64,000 bases of DNA from Weissella bombi (GTDB lineage Bacteria > Bacillota > Bacilli > Lactobacillales > Lactobacillaceae). The stretch covers positions 1-64,000 of the forward strand of contig NZ_FMAO01000005.1 of assembly GCF_900094835.1 (NCBI RefSeq). Direction: 5' to 3'. A program made the position numbers and the translations under genes. Below are positions 1-64,000 of this stretch, in pieces (position 1 is the first letter of the stretch; each line of letters starts with the position of its first letter). Under the pieces are notes generated by a model. It did no database searches. It was not told the DNA's origin and saw nothing but the letters and a program-made list of their open reading frames with translations.

Positions 1-2420
1 GCTTCACTTACTCCTTCGATGGCTGTCTCACCGTCACTTGCAGCACTTTGTGCTGTCTCTGGTGTCGTTGCATTATTGATATTTGCCTTTGCTTGGTTAG
101 CCGCTGCATTCACTTGACTAATCAAATCAGCCTTCTCGTCTGCAGTCAAACTATCATTACCATTAATCGCATCGATTGCATTTTGGGTTGCTTCCACTAA
201 CGTGTGATTTGCATCATTCTTTGCTGCTTGTAACTTGGCTGCTTCGCTTGCTTCTTCAATGACTGTTTCACCGTCACTTGCAGCACTTTGTGCTGTCTCC
301 GGTGTTGTTGCATTATTAATGTTTGTCTTTGCTTGGTCAGCTGCGGTATTTACTTCCCCAACTAAATCAGTCTTCTCGTCTGCCGTTAAGCTATCATTAC
401 CATTAATCGCATCGATCGCATTTTGAGTTGCTTCCGCCAACGTGTGATTTGCATCATTCTTCGCTGCCTGTAACTTGGCTTCATCACTTACATCATTGAT
501 AGCCGTTACACCGTCACTTGCAGCACTTTGTGCCGTCTCTGGTGTCGTTGCATTATTGATGTTTGCCTTTGCTTGGTCAGCTGTGGTATTTACTTGCCCA
601 ACTAAATCAGTCTTCTCGTCTGCTGTTAAGCTATCATTGTCATTAATTGCGGCTATTGCTGTTTGTACTGCGTTTGACAATGCTTGGTTAGCATCATTCT
701 TCGCTGCTTGTAACTTAGCTGCTTCGCTTACTTCTTCGATGGCTGTTTCACCGTCACTTACAGCACTTTGTGCTGTCTCTGGTGTCGTTGCATTATTAAT
801 GGTTTCTTTTGCCTGCTCTGCTGCAGTGTTTACTTGATTAACCAGATCATCCTTCTCGTCTGCCGTTAAGCTATCATTACCATTAATTGCGTCTATTGCA
901 TCTTGAACTGTGCTATCAAGCTTATTCTTGGCAGTATTCTGAGCAGCATGTAACTGATTACTCTCGCCAGTCATTGTTGCTTGAACTTGACTAATTGCGG
1001 CTAAACCATCCGCAGCATCTTGATTAACCGCTGGAATAGTTGTATCTGCATTTACCTTTTGAACTGCCTCATCATGCGCTGCATTTACTTCGTTAATTAA
1101 TGCTTGCTGACGCGCTGCACTTAGACCTGAGTTCTTTACCTGCTCAATAGTGTTATTACGTGCTTGATCTAATTGCTTAACGGCATCGTTCTTTGCTGCT
1201 TGTAACTTAGCTGCTTCACTTACTCCTTCGATGGCTGTCTCACCGTCACTTGCAGCACTTTGTGCTGTCTCTGGTGTCGTTGCATTATTGATGTTTGCCT
1301 TTGCTTGGTCAGCTGCGGTATTTACTTGCCCAACTAAATCAGTCTTCTCGTCTGCTGTTAAGCTATCATTGCCATTAATTGCGGCTATTACATCTTGTAC
1401 TGTACTATCAAGCTTATTCTTGGCGGCATTTTGAGCAAGATGTAATTGATCACTCTCATTCGTCATCGTTGCTCGCACTTGAGTAATTGCGACCAAACCA
1501 TCCTCAACATCTTGATTAACTGCTGGAATGGTTGTATCTGCATTTACCTTTTGAACTGCCTCATCATGTGCTGCATTTGCTTCGTTAATCAATTCTTGCT
1601 GACGCGCTGCACTTAGACCTGAGTTCTTTACCTGCTTAATAGTTTCATTACGTACTTGATCTAATTGCTTAACGGCATCGTTCTTTGCTGCTTGCAATTT
1701 AGCAGCTTCGCTCACACCATTAATAGCTGTTTCGCCGTCACTTGCAGCACTTTGTGCTGTCTCCGGTGTTGTTGCATTATTAATGTTTGACTTTGCTTGG
1801 TTAGCCGCTGCGTTCACTTGACTAACCAAATCAGTCTTCTCGTCTGCTGTTAAGTTAGTATTACCATTAATTGCATCGACTGCTGTTTGTACTGCGTCTA
1901 ATAATGCATGGTTGGCATCATTCTTTGCTGCTTGTAACTCGACTGCGTCACTTACATCATTGATAGCTGTTTCACCAACATTTTCAGCACTTTGTACTGT
2001 CTCTGATGTCGTTGCATTATTAATGGTTTCTTTTGCCTGCTCTGCTGCAGTGTTTACTTGCCCAACTAAATCAGTCTTCTCGTCTGCTGTTAAGCTATCA
2101 TTACCATTAATTGCAGCTATTGCTGTTTGTGCTGCGTCTGATAATGCGTGGTTGGCATCATTCTTCGCTGCCTGTAACTTTGCTGCAACACTTACATCAT
2201 TGATGGCCGTTACACCGTCACTTGCAGCACTTTGTGCCGTCTCTGGTGTCGTTGCATTATTGATATTTGCCTTTGCTCGGTCAGCTGCCGCATTCACTTC
2301 ATTAACCAGGTCAGTCTTGTCAGCCGCTGTTAAACTATCGTTACTATTTATCTGGTTAATTAAATCTTCCTCAGATTGACCAACTTCTGCCAATGCTTTA
2401 TTCTTCGCATCGGACAAGTT
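1..2420 (-). repeat. Ten tandem ~240-bp coding repeats (DUF1542-like)
   Basis: A conserved block (plus-strand accgtcacttgcagcacttt or variants) recurs near positions 30, 270, 510, 750, 1242, 1734, 1974 and 2214. Two diverged units sit near 1005 and 1497. Spacing is exactly 240 bp between adjacent standard units and 492 bp across each standard+diverged pair. The period is a multiple of three, so the reading frame is kept. Copies are nearly identical, which suggests recent duplication or gene conversion. The array continues past the left edge. Confidence 0.93.
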
Positions 2421-5162
2421 CGTCATATCCTTTAACTGATCAACAATATCATTATAGATTTTATTGGCCGCATTAACATTTGGCGCCTTATCAACACTAC
2501 CGTCTGAAGCAACAGCTGCATTTACTAGGTTGTCAATTGTGGAATTAATTTGATTCCGTTGCTCCGTAGTAAGATTTGGTAATTGATTAATATGTTCCTT
2601 AGCATTCGAACCCGCCTTATTAATTGCATCTTTAACTTGATCCAAACTGATAATACCCAAGTCTTGTGAAACAGTATCACTATCGACGAAGTTTTGTGTA
2701 CCATAAACATCTACCGTTGCACCAGCTGGCAAATTATTTACAACATCTGCAGGTATCGTGAAAGAGAATTTATAACCCTTTCCACTCGGATCCTTTGTTG
2801 TAGAAGCTTGTGCTGCATAAATAACCTTTGACAAACCTGTATTTTCCTGCCAATAAGGACTTTGAAGGTTATTACCAATAATTTCATTCCCGTTACTTGT
2901 GGCATGAATGTAAGCACCAGGTGTATCAGTAAATCCCTCAATAGTCTTTGAACCATCCTCATTATTTATAACATTCACTGTATTATCAATGATAGTAACA
3001 AAATCGTTAGCCTGTACGAATTCCAATGTATTAACATTTGCATCAGAACCTAATTCATTTAACTGACTAACTAAACTATCTTCGTCATCCTTCGTCAACC
3101 CAACAATTTTATTACGATCGGCTGAAGATACCGAAATTGCCCCTCCATTACCAGTAAAACTAACATGCTTAAACGGACCTGTCTGCGTACCATTATATTG
3201 CAAACGAACAACATTTAAGTTAAAACTACCATTTCCAATCCATTGCGCATTATTGTTATTTCCTTTGTATAGTAGAAAATCTTTTGGGTTATCAATTAAA
3301 ACATTATTACCAACATTCAACAATGTTAGCTTGCCTGTGCCACCAGTTGCATCATCAAGTCGGATTTTAAACACACTACCTGTAATATTAGCATTACCAC
3401 TTATTTTCACTAGCGTACCAGCAAAACTTCCCATATCATGACCAGTGACAATAAATTTAGCATTCTTACCAACATTTAATTGTCCATTGATATAAACAGA
3501 AGTATTTGCAGAGTTGGAATTCATAACATTACCGTTTACTGAAATCTCAACATCAGCACCATCTTCAATGTTAACAGTCGTATTTGCATCAATAATACTA
3601 ATGGCAGCAACCCCTTGTTTAGAGTCTTGACCAGCGTCAATCTTTAATGTACCACCAGTTTCAACCGTCAAAGTTCCTGAACCGGCCATATAAATACCAT
3701 TAGCATTCCAACCGTGTTCAGCATTACCCCAAGCACCATCACCATTATCATGAGGTGTTAATGTAACAACCGCCCCCTTCTTAATCTCGATAGTACTGTT
3801 ATTCCCCGTCATATGAATAACATTATCTTTGAAAGTAGAACCATCAAACTCCGAATCAACATCAAAAATAATATGATCATTATCAGACGTAAACTCAAGT
3901 CCTTGTTGAGACGAACCCACATTAACATTTGCACCATCTACTGGACTAACATAATGATCAACCGTTTTTACCGTATTTTTACCCTGAAAAATAACAGTTG
4001 TGTTGGCACCAGCATATACTAATTGCGCACCGGTATAACTGGTATTTCTAAAAGTAATCGTTGCACTATCCAAACGTGAACTGTTAACAACACCATAATA
4101 GGTCGTTCCATACATATCCAAATTTTCATAAGTTAAATTCAATTTGCCGCTTACTGGGTACGGGTAACTACCTTGAAAATCAATGGCATAACGTGCACCA
4201 TCATTTGAACGAATTAATAATGAATTATCAGGTCGACTAGCAACGTCAACACCACCACCCCATGTTGGGTCTTTTAAATTATTATCAATAATAATTTCGT
4301 TAATGGTTGAATCATTTAAAGCATTTTTAAATTCATCCCAAGTTGCCACATGACGGCTACTTGTAGCCTTAACAGTTGGCACATTATCACTATTTGCCTT
4401 AGTTAGGTTTTTATTATCTGCAGTTGATGTGTTATTTGCAACAACTTCTTTAGCTGGATTATCCATATTTATCGTATCAGTAACGTTTGGCTTTACCTGC
4501 TCATTAGCATCACTAGCCTTATGATTATCTGATTCTGATACATTTTCACTAGAATTAACAATATCATTATCAGATACAACTGAAACAGATGACGAAGCAG
4601 CTGCGGATGATAAAGCAACAGTATTTTGAGTAGCATCACTAACAGCTGTTGTCGCAGAATAATCATTAGCCGAAGATGCCTGTGATGAAGTTTCCGAAGA
4701 AGCGACAGCACTTTGCGGTACAGCTGTACTACTTGTATTATTCTGCACCTTATCATCACTTACACTAGATACATCAGTAGCGACACTTGATGAAGGTTGT
4801 TCCTTCGTATCAGTTTGTGACTCGTCATTCACAGCAGATGAACTAGTTTCACTACTGGCAATCACATCATCTCTTTCGCTCGCAGAAGTAACATTACTTT
4901 GTGCAGTTTCACTCGTACTTTGTGCTGCTGACGATGCTTGTTTGTCAGGCAACACAACCTCTGAAGATGATCCTAGCAGATTACTTGCCGATGAAGCAGC
5001 CTCACTACTTGATGTTGACGAATCTACAACAACATCCGCATGTACATTTTCAATAGAAAATGCGCCCATTATCAAAAATGACATAACCGATATTGAAGCA
5101 AATACCCATTTTTTACCATCTTTATACATTTTGTAATGTTCTTTTGTATCTATATCCTTCAT
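1..5162 (-). CDS. Giant repeat surface adhesin, C-terminus beyond window edge
   Basis: The minus frame is open from an ATG at 5162 (RBS GGGTAGGA) to the left edge, about 1,720 visible residues. Residues 1-45 form a KxYKxGKxW-type signal (KMYKDGKKW, then a hydrophobic stretch), a class linked to the accessory Sec/glycosylated serine-rich adhesins. Residues ~46-265 are Ser/Ala/Thr-rich. Residues ~270-670 are rich in short beta-strands and Asn/Gly and match the pectate-lyase-like beta-helix domains of LAB adhesins. From ~residue 915 run ten ~80-residue helical units of DUF1542 type (core NDSLTADEKTDLV, then NNATTPETAQSA). The C-terminal anchor is not visible. Role inferred: cell-surface adhesion or biofilm. 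It has its own promoter, downstream of the WxL locus terminator. The exact family of the beta-helix is uncertain. Confidence 0.88.
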   Translation of the reverse strand, partial: MKDIDTKEHYKMYKDGKKWVFASISVMSFLIMGAFSIENVHADVVVDSSTSSSEAASSASNLLGSSSEVVLPDKQASSAAQSTSETAQSNVTSASERDDVIASSETSSSAVNDESQTDTKEQPSSSVATDVSSVSDDKVQNNTSSTAVPQSAVASSETSSQASSANDYSATTAVSDATQNTVALSSAAASSSVSVVSDNDIVNSSENVSESDNHKASDANEQVKPNVTDTINMDNPAKEVVANNTSTADNKNLTKANSDNVPTVKATSSRHVATWDEFKNALNDSTINEIIIDNNLKDPTWGGGVDVASRPDNSLLIRSNDGARYAIDFQGSYPYPVSGKLNLTYENLDMYGTTYYGVVNSSRLDSATITFRNTSYTGAQLVYAGANTTVIFQGKNTVKTVDHYVSPVDGANVNVGSSQQGLEFTSDNDHIIFDVDSEFDGSTFKDNVIHMTGNNSTIEIKKGAVVTLTPHDNGDGAWGNAEHGWNANGIYMAGSGTLTVETGGTLKIDAGQDSKQGVAAISIIDANTTVNIEDGADVEISVNGNVMNSNSANTSVYINGQLNVGKNAKFIVTGHDMGSFAGTLVKISGNANITGSVFKIRLDDATGGTGKLTLLNVGNNVLIDNPKDFLLYKGNNNNAQWIGNGSFNLNVVRLQYNGTQTGPFKHVSFTGNGGAISVSSADRNKIVGLTKDDEDSLVSQLNELGSDANVNTLEFVQANDFVTIIDNTVNVINNEDGSKTIEGFTDTPGAYIHATSNGNEIIGNNLQSPYWQENTGLSKVIYAAQASTTKDPSGKGYKFSFTIPADVVNNLPAGATVDVYGTQNFVDSDTVSQDLGIISLDQVKDAINKAGSNAKEHINQLPNLTTEQRNQINSTIDNLVNAAVASDGSVDKAPNVNAANKIYNDIVDQLKDMTNLSDAKNKALAEVGQSEEDLINQINSNDSLTAADKTDLVNEVNAAADRAKANINNATTPETAQSAASDGVTAINDVSVAAKLQAAKNDANHALSDAAQTAIAAINGNDSLTADEKTDLVGQVNTAAEQAKETINNATTSETVQSAENVGETAINDVSDAVELQAAKNDANHALLDAVQTAVDAINGNTNLTADEKTDLVSQVNAAANQAKSNINNATTPETAQSAASDGETAINGVSEAAKLQAAKNDAVKQLDQVRNETIKQVKNSGLSAARQQELINEANAAHDEAVQKVNADTTIPAVNQDVEDGLVAITQVRATMTNESDQLHLAQNAAKNKLDSTVQDVIAAINGNDSLTADEKTDLVGQVNTAADQAKANINNATTPETAQSAASDGETAIEGVSEAAKLQAAKNDAVKQLDQARNNTIEQVKNSGLSAARQQALINEVNAAHDEAVQKVNADTTIPAVNQDAADGLAAISQVQATMTGESNQLHAAQNTAKNKLDSTVQDAIDAINGNDSLTADEKDDLVNQVNTAAEQAKETINNATTPETAQSAVSDGETAIEEVSEAAKLQAAKNDANQALSNAVQTAIAAINDNDSLTADEKTDLVGQVNTTADQAKANINNATTPETAQSAASDGVTAINDVSDEAKLQAAKNDANHTLAEATQNAIDAINGNDSLTADEKTDLVGEVNTAADQAKTNINNATTPETAQSAASDGETVIEEASEAAKLQAAKNDANHTLVEATQNAIDAINGNDSLTADEKADLISQVNAAANQAKANINNATTPETAQSAASDGETAIEGVSE

Positions 5163-5225
5163 TATTTTCCTACCCTTCAAAATATCATACATATTTCATT
5201 CTATTAAAAGTAGTAAATGATAAGC

Positions 5226-5252
5226 ATTATAAAAAAGGATAAATTGTATCAA
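5226..5252 (-). promoter_or_regulatory. Candidate adhesin promoter
   Basis: On the minus strand a -10 TATAAT (5226-5231) lies 64 bp upstream of the adhesin ATG. A -35 candidate TTGATA (5247-5252, 15-bp spacer) or TTTTGA two bases upstream (17-bp spacer) precedes it. The surrounding DNA is strongly AT-rich. Confidence 0.5.
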
Positions 5253-5315
5253 AAAATTAGCATTTAATTATATATAAATTCATTTATATTATAATAGTAA
5301 TTCGATTGTCAATAA

Positions 5316-5357
5316 AAAGAACTGGTGTTCACCTTACAAAGTGAACACCAGTTCTTT
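5316..5357 (-). terminator. Terminator of WxL locus
   Basis: A perfect 17-bp inverted repeat (AAAGAACTGGTGTTCAC with its complement) around an 8-nt loop, followed on the minus strand by TTTTTAT. It lies 30 bp beyond the last WxL-locus gene and upstream of the adhesin promoter, so it separates the two transcription units. Confidence 0.9.
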
Positions 5358-5386
5358 GATTAACAACTATTTAACTAATAAAAGTT

Positions 5387-6298
5387 TTAATTAATAGTAT
5401 GATTTAAAATTTTGTTTTTACCATTAATTTGTATGATTATTCGTAATTTTTTTGCTACCCGTGACCTTTCTTTAACCGTCGTATCTAAATGTAACTTAGT
5501 ATGAGGTGTTAAAGTTGCTTGCCTAGAAACAATATTTTTTTGAATTAACTTCATATCACCATCATAAACTTTCGTGATAATCTTAGCGTGTTGTAATAAT
5601 TTATTATTTTGATTAATAATCGTATAGTTGATCAAATGATGGTTTTGCTGTTTAACATCTGCTAATCGCAAATGTATTGGCACCTTATTTGGATGCCCCA
5701 TTTTAGCAACAATCGCATAACTATAAGCAATCTGGCTTTGCATAGTTCCTGACGTTTTAGAGCCATTTAAATCAACAACATGTAAACCACCAACAGCAGT
5801 GCCATTACTTGATTTGTCTAAACGCCTTAATTTCATGACCACTTCGGCAGTATGATTAGCCGGTACTCTAAGATGCATTTGATTGCGATGATTCTGCAAA
5901 AAAATTGCTTGCTTGTCATAATTAACATTCAAATGACCATAACGATTTGCTTTTGCTTGATTACTATAATCAACCGCCAAATTCTGATTAGTAAAAGCAT
6001 TATGCAATGATAAATTAAAGTTACCTTCACTATCACCTGTCACTATTTTAAAACGCAATAATTGCTCCTTTTGTGTCGAAATATTTACGTGCCAATAACC
6101 AGTCTGATTTTTATCTTGATTATTAGCAAACATTGGCACAACTGTATAACCATTAATCTTAGTTTGTTGGTCATTTTTATAAACTTTAACTGGCTGTTCA
6201 TTCGCAAAAACAGTGGTATTAAATAAAAACAGCAATATCCAAACCATCAAAACAGTCATTAACAGCTTTTGCCATCTAACAATTTTTAATATTTTCAT
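5387..6298 (-). CDS. DUF916/WxLIP-like secreted protein without membrane anchor
   Basis: About 303 residues from ATG 6298; a GTG at 6310 overlapping the upstream stop is the alternative start. An N-terminal signal peptide (basic start, then a hydrophobic core ending near VFANEQ) is followed by a beta-rich module that parallels the DUF916 domain of the neighbouring 349-residue protein (GYTVVPM versus NFAVVPQ near the mature N-terminus). A second Ig-like half resembles DUF3324. Unlike that neighbour it ends in a hydrophilic, basic tail (ILNHTIN) with no transmembrane helix. It is the last gene of the WxL operon. Inferred role: a soluble or complex-bound partner of the WxL proteins. Assignment to the DUF916 family is by pattern and context. 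Confidence 0.7.
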   Translation of the reverse strand: MKILKIVRWQKLLMTVLMVWILLFLFNTTVFANEQPVKVYKNDQQTKINGYTVVPMFANNQDKNQTGYWHVNISTQKEQLLRFKIVTGDSEGNFNLSLHNAFTNQNLAVDYSNQAKANRYGHLNVNYDKQAIFLQNHRNQMHLRVPANHTAEVVMKLRRLDKSSNGTAVGGLHVVDLNGSKTSGTMQSQIAYSYAIVAKMGHPNKVPIHLRLADVKQQNHHLINYTIINQNNKLLQHAKIITKVYDGDMKLIQKNIVSRQATLTPHTKLHLDTTVKERSRVAKKLRIIIQINGKNKILNHTIN

Positions 6299-6309
6299 AT
6301 TTAATCTCA

Positions 6310-8196
6310 CTATTGTGGACCATTCACAACATCATATCGAATCGTTGCGCCGCCTTGACCATCACCTTGTTGCAGATTATTCGTTGTTCTTAGTAACAAT
6401 CCATTATTATTATGATAATTAAAGGTATAATTCATACCTCCTTGTGAAGTCGTCACATCAGTTGGCAAAGTTGCGTCATCAGTTACCGTTTCAATCGTTT
6501 GCGGTACATTACTCAACTCATGCTTCTTATTGGCTAACGTTAACGATTGCCATGAATATTTTGTCATATTTGGTAACTGATTATTTAAAATTGTTGCTTG
6601 AATGGAAAAGTTTGGCTTCGCAGTTCTGTCATCTTGCACACTCAGTTGCATATTGTCATTACCAGGTAACGTTGGTCCAAAAGTACCATCACGTGGCAAA
6701 TCAGCTAAATCGACATTGTAACTACGATTCATCTTACTATTTACTATCGCTAAACCACTCGGCACGCGCCAATCGATATACTTAGCCGTTCTAAGAAAAG
6801 TCAAATCACTAGCACTATACTGATTTGGTGCCATTGTCGAAGTTGTAAAATTACCATCCAAACTACCATTGCTAGCACGTTTATACAAAGACCTATTTGG
6901 TGGTGTATCATCACCATCAAAATTAGTGCTGGCATGTAACTTCACACCATTTCCACCACTAAAGTTTAACGGGATATTTGAACTAATAACCGCTGTTTTA
7001 CTTGATTGCAGCGTAAAGTTATTAATATTATTAAATTGAATTGCTGAACCAGTATTTACTTTTCCTTTAATAACGTTACCATTGCCTAAGTCTTGAATAT
7101 CAACTTTAGACCCCTGATCAAATTGCCAATTAACTTGACCAGTAAACGCATCTAAATTAATTGGTCCACCAGCCATTTCTACTCTTAAATTACCATTATC
7201 ATGTACATGACAATTAAAGTTAGTAAATGACGTTGACATAAACCAATAATTAGCATGACTGGCAGTAGCACTAGTTCCATTAACCGTAAAATTAGCATTC
7301 TTGCCGATATCCCAATTGAGCGGGCCGGTAGAACTACCATAATACATAGTGTACGTATCATTTAAATTCCAATTTAATGATGCATTGTCATCAATTTTCA
7401 TTGTCGCAGAATTACCGTTATTATAAGTATAGAACGGTTGATCCCATGCCCAATTTTGATTTAAATTTGTCCGACCATTTACGACTTCAACCCAATGACC
7501 ACCTTGAATCCATTCACCATTATTATCATCACCACGTGACGTTGTCGATGGTGTATTAAAATTAAAATCAGCGTTAATACTAAAATCATTATTCCCTTCG
7601 AGCAAAACTTTGCCTTGCTCATTACGAATTGGACTTGCTCCGGTACGTGCACCACCATTTGTCACAGTAACATCTTTATAAACTGTATTTGCAGCGGAAA
7701 CACCTGTTATTGAAAAAATACCATTCGAAATACCATTAACAATTTTTGCATTTTCAACAGTCAATGTTGTTTTTCCTGTTACCTTGGCATCATTATTAGA
7801 ATAAAATCCTGGATTGGAAAATCCCGCGCTAAACCTTGACGTCCCCACTCTGTCATTTGGAGAAGCCGCAAAATATAATTGATGACCGTTACCAATTATG
7901 GTCAAATTCTTGGTTTCGCCTATCGGTACGCCCTTCAAAGCTTGCGCATCACCTGGAATATCCTTTACAACATTTAAATAGATTGTTTGTCCCGCAACTG
8001 GTGCTTGATAAGTATCATACATATCACGCCAACTCGAAACATCATAATACTTGGCATTAACAACACCAGTAATTGAACCATCAGTATCAACTTTAGCTGG
8101 CATCACAGCCGCATAACTAGTGCTACTTGTCTTTAAAAGTAACGCAATTATGACTGAACTCATTAATACCAAAGTTGCTAATATTTTCTTTAACAT
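6310..8196 (-). CDS. Beta-helix surface protein with Trp-less WxL-like C-terminus
   Basis: 628 residues from an ATG with AGGAG RBS. A signal peptide (hydrophobic residues ~4-28) is followed by a long Asn/Gly/Thr-rich region (~50-470) with repeated short strands, like pectate-lyase-type adhesive domains in large WxL proteins. The C-terminus (~500-628) aligns with the WxL domain: VQDDR then NFSI (residues ~529-532) where canonical proteins have GWTL, and a final ATIRYDV (Arg620) where they have LNWTL. Both tryptophans are therefore replaced. The ORF is intact and sits 1 bp from its upstream neighbour, so decay is unlikely. Inferred to be a surface-exposed adhesin of the WxL complex. Confidence 0.75.
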   Translation of the reverse strand: MLKKILATLVLMSSVIIALLLKTSSTSYAAVMPAKVDTDGSITGVVNAKYYDVSSWRDMYDTYQAPVAGQTIYLNVVKDIPGDAQALKGVPIGETKNLTIIGNGHQLYFAASPNDRVGTSRFSAGFSNPGFYSNNDAKVTGKTTLTVENAKIVNGISNGIFSITGVSAANTVYKDVTVTNGGARTGASPIRNEQGKVLLEGNNDFSINADFNFNTPSTTSRGDDNNGEWIQGGHWVEVVNGRTNLNQNWAWDQPFYTYNNGNSATMKIDDNASLNWNLNDTYTMYYGSSTGPLNWDIGKNANFTVNGTSATASHANYWFMSTSFTNFNCHVHDNGNLRVEMAGGPINLDAFTGQVNWQFDQGSKVDIQDLGNGNVIKGKVNTGSAIQFNNINNFTLQSSKTAVISSNIPLNFSGGNGVKLHASTNFDGDDTPPNRSLYKRASNGSLDGNFTTSTMAPNQYSASDLTFLRTAKYIDWRVPSGLAIVNSKMNRSYNVDLADLPRDGTFGPTLPGNDNMQLSVQDDRTAKPNFSIQATILNNQLPNMTKYSWQSLTLANKKHELSNVPQTIETVTDDATLPTDVTTSQGGMNYTFNYHNNNGLLLRTTNNLQQGDGQGGATIRYDVVNGPQ

Positions 8197-8197
8197 T

Positions 8198-8767
8198 TTA
8201 TACTCCTACGACGACTGTATGCTGTATCGTTGCAGAGTAGCTATCTGGTTTTACGAGCATTACTTTTCTAGGATCCAAAACCATTTCAGCAGATACGTTT
8301 CCTGACTCTTCAATACTTGCATTATTGTTTCCTGAAGTAATCACAGTCGCTGGCTGATGATAAATATCCGCCTTTTCAAGGCCTTGTAAGGACCTATCTG
8401 CATTTGTCTCGACATGGTACCATATGTTTTTTACCGGTAACTTTTCTTCATTATTAAGTGCTTGAAAGTCACTAATTTCAACTTGTACTTGAAAACTAAT
8501 TGTTTTATTCGCCAAATCTTTGATTTTATAATCACTATCACCAATTCCAGTAATATGCTGCTTGTTACTACTAATATTTCCAAAATCAAGATTTGGCGCT
8601 TGTTCAATAATAATCCCCTCAGCAGGCGATAACGAAGAAGATACATTTATCGTTGTCGTACCTGTGGTTGCGTCATCTGCATAAACGCTAGTTGCAATGC
8701 ACCAAGAACATAATGCAACACAAATAACTACCCATATACTCCTCAAATAATAATTTTGATTTAACAC
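8198..8767 (-). CDS. Small secreted WxL-like protein lacking WxL motifs
   Basis: 189 residues starting at GTG 8767, which has AAAGGGG 7 bases upstream; the overlapping ATG at 8769 hits a stop two codons later. A signal peptide covers residues ~8-30 (cleavage after VYADD). NLDFG (residues ~59-63) is typical of the start of WxL domains. The positions where WxL proteins have their two Trp motifs read ISFQVQV (~90-96) and YSATIQHTVVV (~177-187). The fold is probably a short WxL-type beta domain, but peptidoglycan or WxLIP binding through tryptophan cannot be assumed. It sits between the anchored DUF916 gene and the 628-residue protein. Confidence 0.65.
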   Translation of the reverse strand: MLNQNYYLRSIWVVICVALCSWCIATSVYADDATTGTTTINVSSSLSPAEGIIIEQAPNLDFGNISSNKQHITGIGDSDYKIKDLANKTISFQVQVEISDFQALNNEEKLPVKNIWYHVETNADRSLQGLEKADIYHQPATVITSGNNNASIEESGNVSAEMVLDPRKVMLVKPDSYSATIQHTVVVGV

Positions 8768-8792
8768 ATTTATTCCCCTTTAAAAAAACACA

Positions 8793-9842
8793 TTACTTAA
8801 CCGATCGTTTCTTAAAATAAATGTAAATAGCCGACAATATTAAGATCATCACAATGATGATTCCCATTGTCGTTCCAATCATCAACCAGTCTGTTTGATG
8901 GTAACCATTTATTTTATTTGTCTTATGATCCGTAAGTGTTACAGTACGATCAAACCGCCACGTCTGATGACCAGATTTCATTACCAAATGCAACTTATAT
9001 TTACCTGCTGATAACTTAGTAGTCCCAATATCAAAAGGAATTGCATAAATACTATTCGGCGCAATTTGACTACCTAATTTTTTATTATCAATATTTACCT
9101 TATAAGTTTTATGAAGTAATCCTTCTTTTCTAAAACTACCTTTAACTGATACTCGATTTATAAATACTGGGGTTTGATTATGAATATTAGCCATGACAAA
9201 ACGCTGTGTACCAATCGCTTTTGGTATAACCGTCCCTAACGCTAAGTGTGGGCTTATAACCGAATTACTCTCGGCATTATGTAAAACAACCCCCACAGTG
9301 TAGCTATAATGATTAATAACATTTGTTGTTTTCTGCGTTGACCGATCTTTTAAATGTATTTCTTTAAAGTTAATGCCAGCAACTTTCACATTTTCAAAAT
9401 TTTGTTCATTAACATGTAACGCAATTGGCACATCAACGGACGATTTTGCCGGAATAGTTGTTTCTTTGGGTATTGAAATATCTTGTTTGATGTCACCTTG
9501 TTTTTGATATGAGTAATCGAATTTATCCTTTAAATCCGATTCCCGTTGACTATCATACTGGACAACACCATGCATATTTGTATAAGCGCGACCAACAGTT
9601 GCCTTAACTATAACTGGTTGATTCGTATCGTTCGTTAACGTTACTGCAAGTTTTTGCTGCTGTCCTGGATGCACCTTTAAATCAAAATAACTTTTTTTAC
9701 TATTCACTTGATTTTGCGGCTGTTGTGGCACCACGGCAAAATTTAATTCACTTGCACTAATAGGTTGATTATCCAAACAAATGAATATGAACATCACAAA
9801 TAATGAACAGATAAACCAAAATAATGATTGTTTATTTTTCAT
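8793..9842 (-). CDS. Membrane-anchored DUF916/DUF3324 protein (WxL-interacting)
   Basis: About 349 residues from ATG 9842; upstream in-frame starts at 9854 and 9857 also overlap the WxL gene's 3' end. There is a signal peptide, then DUF916 (~35-150, beginning NFAVVPQQPQNQ, with typical DLKVHPGQQQKLAV), then DUF3324 (~155-300). A C-terminal transmembrane helix (~315-340) ends in the basic tail YFKKRSVK. This is the standard architecture of WxL-interacting proteins, which sit on the outer face of the membrane and bind WxL proteins and peptidoglycan. It overlaps the upstream WxL gene, so translation is probably coupled. Confidence 0.88.
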   Translation of the reverse strand: MKNKQSLFWFICSLFVMFIFICLDNQPISASELNFAVVPQQPQNQVNSKKSYFDLKVHPGQQQKLAVTLTNDTNQPVIVKATVGRAYTNMHGVVQYDSQRESDLKDKFDYSYQKQGDIKQDISIPKETTIPAKSSVDVPIALHVNEQNFENVKVAGINFKEIHLKDRSTQKTTNVINHYSYTVGVVLHNAESNSVISPHLALGTVIPKAIGTQRFVMANIHNQTPVFINRVSVKGSFRKEGLLHKTYKVNIDNKKLGSQIAPNSIYAIPFDIGTTKLSAGKYKLHLVMKSGHQTWRFDRTVTLTDHKTNKINGYHQTDWLMIGTTMGIIIVMILILSAIYIYFKKRSVK

Positions 9843-10620
9843 TGCTTGGAACATCACTCAAAGTCCAATTTAAAGTCGTCGTATATTCACCAGCTAATTT
9901 ATTTGATGAACCTGGCACATTTAATGACACGGCATTATCAACCGTACGACTCGTATCACCATCCCCTTTTTCAGTTACTAAATTATCAGCTTTTCCCATT
10001 CGTGCTACCCAGGTTCCCTGACCAGTATTAGCCTTTGCGCTCATAACTGTTTGCGCACCAGTTCCCGGAATTAATGTCATATTGCCGCCTGCAGTTGCAC
10101 TCCCCGCATCACTATCTGCCTGCGTAGCCGCAGACAAATCACTAATGCCAATTTGTGCACCCTTCAATTCTTTACCATTATTCATAAATTGAGATGGCTG
10201 AGCTACTGACAATGTCCAACCTGCACCAGTACCACGACTATCTGTTACTTGTGCGTACAAGACTGAGTTATCCGAAACGCCCTGATATCCTTGCGCTTTA
10301 GCATAATAAGTCTGGTTTTTAGGGCTTATTTTTTGTGAACCAAAATCAAAATCTGATACATAATCTAATGATAAGGGTCCAGTAGTTCCGGGCTTAACAT
10401 CATTTCCATCAGGAGTAACTGGTTTTACCGGTTGATTAGCGTCTGGTTTATCAGGATTAACCGGACCTACCGTATCTTGACTAGGGGTGAAATTTACATT
10501 TGCAGATGTTGTATAGTTTGCCCCATCAGCATAAGCAGGAACTACTGCTACTGTTGAAACACCTAATATAGACAACGTTACTAAAATTGAATTCTTTAAT
10601 TTACTGTTTGATAACAACAT
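9832..10620 (-). CDS. WxL-domain surface protein
   Basis: 262 residues, first gene of the operon, with AGGAG RBS. A signal peptide (cleavage near AYADG, residue ~32) is followed by a Pro/Asp-rich linker (~50-80) and a C-terminal WxL domain: LDYVSDFDFG (~85-94), VTDSR (125-129), GWTLSV (Trp135) and LNWTLSDVP (Trp252). WxL proteins attach non-covalently to peptidoglycan through this domain. It is the only protein of this locus that keeps both canonical WxL motifs. Confidence 0.92.
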   Translation of the reverse strand: MLLSNSKLKNSILVTLSILGVSTVAVVPAYADGANYTTSANVNFTPSQDTVGPVNPDKPDANQPVKPVTPDGNDVKPGTTGPLSLDYVSDFDFGSQKISPKNQTYYAKAQGYQGVSDNSVLYAQVTDSRGTGAGWTLSVAQPSQFMNNGKELKGAQIGISDLSAATQADSDAGSATAGGNMTLIPGTGAQTVMSAKANTGQGTWVARMGKADNLVTEKGDGDTSRTVDNAVSLNVPGSSNKLAGEYTTTLNWTLSDVPSNEK

Positions 10621-10690
10621 TTATAACTCCTAAAAATATATTTTGGGTATACCGAAATTAACTAATAATAGCCTACGTAAACTAATTATC

Positions 10691-10699
10691 ATTATAGCA
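10691..10699 (-). promoter_or_regulatory. WxL operon extended -10 promoter
   Basis: TGCTATAAT on the minus strand (extended -10, TGnTATAAT) lies about 70 bp upstream of the WxL ATG. No good -35 is visible, which fits an extended -10 promoter. Confidence 0.5.
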
Positions 10700-10801
10700 A
10701 AGAAATCTAATAAATATGCCTAATAGTCTTTTTTAGATACTAATATAATATAGATGTGCAATTTTTAAATATCGTAAAATTATCAAAGCGATTATATACA
10801 A

Positions 10802-10832
10802 AAAGTCGGCAACCTAATAGATTGCCGACTTT
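10802..10832 (-). terminator. Terminator after dagK
   Basis: An 11-bp stem (AAAGTCGGCAA with its complement), 9-nt loop, followed on the minus strand by TTTTTG, 18 bp beyond the dagK stop. Confidence 0.9.
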
Positions 10833-10849
10833 AGTCGTACAGTATTATA

Positions 10850-11797
10850 CTAATCAATTAAATTAACTGGCTCACTAATTAACATATCTCTTGAACTATC
10901 ATCAATATTTGCAATAATTTGAATATGTTGCTTATGATTGATAAACGTTACAGGAGCATCCCCACCATATTCACCATCAAGATTAATCATAATCTTATCA
11001 TTCTTCAATGACGATACTTCAACACGCTCAGACTTAGCGTAAATTAAATTAGGGTTATTAACATGTTTACCCTTTAGAACTTCTGTAATCAAGTTCAAAA
11101 TTTCAGCAAATTTAGTCGTCTTAACAATTAGCAACGTAAATTTACCATCATCCAATTTAGCATCAGGTACAATTTGTTCAAAGCCACCAACCGAATTAGT
11201 TAGTGCCAAGAAAAACATTGCTGACTTACCTTTAAATTCTCCGTCATCATACTTAATGTGCAAATCCATCGGCTTAATGCTAGTCAACATTTCAGCACCC
11301 TTTACGACATAAGCTAAGTAACCGTACATTGATTTCAACTTTGAAGGAACTGAATAAGTTAATTCTGACAAAGAACCACCAGCTGCAATATTAATAAAGT
11401 ATGAATCATTTGACTGACCAATATCCATTTTGGCAGCACGTCCCTTTAAAATTACGCGCGCTGCGGCTAATGGATCTTCACGTGGGATACGTAATGCACG
11501 TGCATAATCATTGGTTGTACCAGCTGGAATAATTGCCATCATTGGTCGATGCTCCAAAGGTGCAATACCGTTTACAACTTCGTTGATAGTACCATCCCCA
11601 CCAGCAGCGATAATTAAATCAAAGCCCGCTTTGGCAGCACGTGTTGCCTCATTCATTGCTGAATTTTCTTCAGGTGTTGTCGCAAACGCGCTTGTTTCAT
11701 AACCAACTTGTTCGTAAACGTCTAAAATATCAACTAAATCTCGACGAATCGCCTCGCGACCAGAAGTTGGATTATAGATAATTCGTGCTCGTTTCAT
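10850..11797 (-). CDS. dagK: Diacylglycerol kinase, DagK/YegS-like lipid kinase
   Basis: 315 residues. The ATG at 11797 is chosen because AGGAGC precedes it; a longer in-frame extension to 11869 has no such signal. N-terminal catalytic domain: RIIYNPTSGR (residues ~4-13) and the ATP-binding loop GGDGTINEVVNGI (~65-77), then GTTNDYARAL. It phosphorylates diacylglycerol to phosphatidic acid, recycling lipid from lipoteichoic acid synthesis at the inner membrane face. It follows gatCAB in the same direction across a 91-bp gap, as in many Firmicutes, so co-transcription is likely. Confidence 0.93.
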   Translation of the reverse strand: MKRARIIYNPTSGREAIRRDLVDILDVYEQVGYETSAFATTPEENSAMNEATRAAKAGFDLIIAAGGDGTINEVVNGIAPLEHRPMMAIIPAGTTNDYARALRIPREDPLAAARVILKGRAAKMDIGQSNDSYFINIAAGGSLSELTYSVPSKLKSMYGYLAYVVKGAEMLTSIKPMDLHIKYDDGEFKGKSAMFFLALTNSVGGFEQIVPDAKLDDGKFTLLIVKTTKFAEILNLITEVLKGKHVNNPNLIYAKSERVEVSSLKNDKIMINLDGEYGGDAPVTFINHKQHIQIIANIDDSSRDMLISEPVNLID

Positions 11798-11830
11798 TAC
11801 ATTCTTGCTCCTATTATTGATATATGTATG

Positions 11831-11854
11831 AAACCAGACCAATAGCCTGGTTTC
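11831..11854 (-). other. Hairpin in gatB-dagK gap, no U-tract
   Basis: GAAACCAG and CTGGTTTC form an 8-bp stem with an 8-nt loop on the minus strand, followed by ATACATAT rather than a T-run. More likely a processing or stability element than a terminator, which would keep dagK linked to gatCAB. Confidence 0.4.
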
Positions 11855-11888
11855 TTTGCCACATAACATTAAATGATGTGTAGCTTCT

Positions 11889-13334
11889 TTATTCTGGTTT
11901 ACGCGCTTGTAATCCAGCCATCAATAATTTATTAACGACTGCTGGGTTTGCACTACCCTTAGTTTGTTTCATGATTTGACCAACCAAGAAACCGACTGCA
12001 CGATCTTTTCCATTGTGGAAATCAATAATTGATTGCTCATTGTTGTCCAAAATTTCATCAATCATTGGTGTCAACACAGCTGGATCAGATAACTGCTTCA
12101 AACCATTCTTTTCAACGAATTCAACAGGATCTTCACCCTTAGTGATTGCCTTAAATACCTTCTTAGCCATCTTAGTTGAAATTGTACCGTCATCAATTAA
12201 CTTAATCATATCAGCCAAGTGAGCTGGTGTTAATGGTGTGTTCTCCAAATCAGCTTGTTGCTCATTCAAGAAGGCATTAACATCACCCATTAGGTAATTA
12301 GCTGCACGCTTAGGATCAGCACCTTGTGCAACAGTTTCATCAAAGAAGTCAGACATTGCCAACGTTTGCGTCAACACTTCTGAATCATAAACTTCCAAAC
12401 CTAATTCATCAACATAACGTGCTTTACGAACACTAGCTGCTTCTGGCAACTTTGCTCGAACTTCTTCGACCCAATCATCAGTGATATGAACTGGTGTCAA
12501 ATCTGGTTCTGGGAAGTAACGGTAATCATCAGCCGTTTCCTTAACACGCATCAAAACAGTCTCACCCGTTGCTTCATCAAAACGACGAGTTTGTTGCTTA
12601 ATGGTACCACCTGACATGTAAATCTTAGCATGACGGTTTTCTTCAAATGCCAAAGCCTTACGGACATAGTTAAATGAATTCAAATTCTTCAACTCAACCT
12701 TAGTACCATATTCTTTAGAACCGACTGGACGGATTGAAATGTTGGCATCAACACGCATTGAACCTTCTTGCATCTTAACGTCAGAAATACCCGTAAATTG
12801 AATAGCTTGACGCAATGCTTCTAAGTAAGCATATGCTTCGTCAGGTGAAGAAATATCAGGTGCACCAACAATTTCAATCAAAGGTGTTCCTTGACGGTTC
12901 AAGTCAACATAAGAGTAGCCATCTGTTCCGTGGGTATTCTTACCAGCATCTTCTTCCACGTGTAATTCAGTAATTCCTACACGCTTCTTTTGACCTTCAA
13001 ATTCAATCTCCAACCAGCCATTACGGCCAATAGGCTCTTGTTGTTGTGTAATTTGATATGCCTTAGGATTATCTGGATAGAAATAATTCTTACGATCCCA
13101 ATGCAAATCACGAGTAATATCAGCATTCAAAGCCAAAGAAGCCATCATACCAAATTCCAAAGCACCCTTGTTTGCTTGTGGCAAAACTCCAGGATAACCC
13201 CAATCAATAACATTGGTATTTGCATTAGGTTGTGCACCATATTGTACTGGAGAAGGTGACATTGCCTTAGAATTTGTCTTTAACTCAACGTGGACTTCTA
13301 GACCAATCGTTGTTTCAAAATTTGGGACTGCCAT
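11889..13334 (-). CDS. gatB: Asp-tRNA(Asn)/Glu-tRNA(Gln) amidotransferase subunit B
   Basis: 481 residues, the full family length. It opens with [13 protein letters not shown] and contains the GatB signatures [19 protein letters not shown] (~147-160) and a C-terminal YqeY-like tail domain ([12 protein letters not shown] end). GatB binds the misacylated tRNA and phosphorylates the Glu/Asp side chain; GatA supplies ammonia. The start codon overlaps the gatA stop (TAATG), so the two are translationally coupled. Cytoplasmic. Confidence 0.97.
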
Positions 13335-14791
13335 TAATCCTTACCTCCTGGTACTTTTTCAAACAAACGCGTTGCTTGCTCGTAAGCATAAGCTGCGCGA
13401 TAAATTGTTTCTTCTTGATAGCGGTTAGCAATCAATTGCATACCAACTGGCAAACCATCTACAAAACCGGCTGGTACTGACATACCTGGCAAACCAGCCA
13501 TGTTAACTGGGATTGTCAAAACATCGTTCATGTATGTGACTTCAGGATCATCTTGGTTAGCACCAAAATCATAAGCAACATTTGGTGTTGTTGGTGCAAC
13601 AATCAAATCATATTCTGCAAAGACCTTTTGGAAGTCATCATTCATCAATGTACGTACCTGTGCAGCCTTCTTAAAGAATGCATCGTATGAACCTGCTGAC
13701 AATGAGTATGTTCCAAGCATAATACGACGCTTAACCTCATCCCCAAAACCTTGTGTACGTGTTTGAACATACAAGTCTTCCAGAGTCTTAACGTTTTCAG
13801 GACGGAAACCATAACGGATACCATCAAAACGTTGCAAGTTTGATGATGCTTCAGCAGAAGCTAAGATATAATAAGCAGCTACGCCATACTTTGTGTGTGG
13901 TAATGATACTTCATCAACCGTTGCACCCAATTCACGTAGTTTGTCAATTCCGGCACGAACAGTTTCCTTGATTTGATTATCAACACCCTCTGCAAAGTAT
14001 TCAGCGGGAACGGCAATTCTAAAACCTTTAATGTCACCATCTAAATGAGCTGTAAAATCAGGAACGGGTTGGTCTGATGACGTTTGGTCATTAACATCCA
14101 TACCTGCCATAGCACCCAATACACTAGCATTATCCTTAACGTTACGTGTGAATACACCAACTTGATCAAGAGAAGATGCAAAGGCGATGACACCAAAACG
14201 TGAAACACGACCGTATGTTGGCTTCATCCCAACAATACCGTTAAAGGCTGCTGGTTGGCGGATTGAACCACCGGTATCAGTTCCCAAAGCAAATGGCACT
14301 TGCCCTGCAGCAACCGACACAGCTGAACCACCAGAAGAACCACCAGGAACCTTAGTTTGATCCCAAGCATTCTTAGTTTGCTTATAATATGACGTTTCAG
14401 TTGTTGATCCCATGGCAAATTCATCCATGTTCAACTTACCAACACCAACTGCACCTTGCTCGCGCAAACGTGATACTACCGTGGCGTCATAAATTGGCTT
14501 AAATCCTTCCAAAATCTTTGATGCGGCAGTCGTCGTAACGTCCTTGGTAATTAAATTATCTTTAATACCATATGGAATTCCTGATAAAACATTATCTGGA
14601 TCAATACCTGCTTCATCAATTGCAGCTGCTTCGGCCAAAGCCTTATCTGTCATTGTCGTTAGAAAAGCATCATAAGTTGCATCAGTCTGTTCGATGTTTG
14701 CTAAAGTTTCTTTTACCAAATCAACAGCTGTTATCTCTTTGTTAACAAGCTTTTCATGCAACTTTTGGATATCTGTATGCAAAAAATTCAT
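13334..14791 (-). CDS. gatA: Asp-tRNA(Asn)/Glu-tRNA(Gln) amidotransferase subunit A
   Basis: 485 residues, full length. Amidase-signature family: [10 protein letters not shown] (catalytic Lys, ~78), the Gly/Ser-rich motif [14 protein letters not shown] (~152-165, cis-Ser) and [14 protein letters not shown] (nucleophile Ser ~176). It releases ammonia from glutamine for the transamidation carried out with GatB. It overlaps both gatC and gatB by TAATG junctions in a compact gatCAB operon. The complex supplies Gln-tRNA(Gln), and often Asn-tRNA(Asn), in bacteria lacking the direct synthetase. Confidence 0.97.
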
Positions 14792-15102
14792 TAATCCTTA
14801 GCTCCTCCATCAAGAATTGCAGGCACCTTAATTAAGGTGTCTTGGTGCTCTGGTGCATTATGCAACAATTCTTGCGATTGGTGGGCATTATTAGCCACAT
14901 CGTCTCGTAATACTGTATGCATTTCAGTCACTGAATACGTTGGTTTAACATTTTCTGTATCAACCTCAGCCAACGTTGTTACCACATCAAAAATTTTACC
15001 TAGATGATCAGTAAACATGTCAGCTTCTGAATCTGTTAAAGCTAACTTTGCTAAGTTAGCCACATGTTCAACTTCTTCACGTGTAATTTGCTCGTTTGCC
15101 AT
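14791..15102 (-). CDS. gatC: Asp-tRNA(Asn)/Glu-tRNA(Gln) amidotransferase subunit C
   Basis: 103 residues from ATG 15102, which has AAAGGA upstream; an in-frame ATG at 15117 would add five residues without a better RBS. The sequence [19 protein letters not shown] is the family signature, and the conserved LREDV-like element reads VLRDDV. GatC stabilises GatA and bridges it to GatB. First gene of the gatCAB operon. Confidence 0.96.
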
Positions 15103-15143
15103 GTTAATTCCTTTCATGCTTTAATATAGCTATTTTACAAAAG

Positions 15144-15173
15144 ATTTTACATTTAGTATATGTTATCTGGCAA
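15144..15173 (-). promoter_or_regulatory. gatC: Candidate gatCAB promoter
   Basis: -35 TTGCCA (15168-15173) and -10 TAAAAT (15144-15149) on the minus strand, 18-bp spacer, about 40 bp before gatC. Confidence 0.45.
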
Positions 15174-15307
15174 ATTTGCTAGATTACAATCGGTAATGTC
15201 CCCCCTGCTTTAACGTTTTTTCACAACAAAGTAAGCCACTACCATTTAATAAACACTCTAATCAATATAATATATCCATTTTACACGTTTTTTTTGCTTT
15301 AAACAGT

Positions 15308-15328
15308 GTTTTTAAGCGCTTTAAAAAC
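15308..15328. promoter_or_regulatory. cre-like palindrome
   Basis: Two 8-bp arms (GTTTTTAA, TTAAAAAC) around GCGCT give a core AAGCGCTTT resembling CcpA catabolite-responsive elements. It lies just after the HAD gene stop and over 200 bp upstream of gatC. No T-run follows on either strand, so it is a poor intrinsic terminator. Function uncertain. Confidence 0.35.
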
Positions 15329-15330
15329 GT

Positions 15331-16149
15331 TCAAATAATTTTAGCTAAATACTTTGCTAAGCCATCTTCATCATTAGTATATTCTGTTATATCATTTGCA
15401 ATGGCCTTTAGTGCGTTGTTACCATTCTTCATCACAATACCATGGGTGGCGTAATCAATCATTTCATAATCATTCATTTCGTCACCAAATGCATAAACAT
15501 CATCTTTATTAATATCAAAAGCATGTTGTAAAATCTGTAATCCCGTATCCTTAGCAATACCAGCAGGCACTATTTCTAATACCGGTGATTTAGCACCCCA
15601 AGTTTTAACTGTGACACGATCTGCACCATATCGATTCGTCACATATTGTTGAATTTCATTTTGATGTGTTTCATTCTGTGCTTCAATCAAAATTGAGTTA
15701 ATGTTATGTTTTAAATTCAGACGATCCAACATATGCGTTGTATCATCTTTTTGCGGAAAGAAAAAAGCTTCGTCAGGATTTTTTGGTGCGATTAAACTAT
15801 TTGTCCAAACATCCGCATCGTTTTCGGCAACGACTGCTTTAATCGCCATATCTGCTGCGTTTTCAAGTAAATCAAACGCAATTTCACGATCAACCTGATA
15901 TGAATAAGCATGCTCCCACGCTGTGTTAGGAATGCCACCAAGTGCACCATTAAAATTAATCATCGGTGAAACTAACCCTAACTGTCGGTAAATGTCTGTT
16001 GATAAGCGGACGGGACGTCCTGTCACAATTGCGACCACGTGACCTGCTTGTTGCATCTTTTGAACCATTTGTTGCGTTGCTGCTGACACCTCACCAGCAT
16101 CATTTAACGTTGTACTATCCAAATCAATTCCAATTAGTTTACGTCCCAT
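15331..16149 (-). CDS. Cof-type HAD hydrolase
   Basis: 272 residues from ATG 16149 (AAGGA upstream; a TTG at 16155 is possible). HAD motif I is GIDLDST, where the usual Gly of DxDGT is Ser. Motif II lies in VAIVTGRP (~41-48), a Lys before the C2 cap, and motif IV is AFGDEMNDYEMI (~219-230). Cof-family enzymes dephosphorylate sugar phosphates, FMN or PLP; the substrate here cannot be read from sequence. It sits 22 bp downstream of pepX and is probably co-transcribed with it. Confidence 0.85.
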   Translation of the reverse strand: MGRKLIGIDLDSTTLNDAGEVSAATQQMVQKMQQAGHVVAIVTGRPVRLSTDIYRQLGLVSPMINFNGALGGIPNTAWEHAYSYQVDREIAFDLLENAADMAIKAVVAENDADVWTNSLIAPKNPDEAFFFPQKDDTTHMLDRLNLKHNINSILIEAQNETHQNEIQQYVTNRYGADRVTVKTWGAKSPVLEIVPAGIAKDTGLQILQHAFDINKDDVYAFGDEMNDYEMIDYATHGIVMKNGNNALKAIANDITEYTNDEDGLAKYLAKII

Positions 16150-16171
16150 ACTCAATTTTTCCTTATCATCT

Positions 16172-18541
16172 TTAATCTGTTACTTGTGCAACTGGTACCA
16201 ATAATTGACTATGTTTTGTATCAATTGTATACGTAATGTGTTGATTGCCTCGTACGGTCATTTCAAAATCAGTACCGTAAATAACAATCCCTAATTGATG
16301 ACCCGCTGTTAATTGGTATAACGTTGGTTGCAACGTCAATGTTAAATCAACATACTCATGCGGACGTAAATCATCAACATGCCAAGGATTTTCGCGATTT
16401 TGCATATTCATATGGCCAATTGTAATCATCTTAAACGGCGTTGCTTTTGCTAATTCAAATTCCATTAATGATGTTGGTTGCCAATTTTGACCACGATCAA
16501 TCTGTTCTCCTTGTGGAACAGGTTTCGTGGTCAAACGACGCTCTTTACCGTAATCAACTAGCATCGCACTAACCAAACCAACGTTTGCCGATGACTTCAT
16601 ACGTAACTGTAATGACACTTCGCCATCAATTAATAAATCTTGCGCTTGTTGTGGTTGTAAAAACATAATTCGTGCATGGTCTAATTCATGTTTATCACGG
16701 TCCATCATTAATGAACGCCAAGTCTGGTAATCTTGACTATAATTTACATACGCTTGCTTAGTTTGCTGATCTGTATAGCTAACTGGCGTTTGCACATTCG
16801 CTAATGAAATAGCCGTCGGTGTAACTTGACCCCAACTTGCTTGCGTTTGCCAAGTATCGGGTTGTTGGTTGCTTTGCCACGTTATGTCAGGTAATTGCGT
16901 TACTGCTTGATTATCAACATCATACAATTTATAGCTTAACCATAAATTCATTTGATCACTGAAGTCCAAAGAACGATTATTATTAATGTAAATATGCTGT
17001 CCTTGATGCAAGTACAACTTTTTAACGATGTTTAATTCTTGTAACTTTTGGAATAAACGAAAAACTTGGCGTGGTTTAACATTCCAGTCATTCAAGCCAT
17101 GAACCATAACAACATCAGCTTTAATATTTGGTACATTTTTTAGATAATTGCGTGCATCCCAATAGGTATTATAGTTACCACCTACTCGATCCATTGCTTG
17201 CGCCATTTCAGTCTGCTTTTGCGTCCATTGTTCCTTAGTTCGATGCCAATCCCCAGCGTCCTGCATGCGTGAATAAACTAATTCAGCCAAAACATCCATA
17301 TCTTCGCCTGGAAAACCACCTGGTGCAATTGCTAAACCATTATCACGATAATACTGGTACCAATCAGAAATTGCCGCTTCAGAAATAACTGTTTCCAAAC
17401 CATCAACTCCAGTCGTTGCAACTGCTGTCGCTAATGTCCCTAAATAAGACTTACCAGTCATTGCAACCTTACCATTTGACCATTGTGCTTTAATTGTTAC
17501 ACCACTTGTACGGTCCACAAATGCACGTCGATTACCAGCTAACCACTCAACAACAGCTTGCATACTTGCAACCTGATCAGGAGAACCAGTATCTTGCATC
17601 CCATCAGAATCACGCGTTCCCACTCCTGCAGAATATGCAACTGCAAAGCCACGTGATAAGAAATAATTATTTAAATCAACATGCGAAGTTGGATAAAATG
17701 TTTCAGTCGCTTCCATCGCTTCACCTGTTGCTTCATGACTTGCTAATACCTTTGCAGGTGCTTCCTGATAAGCAATATCATCATATGTCACGCGATTAGG
17801 TCGCTTACGCTCTAACGGTACATTGACTGAATGCATCTTCTTATCACTTATTACATCATTGGTACCTTGATAGTATGGTGATGCCGTAAACAAAGTTGGC
17901 ACTAATTGTTTCGTTGTTGGCCGAATAATATCCACGCGTACTAAATCTTTAATACCGTCGTTATCTGTATCTAAATCTGTTTCAACATATACCACTTCTT
18001 TTTTCAAATTATTGGTATCAAAAGTGACCATTGCTTTACCATTAAAGAATAGTGACTCATTAGTTGCTTTAAAATAACCATGGCTTGCTAGCAAGTCGAT
18101 GAACTGTAACCCATTTTTAGTATGTGTCGTCAACAAGCTGTACCAGGCCGTTAATACATCATCGGTTGACCAATCACCTTCTATGTCAGCCAGTGGTAAT
18201 CCAAGCGTTTGCGCCGCTTTAACTGCTTCTGCCAACGTATAATCAACATTTTCTACAAATTGTAATAGTTGTAATGCAACACTATCAAATTCTTGCACAT
18301 TTAATTGCATACTATTAGCAAAAAAATCAGCTAAATCTTGATGTTCACTAACCATGTAATTAGAAAAATTCGTCGTAACAGCAGTAGTTGTAGCTGCTTG
18401 CTGCAATAATGCTGCAAATAATGCAACCGGTCCTTTTTGTGCAGCTGCTTTAATTGCTGCATCATAGAATCCAATTGACTTTAATTCAAACAATTTTTGT
18501 TCAAAAGTTGTTTCAATAACCCCAAATTGATTTATCTTCAT
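16172..18541 (-). CDS. pepX: X-prolyl dipeptidyl aminopeptidase
   Basis: 789 residues, typical for LAB PepX. Order: N-terminal helical domain (~1-150); alpha/beta hydrolase with catalytic Ser in TGKSYLGTLA (~366), Asp in HGLNDWNVK (~482) and His in HQGQHIY (~512); C-terminal jelly-roll domain (~560-789). It releases X-Pro dipeptides from peptides such as casein fragments, in the cytoplasm. A HAD hydrolase gene follows it closely. Confidence 0.97.
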   Translation of the reverse strand: MKINQFGVIETTFEQKLFELKSIGFYDAAIKAAAQKGPVALFAALLQQAATTTAVTTNFSNYMVSEHQDLADFFANSMQLNVQEFDSVALQLLQFVENVDYTLAEAVKAAQTLGLPLADIEGDWSTDDVLTAWYSLLTTHTKNGLQFIDLLASHGYFKATNESLFFNGKAMVTFDTNNLKKEVVYVETDLDTDNDGIKDLVRVDIIRPTTKQLVPTLFTASPYYQGTNDVISDKKMHSVNVPLERKRPNRVTYDDIAYQEAPAKVLASHEATGEAMEATETFYPTSHVDLNNYFLSRGFAVAYSAGVGTRDSDGMQDTGSPDQVASMQAVVEWLAGNRRAFVDRTSGVTIKAQWSNGKVAMTGKSYLGTLATAVATTGVDGLETVISEAAISDWYQYYRDNGLAIAPGGFPGEDMDVLAELVYSRMQDAGDWHRTKEQWTQKQTEMAQAMDRVGGNYNTYWDARNYLKNVPNIKADVVMVHGLNDWNVKPRQVFRLFQKLQELNIVKKLYLHQGQHIYINNNRSLDFSDQMNLWLSYKLYDVDNQAVTQLPDITWQSNQQPDTWQTQASWGQVTPTAISLANVQTPVSYTDQQTKQAYVNYSQDYQTWRSLMMDRDKHELDHARIMFLQPQQAQDLLIDGEVSLQLRMKSSANVGLVSAMLVDYGKERRLTTKPVPQGEQIDRGQNWQPTSLMEFELAKATPFKMITIGHMNMQNRENPWHVDDLRPHEYVDLTLTLQPTLYQLTAGHQLGIVIYGTDFEMTVRGNQHITYTIDTKHSQLLVPVAQVTD

Positions 18542-18623
18542 AAATTTATCTCCATTTCAATGCTTACATTATAACAAACATTAAAACATAATGAGAACTG
18601 GTCCAAAAGAGAATACTAAAAAA

Positions 18624-18662
18624 GAGTATCAATCTATCATCCAAAATGATAAATTGATACTC
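18624..18662 (-). terminator. Terminator of padR/DUF4097 operon
   Basis: Stem of 17 positions with one mismatch (GAGTATCAAT with its complement, then TATCAT), 5-nt loop, followed on the minus strand by TTTTTTAG, 19 bp past the DUF4097 stop. Confidence 0.9.
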
Positions 18663-18680
18663 CTGAAATGTAGAAAAAAT

Positions 18681-19496
18681 TTAATGATTAATTGTTATTG
18701 ATGCATATTCACCAGTTAGTTTCAATGCTTTATTTTGATCACCAGTCACGTAATCAGTCTCACCTTGATCTTTATTGTCTACCTCAAGATCACTGTCCCT
18801 ATTAATCACCTTCATGCCGGGGACAACAATATTCTTTAATGTAATATCTGAATTATCACTCTTAATTTCGCTAGCTTCCTTTAGTGTTAGTCGCTCAGCA
18901 TTAAAGGTAGCGTCATCACCATTTACATGCAACTGATTTGCAGTAACATCTTTTAGACGATAATTACTTGATTCACCGTTCATACTGATTTTATCAGCAT
19001 GTAATGATTGTAAACGAACACCACCATAATAATTCGTAATAGCGACATTTTTAGCTGAAATGCCTTTCGTTACAACACCGCTACCTTCTGTTCTAACTGA
19101 TAATTGATCTAAATTAACACCACGAGGTACCGTAATCGTTAACTTCTGACTTGATGGTTCAATACCAAACATAGCTCGATCACGATCGTGCATTGTAACC
19201 TTCAAATCATCATTATCGGCATGCAATTTAAATTGATCAATATTTGTATAACGACCCGAAACATGCCAATCGTCACCCTGCACCAACTTCACAATACTGT
19301 TCGAGCCACCATTAATGATTAATTTTTTGTACTGATGGTCTGCAAGTGTTTTATTAAATTTATGTGTCTTAACAATTTTGGGCCCGTTATCCCAAGTAAT
19401 TGCTGTATTAGCACCCGTAGATAGACCAGTAACTACCATTACGCCACCAACAACCATGACGCTACCACCAGTAATTAATGCTGCTTTTAATCCCAT
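18681..19496 (-). CDS. DUF4097-type putative adhesin / envelope protein
   Basis: About 271 residues from ATG 19496 (AGGGGG 9 bases upstream and 1 bp after the previous stop; ATG 19517 inside the previous gene is the alternative). One N-terminal membrane segment (~5-25) is followed by a right-handed beta-type repeat region with successive short strands (KLTITVPRGV, LDQLSVRTEGSG, NVAITNYYGGVRL), typical of the DUF4097 family. Third gene of the padR operon. Such operons are usually linked to envelope stress; specific function unknown. Confidence 0.82.
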   Translation of the reverse strand: MGLKAALITGGSVMVVGGVMVVTGLSTGANTAITWDNGPKIVKTHKFNKTLADHQYKKLIINGGSNSIVKLVQGDDWHVSGRYTNIDQFKLHADNDDLKVTMHDRDRAMFGIEPSSQKLTITVPRGVNLDQLSVRTEGSGVVTKGISAKNVAITNYYGGVRLQSLHADKISMNGESSNYRLKDVTANQLHVNGDDATFNAERLTLKEASEIKSDNSDITLKNIVVPGMKVINRDSDLEVDNKDQGETDYVTGDQNKALKLTGEYASITINH

Positions 19497-19497
19497 C

Positions 19498-20115
19498 TTA
19501 ACGTGCCCCCTTAACATTATTTTTACTCAAATAACGGTTACCTACCCATTTGATAAATGTTACTAACACTTCAAATAGCCAGTGTGTTATACGCCAAACG
19601 ATTGGTGCAAAGAAGATAACGGCACCAGTCAATAACAAACCTGCCCCGATATAGAAGACACCTGTTGCAACTGACTGCCAAAGTAAAATAACACCATTAA
19701 TAAAGGCAATCAAGCCACCTGCCAACACACCAATAATACCAACGTAAATACCAAATATAATACCTAAGAAACCAATTACCGCAGCAAATAAAATACCAAT
19801 TAATCCAATTGCAACCGGTATTAATATTGGTGAAGCAAACAAGCCTAGGATTACTAACCAGACTAAATTCATCCGATTTTTTGTGCGCGTACTACGTGTC
19901 ACTGTTTCATCAGAAATTTCATCATTTTCGATAAAATATTCAATTTTTAACGAACGAGCAAATTGCTTAGGCGTACCATATTTTTCTTCAATTTCTGCCA
20001 TGGAATAACCGGCATCTAACATTTGTTCTTCATAAAATTGTAATAGTTCTTCCCGCTCATCAGTCGGTAGATCCTTTAGATACGATCTCACATTCTCTAA
20101 ATACTCTTTAATCAT
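19498..20115 (-). CDS. DUF1700/HAAS-domain membrane protein
   Basis: 205 residues from ATG 20115 (GGAGGAG RBS); it overlaps the padR stop by 8 bp. The N-terminal HAAS motif (residues 1-60: EYLENVRSYLKDLPTDER, then YGTPKQFARSL) is typical of proteins that partner PadR-like regulators. Three to four transmembrane helices follow (~78-190). Probably a membrane sensor or modulator in the same envelope-response unit. The longer in-frame extension upstream lies inside padR and has no RBS. Confidence 0.88.
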   Translation of the reverse strand: MIKEYLENVRSYLKDLPTDEREELLQFYEEQMLDAGYSMAEIEEKYGTPKQFARSLKIEYFIENDEISDETVTRSTRTKNRMNLVWLVILGLFASPILIPVAIGLIGILFAAVIGFLGIIFGIYVGIIGVLAGGLIAFINGVILLWQSVATGVFYIGAGLLLTGAVIFFAPIVWRITHWLFEVLVTFIKWVGNRYLSKNNVKGAR

Positions 20116-20422
20116 TACTCTCCTCCAATAACGAATCAACTGCCGCTCTAAATGATGCCCACGAGTGAATAATTTCTTGCAGATGACCCCGACCAATATC
20201 CGTTATGTGATAATAACGTCGATTACGCCCTTCAAAAGGTTTGTCATATGTTTCTAGATAGCCATCACGTTTTAGCCGTCTAAGCACTGGATACATGGTG
20301 GATTCGCTTACCCCTAGTAACTCTTGCATTGCCTTGGTAATAATATATCCATATGTATCTTCTTTAGTTAATACTGCTAATACTGAGCCATCTAGTACCA
20401 CTGTTGGTACCTGAATATTCAT
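20108..20422 (-). CDS. PadR-family transcriptional regulator
   Basis: 104 residues, the size of PadR subfamily 2 proteins. Winged helix: YGYIITKAMQELLGVSESTMYPVLRRLKRDGYLETY (~24-59) with the conserved TMYPVLRRL recognition region and the wing RNRRYYHITDIG. C-terminal dimerisation helix ~80-104. First gene of a three-gene operon with DUF1700 and DUF4097 proteins. A palindrome overlapping its own promoter suggests autorepression. Confidence 0.93.
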   Translation of the reverse strand: MNIQVPTVVLDGSVLAVLTKEDTYGYIITKAMQELLGVSESTMYPVLRRLKRDGYLETYDKPFEGRNRRYYHITDIGRGHLQEIIHSWASFRAAVDSLLEESND

Positions 20423-20458
20423 GGCTGTTCTCCTTATTTTCCTATGTTATATTTCGTA

Positions 20459-20494
20459 TACCATTATATTATATGACATATAATGGTATGTCAA
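20459..20494 (-). promoter_or_regulatory. padR promoter with overlapping palindromic operator
   Basis: -35 TTGACA (20489-20494) with a -10 TAATAT (20466-20471, 17-bp spacer) on the minus strand. An inverted repeat TACCATTATAT, 8-bp spacer, ATATAATGGTA (20459-20488) covers the -10 and the whole spacer. Arm-N8-arm geometry is typical for PadR-family operators. Confidence 0.72.
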
Positions 20495-20537
20495 GGATAC
20501 CGCTTGTCTTTTTTTAAGTTATATTTATTAAACAAAA

Positions 20538-20576
20538 AAACGTAAAGATAATACTCAAAGTACTATCCTTACGTTT
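20538..20576 (-). terminator. mntH: mntH terminator
   Basis: AAACGTAAGGATAGTAC pairs imperfectly with its complement around a short loop, followed on the minus strand by TTTTTTTG. 27 bp after mntH. Confidence 0.85.
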
Positions 20577-20602
20577 AATTTTTATACTCGTAGTTAACCT
20601 TA

Positions 20603-21997
20603 TTAACCAAACATTTGACCAATAATTTGGAAAATCAATTGGATATTCAAAGCTGTCAAAACAATGAAAATAATCCAAGCTAACCAAGTCATCCACTTTG
20701 GATTAGCAAAATCATCACCCATAACCTTCTTTGAAGAAGTAAAGGCAATTAGCGGTGCCATTGCAAATGGTAACGCAACTGATAAGAAGACCTGTGAATA
20801 AACAAGTAATTGATCAAGCTTTCCTTCATCACCACCATAAATCAATGTAAAGGCAACGACTGGAATCAAAGCTAGACCACGCGTAATCACACGACGTAAC
20901 CACATAGGTACCTTCAAGTGTAAGAAACCACCCATGATAACTTCACCTGTCAAAGTTCCAGTAATTGTTGAATTTTGTCCTGATGCTAACAATGCAACAG
21001 CAAACAATGTTGATAGAACTGGCGAAGCAATTGCACCGGCAATACTGCTATCACCCAAAGCATTATACATTTGACCGAATGTACCAACTGAATCACCATG
21101 GCCAAAGAACAATGAAGCTCCTAAAATCAACAAGAATGAGTTAATAATGAAGGCTAACGACAATTGGATATTTGAATCCCATGTCATAAAACGAACACCT
21201 TCTTTTAGCTCTGCTTTATTATCACGGTTCACATTACGTGTTTGTGAAATTGATGAGTGTAAGTACAAATTATGCGGCATAACTGTTGCCCCAATAATTC
21301 CTAATGTCATCACTAATGGTGAATCAGCACCATGAATACCAGTTGTGCTAACTGCTTGAATTTGTGGTAGATAACCACCAAACAATGCTACCATGTTAGG
21401 ATCTGACGAAACGACTAAGTATCCGAAAATAAATAAAATCGTTAAAATAAGCGTTACAACAATAGCTTCAATTTTTCGGAATCCAAAACGCATCAACAAC
21501 AATAACAAGACAACATCCAAAGCCGTTGTCAAAACAGATGCAATCATTGACCAACCAAATAACAAGTGTAGCGCAATCGCACCACCAATGACTTCGGCAA
21601 TATCAGTGGCCATCAAAGCAAGCTCACTAATAACCCATAAAATAATACCACCAGTTTTGTTGGTACGATTTCTAGTAGCTTGCGCTAAGTCTTCGTGCTT
21701 AACCATCCCCAACTTACCAGCCATGTATTGTAGCATCATCGCAATTAATGATGAAATCAAAACAACTGATAACAACGTGTAATGATAGGTCGCACCACCA
21801 GTAACTGATGTTACCCAATTACCTGGATCCATATACCCTACGGCAACTAATGCTCCTGGACCTGAGAAAGTCCATAGTTTACGCCAAAATGAACCACTTT
21901 TAGGTATCTCCACTGAGCCGTTCACATCGCCAAGACTATCATCATCAGCTGTGCTTTGAATCAAGCCTTTCTTTTCTGTCACTTCTTCTTCAGACAT
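20603..21997 (-). CDS. mntH: Nramp-family divalent metal (Mn2+) transporter
   Basis: 464 residues with about 11 transmembrane helices and a hydrophilic N-terminus (~1-45). It has the Nramp signatures YMDPGNW (~55-61, metal-site Asp/Asn in TM1) and MPHNLYLHS (~240-248, TM6). It imports Mn2+ (and possibly Fe2+/Cd2+) with protons across the plasma membrane. LAB often carry several copies, so calling this MntH is safe but its isoform is not. RBS TAGGAGG. No MntR box could be recognised upstream, though a DtxR/MntR-type regulator is encoded at 53719-54375. Confidence 0.93.
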   Translation of the reverse strand: MSEEEVTEKKGLIQSTADDDSLGDVNGSVEIPKSGSFWRKLWTFSGPGALVAVGYMDPGNWVTSVTGGATYHYTLLSVVLISSLIAMMLQYMAGKLGMVKHEDLAQATRNRTNKTGGIILWVISELALMATDIAEVIGGAIALHLLFGWSMIASVLTTALDVVLLLLLMRFGFRKIEAIVVTLILTILFIFGYLVVSSDPNMVALFGGYLPQIQAVSTTGIHGADSPLVMTLGIIGATVMPHNLYLHSSISQTRNVNRDNKAELKEGVRFMTWDSNIQLSLAFIINSFLLILGASLFFGHGDSVGTFGQMYNALGDSSIAGAIASPVLSTLFAVALLASGQNSTITGTLTGEVIMGGFLHLKVPMWLRRVITRGLALIPVVAFTLIYGGDEGKLDQLLVYSQVFLSVALPFAMAPLIAFTSSKKVMGDDFANPKWMTWLAWIIFIVLTALNIQLIFQIIGQMFG

Positions 21998-22386
21998 GAC
22001 AACCTCCTAAGATAAAAATCGTCGTCGTAAGGTCATCCCAGTGTACTATTTACTTTTTGTATATAGTGCTAAATAAAATTCATAAAGATTTTCGTTCAAC
22101 TTGGTTGTTGAAAGCTTATGACTTTTACTTAACCGGGAATTTTCTCACCCGCAGTGAATATGTTACGCTTTTGTCAAACAAGATGCAACCATTTATTTTC
22201 TTTGATTTTATTTTTTTTACGTACAATCGCTAAAAAGTTTATCGATAAACTCTTTATAATTTTACCATAGACTAAATTATTTTAGATGATACGTGAAAAA
22301 CATCAATAAAAAGCGCCTATTCTAATGAAACTTAAGAATAGGCGCTCATATTTATTTACTTTTCTAACATCAATTGTTTTATTTTC
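21998..22386. other. 389-bp intergenic region with palindrome
   Basis: It holds the mntH leader/promoter and the terminator of the DUF1456 gene. AGTTTATCGATAAACT (22236-22251) is a perfect 16-bp palindrome of unknown role. No yybP-ykoY (Mn2+) riboswitch, tRNA or small ORF could be recognised; the mntH promoter is not obvious (possible -35 TTGAAC near 22100). Confidence 0.5.
22312..22346 (-). terminator. Terminator of DUF1456 gene
   Basis: 12-bp perfect stem AGCGCCTATTCT with its complement, followed on the minus strand by TTTTTATTG; 41 bp past the stop. Confidence 0.9.
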
Positions 22387-22872
22387 TTAACGTAAAGCTT
22401 CAGCCATTCCAATTAATAATTTACGCATAAACTGATCACCTGCCACTAAATATTTCGGATGTGACTTACGCCGGACCATAGCCCCTACTTCACCTTTAGT
22501 AACTTTAAAATCAGCTGCCTGCCAAAAGGCTAACAAATCTTCAACTGTATAGGACATCGCAATTTTCAACTTTTTAATAACAACATTATTAATATCACTA
22601 TCTCGTTGCATACTATAATCTTGCGGTGCTACAGAACCATCTTCATTTTTCTTATGCCCACGTTGCGATATGATTAGACCATTCATAAATTTTTCTAAGT
22701 CATGCCGTGATAATTGCGCATCACGCGCACTATCTTGTGCAGGCTTTGCGATAATTGCTAAAAATTCAGCCTTTGTTAAATTCAAATCACCTAATTTGAA
22801 AATGGTTAACATATCTTTAGTACTAATATTGAAAATATATTGTAAACGCCGAACGATATCATTATTATGCAT
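22387..22872 (-). CDS. DUF1456 family protein (YehS-like)
   Basis: 161 residues. Two tandem copies of the same ~70-residue helical module: NNDIVRRLQYIFNISTKDMLTIF (residues ~3-25) and NNVVIKKLKIAMSYTVEDLLAFW (~95-117), each followed by a KxE..A(I/M)(I/V) segment. This is the DUF1456 (YehS) layout. Function unknown in the family; cytoplasmic. Single-gene unit with its own terminator. Confidence 0.85.
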   Translation of the reverse strand: MHNNDIVRRLQYIFNISTKDMLTIFKLGDLNLTKAEFLAIIAKPAQDSARDAQLSRHDLEKFMNGLIISQRGHKKNEDGSVAPQDYSMQRDSDINNVVIKKLKIAMSYTVEDLLAFWQAADFKVTKGEVGAMVRRKSHPKYLVAGDQFMRKLLIGMAEALR

Positions 22873-22903
22873 TTAATGCTTAACTTCTTTCCTTTTTTAT
22901 AAA

Positions 22904-22948
22904 AAAATTGTTTATTTTCGTCTTATTACCTTGAAAATAAACAATTTT
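22904..22948 (-). terminator. Terminator of aldo/keto reductase gene
   Basis: 16-bp perfect stem AAAATTGTTTATTTTC with its complement around a 13-nt loop, followed on the minus strand by TTTTTTTAT (partly the stem end). Confidence 0.8.
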
Positions 22949-22951
22949 AAT

Positions 22952-23941
22952 TTATCCCTTTAGGATTTGGTCAATTTTACCTAGCTCTTCTGCTGACAAA
23001 GTCATGTTGTCAGCAACCTTAACGTTGTCCAACAAATGGTCAACTGAAGAAGCACCAATCACAATTGAAGGTACTCGCTTATCTCGCAACAACCAAGCCA
23101 TTGCTAGTTGTGCCAAGGTTTGTCCACGATCAGCTGCAATCTTATTTAGTGCATTAAGTTTAGCAACTGCCCCTTCGGGATCATCTTGAATAAATGAATT
23201 TGTGCGATGTAATGGCATGTCCGCAGGAATACCATCCAAATAACGATCTGTTAACAAGCCTTCTGCCAATGGACCGTATGCAATTAGTCCTGCATGATGC
23301 GCATCCAAAGTACCTAACATATCATCTTCTTCAGCTTCACGATTGAACATGTTATACGACATTTGGTTACCAATAAACGGCGTATGCAATTCATCAAATA
23401 TTTTTGAAATTTCAGCCACTTGTTCAGTTGTGTAATTAGATACGCCAACGTATAGCGCCTTTCCTTGACGAACCATCAAATCAAGTGCTTCGGCCGTTTC
23501 ACGCAAGTTAGTATTAGGATCCCAGCGGTGCGCATAAAAGATATCCACATAGTCCAAATGCATGCGCTGTAATGACAAATCTAAGGCAGCCGTCAAAGTC
23601 TTCTTACCTGAAAACTCACCTAGCGGACCAGGCCACATATGATAACCAGCCTTAGTTGTAATCACTAATTCATTACGATATGGCTTCAAATCTTTTTCAT
23701 ATACTGCACCAAACGTTTCTTCAGCAGTTCCGTTTGATGGCCCATAATTAGAAGCATTATCAAAAGAAAAGATACCATTATCAAATGCCTTTAAAATAAC
23801 CTCACGTGAATTAGATAATGGCATTTGATCGCCTAAATTACGCCATAATCCAAATGACAGAGCTGGCAAAATTAAGCCAGAATCTGAAACTCGACGATAT
23901 GGCATAACGTCATAACGATTATCTGCTGCTGCATAAACCAT
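22952..23941 (-). CDS. Aldo/keto reductase (YghZ-like)
   Basis: 329 residues from ATG 23941 (GGAGG 7 bases upstream; an upstream ATG at 23962 has no RBS). AKR TIM-barrel with FDNASNYGPSNGTAEETFG (~46-64, catalytic Asp/Tyr), Lys in VITTKAGY (~87) and His in IFYAHRWDPN (~124). The length and the MPYRRVSDSGLILPALSFGLW start match the YghZ/methylglyoxal-reductase subgroup. It reduces aldehydes with NADPH; exact substrate unknown. It lies 25 bp after the PRPP-synthetase-like gene and is probably co-transcribed. Confidence 0.9.
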   Translation of the reverse strand: MVYAAADNRYDVMPYRRVSDSGLILPALSFGLWRNLGDQMPLSNSREVILKAFDNGIFSFDNASNYGPSNGTAEETFGAVYEKDLKPYRNELVITTKAGYHMWPGPLGEFSGKKTLTAALDLSLQRMHLDYVDIFYAHRWDPNTNLRETAEALDLMVRQGKALYVGVSNYTTEQVAEISKIFDELHTPFIGNQMSYNMFNREAEEDDMLGTLDAHHAGLIAYGPLAEGLLTDRYLDGIPADMPLHRTNSFIQDDPEGAVAKLNALNKIAADRGQTLAQLAMAWLLRDKRVPSIVIGASSVDHLLDNVKVADNMTLSAEELGKIDQILKG

Positions 23942-23966
23942 GATTGTACCTCCAAAATTCAATTAA

Positions 23967-24941
23967 TTAGTAAATATTAACATCTGGATTATTACTTGAA
24001 CGTAGTAAAACATCGATACGATTATTATCGTGAATACGCTGGATAGCTTCTGCTAGTAATGGCGCAACAGACAATACCGTAAACTTTGCACTTTGCTTTT
24101 CTTCTGGAATATCAATTGTATCCGTAAAAATGTAACGTTCAATATTATCATCTACATCTAAGTTTTGCGCAGCATCCCCTGATAGAACTGGATGAGTTGC
24201 TGCAACATAAACTTCAGTTGCACCATTAGCTAATAATGCTCGAGCTGTCATTTGCACACGGTAACCCGTATCAACAATATCATCAACAATAACAGCACGA
24301 CGACCCTTAACGTCACCGACAATTGCATCCTTTGATTCTGGGTTAGTCATAGCGACATTGTCATTAACAATTCCCCATGGCGACTTTAGAATATCCGCAA
24401 ATGTTCGTGCACGTCCAGCACCAGTATGATCTGGTGAAACAATCACCAAATCATCTGTTAACTTACGACTATAAAAGTAATCAGTCAATAGTGGTGCTGC
24501 TTTTAAATGATCCACAGGAATATCAAAGAATCCTTGCAATTGCTGAGCATGTAGATCAATAGAGACAACTCGGTCGACTCCATTCATTTCAATTAGTGAA
24601 GCGACCATTTTAGCAGTAATTGGTTCGCGGGATTTTGCTTTACGATCTTGACGTGCATAACCCATGTATGGAATAACTAAGTTGATTTGTCCCGCTGAAG
24701 AACGGCGTAGCGCATCAACCACAATCATTATTTCCATGAATGAGTCATTTACTTCTTCAGCAATCGGAGCAATAACATAAACGTCATCCCCACGAATACT
24801 TTCTTGAACTCGTTCATAAATTTCACCATCAGCAAAGCGTTGAATATCAACTGGTGTCAATGGTATGTTTAGCTCTTCGGCTACAGATTTTGCTAGAACA
24901 TTATTTGTACTTAGTCCCAACAATGTTATTTGAGATTCCAC
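23967..24941 (-). CDS. PRPP-synthetase-like protein with altered active-site loops
   Basis: 324 residues from GTG 24941 (GGAGG upstream; family N-terminus starts here). Ribose-phosphate pyrophosphokinase fold: FADGEIYERV, ATP-binding MGYARQDRKAKSREPI (~118-133), SIDLHAQQLQGFFDIPVDHL. Two key loops differ from canonical Prs: the flexible catalytic loop, normally with KRR, reads NDNVAMTNPES (~190-200), and the PRPP loop, normally DDxxDTAGT, reads DDIVDTGYR (~211-219). Either a second, non-housekeeping PRPP synthetase of LAB or a regulatory paralogue; a canonical prs probably lies elsewhere. Confidence 0.85.
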   Translation of the reverse strand: MESQITLLGLSTNNVLAKSVAEELNIPLTPVDIQRFADGEIYERVQESIRGDDVYVIAPIAEEVNDSFMEIMIVVDALRRSSAGQINLVIPYMGYARQDRKAKSREPITAKMVASLIEMNGVDRVVSIDLHAQQLQGFFDIPVDHLKAAPLLTDYFYSRKLTDDLVIVSPDHTGAGRARTFADILKSPWGIVNDNVAMTNPESKDAIVGDVKGRRAVIVDDIVDTGYRVQMTARALLANGATEVYVAATHPVLSGDAAQNLDVDDNIERYIFTDTIDIPEEKQSAKFTVLSVAPLLAEAIQRIHDNNRIDVLLRSSNNPDVNIY

Positions 24942-25063
24942 GAACGAATGCCTCCATTTCTCATCCTTACTTCTCGTCCCCTTTATTTTACCAAAAGATA
25001 GCATATTACGGTATCCTTTATATTTCATTGCCAAACTAAAATTTTGTGTTTTTTAAGTTTAAT

Positions 25064-25092
25064 TTGCAAATAACTTCCATTCCCCCTATACT
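25064..25092 (+). promoter_or_regulatory. ykoE: Promoter of ykoEDC leader
   Basis: -35 TTGCAA (25064-25069), 17-bp spacer, -10 TATACT (25087-25092), placing transcription start just before the TPP aptamer. Confidence 0.75.
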
Positions 25093-25094
25093 AA

Positions 25095-25188
25095 AACAAG
25101 CGAATCAAATAAGCTGGGGTGCCAAGAGCTGGCTGAGAAAATACCCATAGAACCTGAGCAATGTAATTTTGCTAGGGAGCTTCTTGTT
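25095..25188 (+). ncRNA. TPP riboswitch (THI box)
   Basis: The conserved TPP-aptamer blocks occur in order: GGGGTGCC, GGCTGAGA, ATACCC, GAACCTGA and CTAGGGA. P1 pairs AAGCT (25111-25115) with AGCTT (25178-25182), extended by AACAAG/CTTGTT. It binds thiamine pyrophosphate and switches off the downstream transporter genes through the terminator that follows. Confidence 0.95.
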
Positions 25189-25206
25189 TATCATGACAGT
25201 AAACAA

Positions 25207-25255
25207 CCCCAGTGCCCGCACAGACATGTGTCTTTGCGGTACTGGGGCTTTTTTT
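25207..25255 (+). terminator. Riboswitch-controlled terminator before ykoE
   Basis: CCCCAGT (25207-25213) pairs with ACTGGGG (25241-25247), CCGCA with TGCGG, and an inner AGACA/TGTCT hairpin caps it. CTTTTTTT follows. It lies between the TPP aptamer and ykoE, so control is by transcription attenuation. Confidence 0.9.
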
Positions 25256-25310
25256 GCTACCAAAGCTTCGGCGATTCGATTACATTATTTTAAGGAGGTT
25301 TGCAATTATT

Positions 25311-25874
25311 ATGCAAACAGTTAATGAATCAAAGGCAAAGTGGTCACTACGAGATGTTATTTTTCTAGCAATCATTGCCATCTTTTTCGGAGTTATTTTT
25401 GAAGTATGGAGTGCAGCTTATTATGCAGTAGCAGCAACTCCACTAAAGCCTTACGCCAATGACTTAACTTTAGGTGTTTGGTTAATGGCCGCACCACTAG
25501 CCGGTGCCATTTTACAAAAAGTTGGGAGCTCATTACTAGGTGAAGTTTTAGCGGCTGCCGTTGAAATGATGCTATTTTCAAGTTGGGGTGCCGCAAATCT
25601 AATTTCTGGTTTCATTCAAGGTATTGGAACCGAACTTGGTTTTGCTGCAACTGGTTATAAAAACTGGGGTAAGCTCGGTTTGACATTCTCTGTTATTACA
25701 ACAACTATCGTAACCTTTATTTGGGACTTATTTAATAGTGGTTATGCCGATTATAAGCCAAGCTTGATGATTACCCTATTCATCATTCGTCTAATATCAG
25801 CCGGTTTCTTTGGTGGTGTATTAGTTTATTATATTCAAAAATTAGTTGCCAAATCTGGTGTATTAAAACATTAA
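25311..25874 (+). CDS. ykoE: YkoE, membrane component of thiamine/HMP ECF transporter
   Basis: 187 residues from ATG 25311 (AAGGAGGT upstream). About five transmembrane helices; the conserved YkoE segments FFGVIFEVWSAAYYAV (~27-42) and GFIQGIGTELGFA (~100-112) are present. In ykoEDC systems YkoE acts as the substrate-specific (S) subunit for the thiamine precursor HMP or thiamine. It lies directly behind a TPP riboswitch, which supports the assignment. An in-frame extension back to 25212 would run through the terminator hairpin and is rejected. Confidence 0.94.
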   Translation: MQTVNESKAKWSLRDVIFLAIIAIFFGVIFEVWSAAYYAVAATPLKPYANDLTLGVWLMAAPLAGAILQKVGSSLLGEVLAAAVEMMLFSSWGAANLISGFIQGIGTELGFAATGYKNWGKLGLTFSVITTTIVTFIWDLFNSGYADYKPSLMITLFIIRLISAGFFGGVLVYYIQKLVAKSGVLKH

Positions 25875-25878
25875 GCTT

Positions 25879-27294
25879 ATGACAAATTTACAAGTTGAAA
25901 ATTTTAGTTTTGCGTATGTTGATAATCAGCCAAATGTCCTAAATCAAATAAATTGGTCTCCACAAAACGGATCATTTAATCTGCTAATTGGTCCTTCTGG
26001 ATCTGGTAAATCTACTTTGTTAAAAGCAATGGCTGGTTTGCTACCAAAATTTGGTGGTGTTATTACTAATGGACAAATTTTATTAAATAATGAGCCGATT
26101 CAACCGATTGTACCTTTTGAAAGGGCAAAACGAATTGCTATGCTCTTTCAAAATCCAGACCGTCAATTTGCAATGCGAACCCCTCGCTTGCAACTAGTAT
26201 TTGCATTAGAAAATCTCCAACTGTCAGCTGATAATATCAAAAAACGTGTACCATTAGCACTTACTGCACTGCACTTAAATGATATCGCAGATCAAGACCT
26301 ATTAACCCTATCAGGCGGTGAAAAACAACGAGTTGCCTTAGCCGTTGTTCTAGCAATGGATAGTGACATTATTTTACTAGATGAACCTTTTGCTAGTGTT
26401 GACCCGGTGGCACGTTTGTCTTTGCTAGCTGATTTGAAGAAATTGCAAACAGAACAGCATAAGACCATTATCGTTTCCGACCACGATTTATCTGGTTATG
26501 AAAACCTAGTTGATTACTTATACGCTATCGATACGGAAACCGGTACATTGGCACAACAACCATTGTCTAAACTAGATAACTTACCTGTGGTGACACCATT
26601 TTATGGCTTACCACAGGTAAATGGTCACCTTAGTTGGCATCAGCTAACTTTAAACGTTGGTAAACGTCGCACACTACTAGCAGATAGTTCTTTTACTCTA
26701 CCAAATGGACAAATCGGTTTATTATCTGGTGCCAATGGTATCGGTAAATCTACTTTATTTAAGGCATTAGGTCATCAGATAAAGTATGAGGGACAAATCA
26801 ATTGGGACGCACAAGATACACGTAAAATTAAATTAAAAAATTGGTCTAAACAAGTCGCATTGATTTTCCAATCGGCAACTGATCAATTCGTTAAAATGAC
26901 GGTACAAGAAGAAATTATGTTATCACAACAGCACAGTTTAGCAGCGACTTATTGGACGGATGATCGTATTCAAACAGCCTTAACTATTTTACATTTGGAT
27001 TATTTATTAGATCATGTCGTTTACCAACTATCAGGTGGGCAACAAAAAAAGCTCCAAGTGCTAAGCATGTTAATCATGGGCCAACCCGTTTTGCTATTAG
27101 ATGAGCCACTGGCCGGGCTCGACAGCGAGTCTGTTCAAGTTGTCATGCAATTAATCCGTGATAGCATTCTTGCAACACAAACCAGTGTCCTAATGATTTC
27201 TCATCAACGCACTGGTTTAGCTGAATTTATCGATTATGAACTGGTATTCAAGAACCAATCGTTATCACTAATTGGGGAGGCGCCAAATGTTTAA
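25879..27294 (+). CDS. ykoD: YkoD, double ABC ATPase of thiamine/HMP transporter
   Basis: 471 residues with two ABC domains. Domain 1: Walker A GPSGSGKST (~38-46), signature LSGGEKQ (~146), Walker B DIILLDEPFA. Domain 2: Walker A GANGIGKST (~288-296), signature LSGGQQKK (~386), Walker B VLLLDEPLAGLD. It energises YkoE/YkoC. It starts 4 bp after the ykoE stop without a clear RBS, so translation is probably coupled. Its end overlaps ykoC by 8 bp. Confidence 0.95.
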   Translation: MTNLQVENFSFAYVDNQPNVLNQINWSPQNGSFNLLIGPSGSGKSTLLKAMAGLLPKFGGVITNGQILLNNEPIQPIVPFERAKRIAMLFQNPDRQFAMRTPRLQLVFALENLQLSADNIKKRVPLALTALHLNDIADQDLLTLSGGEKQRVALAVVLAMDSDIILLDEPFASVDPVARLSLLADLKKLQTEQHKTIIVSDHDLSGYENLVDYLYAIDTETGTLAQQPLSKLDNLPVVTPFYGLPQVNGHLSWHQLTLNVGKRRTLLADSSFTLPNGQIGLLSGANGIGKSTLFKALGHQIKYEGQINWDAQDTRKIKLKNWSKQVALIFQSATDQFVKMTVQEEIMLSQQHSLAATYWTDDRIQTALTILHLDYLLDHVVYQLSGGQQKKLQVLSMLIMGQPVLLLDEPLAGLDSESVQVVMQLIRDSILATQTSVLMISHQRTGLAEFIDYELVFKNQSLSLIGEAPNV

Positions 27295-27955
27295 AATAAA
27301 TCCAACTATTCTAGTTGCTATCATGCTAAGTATTGGTGTTGAAACTTCTTTTGTCCGCTCGATTATTTTAAACGGTATCGTTGTTTTAATAAGTGGTATT
27401 TACCTACTGATGCAACGTCCTAATTTTAAATTAATTGGTTTAATGATTTTAATCTCTATCCCGCTTGCGTTTGGAACATGGTGGTCATTTATCGCATTCG
27501 GTACTGGCGATACGCACCATTTAGCATTAGTCTACGCAAGTCGTTTGTATGCCTATTTGTTTTTAGGAGCCGCCGTAACATTAACGGTGCCTGTCAAAGA
27601 ATTACTATTTAGTCTAAATCAGCATGCTAAAATATCAAATACATTTACCTATGGTTTGTTAGCAGCCTTTAATTTGGTTCCACGTGTTCGTCGTCAAGTT
27701 CAAATTATTCGCTACGCCGGTGCTTTACGCGGCGTTACTTACCACTTATGGCAACCACAAATTTACTTTAAGGCTATTTTGAGTGCGTTACACTGGTCTG
27801 ATGACTTGGCTATCGCTATGACATCGCATGGCTTTTCAGAAGGGTTTCCACGGACGCAGACAGTAAAAGATATTTTGCCTAAATGGCAATGGGGCATCCC
27901 CGTTGTGCTTGCTATCTTATATTTAGTAATTGCTATTGTATACAAGCCTTGGTGA
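27287..27955 (+). CDS. ykoC: YkoC, EcfT-type transmembrane component
   Basis: 222 residues from ATG 27287 (GGGGAGG upstream). About five transmembrane helices plus the EcfT coupling motifs, ALRGVTY (~146) and SHGFSE (~183), that contact the ATPase. It completes the ykoEDC transporter of thiamine or its pyrimidine precursor. Confidence 0.93.
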   Translation: MFKINPTILVAIMLSIGVETSFVRSIILNGIVVLISGIYLLMQRPNFKLIGLMILISIPLAFGTWWSFIAFGTGDTHHLALVYASRLYAYLFLGAAVTLTVPVKELLFSLNQHAKISNTFTYGLLAAFNLVPRVRRQVQIIRYAGALRGVTYHLWQPQIYFKAILSALHWSDDLAIAMTSHGFSEGFPRTQTVKDILPKWQWGIPVVLAILYLVIAIVYKPW

Positions 27956-28000
27956 TATCCAATAGTCATTTATACTATAAAATTCGCAGGTCTATAATTA

Positions 28001-28046
28001 AAAAGACGTTGAAATACTTCAAATGAAGATGTTTCAACGTCTTTTT
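28001..28046. terminator. Bidirectional terminator between ykoC and aro operon
   Basis: AAAAGACGTTGAAA pairs with its complement (28032-28045) with a further CTTC/GAAG segment in the loop. There are T-runs on both strands, serving the converging ykoEDC and aro operons. Confidence 0.9.
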
Positions 28047-28059
28047 GTTTATCTCATAT

Positions 28060-28761
28060 TTAATTTTCAAAGTCACCAATTAACACACGATTACCAGCTG
28101 CTGTTTGATTAGGATCCGCCTTACCAAAAGCCGCCCGTGTCAAACGTAGTTGATTACTTTCCACCCCAAAATAGTCTTGAATTAAATCAGTCATAAATAC
28201 CAATAACGCCTGACTATCAATTTCAGCTTCATGGAGTAGTACAGGTCCTTTATTTTTGAATATACCGGCATTACGCAAATCGTCAACCTTTTGTTCTAAC
28301 GCGGGTAAACCTGCAACCAAATGGTATAAAACATGATTTTCATGTTGCCATTTGGTTAGATAAACAACATGTCGTAAATCAGTCAAACCAGTCGGCAAAA
28401 TCATATCGGCTGCAACAGCCTCCAATTGCATTTCTTCATGACTATAATTTTCAATAGAAGCAGTTAACGCCCTTGTTGATAAAGTAAAATTGCCATTATA
28501 ATCAAACATTGCCTGGCCCAAGAGCATTTCAGTACGTGTCACATAACCAATCCGATCAAAATTTTCATCTGCCTGTAATGCTTTATTTAAATACTGGCGA
28601 AAAATATCAGGCGCACGCCAATCAAGACGTAACTTTATCTTATCTATGCCGATATCATCCCCAACACCATGAAAAGTAATTAATGAATAACCCATGGTGC
28701 CGGGAATTTTAGTAATGAGTTCCTGTCTATCATTTTCAAAAAATCGACTATTGTACATCAT
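28060..28761 (-). CDS. Unrecognised protein, last gene of aro operon
   Basis: 233 residues from ATG 28761 (GGGGA upstream), overlapping aroD by 14 bp, so it is translationally tied to the pathway. No signal peptide, transmembrane helix or nucleotide-binding motif is visible. The protein is acidic and mixed alpha/beta, with FHGVGDDIGIDKIKLRLDW (~31-49) and VLIGDFEN at the C-terminus. It does not resemble chorismate mutase, prephenate dehydratase/dehydrogenase or AroH as far as I can see, the steps otherwise missing here. A role linked to aromatic amino-acid synthesis is only an inference from position. Confidence 0.75.
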   Translation of the reverse strand: MMYNSRFFENDRQELITKIPGTMGYSLITFHGVGDDIGIDKIKLRLDWRAPDIFRQYLNKALQADENFDRIGYVTRTEMLLGQAMFDYNGNFTLSTRALTASIENYSHEEMQLEAVAADMILPTGLTDLRHVVYLTKWQHENHVLYHLVAGLPALEQKVDDLRNAGIFKNKGPVLLHEAEIDSQALLVFMTDLIQDYFGVESNQLRLTRAAFGKADPNQTAAGNRVLIGDFEN

Positions 28762-29482
28762 GATTTGATCCCCATTTCTGCAATAAAGCTGATACGGTCA
28801 CTTGACCTGGCGCGGAACTCCCGGTTACTGTTGCAAATGTTAGTTGCGAACCAAATTGGTACCCTAATATTCGAGACGGCATCCCCATTTCACCCATCGC
28901 CATTGTAATCAATGGTTTTGCTGCATCATTTGCCACTTGTTTAGTACTAACTAATAAATAGTCAACATCACTTGTAGATTGTGGCATAACAGCCAACTTA
29001 ACAATATCAGTTGGCAACATCAACATATTATTTAACGCCTGCACTAAATTATGCGGCGTTCTATCGAAATAATGCTTTGAACCAATAATTTGTACATTAG
29101 TAGGAACCTGTTTTAACAAAGCTTTTTGATCTTTTAACAAATCAATTTCAATATCTAATGCCGCAACCCCGGCTGCTAATGCATTTAAATAAATCCGTTC
29201 ATACATATCAGCGTGATACTGCTTATTGCCACCTTCTGCCAGCGTACGCCAGGTAAAAATAACTGGTTTCATAACAGTTTGACGAACCTGTCTGATATGA
29301 TCAACCGTTAATTCATTTAATCGTGTAAGATAATCAATTCGCCACTCAACAACATCAATAGCACTATGACTTAATATATCAGCTTCTTGTAATACTTGTT
29401 GCCATGTACTGGCTGTGATTGGTGCTGCAATCAGCGGACGTTCACTTGATGCAACAGCCTCACCAATCTTTAACCGTACCAT
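28748..29482 (-). CDS. aroD: 3-dehydroquinate dehydratase, type I
   Basis: 244 residues from ATG 29482 (AAAGG 8 bases upstream; a TTG two codons earlier is possible). Type I signatures: EWRIDYL (~46-52), catalytic His in IGSKHYFDRTP (~133-143), Schiff-base Lys in DIVKLAVMP (~159-167), and SSAPGQVTV near the C-terminus. It dehydrates 3-dehydroquinate to 3-dehydroshikimate. It overlaps aroK by 23 bp. Confidence 0.95.
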   Translation of the reverse strand: MVRLKIGEAVASSERPLIAAPITASTWQQVLQEADILSHSAIDVVEWRIDYLTRLNELTVDHIRQVRQTVMKPVIFTWRTLAEGGNKQYHADMYERIYLNALAAGVAALDIEIDLLKDQKALLKQVPTNVQIIGSKHYFDRTPHNLVQALNNMLMLPTDIVKLAVMPQSTSDVDYLLVSTKQVANDAAKPLITMAMGEMGMPSRILGYQFGSQLTFATVTGSSAPGQVTVSALLQKWGSNHDVQ

Positions 29483-29987
29483 CCGCAATACCTTTCACAT
29501 AGTTTATAATTTCTTCTGCTACTTGATTAGCACTCTTATTATCAGTATAAACGGTTTGCGTTGCAATAGCTGCATACTTAGGCAATCGAGCCTCCCACAA
29601 CTCTGCTAACTCAAGTAATGATTTATTTCGCACAATTGGTCGTGAATTATCTTTAACTAAGCGCTCCATCGTTTGTCCAAATGAACCAGACAAATAAATG
29701 ACTGGCACTGTTACTTCAGACAATAACTGCTGATTTTTGCTGAGTTCAATAATACCACCGCCAGTTGCAATCACCCCCGATTCGGTAATTGCTTCACCTA
29801 AAATAGTATGTTCTAAATCACGAAATCCAGCCTCACCAATATCAGCAAAAATTTCACCAGGTGTTTGGTTTGTCCGTTCAGTAATTAGTTGATCGGTATC
29901 TAATAACGGCTGTCCCACCTTTTCTGCTAGTAAATGACCTACAGTCGTTTTACCAGCTCCCATAAAGCCAATTAAAATTACATCCAT
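29460..29987 (-). CDS. aroK: Shikimate kinase
   Basis: 175 residues from ATG 29987 (family start MDVILIGF; an upstream ATG at 30005 overlaps aroA). Walker A GFMGAGKTTVG (~7-17), DTDQLI (~31-36, shikimate/Mg site), GEAGFRDLE (~51-59) and GGGIIEL (~77-83). It phosphorylates shikimate with ATP. The start lies 1 bp beyond the aroA stop. Confidence 0.96.
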   Translation of the reverse strand: MDVILIGFMGAGKTTVGHLLAEKVGQPLLDTDQLITERTNQTPGEIFADIGEAGFRDLEHTILGEAITESGVIATGGGIIELSKNQQLLSEVTVPVIYLSGSFGQTMERLVKDNSRPIVRNKSLLELAELWEARLPKYAAIATQTVYTDNKSANQVAEEIINYVKGIADGTVKDW

Positions 29988-29988
29988 T

Positions 29989-31281
29989 TTATGATAAAAC
30001 CTCATTTAAATCTTCAAAAAATTGGGGATATGAAATATTAACTGCATCTGCTCTAGCCAAAGAGACATCGCCCTCTGTAATTAAAGCTGCAATTGTTAAC
30101 ATCATGCCAACACGATGATCCCCACAAGAGTCAACCGTTGTAGGTTCTGTTACATGCAGTGGTGTACCACCATGAACATAAAAACCGTCCTCTTTTGCTT
30201 CAATGTGGGCGCCTAACTTATTAAGTTGGGTAGTCACCGTTGCAATACGGTCTGATTCTTTAACGTGTAATTCACTAGCTCCGGTAATAAGGGTATCACC
30301 CTGTGCCTGGGTCGCTGCTAATACAACCAATGGCATTTCATCAATCATTGTTGGCACATCCGTTGCTGTCACAGTTGTGCCATGTAATTCTTGCGATTGT
30401 ACACGGATATTTGCCATTGGTTCACTAGTTGTCTTTGCTTTATCAAGATCGAAGGATGCCCCCATTCGTGACAAGATATTAATAATACCTGTACGCGTTG
30501 GATTAATACCTACTTGCTGTAACGTTAACTCACTATCGGGCACTAATAGTGCTGCTACTAACCAGTAAGCTGCTGATGAAATATCACCCGGTACTTGAAT
30601 GTTAGTTGCCGTTAACTTTGTTTGAGGTGCCACAATAATTCTATTATTGTCACGTTCTAACTGAACGCCAAAAGAAGCTAACATGCGTTCCGTATGATCG
30701 CGTGTTGCAATTGGTTCAATAATTGTTGTTGTTGAATCGGCTTGTAGCGCAGCTAAAATGATTGCACTCTTAACTTGCGCTGATGCAACGGGTAATTCAT
30801 ATGTTATCCCTTTTAAATGTTTCGTTGCCAATTTCGTAATCGGCAAGCGATCATTTTTAGTGACAAAGCTTACACCCATCGCCATTAAGGGCTTGATAAC
30901 ACGTCCAAATGGGCGTTTAGATAAGCTACTGTCACCACGAAATGTTAAAGTGAATGGTTGTTTAGCTAATAAGCCCATTAATAGACGTGCCGACGTACCT
31001 GAATTTTCCATATTTAGCATCTGCGTAGGCTCAATTAACATATCTAACGATTTGCCGTGGACGATTAAATCATCACCGTCACGATCAAAAGTCACACCAA
31101 GGTTGGACATCGCCGTAATTGTACTATTAACGTCTTGTGAATCTAACAAATTTTTGATATGTGTATCACCCGATGCAATGCTTCCCAACATCACCGCACG
31201 ATGTGAAATACTTTTATCACCAGGCATTGTTAGTGTTCCCCGCAGATGCTTCCCCACTGTTTGTAACTTCAGATTGCCCAT
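29989..31281 (-). CDS. aroA: 5-enolpyruvylshikimate-3-phosphate synthase
   Basis: 430 residues, full length. PGDKSISHRAVML (~19-31), NSGTSARLLMGLL (~92-104), RFxKR-type FRGDSSLSKRPFGR (~113-126) and KESDRI near 345. It joins shikimate-3-phosphate and PEP. Fifth gene of the aro operon. Confidence 0.97.
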   Translation of the reverse strand: MGNLKLQTVGKHLRGTLTMPGDKSISHRAVMLGSIASGDTHIKNLLDSQDVNSTITAMSNLGVTFDRDGDDLIVHGKSLDMLIEPTQMLNMENSGTSARLLMGLLAKQPFTLTFRGDSSLSKRPFGRVIKPLMAMGVSFVTKNDRLPITKLATKHLKGITYELPVASAQVKSAIILAALQADSTTTIIEPIATRDHTERMLASFGVQLERDNNRIIVAPQTKLTATNIQVPGDISSAAYWLVAALLVPDSELTLQQVGINPTRTGIINILSRMGASFDLDKAKTTSEPMANIRVQSQELHGTTVTATDVPTMIDEMPLVVLAATQAQGDTLITGASELHVKESDRIATVTTQLNKLGAHIEAKEDGFYVHGGTPLHVTEPTTVDSCGDHRVGMMLTIAALITEGDVSLARADAVNISYPQFFEDLNEVLS

Positions 31282-31306
31282 TATTTAACCTACAATTCTT
31301 TTCTCG

Positions 31307-32485
31307 CTAAAAGTTCTTAATTTCCTCTCGATAGGCCGCCACTTGCTCTTGCAAACGAGGCAAACTATCCGTATCAAATTTATCCAAAACTGCTTTTGCC
31401 AGTTCAATAGCAACCATTGCTTCAGCAATAACTGCAGCTGCAGTCACGGCAGTTGTATCAGAACGTTCTGTTGAGGCCCGATGATCTTGATGCGTATCGA
31501 TATCAACACTTTGCATTGGCTGGTATAACGTTGGTATTGGCTTAACTACACCACGAACCACGATCATTTCACCAGTAGTCATGCCACCTTCAAAGCCGCC
31601 AAGATTATTCGCACCACGATAAAAGCCGCGCTCAGCAGACCAATAAATTTCGTCCATAACTTGACTACCAAATTTAGTAGCATTATCAAAACCGCCACCA
31701 AATTCAACACCTTTAAATGCATTAATACCAACAATTGCTCGCGCAATCTTAGCATCTAATTTTTCATCAGCAGACACGTATGAACCTAACCCAGCTGGTA
31801 CACCAGTTGCCATTACCTGAACTGTTCCACCAACTGTATCACGATTTCGTTTTGTCTGATCAATCACTGCTTGCATTGCTTTATCATCATCAGCTGTCAA
31901 AGAACGCGTTGCAAAACTTTCTGTCACTTCACGTAGCTCTGCTAAGTTATGATATTTTGTTAACTGTGTTAAATCACTTTGTACTGGGCCAATATTAGCC
32001 ACAAAACCGTGCACATCAATATCTAATGCCGCTAACAATTTTTTTGCCACAGCACCAACCGCAACACGCATTACCGTTTCACGTGCTGACGAACGCTCTA
32101 ATACATTACGCAAGTCATCTTGATGACGATATTTCATACCACCAACCAAGTCAGCATGACCTGGTCGTGGACGCATCACTTTACGCAAACTATTTTCAGC
32201 CGTTGCCGGTATATTTGGATCCATAATTTTTGACCAGTGATTATGATCATCATTATGCACATTAAGCGCAATTGGTGATCCTAGTGTCACCTGGTGACGA
32301 ACACCACCCATAATTGTCACAGTATCCGTTTCAATTACTTGTCGTTGTCCACGGCCATAGCCATGCTGACGCCGTGCTAATTGTTCATTGATATCTTCAG
32401 CCGTAATCGTTAAACCAGCTGGAATACCTTCAATAATTGCAACTTCTTCTGGTCCGTGACTTTCACCTGCCGTCATATAACGCAT
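31307..32485 (-). CDS. aroC: Chorismate synthase
   Basis: 392 residues. RYMTAGESHGPEEVAI (2-17), RRQHGYGRGQRQ (~38-49), RPGHADLVGGMKY (~107-119) and SSARET, all chorismate-synthase signatures. It makes chorismate from EPSP and needs reduced FMN. It lies 6 bp after aroB and 25 bp before aroA. Confidence 0.97.
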   Translation of the reverse strand: MRYMTAGESHGPEEVAIIEGIPAGLTITAEDINEQLARRQHGYGRGQRQVIETDTVTIMGGVRHQVTLGSPIALNVHNDDHNHWSKIMDPNIPATAENSLRKVMRPRPGHADLVGGMKYRHQDDLRNVLERSSARETVMRVAVGAVAKKLLAALDIDVHGFVANIGPVQSDLTQLTKYHNLAELREVTESFATRSLTADDDKAMQAVIDQTKRNRDTVGGTVQVMATGVPAGLGSYVSADEKLDAKIARAIVGINAFKGVEFGGGFDNATKFGSQVMDEIYWSAERGFYRGANNLGGFEGGMTTGEMIVVRGVVKPIPTLYQPMQSVDIDTHQDHRASTERSDTTAVTAAAVIAEAMVAIELAKAVLDKFDTDSLPRLQEQVAAYREEIKNF

Positions 32486-32491
32486 TTTGCA

Positions 32492-33553
32492 TCACGCTCC
32501 TTCAATAAAATTTTTCATTTCGTCCAATGGTTTTTTGATTATTTTAGGTTGTCCTGGTCTTTCAACCGCAACAAGTTGCAGAATTCCTGCACGATTCTTC
32601 TTATCGTGTACTAATTGTTCTAGCATTACGTTAGTATGTACTAAAGTCGAATCTATTGGCAACCCAACATCTATTAAACGTTGCTGTAATGCCTTTAAAA
32701 ATTCTGCTGAACTAATATTGTTTACAACAAACCGTTTGGTAATTGCAATCATACCAATGGCAACTGCTTCACCATGCCGTAAGTCACCATGCGCTAATAA
32801 TTCGATTGCATGCCCAATCGTATGTCCAAAATTAAGATACTTACGAATACCTGCTTCTTGTTCATCTTGCATAACAATCTTTGCCTTATACGCAACTGAT
32901 TTTACAATTAAAGCTAACGCATTGTCTAAAACATCATCTTTAGATTGAATGGTACCTGTTAAATCCCAAAATTCACCACCAGCTAATGCACTTGTTTTAA
33001 CCACTTCAGCATAGCCTTCGATTAAATCACGCGTAGCTAATGTCTTCAAATATGATGGATCAATAATCACCAAATCCGGTTGATAAAATGTTCCCATAAT
33101 ATTCTTAGTTTGACCTAAATTAATCGCTGTTTTACCACCCACACTTGAATCGACTTGTGCAGTTAAAGATGTTGCAATTTGAATAAAGGCAATCCCACGC
33201 ATATAGGTTGCTGCAGTTAGTCCTGCTAAATCACCAATTACACCACCACCTAGTGCAATCACACCATCGTCACGGGTAAAATGTTTATCTGCCAATAGCG
33301 TAATAGCTTGCTCTAAGTAAGGCAACGTCTTTGTTTGTTCACCACCAGGCAACACTAATGTTGTAACTTTGTAGCCGAATTTTTCTAATTGATTACGCGT
33401 TTCAGCCAAATAATAACCACCCACTTGCTCATCCGTCATGATTAGCACCTGACGTTTTGACCAGACACCTTCAATTTGCGCCCCAATATTCTCACGCAAT
33501 CCAGTCGCAATTTTTACTCGATATGTCTTATTTGGCAGAGATACAGTTACCAT
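32492..33553 (-). CDS. aroB: 3-dehydroquinate synthase
   Basis: 353 residues. NAD site GGGVIGDLAGLTAATYMRG (~102-120), VDSSVGGKT (~136-144), and zinc ligands in EGYAEVVK, NFGHTIGHAIE and RHGEAVAIGM. It cyclises DAHP to 3-dehydroquinate with NAD+ and Zn2+. Third gene of the aro operon. Confidence 0.97.
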   Translation of the reverse strand: MVTVSLPNKTYRVKIATGLRENIGAQIEGVWSKRQVLIMTDEQVGGYYLAETRNQLEKFGYKVTTLVLPGGEQTKTLPYLEQAITLLADKHFTRDDGVIALGGGVIGDLAGLTAATYMRGIAFIQIATSLTAQVDSSVGGKTAINLGQTKNIMGTFYQPDLVIIDPSYLKTLATRDLIEGYAEVVKTSALAGGEFWDLTGTIQSKDDVLDNALALIVKSVAYKAKIVMQDEQEAGIRKYLNFGHTIGHAIELLAHGDLRHGEAVAIGMIAITKRFVVNNISSAEFLKALQQRLIDVGLPIDSTLVHTNVMLEQLVHDKKNRAGILQLVAVERPGQPKIIKKPLDEMKNFIEGA

Positions 33554-33562
33554 TAGCTTGCC

Positions 33563-34549
33563 TCACTTTACTATGTCGTGAATTGTTTGTGCCTTTGTAA
33601 ACAAATTAACCATTTGCTCTGGGGTTAAAGCTTGCTTACCATCAACCCATGCTTTATCTGGTTGGTCATGAATCTCGATCATTAGCCCTTGTGCACCAGC
33701 GGCAACAGCTGCCAACCCAGTTGGTGTCACATGTTCAGTAACACCTGCTGCGTGCGATGGATCAGCTAAAACTGGTAAATGCGTTAACTCCCTTAGTACT
33801 GGAATCACACTAACATCCATTGTATTACGCAAATATTTTTGGTCAAAACTTCGAATACCACGCTCCATCAAAATAATCTGACAATTACCTTCTGATGCAA
33901 TATATTCAGCAGCACTCAACCACTCATCAACTGTTGCGCTCATACCACGTTTTAATAATACCGGCTTAGATTGCTTACCAACCGCTTTTAATAACGCAAA
34001 ATTTTGCATATTTCTGGTACCAACTTGGAATATGTCAGTATACTTGCCTACTAAATCAACATCAGTCGGGCTCATAATCTCTGTCATCATATCCATCCCC
34101 AAAGCATCAGCCGCTGCTCGATGCCATTGAAGACCTTGTTCACCCAATCCCTGAAAACTGTACGGATTAGTCCGTGGTTTATATGAACCACCACGTAAAA
34201 TAGTTGCGCCAGCATCTTTAGCCGCTTGGCCCATAGCCAAAACATGTTCAGCTGATTCAATAGCATCAGGACCAGCTATTAAATTAAAATTCTCACCACC
34301 GATTTTACTATGCGGTGTTTGAATAATCGTATCATCTGGATGAAAAGTACGACTAACTTGCATAGCTGCTGGATGATCTGCAATCGTCTCAACAATATCC
34401 GCCTGATTAATGAACGATAACTCATTAATATTTTTAATTTCAGCAAAACCCACTCGATTTTCAAATCGATAAACATGTGGCAATTGGCGATTCTGAGCTT
34501 CCGCTAATACCATCTTTGCTGTGAGTGCATCCTTCATTATAATAATCAT
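33563..34549 (-). CDS. aroF: 3-deoxy-7-phosphoheptulonate (DAHP) synthase, AroF/KDPG-aldolase-like type
   Basis: 328 residues: a small N-terminal ferredoxin-like domain (~1-75) and a TIM barrel. RGGSYKPRTNPYSFQGLG (~122-139), VGTRNMQNF (~179), LLKRGMS (~199) and DPSHAAG (~265) are family motifs. It condenses PEP and erythrose-4-P as the first committed step. The metal-binding cysteine of the AGPCxxES motif is replaced: AGPDAIES (~95-102). His (DPSH), Glu (MIEIH) and a C-terminal Asp ligand remain. RBS weak (AGAAG). Confidence 0.93.
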   Translation of the reverse strand: MIIIMKDALTAKMVLAEAQNRQLPHVYRFENRVGFAEIKNINELSFINQADIVETIADHPAAMQVSRTFHPDDTIIQTPHSKIGGENFNLIAGPDAIESAEHVLAMGQAAKDAGATILRGGSYKPRTNPYSFQGLGEQGLQWHRAAADALGMDMMTEIMSPTDVDLVGKYTDIFQVGTRNMQNFALLKAVGKQSKPVLLKRGMSATVDEWLSAAEYIASEGNCQIILMERGIRSFDQKYLRNTMDVSVIPVLRELTHLPVLADPSHAAGVTEHVTPTGLAAVAAGAQGLMIEIHDQPDKAWVDGKQALTPEQMVNLFTKAQTIHDIVK

Positions 34550-34550
34550 T

Positions 34551-35363
34551 TTAATTTCTTCTTTCTTTTGAAATCACTGCCAGCATACGCTGTTGATCAG
34601 GAAATACACCCGTCCAAGTCGCAAAACTTAATGCACCTTGACCTGCCAACATTGGCAACCCATCCATTGCCTTTCGTTTTGCCTGCTTTGCCGCAGCGAC
34701 AAAAGGTGTGTCACTTGTTTTATAAATAATATCAACTACTTGGGCTTGTGGTGGTGTTAAGGCAAATTGATCTGGTGATAATAGCGATGCCTCTTCTTGC
34801 ATCCCCACACTAGTTGCATTCACAATTAAATCAGCTGTTGATAAATATTGCGTAATCGTTGTCAAATCGTGAAGTGGTTCCGTTAATAAGGGTGCTAACA
34901 TATCCGCTTTAGCAGTAAAACGATTGCTCATCCGATTAAACACATGTACCTGACTATAAGCAGGTGCACTGGCAATAATTGCCTGTGCAGCACCACCAGT
35001 ACCAATAATTATCACATGTTCAGGCGTACCCGTTATAGTTGACCAAAAGCCCTGTCCATCAGTTGTATCACCAAACAAACGACCATTCTTAATCGAAATT
35101 GTATTTACAACACCAAGTCGCTTAGATAAATCAGAAATTTCATCCATATAAGGTACAACGGCTTGTTTAAATGGCATCGTGACATTAAGTCCTTTAATCC
35201 CTTGATGCACCAACTGCGACAAACCAGTTACTAGGTTTTGGGGTTCGATAGCAAACAATTGATAATCAGCATCAATATTGGCAAGCTGAAACGCTTGATT
35301 GTGCATAATTGGTGATTTGGAATGTTCCACCGGATAACCAATTAATCCATAATGATCTGTCAT
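34551..35363 (-). CDS. aroE: Shikimate dehydrogenase
   Basis: 270 residues from ATG 35363 (CGGAGA upstream; the in-frame extension to 35399 runs into the terminator hairpin). GLIGYPVEHSKSPIMHN (~5-21), catalytic Lys in NVTMPFK (~61-67), a Rossmann motif GTGGAAQAI (~121-129) and NATSVGM. It reduces 3-dehydroshikimate with NADPH. First gene of the aro operon, but no clear promoter could be found in the ~35 bp between the preceding terminator and its RBS. Confidence 0.95.
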   Translation of the reverse strand: MTDHYGLIGYPVEHSKSPIMHNQAFQLANIDADYQLFAIEPQNLVTGLSQLVHQGIKGLNVTMPFKQAVVPYMDEISDLSKRLGVVNTISIKNGRLFGDTTDGQGFWSTITGTPEHVIIIGTGGAAQAIIASAPAYSQVHVFNRMSNRFTAKADMLAPLLTEPLHDLTTITQYLSTADLIVNATSVGMQEEASLLSPDQFALTPPQAQVVDIIYKTSDTPFVAAAKQAKRKAMDGLPMLAGQGALSFATWTGVFPDQQRMLAVISKERRN

Positions 35364-35399
35364 TAATATCTCCGGAAATCTTATATTTTTAACTATCAA

Positions 35400-35436
35400 A
35401 AAAAGAGACCAACAAGAAGCCGTCTCTTTTTTGACG
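35400..35436 (-). terminator. Terminator of VIT gene pair
   Basis: AAAAAGAGAC and GTCTCTTTTT arms around a 12-nt loop with T-runs on both strands. On the minus strand it separates the VIT transporters from aroE. Confidence 0.8.
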
Positions 35437-35469
35437 ATAAACTCTTCTCAACTAATTAGTTTACTAAAA

Positions 35470-36147
35470 TCAGAAGAGCTTTCCAATACCGTAATGAATT
35501 GCAATTGTTACTAAGCCAATAATAATGTTACGAATAATAGCACGCTTAGGTAATCCTTGACCTAATTTTGCACTTAAAAATCCAGTTAATGCAACAGCGA
35601 TCACCGTTGCCCCAATCGTTGCTAAAAATTGCCAATTTACTGGTGCAAAATACATTGCTGCGAGCGGTAATATACCTCCCAGTGCGGCACAAATCAATGA
35701 TGAAAATGCTGCCGACCATGGACTAACATAATGACCTAAAGTCATATCATACTTCACCTTTATAATCGTTGCCAGTGGCGCTTTATTCATTAATTCATAT
35801 GCAATTTTATTAGCAGTCACTACACTTAAACCTTGTTCATAATAAAATTGATAAATATCCTGTTGTACTTGATCAGGATGTTCTTTAATCCGCTTTTTTT
35901 CAGCAACAACTACAACTTTTTGTGCATCCGATTGCGAACTAACCGAAGCGTATTCACCTGAAGCCATCGATAACGCACATGCTAGCAAATCTGCTAAACC
36001 AGCTAATAAAATTGTAAATTGATTAGTTGTTGCTGCACCAACTGAAAATAGTACACCGACAACTGTTAGAATACCATCATTTGATCCCAAAACACCTGCA
36101 CGGATAGTGTTTAATTTTTCTGCCATAATACTTGATTTCTCTGCCAT
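35470..36147 (-). CDS. VIT1/CCC1-family metal transporter (second of pair)
   Basis: 225 residues. N-terminal GVLGSNDGILTVVGVLFSVGAA (~17-38), SMASGEYASVSSQSDAQ (~60-76) with the conserved GEY, a hydrophilic loop with acidic/Met metal-site residues (~75-135), and three C-terminal membrane helices. The family moves Fe2+/Mn2+ out of the cytosol. Start has AGGAGC; 4 bp gap from the paralogue upstream. Confidence 0.9.
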   Translation of the reverse strand: MAEKSSIMAEKLNTIRAGVLGSNDGILTVVGVLFSVGAATTNQFTILLAGLADLLACALSMASGEYASVSSQSDAQKVVVVAEKKRIKEHPDQVQQDIYQFYYEQGLSVVTANKIAYELMNKAPLATIIKVKYDMTLGHYVSPWSAAFSSLICAALGGILPLAAMYFAPVNWQFLATIGATVIAVALTGFLSAKLGQGLPKRAIIRNIIIGLVTIAIHYGIGKLF

Positions 36148-36151
36148 TACA

Positions 36152-36832
36152 CTATGCTCCTATCAATGAACCGATTAAATAAGTAATAATCATCGTAAAA
36201 GCGCCTGCCATTAAATTACGAATGGTTGCTTTTTGTTCATCAGCGCCGGATAACCGTGCTGCTAAAAATCCAGTGATACCTAAAGCAATTAAAACAGCAA
36301 CCCCGGTTGCAAGAATACGAATATGCTGTGGCAATAACGTAATTGCTAACATTGGTAACAACGATCCCAGTGGGAATGAAATCATTGAGGCTATTGCTGC
36401 TGAAATAGCAGATATTTCATGATTTTGTGTAAAGCCATAACGTTCTTTAATTGTTGTTCCCAATGGATCTTGATTCATTAATTCAGTGGTTGCAGTCAAT
36501 GCTAATTCCTTTGAAATCCCCTGATCCATATAACGCTGTTGAACAAAGTTGAACTCTTGATCATAATGATCTTGGAGCGCTTTTTTCTGTGAAGCAACAG
36601 CTTGCACTTGAGCATCATTTTCGGAATGAACTGAAACATATTCACCCATCGCCATAGAAACGGTTCCGGCTAAAGCACCTGCAAAGCCAGCGATAAAGAT
36701 TGCAAAGGAACTCACAGTTGCGCCGGCAACACCAATAACAATACCGGAGACAGATAAAATACCGTCGTTAGCGCCCATTACAGCTGCACGAATAATATTA
36801 TTTCTTTGTGCTAAATCTTGACTTGCTTTCAT
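36152..36832 (-). CDS. VIT1/CCC1-family metal transporter (first of pair)
   Basis: 226 residues with the same architecture as its downstream paralogue: AVMGANDGILSVSGIVIGVAGA (~17-38), SMAMGEYVSVHSENDAQ (~60-76), five membrane helices. The two differ throughout, so the duplication is old. AGGAGG RBS; a -10-like TATAAT lies near 36859. Probably Fe2+/Mn2+ efflux or detoxification; the substrate cannot be read from sequence. Confidence 0.9.
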   Translation of the reverse strand: MKASQDLAQRNNIIRAAVMGANDGILSVSGIVIGVAGATVSSFAIFIAGFAGALAGTVSMAMGEYVSVHSENDAQVQAVASQKKALQDHYDQEFNFVQQRYMDQGISKELALTATTELMNQDPLGTTIKERYGFTQNHEISAISAAIASMISFPLGSLLPMLAITLLPQHIRILATGVAVLIALGITGFLAARLSGADEQKATIRNLMAGAFTMIITYLIGSLIGA

Positions 36833-36986
36833 GTTATACCTCCTGATAATTCGCCTTAATTATACACGTTATAAAATCAAAAATGTTCATGACTTAAAGT
36901 AAGAATTTTTCCATAGTAAAAAATAGTCCTGATTATCAGACAATACACTATTAAAGCTAGATTAGGTAGCAAGCGTGCATACAAAA

Positions 36987-37019
36987 ACCGCCAATCTACT
37001 CTATTCGTAAATTGACGGT
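36987..37019 (-). terminator. Terminator of ECF S-component gene
   Basis: ACCGTCAAT pairs with ATTGGCGGT (one G-U) around a 15-nt loop, followed on the minus strand by TTTTTG; 8 bp after the stop. Confidence 0.8.
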
Positions 37020-37026
37020 CTTCATA

Positions 37027-37644
37027 TTAATTTAACTGTCTTTTTAAATAAGTTAAAACGGGTATGCCAATCAACGGTACTAAAATTGCACCCGCAATAA
37101 TTTCAAAAATACCGTTAAAGCCTGCAATTGAGACAATTAACCACTGTGCTAAATTCGTACTAGGAATACCTGTAAATGAAGTATCCATAATCGTAAAACT
37201 CAACCAAGTAATGATAAGGACTAAGCCAGTATTTACTACAGCTGACAAACCACCTAACACACTTAACCACAGACCTTGTTTTTTGACATCACGTTGTTGC
37301 ACAAATTTTTGATATAAATAACCAATCAAAAGTCCAACTACTATTCGTGGTACTAATGCTGTAATTGGATTACGAAAAATTAAAGCACCAATACTAGGAA
37401 CGCTAGACCAAGCATGCCAAAGTGAATATGCACCCCAAACAAAACCTAGTAAAGCACCACCTTTAGGTCCTAAAACCATACCACCAATCGCAACTGTATA
37501 GGTAATAATTGTCACTGCTGCCCCGATGGCGAATGCTCCTAACGGCAAAGTACCTAGCCAAGGGACGATTGATTGTAACAAAACAATTCCAATGAATAAG
37601 GCAGTTAAAACCAACTGTCTACTTTTATTCATACGCGGTTGCAT
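37027..37644 (-). CDS. ECF transporter S component (vitamin-uptake subunit, substrate unknown)
   Basis: 205 residues, about six transmembrane helices, [28 protein letters not shown] start, [18 protein letters not shown] (~59-76) and [16 protein letters not shown] (~97-112) are typical of the ECF_trnsprt S-component family, near the pantothenate (PanT)-like branch. It would work with an EcfAA'T module encoded elsewhere. No riboswitch was recognised upstream, so the substrate is not decided. Confidence 0.82.
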
Positions 37645-37758
37645 CCGTGTTCCTCCAAATTCATTGTTAAATTTTATAAAAAATATCCATTAATTATCAT
37701 ACAACAAATGTTTAGAATTATTATACAAAATCTTTTATATTGTTTATAAAGCAAATTA

Positions 37759-37789
37759 AAAGGAGATGCAAATTTTAAGCATCCCCTTT
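37759..37789 (-). terminator. Terminator of aminotransferase gene
   Basis: AAAGGAGATGC/GCATCCCCTTT stem (one mismatch), 9-nt loop, then TTTTAATTT on the minus strand. Confidence 0.75.
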
Positions 37790-37797
37790 CGATATTT

Positions 37798-38985
37798 TTA
37801 TTTATTACTACGTTTCTTATCAAAATAAACGTTCATACGTCGAATTGCTTCTTGCAAATCTTCATCAGATGCTGCATAAGAAATACGAACATATTCTGGT
37901 GTGTATTCTGAGAAAGCCGCACCAGGAATTACTGCAACGTGACCATTTTGAGCCAAATCCATTGCAAAAGCTTCACTATCTTGATTCATATCAGCTGGAA
38001 TTTTGGCAAAGATATAAAAAGCACCCTCGGCCGGCACAACTTCAAAGCCTAGTTCTTCTAAGCGTGGTACCATCCAGTCACGACGCTTCTTATAAACACT
38101 GCGCATTCCATCCGCAACATTAGCAGATTTTGTCAAAGCAACAGTTGCACCATCTTGAATAAACTTAGGCAAAGCAAATGTTAGTGCCTCATGAACTTTT
38201 TGCGCCTGATCAACGAAAGCCTTGTCAGCAATAATAAACCCAATACGGTAACCCGTCATCGCATGTGACTTTGATAAACCAGTCATCAAAATTGATTGTT
38301 CTGGCAATAGACTAACCATTGAGACGTGCTCTTGATCATATGTTAATTGTGCATAAATTTCATCAGAAATCACCCATAGATGATACTTCTTAAAGACATC
38401 TGCAAGTGCCTCTAACTCTTCACGACTATAAGTTACCCCAGTTGGGTTCACAGGATAATTAAATAGCACAGCCTTGATATTTACATCAGACTCTTCAATA
38501 GTCTGGGCGACTAACTCCGGTGTTAATTTAAAATTAGTTGGTCGTGTATTAACAGCAATCTTTTTACCACGCGCTAAATCTAACGATGCCGTATATGGTG
38601 CATACGCTGGTTCAGGAATCATCAATCCTTCCCCTTCATTTAGCAAAGTCATAAAAATAACATTGATAGCTTCTGATGCCCCCACTGTAACAATAACATT
38701 ATTTTCATTATCAAATGGCAAGTCATAACGTGAACTATAGTATGCTGCGGCTGCTTGACGTAAATCACGCTCCCCCTGCGCATCAGCATAATGTGAATTG
38801 TTATTAGTAATCGATGAAATTACAGCGTTCTTGATATTATCATCAACATTAAATCCCGGTTCACCAAATGTTAAACGTAACAAATCTGGAATGTCACGCA
38901 CTTGTTTTTGAAAGCCAGTCAACCCATCAGGTACTAGGCTAGTGACTTTTGTATTTAGCGGTTGTACAAATTCATTTTGCGTCAT
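37798..38985 (-). CDS. Class I/II pyridoxal-phosphate aminotransferase (PatA-like paralogue)
   Basis: 395 residues. GxGEPGFN-type start LTFGEPGFN (~34-42), VGASEAINV (~101-109), NYPVNPTGVTYS (~169-180), and the PLP Lys in GLSKSHAMTGYR (~232-243). Clearly paralogous to the aminotransferase at 41180-42361 in the lysine operon. Aspartate/aromatic or N-acetyl-DAP aminotransferase activity is possible. Single gene with own terminator; RBS weak. Confidence 0.88.
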   Translation of the reverse strand: MTQNEFVQPLNTKVTSLVPDGLTGFQKQVRDIPDLLRLTFGEPGFNVDDNIKNAVISSITNNNSHYADAQGERDLRQAAAAYYSSRYDLPFDNENNVIVTVGASEAINVIFMTLLNEGEGLMIPEPAYAPYTASLDLARGKKIAVNTRPTNFKLTPELVAQTIEESDVNIKAVLFNYPVNPTGVTYSREELEALADVFKKYHLWVISDEIYAQLTYDQEHVSMVSLLPEQSILMTGLSKSHAMTGYRIGFIIADKAFVDQAQKVHEALTFALPKFIQDGATVALTKSANVADGMRSVYKKRRDWMVPRLEELGFEVVPAEGAFYIFAKIPADMNQDSEAFAMDLAQNGHVAVIPGAAFSEYTPEYVRISYAASDEDLQEAIRRMNVYFDKKRSNK

Positions 38986-39116
38986 CTTAGTTCACTCACA
39001 TTTCTATTTATTTTTTAATCTAATATCATTATAAAGTAAAATGGTATTTCTATAAATATCGTGTTACTTATTAGAGTTAGTCTTAATTTTACTATTTTCA
39101 TCAACCTTAGTACAGT

Positions 39117-39171
39117 CATTAAAGCGCTTTATTATATCAATTTTATGATAAACTATAGAATATAGTATTCT
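39117..39171 (+). promoter_or_regulatory. cre-like site and palindrome upstream of vanX-like gene
   Basis: TTAAAGCGCTTTA (39119-39131) is a close match to a CcpA cre core. About 27 bp downstream lies AGAATATAGTATTCT (39157-39171), a perfect inverted repeat covering the likely -10 region. Carbon-catabolite control of the dipeptidase gene is inferred. Confidence 0.45.
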
Positions 39172-39216
39172 CATAAAATAACTATTTTTTAATTATTAAA
39201 CCCAAGGAGGCACAAG

Positions 39217-39954
39217 ATGTTAGATTTTACTGACACGCCAATTGAAGCACCCATTAAGGATTGGGAATGGGCACCCATCAAAGAAGTTCCAATTAAAGAT
39301 AATAACGAGCCCTTGGTTTCATTAAGTTATTTACCTGAAAAAATGATTGTTAGCCCACAATATTTCATTCAGGATTTACCAGGTACCTACCCTGAATTAT
39401 ACGTGCGCGCACACGTGCAAGAAAAATTAGTCGAGGCTGCTCGTAAGCTACCTTATGGTTATAAATTTGTTATCTTTGACACTTGGCGTAGTATTCCAAC
39501 ACAACAAGCCCTATTTGACCAAATGAAATTATTCGTTAAACGTGATAATCCTGATTATTCAGATGAAGAAGTCCAACAAGCCGCACTACGAATTGTTGCA
39601 TTACCTTCAACTGATCCAAAAAAGCCATCACCACATAACACTGGTGGCTCAGTCGATCTATCAATCATTGATGAAAAAGGACGTTTATTAAACATGGGTA
39701 GTCCCTTTGATGACATCAGCTTGCGTGCAAAAACAACCTATTATGAGGTAGACGATACTTCTGATGAGTATGATGAAGCACGTCGTAATCGTCGACTACT
39801 TTACCACATCATGATTCAATCTGGTTTTACCAACTATACTGAAGAGTGGTGGCATTTTGATTATGGTAATCAAAATTGGGCTAAATTAAGCAACCAAGAT
39901 GCTGCGCTTTACGGGGCAACAAAGCCTGTCTTTCCTTGGGTAAAAGCCTATTAA
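39217..39954 (+). CDS. D-alanyl-D-alanine dipeptidase (VanX/Aad-like)
   Basis: 245 residues, AAGGAGG RBS. VanX/DdpX zinc peptidase motifs: Arg in DTWRSIPTQQALF (~88-100), zinc ligands in SPHNTGGSVDLS (~128-139: His, Asp) and EEWWHFDYG (~207-215: catalytic Glu, His). No signal peptide, so it is cytosolic and would hydrolyse free D-Ala-D-Ala. Leuconostocaceae and many lactobacilli build D-Ala-D-Lac precursors and resist vancomycin intrinsically; removing D-Ala-D-Ala would fit that, but nutrient use is also possible. Confidence 0.93.
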   Translation: MLDFTDTPIEAPIKDWEWAPIKEVPIKDNNEPLVSLSYLPEKMIVSPQYFIQDLPGTYPELYVRAHVQEKLVEAARKLPYGYKFVIFDTWRSIPTQQALFDQMKLFVKRDNPDYSDEEVQQAALRIVALPSTDPKKPSPHNTGGSVDLSIIDEKGRLLNMGSPFDDISLRAKTTYYEVDDTSDEYDEARRNRRLLYHIMIQSGFTNYTEEWWHFDYGNQNWAKLSNQDAALYGATKPVFPWVKAY

Positions 39955-39974
39955 ACATAAATAACTATACAAAC

Positions 39975-40020
39975 AAAAAGCGTTAATCCAACCATTAAAG
40001 TGGCGAGATTAACGCTTTTT
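39975..40020. terminator. Bidirectional terminator between vanX-like gene and lysine operon
   Basis: 14-bp perfect stem AAAAAGCGTTAATC with its complement, T-runs on both strands. It serves the converging dipeptidase gene and asd. Confidence 0.92.
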
Positions 40021-40040
40021 ATTTTATTAAACACTTATAT

Positions 40041-41105
40041 CTAGGCTTGACTATGAATCAAATCACGCTTGGCTAGTTCTTCAGCAATTTGAACTGTATT
40101 CCACGCAGCGCCTTTTAGCAGATTATCGGAAACAACCCACATATTAAAACTACCTGGGTTTTCAACATCAGCACGAACACGACCGACAAAAGTTTCACGT
40201 TTACCAACTGCATTTAATGGTTGTGGATAAACTTGGTTAGCCGGATCGTCTTCTAAAACAACACCTGGTGCTGTTGCCAAAAGTTGCTGCACATCAGCAC
40301 GAGTTGCAGTTTCATCATCAACAGTAACATAGACCGACTCACCATGACCAACTGGTACAGGTACTCGCACAGCCGTTGCAGTCACCTTGATTTGTGTTGC
40401 CTTAGGATCCCCAAACATAATTTTTTTCGTCTCCTGCATCATTTTTTGTTCTTCATAGGTGTAACCATCATCTTGGAACACATCAATCTGTGGCAACAAA
40501 TTAAAAGCTAATGGATAATGCTTCTTATCGCCCTTAGTTGGTAAAATTTCAGCTGTTTCAGTTTCACCATCTAAATGTTGTTGTGCTTGTTGTAGTAATT
40601 CATCCCAAGCACGTTGTCCTGCACCTGAAGCTGCTTGATATGTTGAAACAATTACCTGCTTCAAGCCATATGCCTTACGCAACGGTTCAAGTGCCACCAC
40701 CATTTGAATTGTTGAACAATTAGGATTAGCAATAATACCATGGTGGTTAGTTAACGCATCTGGATTAACTTCTGGTACCACCAAAGGGACATTTGGGTCC
40801 ATACGCCATCTTGATGAATTATCAACAGCAACCGCTCCACGCTTTACAGCCTCTGGTAATAACTCACCTGCTAAAGTTCCACCTGCTGAAGCCAAAACTA
40901 AATCAACACCATCAAAAGATTCTGGCTTGGCTTCCTCTACCGTAATTGATTGTCCTTTAAATTGACGTGTTTGACCAGCTGAACGTGATGATGCTAATAA
41001 TTTCAATGATTTTACTGGAATCGTTGATTGTTCTAACTGTGCCAAAATACGTGTCCCTACTGCACCGGTTGCTCCTAAAATTGCAACTTGATATCCTTCA
41101 CTCAT
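40041..41105 (-). CDS. asd: Aspartate-semialdehyde dehydrogenase
   Basis: 354 residues from ATG 41105 (GGGGG upstream; a TTG five codons earlier is possible). NADP motif AILGATGAVGTRIL (~6-19), active-site Cys in ANPNCSTIQMV (~127-137), His/Arg region in RVPVPVGHGESV. It reduces aspartyl phosphate to aspartate semialdehyde, branching to lysine, threonine and methionine. Last gene of the lysine-riboswitch operon. Confidence 0.96.
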   Translation of the reverse strand: MSEGYQVAILGATGAVGTRILAQLEQSTIPVKSLKLLASSRSAGQTRQFKGQSITVEEAKPESFDGVDLVLASAGGTLAGELLPEAVKRGAVAVDNSSRWRMDPNVPLVVPEVNPDALTNHHGIIANPNCSTIQMVVALEPLRKAYGLKQVIVSTYQAASGAGQRAWDELLQQAQQHLDGETETAEILPTKGDKKHYPLAFNLLPQIDVFQDDGYTYEEQKMMQETKKIMFGDPKATQIKVTATAVRVPVPVGHGESVYVTVDDETATRADVQQLLATAPGVVLEDDPANQVYPQPLNAVGKRETFVGRVRADVENPGSFNMWVVSDNLLKGAAWNTVQIAEELAKRDLIHSQA

Positions 41106-41179
41106 CCTTTGTTCCCCCAAAAATTTTTCTACACTAAAAGCACAATACTGAAAAACTCAGTTGTGCTTTACAATATTAT

Positions 41180-42361
41180 TTATTTTTTCAAATCAACATA
41201 ATGCTTTAGACGTGTCATTGCAGTCTGTAAATCCTCCGTTGAAGCTGCATAAGAAATACGAATATAGCCTTCACCACCAGCACCAAAAATTGAACCTGGT
41301 GCAATACCTAATTTAACCGTGTCTGCTAAATCATATACAAACTCAAGATCATTTGTATTTAGGAATTCTGGGATTTTGGCGAAAATATAAAAGGCACCAC
41401 CCGGTTGTGCAGCTGTAAACCCTGCCTTAGCTAGACCATCTAAGACAAGATCGCGGCGCTTTTTATAAACGTCACGCATAGCGACAGGATCTTCACGACC
41501 ATTACGCAATGCTTCCGTAGCACCTGCCATCATTGGGCCTGGTGCTGTTGACACCATTGACTGGTGGGCTTTACCAACCTGAGCCATCAGTGCAGCCGGA
41601 CCGACAACGTAACCAACACGATAACCTGTCATAGCATGTGACTTTGATAAACCACTAATCAAAATGGTCTGCTCTGGTAGCAATTTAGCCATTGACGTGT
41701 GCTTAGCATCGTATACTAGCTCTGCATAAATTTCATCAGAAATAACCAACAAGTTATGTTCGCGCAAAATTTCAGCTAATGCTTCTAATTCAGCAACCGA
41801 ATAAGTCACACCTGTTGGATTTGATGGATAATTCAACAAAATTGCTTTTGCATTCGGATGTGCATTTAACGTTGCGGTTAGTTTTGCTGGCGTTACGATA
41901 AAATCAGGTGCTGTATTCAACCCAATTACTTCAATATTACGTGTCTTTGCAACTGACTCGTAAAGTGGAAATGTTGGCGTTGGCACAATTAACTCATCTC
42001 CTGGATTAAATAAAGCATGGAAAGTTGCATTAATTGCTTCAGCAGCCCCTACTGTAACACTAATCTCTGATTTTGGATCATATCTTGGAGTATCAAAACG
42101 CTCTGTCAAATAGTCTGAAATAGCTTCGCGTAATGCCATTACACCTTGAGATGGTGAATAATGTGAATCGTCAGCAGCAACGTCATCAATAATTGCCTGC
42201 TTAACATGTTCCGGTGCTGAAAAATCAGGCTCACCCAATGTTAATTTTAAAATACCATCTATCTTTGAAAACTTATCGTCAACCACCCGAATTGGTGATG
42301 GGACAACATTGGCCAATGTTTTATTGATTTGACCGACTAACGCTTCATTCACTTCCACCAT
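41180..42361 (-). CDS. patA: Aminotransferase of the acetyl-DAP lysine pathway (PatA-like)
   Basis: 393 residues, AAGGAG RBS. LTLGEPDFSAP (~36-46), VGAAEAINA (~104-112), NYPSNPTGVTYS (~172-183), PLP Lys in GLSKSHAMTGYR (~235-246). Placement between dapB and asd supports N-acetyl-L,L-diaminopimelate (N-acetyl-2-amino-6-oxopimelate) aminotransferase activity, the step between DapH and DapL. Confidence 0.9.
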   Translation of the reverse strand: MVEVNEALVGQINKTLANVVPSPIRVVDDKFSKIDGILKLTLGEPDFSAPEHVKQAIIDDVAADDSHYSPSQGVMALREAISDYLTERFDTPRYDPKSEISVTVGAAEAINATFHALFNPGDELIVPTPTFPLYESVAKTRNIEVIGLNTAPDFIVTPAKLTATLNAHPNAKAILLNYPSNPTGVTYSVAELEALAEILREHNLLVISDEIYAELVYDAKHTSMAKLLPEQTILISGLSKSHAMTGYRVGYVVGPAALMAQVGKAHQSMVSTAPGPMMAGATEALRNGREDPVAMRDVYKKRRDLVLDGLAKAGFTAAQPGGAFYIFAKIPEFLNTNDLEFVYDLADTVKLGIAPGSIFGAGGEGYIRISYAASTEDLQTAMTRLKHYVDLKK

Positions 42362-42404
42362 TTTTTACTTCTCCTTGGCATCCTAGCCTATGTTCTATTA
42401 TCTA

Positions 42405-43145
42405 TTATAATACCTTGTCCAAGCCTGTTTGCAATCCCTCAACAGTCTCAATCTGACGGATGGCTAAGGCAACACCACCCATAAATGATTCACGAGTAAA
42501 TGATGTTTGCTTGATACGTAATGTTTCTCCTGGAGCGCCAAATACAACCTCTTCTTCAGCAACATAACCCGGTAAACGCATCGCATGTACAGGTACACCA
42601 TCAATTTGATCACCACGAGCAGCGTCCTCATGGTTAGTAACAACTGGTGTTTGTTCACGTGCTTGGACAATTGCCTGAGCTGTAGCACGTGCTGTTCCAG
42701 AAGGTGCATCGACTTTCTTAGGATTATGAATTTCTAACACTTCAGCATCTGGTAAGTACTTTGCAGCTTGGGCGGCAAACTGCATTAGCAAAACACCTGA
42801 CAGTGAAAAATTAGGTACAATCAAAGTTGATTGACCATTGTCTTCACTCAGCCGTGCTAACTGATCAACTTGCTCTGCTTGTAAACCACTCGTACCAACC
42901 ACTAAATTAAAACCATGTTGCAATGCATATGTGCCATTATCGAACGCTGCATCTGGTCGTGTAACATCAACCCACACATCGGCCGTAACGTTAACATCAG
43001 TCAAAGATGTAAAGACCGGCACATCACTTTCACTTGGCGTATGTGCTAAAATGCCGACAAGTTCTAAATCCGCTTCATTTGCAATTAATTGTTGAATAGC
43101 GCGCCCCATCTTACCGAAGCCACCAGCTAAAAATACAGTTGTCAT
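42405..43145 (-). CDS. dapB: 4-hydroxy-tetrahydrodipicolinate reductase
   Basis: 246 residues from ATG 43145 (AAAGGG upstream; ATG 43151, overlapping the dapA stop as TAATG, is equally possible). NAD(P) motif LAGGFGKMGRAI (~5-16), LEIHNPKKVDAPSGTA (~143-158) with catalytic His/Lys, and the C-terminal TSFTRESFMGG. It reduces HTPA in lysine/DAP synthesis. Directly behind dapA. Confidence 0.95.
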   Translation of the reverse strand: MTTVFLAGGFGKMGRAIQQLIANEADLELVGILAHTPSESDVPVFTSLTDVNVTADVWVDVTRPDAAFDNGTYALQHGFNLVVGTSGLQAEQVDQLARLSEDNGQSTLIVPNFSLSGVLLMQFAAQAAKYLPDAEVLEIHNPKKVDAPSGTARATAQAIVQAREQTPVVTNHEDAARGDQIDGVPVHAMRLPGYVAEEEVVFGAPGETLRIKQTSFTRESFMGGVALAIRQIETVEGLQTGLDKVL

Positions 43146-43150
43146 GTACA

Positions 43151-44026
43151 TTATCCCTTTCGATCAAGTTTTGCTAAAACGTCCTGCGTTTCCGCTTCAT
43201 CCAACGGTAAGATTGGCAAGCGGGTTACATTTTGTACCTCACCTTGATGTGCCAAAACCGCTTTAACTGGTGATGGCGATGGGTAGCTAAACAAGGCTAA
43301 CATCTTTGGGGTTAACCAGCGTTGCATTTCACCTGCCTTAACAACATCACCTGAAGCTAGCGCTGCAAACAAATCCGTCATTTCTTTACTATATAAATGG
43401 GCCGCAACTGAAATAGTTCCAGCAGCACCAACAGCCTTAGCAGCCAAAGTTTGTGAGTCTTCCCCTGTGTAAACCTTAAAATCAGCTGGCGCATGTTCAA
43501 CTAGATAGGCTAAATCATCAATACTTGTGACTTGTTTAACTGCGTTAATATTTGGATGCTCTGCTAATGTTAGAACACTTTCATTCGTCAAACCGACTAC
43601 TGAACGTCCCGGAATATTGTAAACCATCACTGGCACAGTTGAAGCATCGGCAATTGCCTTAAAATGCGCAATCATCCCCTTCTGGTTTGGCTTACTGTAA
43701 TAAGGTGTCACCGCCAAAACAGCATCAACACCAGCAATACCACTTACCTCTTTTGCTAGTGCAACTGAGTTAGCAGTGTTATTATCACCCACATTTGCAA
43801 TCACTGGCCCATGGTCACCAACCTTGGCTGCAAAGTATGCATACAAAGCAATCTTTTCAGCATGTGTTAATGTTGGTGATTCACCTGTTGTGCCACCAAT
43901 CACAAATCCTTGTGAACCCTCAGAAATCAAACGGCTTGTCAATGAATCCAAAGCCGGATAATCAATGGTATTATCTTGCGTAAATGGCGTAATAATCGCC
44001 GTAATCAAAGAAATATCTTCATACAT
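43151..44026 (-). CDS. dapA: 4-hydroxy-tetrahydrodipicolinate synthase
   Basis: 291 residues from ATG 44026, which fits the family start (ISLITAIITPF); a longer frame to 44059 overlaps dapL. TTGESPTLTHAEK (~45-57), VYNIPGRSV (~133-141, Tyr) and Schiff-base Lys in NAVKQVT (~160-166). It condenses pyruvate and aspartate semialdehyde, the first lysine-specific step. Confidence 0.95.
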   Translation of the reverse strand: MYEDISLITAIITPFTQDNTIDYPALDSLTSRLISEGSQGFVIGGTTGESPTLTHAEKIALYAYFAAKVGDHGPVIANVGDNNTANSVALAKEVSGIAGVDAVLAVTPYYSKPNQKGMIAHFKAIADASTVPVMVYNIPGRSVVGLTNESVLTLAEHPNINAVKQVTSIDDLAYLVEHAPADFKVYTGEDSQTLAAKAVGAAGTISVAAHLYSKEMTDLFAALASGDVVKAGEMQRWLTPKMLALFSYPSPSPVKAVLAHQGEVQNVTRLPILPLDEAETQDVLAKLDRKG

Positions 44027-44040
44027 TTTATTCACACTTT

Positions 44041-45192
44041 CTATTGTTTCATTCGCCAATCCAAAAACTTAATCATTGCGTGAACACCCGGCTCAATTGC
44101 TGATTCATCAGGTGCTAAGTGACTATCATGTAACCCATGTTCAGCATCACCAACACCTAACCAAAACATCGTGCCTGGAATTTGATTAATTAAATAACCA
44201 AAATCTTCACCCGTCATCGCTGGTTGTGATACCGCAAAATCAACATCTTCGTCATTTGCCATAAAAGTCATAAATGCAGCGGTTGTCTTTTCATCATTAT
44301 TAACCGGCCAATAACCACCTTGATTTAATTCAAGATCAAAGGTTACGCCATACATCGTTGCTAAACTTTGGGCAATCTCACGTACACGCTGTTGCATCAT
44401 TTCTAAGTCAGCTTGTTGAAAGGCGCGAATGGTACCAGCCAACTGCGCTTCATTAGGAATAACATTACCAATCGTTCCTGCCTGCAATTTACCAATCGTA
44501 ATAACGCCACCATGTACTGGATCAACATTTCGTGAAACCACTGTTTGGACTGCCATCACAAATGAGGCAGCCGCCACGATTACATCCTGCGCTTGATGTG
44601 GAAAAGCCGCATGACCACCATGTCCTTTAATCGTCAAATGGATTTCAGTAGTCCCTGCAAATAGCGTTCCTTGTCGCGTTGCAATTTGACCGGCCGGCAT
44701 TGCCGGTTGATCATGCAATGCATAAAATTCATCCGGTCGCCATTCATCAACAAACGTTCCCAATTCATATAATTGTTTACCACCTGCCTGTTCTTCTTCA
44801 GCTGGTTGAAACAAAAAAATCATATTGTCTGTTGGCTGATGCTCTGCAAAATGCGCTAATACACCTAATGCAACCGTCATATGAATATCATGACCACAAG
44901 CATGCATCACGCCCGCATTTTGTGATGCATATGGTAACTGTGTTTCTTCACTTATTGGTAAGGCATCAATATCTGTCCGATAACCTACTGTTCTTTTGGG
45001 ATTACTACCGGTTAATCGCACTAACAAGGCCGTTGGAACAGCCGGAATTTCCCGAATAGTTAACCATGGTGACTCCCAAGACAAAATAATATCTTTTAGA
45101 TAAGCCTGCGTTTTAAACTCCGCCATCGATAATTCCGGATAGGTATGTAAATGACGGCGAATCGCAATTAAATCAATATCAGCTATTGCCAT
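44041..45192 (-). CDS. dapL: N-acetyldiaminopimelate deacetylase
   Basis: 383 residues, GGGGAG RBS. M20D amidohydrolase: IRRHLHTYPELSM (~11-23), metal ligands in MHACGHDIHMTVALG (~95-109), Glu pair in FQPAEEEQAGG (~127-137), MTGEDFGYLI near 325. It removes acetate from N-acetyl-L,L-DAP; the dapH/patA neighbours single out this acetyl pathway over other M20D roles. (Some databases use dapL for a different aminotransferase.). Confidence 0.92.
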   Translation of the reverse strand: MAIADIDLIAIRRHLHTYPELSMAEFKTQAYLKDIILSWESPWLTIREIPAVPTALLVRLTGSNPKRTVGYRTDIDALPISEETQLPYASQNAGVMHACGHDIHMTVALGVLAHFAEHQPTDNMIFLFQPAEEEQAGGKQLYELGTFVDEWRPDEFYALHDQPAMPAGQIATRQGTLFAGTTEIHLTIKGHGGHAAFPHQAQDVIVAAASFVMAVQTVVSRNVDPVHGGVITIGKLQAGTIGNVIPNEAQLAGTIRAFQQADLEMMQQRVREIAQSLATMYGVTFDLELNQGGYWPVNNDEKTTAAFMTFMANDEDVDFAVSQPAMTGEDFGYLINQIPGTMFWLGVGDAEHGLHDSHLAPDESAIEPGVHAMIKFLDWRMKQ

Positions 45193-45210
45193 TGCAACTC
45201 CCCTTTCCTA

Positions 45211-45921
45211 TTATAATGAACGTAATGCATCAACCAAAGCTGTTTTAGCTTGTGTCTTTTCATCAATTGTTTTAATAACTTTGGCAGGAACACCTGCAAC
45301 AACGGTATTTGCTGGTACATCCTTCGTAACAATAGCGCCCGCTGCAATGACAGCATTATCTCCAACTTGAACACCTTCGATGACAACTGCATTGGCACCA
45401 ATTAAGACATTATCCCCAATTGTTACTGGTGTTGCTGAAGCAGGTTCAACAACGCCTGCCAATACAGCTCCTGCACCAACATGGCTATGAGCACCAACAA
45501 TGGCACGACCACCTAGGACAGCTCCCATATCAATCATGGTACCGGCACCAATTTCAGCGCCGATATTAATAACTGCGCCCATCATGATAACAGCATTCTC
45601 ACCAATCGCAACTTGATCACGAATGATTGCCCCTGGTTCAATACGAGCGGGTACATTCTCATAATCCAACAACGGTACACCACTATTACGTGCTAACAAT
45701 TCAACATGATAGTCGGTAATCTTATCACCAGCTGCTGCAATAACTGGTTGAATTTCTTGATAATCACCAATTACTGTACCAGTTTTAGTTTCAATAAAAA
45801 CTTGTACAGTTTCTGGCCAAGTAATCTGTGCCAAATCACCAGCTAAAGTAACGCGTGCTGGCGTCTTTTTAGGAGCCGTCGCAATGTAATTAATAATTTC
45901 TTGTGCATCTAAATTGTTCAT
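45211..45921 (-). CDS. dapH: Tetrahydrodipicolinate N-acetyltransferase
   Basis: 236 residues, GGGAG RBS. N-terminal domain ~1-85, then left-handed beta-helix hexapeptide repeats (~90-215: [19 protein letters not shown] and onward), ending in [11 protein letters not shown]. Matches DapH (acetyl-CoA) rather than succinyl DapD. Acetylates tetrahydrodipicolinate. Confidence 0.94.
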
Positions 45922-45944
45922 TATTTTTCTCCCAAATTCTTTTT

Positions 45945-47231
45945 TTATTGATAGTGCTTATCTAAACGAAGCATGTCCGTATAAGTCTCACGTTCTACAA
46001 CCAATTGGTCTTTGCCATCTTCAACAAAGACAACAGCCGGACGTGGATTGCGATTATAATTTGAAGCCATTGAATAACCGTAAGCACCGGTTGCCAACAC
46101 TGCTAGAACATCCCCTGGTTTCGTCTGTGGTAACGCTTGTTCCCAAACTAACACATCCCCAGATTCACAATATTTACCAGCTACTCGAACCACCTGCTCA
46201 GACGGTGCTGATGGATTGTTTGCTAACACAGCTTCATACTTTGCTTCATATAATGCTGGGCGAATATTGTCACCCATACCACCATCAACAGACAGGTAAC
46301 TACGAATACCGGGCACATCTTTTCTTGACCCAATCGTATATAGATTATAACCAGCAGGTCCTACAATTGCTCGTCCTGGCTCAATCCAAATTGTTGGCAT
46401 TGTCATACCATATGCAGTGGTTTTTTCAGTAATCGTATCAATAATTGCCTCAACAAATTCAGTTGCAGGTAATGGTTGATCTTCTTTCGTATAACGAATA
46501 CCAAACCCACCACCTGTATTGATAACTTGTGGTTCAAAGCCCCACTCATGAACCAAATCAACTAACTTGGTAGCGGCCATCTGAAAACCAGTAACATCAA
46601 AGATTTGCGAACCAATGTGAGCCGAAACTCCTAATACATTCAAATAAGGATCAGCTAATGTTTGTGCCAACGCCTGCTGGGCTTGACCACTATTAACATC
46701 AAAACCAAACTTACTATCAGTTTGACCCGTTGAAATATAGTCGTGTGTATGAGCTTCAACACCTGGCGTAATACGCAACAAAACATTTTGCTTTTGGTTA
46801 CGCTCTGCTAATAAATCATGTAATAGATTAATCTCATAGAAATTATCTAAAATAATAGTTCCCAAACCATTATCAATAGCCATCCCTAATTCTTCAGCTG
46901 ATTTATTATTACCATTGAAAGAAACATTGGCCATTGGGAAATTAGCGGCTAATGCCGTTTGAATTTCACCACCAGAAACAACATCCAAATGAATGTCTTC
47001 CTGCGCAGCAACTTCATACATTGCCACTGTTGCAAATGCCTTTGAAGCATATGAAACGGCATAATCTATGTGGCGGTTAATAAAAACCGTCTTAAAAGCG
47101 CGCATTTGGTTCCGAATACTATTTACATCGTATACATACAATGGTGTTTGATACTTTTGTGCCAATGATGTGGCGGTTACACCACCAATTGTTAGTTCAC
47201 CAGCTTGATTAACTTGATATGGTACTGCCAT
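45945..47231 (-). CDS. lysA: Diaminopimelate decarboxylase
   Basis: 428 residues, AAAGGGG RBS. PLP Lys in [10 protein letters not shown] (~59-68), GGGFGIRY (~239-246), EPGRAIVG (~287-294), active-site Cys in GKYCESGDV (~350-358). It decarboxylates meso-DAP to L-lysine. Second gene of the operon, 12 bp after alr. Confidence 0.96.
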
Positions 47232-47243
47232 AAATTTTCCCCT

Positions 47244-48359
47244 TTAATCTACGATTACACGCATTAAGCGTTCTTGTAAGCCAGTCGCAACAACCCATGG
47301 TGCTAATGAAACATGTTGTGCAACATCTTCTAGTGTATTTTCATATTGTCCTTGTTGACCAATAATCGTGACGGTTGTGCCAACTGGTAGCTCTTCCGGC
47401 AATGAAATCATCATTTGATCCATTGCTAAGTTACCAACAATAGGTGCCTTTTGACCATTTACTAATACCTCAAAACCCTTTAACGGTCTTGGCAACCCAT
47501 CAGCATATCCAATTGGCAGAGTACCAATCCACTCGCCTTCCTGAGTATGGTACGTATGACCATAACTAATTGCTGCATTGGCAGGCATTTTTTTAACATA
47601 AATCAATTCTGTTTCTAATGTTAATACTGGTTTTAAATAATTATCTGGTAATACTGACCCTCTTGAAGGTTCCATACCATATATCACCGTACCTGCTCGA
47701 ATATAATCAGTTGGTATTTCATCGGCATGATATAATGCTGCACCTGAGTTTGCTAAATGAACCATTGGTGGCATTGGCAAATCATCTGTTAATGTATGCC
47801 AATTAGCCAACTGTTCATGAAAATAATCATTATTCAATGAATCAGCTTCCGCAAAGTGTGTCATGATACTTTGATATATAAATGGCGTTTCGGATTGTTG
47901 TAGATACGTTATTGCCTCAGCCAACTCATCACGTTCTCTAAAACCAATTCGACCCATACCGGTATCAACACCCAAATTAACTTGTAGTGGATTAGCGGTT
48001 GCGCCAAGGTTATCAGCTGCTTGCCTTAACCATGCTACATCACTAACGGTTGCAATCAGATCATTATCTGCCATTAACTTAGCATATTGCGGTAAAGTAA
48101 TGCCTAAAATTAGAATTGGTACGGTAATCCCGACTTGGCGTAATGCTAATGCTTCGTCCAAAACAGCAACTGCTAAACCATCGACGCCACCCTTAATTGC
48201 TGCTTGTGCCATTGTTTGTAGTCCAAAACCATAAGCATTGGCCTTTACTGCTAGGAACATAAACTTAGCGCCACTCATCTCCCTCGTAACAGTGACATTA
48301 TGCGTAATTGCAGATTTCGAAATCTTAATTTTAGTTGGTCTTGTTATTGCTACTACCAT
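47244..48359 (-). CDS. alr: Alanine-racemase-family protein heading the lysine operon
   Basis: 371 residues from ATG 48359 (AGGGG upstream; the frame extends to 48392 without RBS). PLP Lys in FLAVKANAYGFGL (~35-47), second catalytic Tyr in AISYGHTYHTQEG (~260-272), MGRIGFR (~136). Alr normally makes D-Ala for peptidoglycan. First in the riboswitch-controlled lysine operon, next to lysA, while no dapF is seen here. It may therefore have a different or broader substrate; staphylococcal dap operons carry a similar alr2 next to lysA. Confidence 0.92.
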   Translation of the reverse strand: MVVAITRPTKIKISKSAITHNVTVTREMSGAKFMFLAVKANAYGFGLQTMAQAAIKGGVDGLAVAVLDEALALRQVGITVPILILGITLPQYAKLMADNDLIATVSDVAWLRQAADNLGATANPLQVNLGVDTGMGRIGFRERDELAEAITYLQQSETPFIYQSIMTHFAEADSLNNDYFHEQLANWHTLTDDLPMPPMVHLANSGAALYHADEIPTDYIRAGTVIYGMEPSRGSVLPDNYLKPVLTLETELIYVKKMPANAAISYGHTYHTQEGEWIGTLPIGYADGLPRPLKGFEVLVNGQKAPIVGNLAMDQMMISLPEELPVGTTVTIIGQQGQYENTLEDVAQHVSLAPWVVATGLQERLMRVIVD

Positions 48360-48397
48360 GTTTTGAACCCCTATTTTCAATTTCTGACACAAAAAAA

Positions 48398-48430
48398 CCG
48401 GTCGACAGGCACCACTGCACTGTCAACCGG
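48398..48430 (-). terminator. Riboswitch-controlled terminator before alr
   Basis: CCGGTTGACAG pairs with CTGTCGACCGG (one G-U type mismatch) around an 11-nt loop, followed on the minus strand by seven T. It lies between the lysine aptamer and the alr RBS. Confidence 0.92.
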
Positions 48431-48439
48431 ACATAAATT

Positions 48440-48622
48440 CATTCCATAAGACTGTGACAATAGCTCCCCGCTTACTAGCGACAGTCTAATAGCTGTTAAC
48501 TATCATCCCAACAATTCAAACTGCACTATTTGAATCACTTCGGCAACCGCTCCTTTTACTTAATTTCTTCACCTGTGCAGGCTCCATTAAGCGACTCTTA
48601 TTGGTTGCAACCTCTATTAATC
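48440..48622 (-). ncRNA. Lysine riboswitch (L box)
   Basis: On the minus strand the L-box blocks appear in order: AGAGGTTGCAACC, AATAAGAGT, AAAAGGAGCGGTTGCCGAAGT, GGGATGATAG, AGCGGGGAGCTATTGTC and CTTATGGAATG, matching known lysine aptamers. With the following terminator it should shut off alr-lysA-dapH-dapL-dapA-dapB-patA-asd when lysine is plentiful. Confidence 0.96.
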
Positions 48623-48636
48623 ATTAACGTATCATT

Positions 48637-48665
48637 AGAATATATTAATTTTTGTGTCATGTCAA
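48637..48665 (-). promoter_or_regulatory. alr: Promoter of lysine operon leader
   Basis: -35 TTGACA (48660-48665), 17-bp spacer, -10 TATTCT (48637-48642) on the minus strand, just before the L box. Confidence 0.8.
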
Positions 48666-48668
48666 CAC

Positions 48669-48697
48669 TTGACATTAATCTTTTTTTCACTTTTAAT
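48669..48697 (+). promoter_or_regulatory. lysC: Aspartokinase promoter
   Basis: -35 TTGACA (48669-48674), 17-bp spacer, -10 TTTAAT (48692-48697). Its -35 and that of the divergent lysine operon form the palindrome TGTCAACACTTGACA (48660-48674). No riboswitch fits in the short leader. Confidence 0.75.
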
Positions 48698-48731
48698 TAG
48701 TGCCAATTAGAATTTTATTTGGAGGAAAAAA

Positions 48732-50087
48732 ATGAAAGTTGTAAAATTTGGTGGTTCATCCCTCGCAACTGGTGAGCAAGTACAAAAAGTTTTTAACATC
48801 ATCCAAGCCGATGAAAATCGTAAAGTCGTTGTTGTATCAGCACCTGGTAAGCGTTTCAGTGGTGACATCAAGGTAACTGATTTACTAAAAACATATGCTG
48901 ATCAAACCATTGCTGGTGAAGATATCACAGATATTTTGTTAACTATTTTAAATCGTTACCAAGATATTGCTCAATATTTTGGATTAGAAGAAAATAAGAT
49001 TATTCCTCAAATAAAGCGCCAGTTAATACAATTAAATCGCGTGCATTATCCTTCATTTGACCACTTATACGCTGCCTTCATGGGACATGGTGAACTACTC
49101 AATGCACAACTAATTGCTTGTATCCTACAAGCAATTGGTCAACCGGCTGTTTTTGTGTCACCCATGGACTTGGGGATGGTAGTTAGTGGCTCACCTCGTG
49201 CCGCTCGCTTAGATCCAACTAGCTATGAACGCATGCACAATTTTCAATATGACCCAAATAAATTATTAATTGTTCCTGGTTTTATCACATATACCAATGA
49301 TGGTTATGCAGCCACTTTTAGTCGAGGTGGTTCTGACATCACAGGTGCAATTTTAGCACGGGGATTGCACGCCGATTTGTATGAAAATTTCACTGATGTT
49401 TCAGCAATTTACTCTGTCAATCCGGGCATCGTCACTAATCCTAAATCAATTGAAAGAATGACTTACAGAGAGATGCGTGAACTTTCATATGCCGGCTTCG
49501 CAGTTTTCCACGATGAAGCCATTATTCCTGTTATCGAGGCAAATATACCAATTAATGTTAAAAACACTAATGACCCTGAAGCCCCGGGCACAATGATTGT
49601 GCCTAATCAAGCAATTACACCCACTTCACCAGTAACTGGGATTGCAAACGACGATCGTTTTGCAGCACTTTATTTACACCGTTATTTGCTTAACCGTGAA
49701 GTTGGTTTTACATTGAAAATTTTACAAATTCTCGCATCATACAATGTCAGTTATGAACATATGCCTTCTGGAATTGATGACATGACAATCATCTTTGATA
49801 AGTCTCAATTATCTCCCACTATTAAGGCCCATATTAGCCATGATTTGTATCAAACAATTGCTCCCGATGAGCTTGAATGGCTTGATGATTACGCCATTAT
49901 TATGGTGGTCGGTGAAGGTATGCAAAAAAATATTGGTACCTTAACAAAGATCACAGCTGCTTTAGCCGAGGCCAATATTAACTTACCGATGGTTAATCAA
50001 GGTGCTTCGCAAATTTCAACGATGCTCGGTGTACCAGTTGATAAGATGAAGCAAGCCGTTCAAGTTATTTATGACGCTGTTTTTTAA
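48732..50087 (+). CDS. lysC: Aspartate kinase
   Basis: 451 residues, GGAGG RBS. KVVKFGGSSLATGEQV (2-17), kinase domain with FSRGGSDITGAILA (~197-210), then two C-terminal ACT domains (~310-450) for feedback control. It phosphorylates aspartate, first step to lysine/threonine/methionine. Transcribed away from the lysine-riboswitch operon and not under that riboswitch, so it may be kept on for other branches. It resembles the LAB class with a long N-terminal helical insertion. Confidence 0.95.
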   Translation: MKVVKFGGSSLATGEQVQKVFNIIQADENRKVVVVSAPGKRFSGDIKVTDLLKTYADQTIAGEDITDILLTILNRYQDIAQYFGLEENKIIPQIKRQLIQLNRVHYPSFDHLYAAFMGHGELLNAQLIACILQAIGQPAVFVSPMDLGMVVSGSPRAARLDPTSYERMHNFQYDPNKLLIVPGFITYTNDGYAATFSRGGSDITGAILARGLHADLYENFTDVSAIYSVNPGIVTNPKSIERMTYREMRELSYAGFAVFHDEAIIPVIEANIPINVKNTNDPEAPGTMIVPNQAITPTSPVTGIANDDRFAALYLHRYLLNREVGFTLKILQILASYNVSYEHMPSGIDDMTIIFDKSQLSPTIKAHISHDLYQTIAPDELEWLDDYAIIMVVGEGMQKNIGTLTKITAALAEANINLPMVNQGASQISTMLGVPVDKMKQAVQVIYDAVF

Positions 50088-50104
50088 AAAAATTATTTAA
50101 TATT

Positions 50105-50147
50105 AAAAGGACATCAATTCACAATTTTATGAATCGATGTCCTTTTT
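50105..50147. terminator. Bidirectional terminator after lysC
   Basis: AAAAGGACATC pairs with GATGTCCTTTT, extended by ATTCA/TGAAT, with T-rich tails on both sides. Shared by lysC and the converging 340-residue gene. Confidence 0.9.
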
Positions 50148-50159
50148 AATATTTTTATT

Positions 50160-51182
50160 CTAAAATTTATTTTTAGCAAAATTACGTAACTCTGATTCTA
50201 ACCCAGCATGACGATTGGCAGGTTTCACATCTAATGATTGATGAATTTGTCCACCTGCATTTGCATAATTAGTTGATTCAGTATTAGCAATCATCTGTAA
50301 TTCAGCCAATGAATAATCTGTTGTTACATCAGAAAACATGAGCGCACCACGTTTTGTGACCGTTTCATGTGCCTCCAACGCTGTCCACATTGATACTAAT
50401 TCGCCTTGACCATCAAAAATTAATTCTAAGTGATAACCCGGCATTGCCATCTTTACATTACTTTTATCAGCAACACCACGGTTATGGAAATCAGCCTTCG
50501 GATATGAAACTGGTGTACCCGTTAACTGTACAATACCTTCCGCAACATCTTCTTGTTTCAAACTATCACGTTGTATTAAATCAACCACTGGTTTGCTTAA
50601 ATAGTAGCGTAACTGATTGTCGATCACTTTATCTAGTTGACGGCTAGTTTCATATTTAGAATTAATTCCGTTCCATGCATGGTGCTTTAAGCGCATCATA
50701 AACGCAACTTGCTTAACAAATTCTAGATAGTCTTGTACTTCCGCCATATTTTCAACATGCAAATAATATAAATCAGCATTTTGATTTTCATTTCTAGTTG
50801 GCCAATTACCTAATTTAGTCATTTTAACGAAATTTGTTGAACCAACTGTCATCCCCAAAATACTATACAACATCTCTAATCGATCAGTTGCTGGCGTACC
50901 ACCACGATGAAAACCGGCCACATACATTTTCGTAAATAAAGCTGAACCAACACGGTGTGCTTGGGACCACGCTGTTGATAGTACATCCTGCATGGTCTCG
51001 TCGCTTAATTGCTCATTATCAAAAATTTCGTCAACATAAGCTGCAATTGATTTTGGTAGCCAACCATCATTCACGAGATGCGTAGTTTGTGTTGATAAAG
51101 TTGCTGTCATTAATGTCCGGCGCTTATCCACCTTCTTGGGCGACTTTATTAATTCTCGCGTTCGTTTAAACAATCCTGTCAT
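50160..51182 (-). CDS. Unrecognised 340-residue protein
   Basis: GGAGG RBS, ATG 51182. Basic N-terminus (LFKRTRELIKSPKKVDKRR, ~4-22), otherwise soluble, with no signal peptide and no transmembrane helix. Recognisable blocks are AGFHRGGTPATDRLEMLYSILGMTVG (in pieces, ~88-113) and a C-terminal helical part. Some resemblance in feel to DUF3114-type LAB proteins, but I cannot confirm it. Single gene, converging with lysC. Confidence 0.75.
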   Translation of the reverse strand: MTGLFKRTRELIKSPKKVDKRRTLMTATLSTQTTHLVNDGWLPKSIAAYVDEIFDNEQLSDETMQDVLSTAWSQAHRVGSALFTKMYVAGFHRGGTPATDRLEMLYSILGMTVGSTNFVKMTKLGNWPTRNENQNADLYYLHVENMAEVQDYLEFVKQVAFMMRLKHHAWNGINSKYETSRQLDKVIDNQLRYYLSKPVVDLIQRDSLKQEDVAEGIVQLTGTPVSYPKADFHNRGVADKSNVKMAMPGYHLELIFDGQGELVSMWTALEAHETVTKRGALMFSDVTTDYSLAELQMIANTESTNYANAGGQIHQSLDVKPANRHAGLESELRNFAKNKF

Positions 51183-51221
51183 TCTAAAATGACCTCCTCG
51201 CTACAAATAGCTTACCATATT

Positions 51222-52214
51222 TTACATTAACGGTGCCGTTGAAGACCGAGTAATTAATTTTGTGTCAAATGCTGTGACCTGACGCGTCATATCCGGTTCT
51301 TTAATACGTTCGATAACCGTCTTTATTGCTGCCTTAACTACTAGATCCACCGGTTGTTGTACCGTTGTTAATGCTGGTGTAAAAAACTCAGCATAATCTG
51401 TATCATCATAACCAACAACAGACATATCTTCAGGCACTCGAATACCATGGGCTGTTAACCCAGATATCAATCCAACCGCTAATTCATCATTTAAAGCAAA
51501 AGCGGCTGTAGCCTGCGTAATTGAAACAGCCATCGCAGCAGCACGACCAGCATGCTTAGTTAAATTACGAGTCGTCACTTCACTAATTTTTGCACCTGCG
51601 GCTAACATCGTTTCTTTAAATGCAGCCGTTCGATACAATAAATTATCAGTGTAAAGTTGATTACCCAACAACACAACGTGCTTATGACCCAAGTCTAACA
51701 AATGTTGCGCTACTAAACGACCCCCAACTTTATCTGATGCGTAAACAGCATCAGCATCAGCTAGTTCATCATGATTTTCTAATACAACCATCGCAATGCC
51801 ACGTTTTTTTAAACTTTGAGAAATCGCAACTGGTTCTGTTAATTGACTAACCACAATAATACCATGAGCGCCTGAATTAACCAGTGTTTCAATGGCTTGA
51901 TCAGCTGCATGACGCTCGGCCGTCATAATTGATAACGACGTATTTTCAGGCAAATATTCTTGCATTTTTTGCACAATATTGCCAAAAAATTGAATCTGTA
52001 AACTTGGCACGACCACACCAATCAACATATTAGTGCCCTGCTTTAAACTACGTGCACTAGCATTTGGTACATAGCCAATTTCATCACGGGCAGCTAAAAC
52101 TTTTGCCTTCGTTTTCTCTGAAAAACGACTGCCCTTACCATTTAAAACTTGTGAAACAGTAGCAATGGATACACCAGCTAAACTGGCCACATCTCTAATT
52201 GAAACTTTCCCCAT
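51222..52214 (-). CDS. LacI-family transcriptional regulator
   Basis: 330 residues. HTH at the N-terminus (SIRDVASLAGVSIATVSQVLN, in the standard LacI position ~5-25, hinge ~46-60), then periplasmic-binding-protein-like sensor domain (~62-330). Closest in layout to RbsR/CcpA-type repressors. No sugar genes are adjacent, so the effector is unknown. It lies 39 bp before the 340-residue gene in the same direction. Confidence 0.92.
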   Translation of the reverse strand: MGKVSIRDVASLAGVSIATVSQVLNGKGSRFSEKTKAKVLAARDEIGYVPNASARSLKQGTNMLIGVVVPSLQIQFFGNIVQKMQEYLPENTSLSIMTAERHAADQAIETLVNSGAHGIIVVSQLTEPVAISQSLKKRGIAMVVLENHDELADADAVYASDKVGGRLVAQHLLDLGHKHVVLLGNQLYTDNLLYRTAAFKETMLAAGAKISEVTTRNLTKHAGRAAAMAVSITQATAAFALNDELAVGLISGLTAHGIRVPEDMSVVGYDDTDYAEFFTPALTTVQQPVDLVVKAAIKTVIERIKEPDMTRQVTAFDTKLITRSSTAPLM

Positions 52215-52379
52215 TTAAACACCTCTATTCCATAAAGTATATTGTAACGCAAATCGCCATGTCATTGACAACGATATATCATGGATTATTTTTTAAATTC
52301 AGATAACGTGTATTAAAACATTTTACCAACATTTAAACAATTTAAAAACCTTTTTACCTCATTTTATATAAAATGTCTG

Positions 52380-52407
52380 TTTACTTTAATCACAAGAGCA
52401 GTATAAT
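52380..52407 (+). promoter_or_regulatory. folT: folT promoter
   Basis: -35 TTTACT (52380-52385), 16-bp spacer, -10 TATAAT (52402-52407), about 20 bp before the THF aptamer. Confidence 0.65.
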
Positions 52408-52426
52408 ATTAATTTGTAAGTCACAC

Positions 52427-52515
52427 AGGGTAGATTAAGATGCGTCAAGTGCTGTGGAAACGGAATGTGGGCCACGGACGAAGGATTTCCCGCGATATCT
52501 TAATCACATTCACTG
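52427..52515 (+). ncRNA. Tetrahydrofolate (THF) riboswitch
   Basis: The THF aptamer blocks appear in order: AGGGTAGA, TGCGTCAAGTG, CGGAATGT, GGACGAAGG, CCGCGATA, and the closing ATCTTAATCACATTC, which pairs back to the 5' side (GATTAAGAT). It lies directly upstream of a FolT-type transporter gene. Confidence 0.93.
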
Positions 52516-52528
52516 TAACAAGTGAAAC

Positions 52529-52547
52529 CCTCCAATATCAAAGGAGG
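52529..52547 (+). promoter_or_regulatory. folT: Anti-Shine-Dalgarno hairpin of THF riboswitch
   Basis: CCTCC (52529-52533) can pair with the RBS GGAGG (52543-52547) across a 9-nt loop. No T-run follows, so control is probably at translation initiation rather than termination. Confidence 0.7.
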
Positions 52548-52556
52548 TGTTTTCAA

Positions 52557-53096
52557 ATGAAAACATTAGCATATGGATTACCACGATTACGCACAAAGCA
52601 GTTAGCATTGTTAGGCATTTTAATGGCCTTACAACTTGTCATTAGCCGCTTCTCACTCGGGACAGCAACACTTAAAGTTGGTTTTACCTTCTTGATTGTC
52701 GGCATCATTGCCAAATGGTACGGCCCCTATTGGGGGATGCTGGTTGCTACTGTTATGGATGTTATTAGCAGCTTAATGAATGGCTATGGCTACTTTTGGG
52801 GCTTTACCATTTCAGCAATTGTTGCTGCTGGTATTTATGGTTTTTCATTTTATGGTCGCCAAACGATTTCTTGGTTGCGCCTGATTATTACCGTTTTCTT
52901 AGTATTACTCATCGTCAACGTTATGCTTAATACATTATGGGTGACAATGATTGGTAATATTCATAATATGCAAACCATTATGTCATTGCTTTGGTTGCGT
53001 ATTATCAAACAAGTTATTTTCTGGCCAATCCAGAGTATTCTATTATATTTTTTGCTTAATAATAAAACAATTGAAGAAGTACATCGTAAAATTTAA
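52557..53096 (+). CDS. folT: Folate ECF transporter S component
   Basis: 179 residues from ATG 52557 (AAAGGAGG RBS). Six transmembrane helices; RFSLGTATLKVGFTFLIVGIIA (in pieces, ~33-54) and KWYGPYWGMLVATVMDVI are FolT-like. It binds folate and shares the EcfAA'T module encoded elsewhere. The THF riboswitch just upstream supports the assignment. The in-frame extension to 52440 runs through the aptamer and is rejected. Confidence 0.93.
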   Translation: MKTLAYGLPRLRTKQLALLGILMALQLVISRFSLGTATLKVGFTFLIVGIIAKWYGPYWGMLVATVMDVISSLMNGYGYFWGFTISAIVAAGIYGFSFYGRQTISWLRLIITVFLVLLIVNVMLNTLWVTMIGNIHNMQTIMSLLWLRIIKQVIFWPIQSILLYFLLNNKTIEEVHRKI

Positions 53097-53102
53097 TAAC
53101 AG

Positions 53103-53150
53103 AAGGGACAGCAATCTTACCATTATCATGGTGAAATTGCTGTCCCTTTT
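53103..53150 (+). terminator. folT: folT terminator
   Basis: 13-bp stem AAGGGACAGCAAT with its complement around an inner ACCA/TGGT hairpin, then TTTTG. Confidence 0.88.
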
Positions 53151-53222
53151 GTTTATATTACAAATTTATAAATCCATCAAAATTACTAATTATAGAAATT
53201 AGAAATTGCTTTTAACCTATTA

Positions 53223-53537
53223 TTAGTAACTTCGATGAACAGTAAAACCACTATTACAACACGCTGCTTCAAATGCATTAGCAAACTTATTACGCACATC
53301 AGGCGTTGCAAATACCAACTTTGTCTCTGTATAAATATCACCACAACCAACTCGATACACACAACTGTCATACACTTGACCAACATATACCTCAGGCTGA
53401 CATGACCTTGTGTTTTCTAATGCAGTAACTAATTCTTTAACAAGGTAATCCGGAATATCTCGTGTATTCTTCAATAAATGATGAATAATTGCACAACTCG
53501 TTAACCTGTTATTACCACTTGCCGTCGTTAGTACCAT
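53223..53537 (-). CDS. Small unrecognised Cys-containing protein
   Basis: 104 residues, GGGAGG RBS. Six cysteines (one in a CGD context, and a C-C pair near the C-terminus in EAACCNSGF). No signal peptide or membrane helix. The family is not recognised. It is divergent from the DtxR-type regulator gene across 181 bp and has no clear terminator of its own. Confidence 0.65.
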   Translation of the reverse strand: MVLTTASGNNRLTSCAIIHHLLKNTRDIPDYLVKELVTALENTRSCQPEVYVGQVYDSCVYRVGCGDIYTETKLVFATPDVRNKFANAFEAACCNSGFTVHRSY

Positions 53538-53670
53538 ACTTATCCTCCCATTTCCACAACAATAATTAACAACTAAACAAACTTATATTTTCATCATAAC
53601 TAATTATTTTTGTTTTATCAAGTACACGACAATGTTCATTCTAGAAAAAATTATCATCAAAAAAATATGT

Positions 53671-53676
53671 TATAAT
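53671..53676 (+). promoter_or_regulatory. Extended -10 of metalloregulator gene
   Basis: TGTTATAAT (TATAAT at 53671-53676), an extended -10, 43 bp before the regulator ATG. Confidence 0.5.
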
Positions 53677-53718
53677 TAATACCATTAACCAATACATAAA
53701 ACGAGGAATTTTTACATT

Positions 53719-54375
53719 ATGACCGAATCCATTTCTAAAACACAGTATCTGCAAACAATATTAGAATTAAGCGGTGGCGATGAATCAACAAAAATTTCAA
53801 ATAACCAAATTGCTGAACACTTAAATGTCACCCCTTCTTCCGTATCAAATATGCTAGCAAAGCTACAAGAAGCTGGTGAAGTTGACGTTGTTCCTTACTA
53901 CGGCGTTACCCTTACAAAACCCGGTCGTGCAACTGCTTTACGTTTAATCCGTTCACATCGTTTAATTGAAACATTCGGTGCTACTAAGTTGGGCCTATCA
54001 ATTTCTGAAGCACATTCAAATGCCGATAACCTCGATCATGATGCCGATGACCAATTCATTAACGCCCTTGATAAATATTTAGGATTCCCAAAATTAAGCC
54101 CACATGGTCTAGTTATTCCCGATATTGAACATCACTACTCACCAAAGTCACTACGTTCCCTACGTGAAGCTAATGATGGTGAAACGATTACAATTAATAG
54201 TTTCACAGAAGATTTAGAATTACTACAATACACGGAAACATTACACTTAGGTCTTAACACTGTCTGGACAATTAAAGAACGTTTACCATTTGAGGGTCCA
54301 TTAGTATTAGTATCCGATGATGCAACCTTACAGGTAACCCAGCATGCGGCTGACTTCATTTATGTAAATGATTAA
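53719..54375 (+). CDS. DtxR/MntR-family metal-dependent regulator
   Basis: 218 residues. Winged helix ~5-65 (KISNNQIAEHLNVTPSSVSNMLAKL, in pieces), dimerisation/metal domain ~70-140 with SHRLIETF (His, Glu) and EAHSNADNLDH (His, Asp, Asp, His), and a C-terminal SH3/FeoA-like domain ~150-218. Metal ligands are conserved in kind but the usual Glu/Cys positions are Asp and the N-terminal Asp/Met ligand is Gln (TQYL). Likely Mn2+/Fe2+ sensor for genes such as mntH. Confidence 0.9.
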   Translation: MTESISKTQYLQTILELSGGDESTKISNNQIAEHLNVTPSSVSNMLAKLQEAGEVDVVPYYGVTLTKPGRATALRLIRSHRLIETFGATKLGLSISEAHSNADNLDHDADDQFINALDKYLGFPKLSPHGLVIPDIEHHYSPKSLRSLREANDGETITINSFTEDLELLQYTETLHLGLNTVWTIKERLPFEGPLVLVSDDATLQVTQHAADFIYVND

Positions 54376-54394
54376 ATTTTATAATAAACTATAA

Positions 54395-54432
54395 AAAACT
54401 GACGTTACACATGTATGTAACGTCAGTTTTTT
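54395..54432. terminator. Bidirectional terminator between metalloregulator and rex
   Basis: AAAACTGACGTTACA pairs with TGTAACGTCAGTTTT (perfect 14-15 bp), T-runs on both strands. Confidence 0.92.
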
Positions 54433-54434
54433 GT

Positions 54435-55070
54435 TTATTTGTCTCCAAAATTATTGATAAAGTACAACAATGTTTGAAGCTCATTTGTAAGGTCCACGTT
54501 TTGTACACGAATGTTACTTGGCACATCTAAACGTAATGGCGTGAAATTAAGGATACCACGAATACCTGCACTAGCTAAACGCTTAGCAACATCTTGTGCA
54601 ACGTCTGCCGGTACGGTGACAATTGCAACATCAATTCGTTGATCCATAATTTGTGTTTCCAAATCATCAAGACTATATACTGGAATACCTGATTGAATGG
54701 TATTCACAATTTCCGGATTAATATCAAATGCCGCCGCAATACGTGCATTTGAACTTTGATGGAAATTAAAGTTTAATAGTGCTTGGCCTAGATTACCAAC
54801 CCCAACTAATGCAACAGAAGCCAATGTATCTTGGTTCAAAATTTCACCAAAGAAATTCATCAAAGCTTCAACATCATAACCATAACCACGCTTACCAAGC
54901 GCCCCAAAATAAGAAAAATCGCGTCGAATTGTTGCGGCATCAAACTTTACCGCTTCAGATAATTCATTTGATGAAACGCGAACAGTCCCAGAATCAAGTA
55001 ACAACTTCAAATAACGATAGTAAATTGGCAATCGCTTTGCCGTTGCTCTAGGAATATCATGTTCAACCAT
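54435..55070 (-). CDS. rex: Redox-sensing repressor Rex
   Basis: 211 residues, GAGG RBS. N-terminal winged helix ([36 protein letters not shown] in pieces, ~14-57), Rossmann NADH domain with [12 protein letters not shown] (~87-98), C-terminal domain-swapped helix ([12 protein letters not shown]). It represses fermentation/NADH-oxidation genes when NADH is low. Upstream DNA carries Rex-like half sites and a cre-like sequence. Confidence 0.96.
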
Positions 55071-55103
55071 TTAGTTCGACCTCGTTTTTAAAAATTTAAC
55101 AAG

Positions 55104-55132
55104 TTTCACAAGCAAAATTAAATATTGTGAAA
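55104..55132. promoter_or_regulatory. rex: Rex-type half-site inverted repeat upstream of rex
   Basis: TTTCACAA (55104-55111) and TTGTGAAA (55125-55132) are perfectly inverted with a 13-bp spacer. Half sites match the Rex consensus (TTGTGAN...TCACAA), though the classic spacing is shorter. More half-site-like sequence occurs at 55097 and 55194. Autoregulation inferred. Confidence 0.5.
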
Positions 55133-55213
55133 CCACCACTACCTATAATCATACCATAAGCAGCAATTTATGTGAATGAAATAACAATTAATAATTCACA
55201 AACCAGGCTTTTT

Positions 55214-55227
55214 TGTAAGCGGTTTAC
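55214..55227. promoter_or_regulatory. cre-like site upstream of rex
   Basis: TGTAAGCGGTTTAC fits the CcpA consensus TGNAANCGNTNNC. It lies ~145 bp upstream of the rex start and 32 bp after the DEAD-box helicase stop. Confidence 0.4.
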
Positions 55228-55258
55228 TTCAATAAGGTGCTTGCTTGAAACACTATAA

Positions 55259-56590
55259 TTAGTGCTTTGACTTTGGCTTTCCTTTATTTTTACGATGCTT
55301 TCTTTTCGCATGCTTCTCTTTTGCTAAGCGATCTTGTCGTGACACATTAGGTTGACTGCTAGTTGCCTTTTTGACCGTTTTCTTTGATTGCGTATTGTCT
55401 TTATCCTCAACGCGAACACCAGTTTTCTGAGTTGCCACACGCTGCTGATTACCACTATGTTTCTTTTGTTGATAAGTTTTATCAGTCTTTGCGACCGGCG
55501 TAGCTTTTTGAGAAACAATCGTTTTAACACCACTAACTGTCTTAATTTCAACGGCCACCATTTTCTTCAAATCACGTAAATCATGATCATTACCAAATGA
55601 AATAACAAGACCAGCTTTCCCCATGCGCCCAGTACGACCAGCGCGATGCGTATAAGTCTCACCATCACGTGGTAAATCAAAATTAATGACAGCCGGCAAA
55701 TCTGGTATATCCAAACCACGAGCCGCAACATCAGTTGTTAACAAAAACTTTGCTGTTCCCTTACGGAAATTAGTTAATGACTTCGCACGTGTTGTACTTG
55801 AATCACCTCGCACCAATGTTGCCATGGCAACGTGTTCATGTGCTAGGAAACTAGCTGTAATCTTTAATTGCTTAGTTGTATTAAAGAATACCATCGCTTG
55901 AAAATGCTTTTGTGTTGCTAATTGACGTAAGCGTTTTTGGCGTTGATCACGTGCTGTTGGCCAAAATTCATGTTTAATCGCCGTTGGAATTTCTACATGG
56001 CGTTGATCTATTCGTAAGAAATCACGCTCAAAAAGACCACTAGCTATAGTTGTATCAACTTCAGTTGCACCAAACAAAGCGACTTGCACATCTTCATCAT
56101 CAATTGCGTCCCAAATTTGATCAATTTGGTTAGCTGTATCATCACGAAGCAATTCATCGGCTTCATCAAGAATCAATGTTCGCAAACGTTTTAACTTTAA
56201 TTTACCATTACCAATTAATTCGCTAACTCGCCCAGGTGTACCAACTAAAATTTCAGGATGCTTTTTTAAGCGATCCAACTGATGTTTAACATTAGCACCA
56301 CCCGTTAATGATAGTACCTTTAATGACAAGACATTGGCCCAATCACGCACAACACGTGTCGTTTGCATCGCCAACTCTTGTGAAGGTGCCAAAATTAATA
56401 ATTGTTCACCATCATCTGGTACTAATTCGGGTAATAATGGCCATGTAAATGCCAAAGTCTTACCAGTACCAGTTGGTGCCAACGCATCAATTGATTTTCC
56501 TTCTGCTAAAGGCTCAGCAACAGCCTCTTGTATCGGTGTTAGGGTTGTAAACCCCACACTTGTTAAACGTTCTTCAAAACGGGAATCCAT
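55259..56590 (-). CDS. DEAD-box RNA helicase (CshB-like)
   Basis: 443 residues, AGGAG RBS. Q motif FTTLTPIQEAV (~14-24), Walker A APTGTGKT (~38-45), DEADE (~142-146), helicase C with HRAGRTGRMG (~318-327). Motif III reads GAT instead of SAT (LFGATEV). The C-terminal ~90 residues are Lys/Arg/Gln-rich and unstructured, as in RNA-binding tails. Unwinds RNA in ribosome assembly or decay; exact paralogue name uncertain. Confidence 0.93.
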   Translation of the reverse strand: MDSRFEERLTSVGFTTLTPIQEAVAEPLAEGKSIDALAPTGTGKTLAFTWPLLPELVPDDGEQLLILAPSQELAMQTTRVVRDWANVLSLKVLSLTGGANVKHQLDRLKKHPEILVGTPGRVSELIGNGKLKLKRLRTLILDEADELLRDDTANQIDQIWDAIDDEDVQVALFGATEVDTTIASGLFERDFLRIDQRHVEIPTAIKHEFWPTARDQRQKRLRQLATQKHFQAMVFFNTTKQLKITASFLAHEHVAMATLVRGDSSTTRAKSLTNFRKGTAKFLLTTDVAARGLDIPDLPAVINFDLPRDGETYTHRAGRTGRMGKAGLVISFGNDHDLRDLKKMVAVEIKTVSGVKTIVSQKATPVAKTDKTYQQKKHSGNQQRVATQKTGVRVEDKDNTQSKKTVKKATSSQPNVSRQDRLAKEKHAKRKHRKNKGKPKSKH

Positions 56591-56615
56591 GTTTTCTCCT
56601 TATATCTAACAAGTG

Positions 56616-57608
56616 CTATTTATCGGCAGGAAATACAATACCTGCATCTTGTCGTAAGTCAAATAGCACTTGGTTAACAGTTTGACTTAATGTCAATAAT
56701 TTCTGATATTCTTCAGCTGTCTCAGCTTGATTTGTCATCATATCCGCAAAAATTTCTGCTTCAGGAACCATCGGATTATCGACAGGCGCCTGACTTAATT
56801 CATGTGCAACCTTATCTGCATCATAATAAGTAATATCCAATACTTCAGCAATATCACCAATCACTAATGTGTCGCGCAATCCCAAAATTTCTGAATCTAA
56901 ATGACTATTAGATCCTTTACCAAATTCAATTGTGACATCAAAATCTTGATAACGGAAAATAGCAATCCCACGACCATCTGACCCATTACGTAATGGTGTT
57001 GCAAAATAGTGAGTTGATTGTGGCTTACCGAATAATTTAATCGCTGCATAAATTGGATAGATACCTAAATCTGTCAACGCACCTGCACTAAATTTGCGAC
57101 TCAAAACATTAGGTTCCTTGCCTGCCAAATAATCATCGAAGCGTGATGAATATTTTTCATAAACAAACGTAGCACCTGAAATTTTCTCCATTTTTGCTAC
57201 TTGGTCTTCAATGATTTTAAAATTAGGTTGTTGAATATGACGAGCTGCCTCAAACATACGTACATCTTTATGTTCTGCAAGCAATGCCATAATTTCATCA
57301 TATTCATCAGGATTTGAAAATGCTGATTTCTCCACAATGACATGAAGATCATGCTTAATGGCTGCTTTAACTTGTTCAAAATGAACACTATTGGGTGAAG
57401 CAATATAAACGACGTTAATACCACTGTTATAAAATTCTTCCAAATCAGTATAAACAGCATCAACATTAAAATCTTGACCAAATTCTTGACCGGTTGTTGT
57501 GTGTCGCGAATAAATAGCGGTCAACTCATATTTACCTGATTCATGCGCTGCTTCTACAAATTGCTTTGTAATCCAGTTTGTACCGATGATACCCAGTTTG
57601 TAAGTCAT
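56616..57608 (-). CDS. Gfo/Idh/MocA-family oxidoreductase
   Basis: 330 residues from ATG 57608 (AGGAG upstream; the frame extends to 57647 without RBS). NAD(P) Rossmann motif LGIIGTNWITKQF (~4-16), VEKSAFSN with the conserved Lys (~92), and the C-terminal beta-sheet domain. Dehydrogenase or reductase of a sugar or related compound; the substrate is not readable. Starts 26 bp upstream of the helicase gene. Confidence 0.88.
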   Translation of the reverse strand: MTYKLGIIGTNWITKQFVEAAHESGKYELTAIYSRHTTTGQEFGQDFNVDAVYTDLEEFYNSGINVVYIASPNSVHFEQVKAAIKHDLHVIVEKSAFSNPDEYDEIMALLAEHKDVRMFEAARHIQQPNFKIIEDQVAKMEKISGATFVYEKYSSRFDDYLAGKEPNVLSRKFSAGALTDLGIYPIYAAIKLFGKPQSTHYFATPLRNGSDGRGIAIFRYQDFDVTIEFGKGSNSHLDSEILGLRDTLVIGDIAEVLDITYYDADKVAHELSQAPVDNPMVPEAEIFADMMTNQAETAEEYQKLLTLSQTVNQVLFDLRQDAGIVFPADK

Positions 57609-57671
57609 AATCCATCTCCTTTTAATCCGTTTCATGCGATTAGCCAATGTTTATTATACCATTTACAACAA

Positions 57672-57713
57672 TAAAAAAAGTTGCCTTAAATCATATAAAT
57701 GATAAAAAGCAAC
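57672..57713 (-). terminator. Terminator of nicotinamidase-like gene
   Basis: GTTGC/GCAAC outer and ATCAT/ATGAT inner stems on the minus strand, followed by seven T. Confidence 0.7.
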
Positions 57714-57727
57714 AAACACCTCGTAAT

Positions 57728-58276
57728 TTAAATAACGGTTGCGCCTAGACTGTTTTTAAAATGTTGTAAGGCCCATTCCTGACCGTGTTCAGTAAAAGTG
57801 GCTACGCCAGCTTGTGGAATCGTCAAATTATAATTTAGATTATAACCGTATACTGCTGTATGCAGCACACAAATATCTGTACATACCCCAACAAGCCACA
57901 AATCATCAATGTGTCGCTCTCTTAGAAAATTATCTAAGTTCGTATTTTGAAAAGCTGAATAACGATTTTTGTCAAAACGATAAACTTTTTCATTATCTTG
58001 ATTTGCTACATACCAATCCTGCAAGCGACCGTAATATTGTTGCCCCCATGTGCCCACAATATTATGCGGTGGAAATATCTTATGCTCTGGGTGATAAATA
58101 TCATTTTCAAAATGCCCATCAGTAGGCAAAATAACATAATCATCATTATCTAAAAATTTTTGTGCTTGCTCCAAAATATATGGTTCCAAAGCTTGACCTG
58201 GTTTACCACAAGTCAAAGTACCTTTATCATCAACAAAATCGTTTGTATAATCAATAATCAGTAGTGCTTTTGTCAT
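57728..58276 (-). CDS. pncA: Isochorismatase-family hydrolase, nicotinamidase-like
   Basis: 182 residues, GGAGGG RBS. Catalytic triad as in nicotinamidases: Asp in LLIIDYTNDF (~5-14), Lys in YRFDKNRYSAF (~99-109), Cys in GVCTDICVLHTA (~129-140); TDGHFENDIYHPEH carries the zinc-type Asp/His. Deamidates nicotinamide to nicotinate (NAD salvage) if the assignment is right; ureidoacrylate or other amidohydrolase activity is the alternative. Confidence 0.83.
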   Translation of the reverse strand: MTKALLIIDYTNDFVDDKGTLTCGKPGQALEPYILEQAQKFLDNDDYVILPTDGHFENDIYHPEHKIFPPHNIVGTWGQQYYGRLQDWYVANQDNEKVYRFDKNRYSAFQNTNLDNFLRERHIDDLWLVGVCTDICVLHTAVYGYNLNYNLTIPQAGVATFTEHGQEWALQHFKNSLGATVI

Positions 58277-58319
58277 GTCTTGTCACCCTCCTGCATTGAT
58301 TGTACCACGCTTTTAAATG

Positions 58320-58355
58320 AAAAACAGTTAGCAAAATATCTTCGCTAACTGTTTT
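58320..58355 (-). terminator. Terminator of rRNA methyltransferase gene
   Basis: 12-bp perfect stem AAAACAGTTAGC with its complement, then TTTTTC on the minus strand. Confidence 0.88.
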
Positions 58356-58364
58356 CATAAATTA

Positions 58365-59735
58365 TTAATTTTTACGCTCAAGTACCGTTACTGATTCAAT
58401 GTGCGTTGTTTGTGGGAATTGATCAACGGGTTGTACATCCCCCTTGATTTCATAACCATTTTCTTCAAATTGTACAATGTCACGTACTAAGGTTGCCGGA
58501 TTGCAGCTAATATAAACAATCTTCTTTGGTGCCATCTTAGCAGCTGCATCGATCAATTCAGGTGTCAATCCCTTACGTGGTGGATCAACGAAGATAACAT
58601 CAGGTTTCAAGCCGTCTTGTTGCCAAGCAACCATCTTTTCTTCAGCTTTACCTAATTCAAATTTAACATTATGAACATTGTTCAAATCTGCATTACGCTT
58701 AGCATCATCGATAGCTGCAGGAACAACTTCAACACCGATAACTGATTTAACCTTATCAGCAATCGTCAATGAAATTGTACCAATACCTGAATAAGCATCG
58801 ATAACCGTTTCATCACCAGTCAATTCAGCTTTATCAGCCGCTAACTTGTACAAAACTTCAGTCGTTTGTGGGTTAACTTGGTAGAATGAATTTGGTCCAA
58901 TAGCAAATGTCTTATCAAACAAAGTATCTTTAATAACCTTGTTTCCCCATAGGACATGGTTTACATCCCCTAGAATAACATTTGTCTTATCTTGGTTAAC
59001 GTTTTGAATAATTGACGTTACTTCAGGCAAAGCATTCTTAATCTCTGGAATGATGATATTTGCACCAGGAATACGCTTTGAACGTGTTACCAAAACAACC
59101 ATCATTTCATGTGAGTAGTAACCACGGCGAACCATGATGTTACGGATAACACCTTTATGATTAACCTCATCATAGGCAGCCACGTGGAATTTACGCAAAA
59201 TATCACGAATAATTACAATGGCCTTATCAATTTCAGGATCTTGAATATAGAAATCTTCAATTGGCATTAGGCGGTGTGAACCACGACGGAAGAATCCAGT
59301 TGTCAATTGACCTTTGATTTCACGTGCTGGAATTTGTGCCTTATTACGGTAACCAGTTGGGTTTTCCATCCCAATTGTTGGGGCAACATTAACATCAACG
59401 TGTTGCTTACGGAACAACTCACTAATTTGTTGTTGCTTAAACTTTAATTGTGCATCATATTTTAGATGTGCCAATGGTGCAATTCCCGTTGTTAGGGCTG
59501 CACTATTAACATCGTTATTACGGTTTGGGGATGCTTCTAACGTCTTTACAACACGTCCGAAAGCATAATTAGTTGTAACTTTAGTAATACCTACCCGAAT
59601 TTTTTCTCCAGGCACTGCATTTGTTACGAAGATGGGAAAATCATTAACCTTAACCACACCATTACCTTGGTAGGTTAGATCAATAACTTCAGCATCAAAC
59701 TCTTGATTTTTAACCACTGGGGCTTTCTTCTTCAT
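58365..59735 (-). CDS. 23S rRNA (uracil-C5)-methyltransferase, RlmCD/RumA family
   Basis: 456 residues. TRAM domain ~10-70, SAM-dependent core with DAYSGIGTISLTIA (~315-328), DPPRKGL (~395) and catalytic Cys in ISCNPATLVRDI (~422-433). The cysteines of the Fe-S cluster in E. coli RlmD are absent: the equivalent segment reads SAALTTGIAPLAHLKYDA. It methylates U1939 and/or U747 of 23S rRNA. Confidence 0.92.
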   Translation of the reverse strand: MKKKAPVVKNQEFDAEVIDLTYQGNGVVKVNDFPIFVTNAVPGEKIRVGITKVTTNYAFGRVVKTLEASPNRNNDVNSAALTTGIAPLAHLKYDAQLKFKQQQISELFRKQHVDVNVAPTIGMENPTGYRNKAQIPAREIKGQLTTGFFRRGSHRLMPIEDFYIQDPEIDKAIVIIRDILRKFHVAAYDEVNHKGVIRNIMVRRGYYSHEMMVVLVTRSKRIPGANIIIPEIKNALPEVTSIIQNVNQDKTNVILGDVNHVLWGNKVIKDTLFDKTFAIGPNSFYQVNPQTTEVLYKLAADKAELTGDETVIDAYSGIGTISLTIADKVKSVIGVEVVPAAIDDAKRNADLNNVHNVKFELGKAEEKMVAWQQDGLKPDVIFVDPPRKGLTPELIDAAAKMAPKKIVYISCNPATLVRDIVQFEENGYEIKGDVQPVDQFPQTTHIESVTVLERKN

Positions 59736-59803
59736 TACTTTCTCCTTCTTTGGCCTTTGCGACGACCAACAATCATTTTATTGTATCATAGCCGACCGCA
59801 AAC

Positions 59804-59837
59804 AAAAACACTTAACTATCAATTAATAGCTAAGTGT
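59804..59837 (-). terminator. Terminator of lemA-htpX operon
   Basis: ACACTTA/TAAGTGT and CTAT/ATAG stems on the minus strand followed by TTTTTG, 10 bp after htpX. Confidence 0.85.
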
Positions 59838-59846
59838 CTTAAAAAT

Positions 59847-60734
59847 TTACATTTTTTCTAACGCCGCAATCCGTTCTGACATCGGCGGATGCGTTGAAAA
59901 TAAATTAGTTAATTTTTTTGTTTGTAAGGGATTTGAAATATATAGTGCTGCACTTTCAGGTGATACATTTTCATCTGACATTGGCTCGCTATTAGAAATC
60001 TTATTCAACGCCTGAATTAGACCTTGTGGGTTTCGGGTTAATTCAACTGCACCAGCATCCGCCAAAAACTCACGATTTCTAGAGATGGCGAGTTGTACTA
60101 ACGTTGCTGCTATTGGTGCCAAAACTAGCACTAAAATAGATGCAATCATTGCAATTATATTCCCCTCTTTATCGTTATTACGACGATTACCACCAAAATA
60201 CCAGAAATGCGTTCCAAAATTAGCTAGCATTGCAATTGCTGATGTCATCGCAACAGCAATCGTCTGTAGGCGAATATCATAGTTACGAACGTGGGTCATT
60301 TCGTGAGCCATAACTCCCTCTAACTCTTCACGTGTTAACACCGATAAAATACCAGAGGTTGCCGCAACTGCCGCATGTTCTGGATCATTACCCGTTGCAA
60401 ACGCATTAGGGCTTGGATCGTCAATAATAAATACTCGTGGCATTGGTACATTTGCTACTAAGGCCATATCTTCGACAATGTGCCATAAATCAGGTGCTTG
60501 ATCCGCATTAGTTATTTCTTGCGCATGATTCATACTCATGACAACATCAGTTGACTGACTAAACATGTAACCCGCGTAAACAATTCCTGTAATCAGCGCT
60601 ATCACAACACCTGGAATCCATGCACTTAACAAATAATAACCCAATGCAGCACCAACAACTCCCATGAACAAAAAGAAACCAACAAATAACACAATCGTTT
60701 TGCGCTTATTTTTTGCAATTTGTTCAAATAACAT
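59847..60734 (-). CDS. htpX: HtpX-type membrane zinc metalloprotease
   Basis: 295 residues. Two N-terminal membrane helices (~14-55), zinc motif [12 protein letters not shown] (HEMTH, ~142-146), two further helices (~155-215), third ligand Glu in [13 protein letters not shown]. Degrades damaged membrane proteins. Starts 14 bp after lemA, a common LAB pairing. Confidence 0.95.
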
Positions 60735-60748
60735 CGTTATTTACCTCT

Positions 60749-61318
60749 TTATAGTCCATTTTCATCAAATGATACTTTAGTAACCTCACGCTCTTCAGCT
60801 GGTGTCTCTAAGAATTCACTTGGCTTAAAGCTGTGTACCTTAGCCACCAAATTAGTTGGGAAAGATTGTAGCTTTGTATTATAGTTAGCAGTTGTTGTAT
60901 TAAACAATTGACGAGAATAAGCAATTTTATTTTCAGTATTGCTTAGTTCTTCCATCAATTTATTATATTGATTTGACGCCCTTAAATCAGGATAAGACTC
61001 CGCTACAGCGAAAATAGACTTTAACCCATTTGTTAGTTGGTCAGACAATTCCATTGTTTTTTGGTGATCATTTGTTGGTGTCTGCGTAATTGCATTACGT
61101 AAACCAACCACCTTCTCTAAAGTTCCCTGTTCAAACTTAGCTGAACCCTTTACCGTTTCAACTAAATTGGGAATTAAATCATTACGTCGCTTTAATTGTA
61201 CGTCAATTTGGCTCCATGATTCTTGTGTCCGCATACGTGCTTGCACAAGCCCATTATAAATTCCTATCCATAACAGAATTATAACTACTATTACACCGAA
61301 AATAATCCATCCAATCAT
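60749..61318 (-). CDS. lemA: LemA family protein
   Basis: 189 residues. An N-terminal transmembrane helix (~3-22, [20 protein letters not shown] region) with outward coiled-coil helices: [23 protein letters not shown] (in pieces, ~30-52), [25 protein letters not shown]. Function unclear; usually with htpX. Confidence 0.95.
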
Positions 61319-61418
61319 CGCTTTCTCCTATCTTAATACTAGTTTTAAATCACTATTTTATTTAAGTACATTGTACCATGTATAAAAAAAGACATGAAAT
61401 TTAATTTTTTCTATTCAT

Positions 61419-61450
61419 AAAAAGCCGAAACATTTCTGCTTCGGCTTTTT
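61419..61450 (-). terminator. Terminator of phosphoglucomutase gene
   Basis: AAAGCCGAA/TTCGGCTTT stem with T-runs on both strands, 23 bp after the stop. Confidence 0.87.
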
Positions 61451-61472
61451 TGATTATTTAACTGATTGGTAT

Positions 61473-63197
61473 TTACTTAACGTATTCTGCAAGAGATGCT
61501 TGAATCGCCGCTAATTTTTGATCAGCAACTTTCTGTGTTTCACCCTTAGTACCAACATATAGCTTAATCTTTGGCTCGGTACCCGAAGGACGAACAGCTA
61601 CCCACGAACCATCAGCCAACCAATACTTCAACACATTCGCCTTTGGTAAGGTCAACGTTGTTTCAACACCAGTTTGTGTATCTGTTTGTACTTGTAGCGC
61701 AAAATCGGCCACTTCAGTAACTGTAACATCGCCCAAAGCCACTGGTTGTTCAGAACGGAACTTTGCCATCAAATCAGCAATCTTATCGGCACCATCAATT
61801 CCTTTGAAGGTCAACGATTGTGTATTTTCAACAAAGTATCCATACTCATTAAACAAATCTTGCAAACCGTCATATAAAGTCTTACCTAATGACTTGTAGT
61901 ATGCTGCTACTTCTGCCAACAAAACAGTTGCTTGAATTGAATCTTTATCACGGGCAAATGACTTAACCAAGTATCCATACGATTCTTCAAAACCAAACAA
62001 GAAAGTATGCTCATGGGTTTCTTCATAACTTTGAATTTGTTCAGCGATATACTTGAACCCTGTTAGTACATTGATTGTTTCAATGTTAAAGCTTTTAGCA
62101 ATATCAGCAGCAAATTCTGAAGACACAATCGACTTTACCAACACACCATTAGCTGGTAAAGTACCAGCAGCCTTCTTGGCTGTTAACAAGTAATTTAACA
62201 ACAAAGCACCAATCTGGTTTCCTGTTAATAGTTGGTAATCACCTGATGGTAAGCGGACAGCTGTTCCCATACGATCAGCATCGGGATCAACACCAATAAC
62301 AACATCAGCCCCTTGCTCTTTTGCCAAGGCAATACCCATAGCTAATGCATCAGGGTCTTCGGGGTTTGGTAACTTTACCGTTGGAAAATCACCATCGGGC
62401 TTTTCCTGCTCAGGAACAATTGTGACATTTTTAAATCCCGCATTAGCTAAAGCTTGGCCAGCGATTAAAGCACCCGTTCCATGCAATGGTGAATAAACAA
62501 GTTTCATATCACTACCAACTTTATTCACCAAATCTTGGTCAACTGTGACATTTTTGACCTCAGCTAAGTAAGCATCATCAACATCCTTACCGATCGTTAC
62601 TAACAAGCCGGCTGCTTCTAATTCTGCTTGTGGTTTAACCGGTACAGTAAACATATCTGCTTCACGAATTGATGCCGTAATAATATCTGATTCCTTTGGT
62701 GGCATTTGACCACCATCTTCACCATAAATTTTGTAACCGTTGTATTCTTTTGGATTATGTGATGCTGTAATCATAATACCAGCATAGGCATTAAAATGAC
62801 GTACCGTAAATGATAACTCCGGTGTTGGGCGTAGTGATTCGAAAACATAAGCCTTAATACCATGTGCACCAAGAACTTTTGCTGATTCAAAAGCAAACTC
62901 TTGTGAAAAATGACGTGAATCATATGAAATTGCAACCCCACGTTGCTTCACATCATCAGACAAAGAATCCATCAAACTAGCTAACCCTTCAGTTGCTTGA
63001 CGCACCGTATAAATATTCATACGGTTAATACCAGCCCCTAGCAGACCACGCATACCAGCAGTTCCAAATGATAGTGGTTGATAGAAAGCATCCTCAGCTT
63101 GCTTGTCATCATTAGCTAATGCGGCCATCTCTGTTTGTAAATATTCTGGCAAATCCGTGCGTTCTGCCCATACTTGATAGTTTTCTTGCCAAGTCAT
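61473..63197 (-). CDS. pgcA: Alpha-phosphoglucomutase (phosphohexomutase family)
   Basis: 574 residues, the size of the LAB/Bacillus PgcA-type. GTAGMRGLLGAG (~47-58), phosphoserine loop TASHNPKEYNGYKIYG (~143-158), Mg loop DPDADRMG (~301-308), substrate loop FGFEESYGYL, C-terminal RPSGTEPKIKLY (~541-552). Interconverts Glc-1-P and Glc-6-P for wall and polysaccharide precursors. Single gene with own terminator. Confidence 0.95.
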   Translation of the reverse strand: MTWQENYQVWAERTDLPEYLQTEMAALANDDKQAEDAFYQPLSFGTAGMRGLLGAGINRMNIYTVRQATEGLASLMDSLSDDVKQRGVAISYDSRHFSQEFAFESAKVLGAHGIKAYVFESLRPTPELSFTVRHFNAYAGIMITASHNPKEYNGYKIYGEDGGQMPPKESDIITASIREADMFTVPVKPQAELEAAGLLVTIGKDVDDAYLAEVKNVTVDQDLVNKVGSDMKLVYSPLHGTGALIAGQALANAGFKNVTIVPEQEKPDGDFPTVKLPNPEDPDALAMGIALAKEQGADVVIGVDPDADRMGTAVRLPSGDYQLLTGNQIGALLLNYLLTAKKAAGTLPANGVLVKSIVSSEFAADIAKSFNIETINVLTGFKYIAEQIQSYEETHEHTFLFGFEESYGYLVKSFARDKDSIQATVLLAEVAAYYKSLGKTLYDGLQDLFNEYGYFVENTQSLTFKGIDGADKIADLMAKFRSEQPVALGDVTVTEVADFALQVQTDTQTGVETTLTLPKANVLKYWLADGSWVAVRPSGTEPKIKLYVGTKGETQKVADQKLAAIQASLAEYVK

Positions 63198-63272
63198 CTT
63201 AATCGTATCTCCTTTATTACTTTCATATTCCCCAACATAACTAAGTTTAATTGTACCATAGGATGATTGTAT

Positions 63273-63980
63273 TTAATTATCGAACAATTTATCAGGATGT
63301 TTAGTAATTATTTTTAGTTGCTCACCACCAATAATCACCTCATCAACAATATTTAAAAACAAACCATGTTCAACAACACCAACGGTTTGCTCTAAAAAGT
63401 AAGCCAAACTTTTTGGATGATTAATTCGTTCTAATGTTAAATCAATAATGTAATTACCGGCATCAGTTGTTAACCGTTCACCAGTTTCAGTACGCCGAAA
63501 CAACGGTTGTAAATCCGCTTCATCAAATCGTTTAAACAGTTGATGACTACCATAAGGAACAACTTCAACTGGTAACGGGAACTGACCTATAACGTCATGA
63601 TATTTAGATTCATCAATAATCCACACATTTTTATGCGCGTTTAAAGCAACAATCTTTTCAAATAATAACGCTGCACCGCCACCTTTAATACCATTAAAGG
63701 CACTATCAACTTCATCAGCCCCATCAATTGTTAAATCAATATAAGGCACCTCGTCAACTGATGACAGTTTAATTCCCAAAGCTTTTGCCAATGATGATGT
63801 TTTGGATGATGTCGTTACACCAATAATATCTAAACCTTCAATATTAATTCGTTGCGCCAATGCTTCAATAAAAAAACGAACTGTTGACCCCGTTCCTAAA
63901 CCAACAACCATGTTATCTTCAATTAAACTAGCCGCATATTCCCCTGCTTGCTTTTTATATAGTGTCTGTTTGTCTGCCAT
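63273..63980 (-). CDS. rpiA: Ribose-5-phosphate isomerase A
   Basis: 235 residues, AGGAGAAC RBS at the right edge. GLGTGSTVRFFIEAL (~28-42), DGADEVDSAFNGIKGGGAALLFEK (in pieces, ~85-108), catalytic Glu region, KPhos loop. Interconverts ribulose-5-P and ribose-5-P in the pentose phosphate/phosphoketolase route. Confidence 0.96.
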   Translation of the reverse strand: MADKQTLYKKQAGEYAASLIEDNMVVGLGTGSTVRFFIEALAQRINIEGLDIIGVTTSSKTSSLAKALGIKLSSVDEVPYIDLTIDGADEVDSAFNGIKGGGAALLFEKIVALNAHKNVWIIDESKYHDVIGQFPLPVEVVPYGSHQLFKRFDEADLQPLFRRTETGERLTTDAGNYIIDLTLERINHPKSLAYFLEQTVGVVEHGLFLNIVDEVIIGGEQLKIITKHPDKLFDN

Positions 63981-64000
63981 TGCACGTTCTCCTAATAGAC

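Follow-up and report, generated by a model that had tools for sequence, protein, structure and literature searches.

The WxL domain is named after two tryptophans, which are taken as its hallmark, and the locus described here raises the question whether proteins in which both are replaced can still be working members of the family. A conserved class without the hallmark residues would be valuable, as natural variation can reveal the purpose of the motif. In the window (the whole stretch of 64,000 nucleotides of Weissella bombi DNA that was analysed), the ORF list contains five genes head to tail on the minus strand, from 10620 to 5387, which are followed by a hairpin:

9832..10620, minus strand: canonical small WxL protein, 262 aa, with W135 and W252 (PF13731, 202.6 bits)
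8793..9857, minus strand: WxLIP1, 354 aa, DUF916 and DUF3324 domains plus TM (PF06030, 95.9 bits; PF11797, 101.4 bits)
8198..8767, minus strand: small Trp-less WxL protein, 189 aa, GTG start, AAGGGG upstream
6310..8196, minus strand: large Trp-less WxL protein, 628 aa, no Pfam match
5387..6310, minus strand: WxLIP2, 307 aa, DUF916 domain alone by Pfam (PF06030, 53.1 bits)
5316..5357, minus strand: hairpin, then T-rich tail (-28.4 kcal/mol, z -7.7)

The open reading frames are intact and tightly packed, as an earlier sequence-only reading of this DNA had stated, with one nucleotide between the genes of the 189-aa and the 628-aa protein. The hairpin, which is absent from the list of the consensus terminator scan, is likely the terminator of the operon. 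In the canonical 262-aa protein a Pro-rich linker separates an N-terminal strand from the domain, and this protein is the one PF13731 match in the window's genome at an E value of 0.001.

Family membership of the two Trp-less proteins

The positions on which the argument turns are the following:

8492..8494, minus strand: codon TTT of Phe92, in place of the first WxL Trp of the 189-aa protein
8219..8221, minus strand: codon CAT of His183, in place of its second WxL Trp
6607..6609, minus strand: codon TTT of Phe530, in place of the first WxL Trp of the 628-aa protein
6334..6336, minus strand: codon TAT of Tyr621, in place of its second WxL Trp
6313..6780, minus strand: C-terminal WxL2-type domain of the 628-aa protein, about residues 473-628, from alignment to W/W and F/W relatives (first/second motif position)

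Judged by sequence comparison, the 189-aa protein is a member of the WxL superfamily if this is taken broadly: in hhalign the profile of small Trp-less proteins matches the canonical WxL profile with 99.2% probability (E 8.7e-20), the motif columns being in register. The strict definitions do not cover it, as FQV and HTV stand where the two Trp-x-Leu motifs are expected and its PF13731 score of 18.5 bits lies below the curated cut-off of 25, which is passed by some small relatives (L014 with 37.3, L015 with 29.8, L136 with 30.0 and one protein of G025 with 26.2 bits). By the position numbers of PMC9772566, it keeps the Asp at W1-8, but has Ala at W1-6. A PDB sequence relative of the small-protein profile was not found, the two matches at E 0.13 and 0.81 being taken as chance, and the canonical WxL protein had no PDB match either in a phmmer search at E 1.

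The C-terminus of the 628-aa protein is assigned to the WxL2 kind by a graded series of relatives and by matches to two of them: in BLASTP the protein aligns with the large W/W protein L017 at 8e-18, with Phe530 and Tyr621 falling on both Trps, and the profile of the large C-termini matches the F/W relative L047 with 97.3%. The same profile has no match to the small canonical WxL profile (0.4%), and its 29.5% match to the Trp-less small profile covers the last 25 columns only. Because a direct match to the small canonical proteins is lacking, membership of the 628-aa protein hangs on these bridging relatives. FSI and YDV occupy the motif places, so that the two Trp-x-Leu motifs are absent, and PF13731 does not match; the Asp at W1-8 and the Arg at W1-6 (positions of PMC9772566) are both kept. 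A search with the large C-terminal profile returned almost only azurins (best E 0.036), which we take as chance, and the profile of the full 628-aa alignment was discarded for comparison with canonical WxL, as signal peptides were matched and nothing else.

The sequence-only reading had placed Phe at the first Trp of both proteins, His at the second Trp of the small and Arg at that of the large one. Phe92, Phe530 and His183 bear this out; the Arg does not stand, since both BLASTP and an alignment of 19 rows put Tyr621 in register (TLNWTLSDVP over TIRYDVVNGP, Tyr under Trp), and Arg620, one residue before it, reflects a register slip. In the second-motif column of the 19 aligned large C-termini there are 15 Tyr and 4 Trp. 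Trp549, which is invariant in the large proteins, was considered as compensation for the lost pair and rejected as a replacement, because a Trp is also found near there in L017 (W/W) and L047 (F/W).

Predicted folds and known systems

Two elements of the predicted structures are needed in what follows:

8627..8656, minus strand: N-terminal strand, residues 38-47 of the 189-aa protein, candidate donor strand (DSSP of the model)
6976..8082, minus strand: parallel beta-helix, residues 39-407 of the 628-aa protein (VIA against L. reuteri SRRP)

The AlphaFold model of the 189-aa protein, made from a 17-row alignment, has a mean pLDDT of 80, with block means of 82-97 from residue 51 onward and a low-confidence N-terminus (54 for residues 31-40, 75 for residues 41-50); Phe92 lies in strand 92-98 and His183 in strand 176-187. 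In this model the fold resembles that of chaperone-usher pilins: the six best PDB chains in Foldseek are FimA (E 4.8e-5 to 8.9e-4), VIA-align superposes the model on self-complemented FimA with Z 10.1 (rmsd 3.5, 141 aligned), and 38 of the 50 VIA rows listed are chaperone-usher pilus subunits or adhesins. Since the FimA alignment starts at residue 31, strand 38-47 appears to replace FimA's own donor strand. The 628-aa protein is modelled (pLDDT 86.5, pTM 0.85) as a beta-helix followed by a beta domain at the C-terminus; Phe530 lies in strand 530-539 and Tyr621 in strand 617-625. Its best VIA matches are the binding regions of L. reuteri SRRP (5ny0, Z 29.1, 313 aligned, rmsd 2.7 A; 5nxk, Z 24.9), the next row having 17.4, and the model thus describes an SRRP-like beta-helix adhesin, here fused to a WxL2-type domain. 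Because the beta-helix fills the VIA list, a likeness of the C-terminal domain to pilins is suggested only by Foldseek, where chains from type 1 pilus assembly structures match weakly (9fwz_E, E 0.13; 9fw9_B, E 0.22) and no range of the model is given.

The plan of FimH is an adhesin in front and a pilin-like domain behind. With two-domain tip adhesins of chaperone-usher systems the large protein shares the order of an adhesin domain and a further domain, and with pilins such as FimA, FimG and CsuA/B the small protein shares its predicted fold and an N-terminal strand in its own groove. Unlike these pilins, the proteins described here are from a Gram-positive bacterium, no usher-like gene was found by Pfam among the five operon genes, the mature 189-aa protein lacks the pilin Cys pair, containing no Cys at all, and the small-protein profile yielded no sequence similarity to pilins.

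In the literature, PMC9772566 describes the WxL motif as a buried structural platform with the N-terminal strand above it, and PMC10599100 predicts that a hairpin strand of the WxLIP inserts in parallel into a gap of the WxL domain, thereby completing its sandwich. The words chaperone and donor are absent from the text of PMC10599100; taken together with the pilin-like model, the predicted strand insertion amounts to donor-strand complementation in all but name. In the open-licence PMC literature we found neither an account of WxL in donor-strand or chaperone-usher terms nor a description of a Trp-less WxL class. PDB entries 9i1y and 9i25 contain EfmWxLIP1 (match E 1e-52), 9i25 also a chain of a WxL domain surface protein (E 0.032); their authors may already be aware of the likeness to pilins. 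With the WxL/WxLIP complex of Hassan and co-workers (these entries and the two papers), the locus shares the domain plan, the Asp at W1-8, the C-terminal place of the domain and a WxLIP partner; it differs in the replaced Trp pair and in having WxLIPs of its own, opposite the canonical-partner WxLIPs on the tree. The clusters cscA-D (Siezen et al. 2006, PMC1534035) likewise combine a small WxL1, a large WxL2 and a DUF916 protein in a single operon. The present operon is unlike them in that its Trp-less small and large proteins lack both Trp-x-Leu motifs and that two DUF916 proteins are encoded, the second one without a membrane helix.

Relatives, conserved residues and WxLIP partners

How common is the loss of both Trps? 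Motif types were called from a profile alignment, in samples that are not random but consist of best matches, ranked places with some skipped, and neighbours. In an order-wide PF13731 search of 70 genomes, 45 of the 51 proteins are W/W, four W/Y and one F/W, with the first position uncalled in one. Another 40 places down the small-profile ranking (a few rows skipped) gave 39 tallied proteins, 36 of them W/W and three Y/F, the remaining place, G220 (Y/W), being counted elsewhere as a duplicate. From these two tallies the loss of both Trps is therefore unusual but recurrent. Of 140 small proteins for which both positions were called, 24 have a residue other than Trp at the first and 23 at the second, and this residue is always Tyr, Phe or His; one Ile-first row had been excluded beforehand, and the uncalled L097:488 reads Ile at the second position. 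A quick tree with the two motif columns removed was built from 83 rows (57, that is every second one, of the 114 W/W proteins and all 26 others; rows below 150 or above 330 aa, with uncalled positions or with Ile or Leu first were dropped). All 20 proteins with Tyr or His second (12 Y/Y, four Y/H, two F/H, two W/Y) fall into one group, which has an SH-aLRT of 85 and is not starred; within the tree the six His types form one starred group (100), and the three Y/F proteins stand apart in another (100, starred). No WxLIP was found near Y/F proteins in the five of five loci examined.

The large-protein profile A2 (four rows) finds 12 of 397 family genomes at E 1e-10 and the 189-aa protein alone 4 of 151 genomes at 0.001, the own genome included in both, and 7 of the 28 genomes of the window's genus have a small-profile match at 1e-12; His-type proteins were seen in four of these 28 (G000, G236, G357, G366). 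A contig scan of the genome collection gave no relative with the 189-aa protein and five with the large-protein alignment. Relatives with names are Latilactobacillus fragifolii, Fructobacillus broussonetiae, F. durionis, F. papyriferae and a Leuconostocaceae bacterium; the window's genome shares its family with the Fructobacillus and Latilactobacillus genomes.

The clusters are of two kinds. Kind I comprises the window, L013 of L. fragifolii and L039, L040, L043 and L044, which come from three other genomes in the genus of the window. Its clusters contain a canonical WxL protein, or two of them, together with WxLIP1, the small and the large Trp-less protein and, if the contig continues, WxLIP2; a gene adjoins WxLIP1 in four clusters and is a sortase where this was tested (L039, L040). 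Kind II (the Fructobacillus-type L014, L015, L041 and L046, and also L136, L141 and L143) consists of small protein, WxLIP and large protein, has no Trp at the motif positions, and contains two WxLIPs in L015.

Although the identity of the six kind-I small proteins, the window's included, is low (26-43%, and 68% for two from one genome), the first position is occupied by Phe or Tyr and the second by His in all six, and of their 177 gap-free columns that of His183 belongs to the 23 without variation. In the kind-I large proteins the first residue is Phe in 6/6 and the second is Tyr in all four that reach that position. Over the 19 large C-termini the types are F/Y in nine, Val/Tyr in four, and two each of W/W (L145, L017), F/W (L138, L047) and Ala/Tyr; because Ala or Val stands first in L042 and in five of six Fructobacillus-type large proteins, a ring at the first position is not always needed. 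That the replacements reflect strain-specific decay is contradicted by their conservation among relatives, and that the tryptophans are essential to the domain finds no support, as Tyr, His or Phe takes their place throughout entire groups and PMC9772566 speaks of a buried structural platform.

In a tree of 49 WxLIPs with partner labels set by hand (29 canonical, 15 Trp-less, five mixed), 29/29 canonical-partner rows lie on one side and 20/20 Trp-less or mixed rows on the other, with an SH-aLRT of 78 (not starred); the tree is unrooted, so that the Trp-less/mixed rows, which are all from one family, need not form a single clade. Where no WxL gene adjoins, the label was taken from the cluster (canonical for L040:12494, L043, L044 and L204; Trp-less for window:5387, L013:8020, L039:6001 and L040:9198; mixed for L144), and L145, with a small Y/W and a large W/W protein, was counted as canonical. 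The window's WxLIP1 is in a starred set (97) of 15 canonical-partner rows and its WxLIP2 in a starred set (98) of five Trp-less-partner rows. Since WxLIP1 and WxLIP2 are split the same way in the four of four clusters having both (window, L013, L039, L040), two modules seem to be combined in the operon, and canonical and Trp-less sets, each with its own WxLIP, offer a natural two-by-two test of partner choice.

WxLIP2 itself departs from the three-part definition of a WxLIP: PF11797 is not listed for it at E up to 1, and its best 19-residue hydropathy within the last 130 residues is 0.41, versus at least 1.33 in 47 of the 49 WxLIPs, so that the window's and the L. fragifolii WxLIP2 are the two without a clear C-terminal hydrophobic helix. 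A Trp at one of two aromatic positions of the conserved YFDL strand occurs in 11/15 Trp-less-class, 0/29 canonical-class and 0/4 scorable mixed WxLIPs, every row with this Trp lying on the Trp-less side of the tree; it should be noted that this lead was found post hoc and, with three changes on the tree and one independent pair, has no test power. WxLIPs of further loci, read by eye and untallied, showed no YFDL Trp beside W/W or W/Y partners.

Readings of the Trp-less pair

We regard it as probable that the two proteins and WxLIP2 constitute a csc module of their own and represent a Trp-less specificity class with altered groove and partner choice. The module would consist of a small WxL-type protein, a large beta-helix adhesin whose C-terminus is of WxL2 type and WxLIP2, beside the canonical WxL protein and WxLIP1. 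The WxL domain would be an incomplete Ig- or pilin-like sandwich, in which the two W positions, on two strands, would floor a groove for the protein's own N-terminal strand or for a strand of the partner WxLIP; exchange of Trp/Trp for Phe or Tyr/His in the small and for Phe/Tyr in the large protein would keep a ring and reshape the groove, and because of this reshaping, we propose, the members of the Trp-less set would pair with their own WxLIP and with one another and would presumably be displayed on the cell surface. Sequence comparison supports domain identity and conservation well and also carries the make-up of the module and the WxLIP grouping; the two folds are predicted, and the groove role and partner choice are inferred. 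As the relatives keep the replacements and pair them with a partner of their own, the set looks like a second working version of the surface system rather than decay, and the idea of functional non-canonical members gains support from substitutions that are kept across genera. Binding to DUF916 proteins, which had also been suggested, is plausible, but does not set the Trp-less proteins apart, because it has been proposed for WxL domains in general (PMC10599100); what the tree adds is that the Trp-less proteins go with a particular WxLIP.

A broader extension of this probable reading is put forward tentatively, and we think it rather less likely to be true than false. WxL clusters would be the Gram-positive counterpart of chaperone-usher adhesins, the small WxL protein being pilin-like with an N-terminal donor strand, the large one FimH-like with a pilin-like domain without a donor strand, and the WxLIP a chaperone or base of two Ig domains, anchored in the membrane; a second, orthogonal class of donor-strand specificity would then be represented by the Trp-less proteins, in which the bulk of Trp has moved from the WxL groove to the YFDL strand of the WxLIP. 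If the pilin-like reading were true, a widespread Gram-positive surface system would be tied to donor-strand assembly, which is best known from Gram-negative pili.

Ordinary relaxation would instead make the W positions a mere part of the hydrophobic core, with swaps as neutral drift and no new specificity. The description of the motifs as structural (PMC9772566) speaks for it, as do single-position changes elsewhere (the four W/Y and one F/W among the 51 order-wide proteins, and Y/W and W/Y among others) and the Ala or Val at the first position of 6/19 large C-termini. Against drift, the Trp-less types cluster on the tree and in matched sets of small protein, large protein and WxLIP, and His is fixed in 6/6 proteins despite their low identity. 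Moreover, from TGG a single base change leads to Arg, Cys, Gly, Leu or Ser only, while Phe and Tyr need two changes and His three, for which reason the substitutions do not bear the mark of drift. We therefore judge this explanation doubtful, though worth keeping in mind.

It would be unlikely, in our view, that the Trp-less proteins no longer bind the wall and are carried by the operon's canonical WxL protein or WxLIP1. A canonical small WxL protein does occur near all six His-type clusters, and the sole large adhesin in the stretches examined there is the Trp-less one; yet in five Fructobacillus-type genomes PF13731 finds no canonical WxL protein at E 0.01, giving the own Trp-less small protein alone in four and nothing in the fifth, and WxLIP2 travels with the Trp-less pair. 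The stretches examined around the three-gene clusters L136, L141 and L143 also contain none, though one may be encoded elsewhere in these genomes, as is the case in G251 and G366. As the five Fructobacillus-type genomes have no other match, there is no need to assume, as once suggested, that the canonical WxL protein replaces the wall as binding partner.

Decaying paralogues are highly improbable, for although damaged genes occur among the relatives (the L016 large gene, with one TGA and in fragments, the split genes of L137 and the small gene of G230, with four stops), the ORFs are intact in the window and in most relatives examined, the residues are conserved, and the substitutions are not single-step from TGG.

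The operon is followed by a gene, running from 5192 to the end of the contig, for a KxYKxGKxW / pectate-lyase-like adhesin that carries DUF1542 repeats.

WxLIP2 and the membrane helix

A C-terminal membrane helix is present in 47 of the 49 compared WxLIPs, the DUF916-type partner proteins, and the two lacking it are both WxLIP2 proteins, one encoded in the window and the other in Latilactobacillus fragifolii (locus L013):

5387-6310, minus strand, window: WxLIP2 without C-terminal membrane helix
L013:8020-9039, Latilactobacillus fragifolii: WxLIP2 without C-terminal membrane helix

The other WxLIP of the operon, WxLIP1, is adjoined by a sortase gene in two loci of the window's genus (L039 and L040), the L040 cluster also containing an acyltransferase gene; in two further loci of the genus (L043 and L044), a gene of roughly the size of the sortase gene occupies the corresponding place.

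The adhesin gene beyond the operon

Past the operon's hairpin lies a further gene, which continues beyond the contig end:

3-5192, minus strand: adhesin gene

Its product contains a KxYKxGKxW signal, a pectate-lyase-like adhesive domain and DUF1542/GA repeats; the gene is a second adhesin gene of this kind, adjoining the first one.

Further WxL types and broken relatives

Among the small WxL proteins, Tyr/Phe (residues at the first and second Trp position, respectively) constitutes a third Trp-less type (loci L242-L246; genomes G132, G049, G232, G248 and G290), and no WxLIP was found in these five stretches around the genes. At L047 (G357:C2), the gene for a small WxL protein of Tyr/Tyr type is directed towards an opposite-strand pair of a WxLIP and an F/W large gene. 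In another family of the order, large WxL proteins with a length of about 780 aa (L126-L129, L247, L248) retain the first Trp but carry Tyr at the second position. In L016, L137 and L144, genes related to the large or to the small Trp-less ones are disrupted by stops or split frames.
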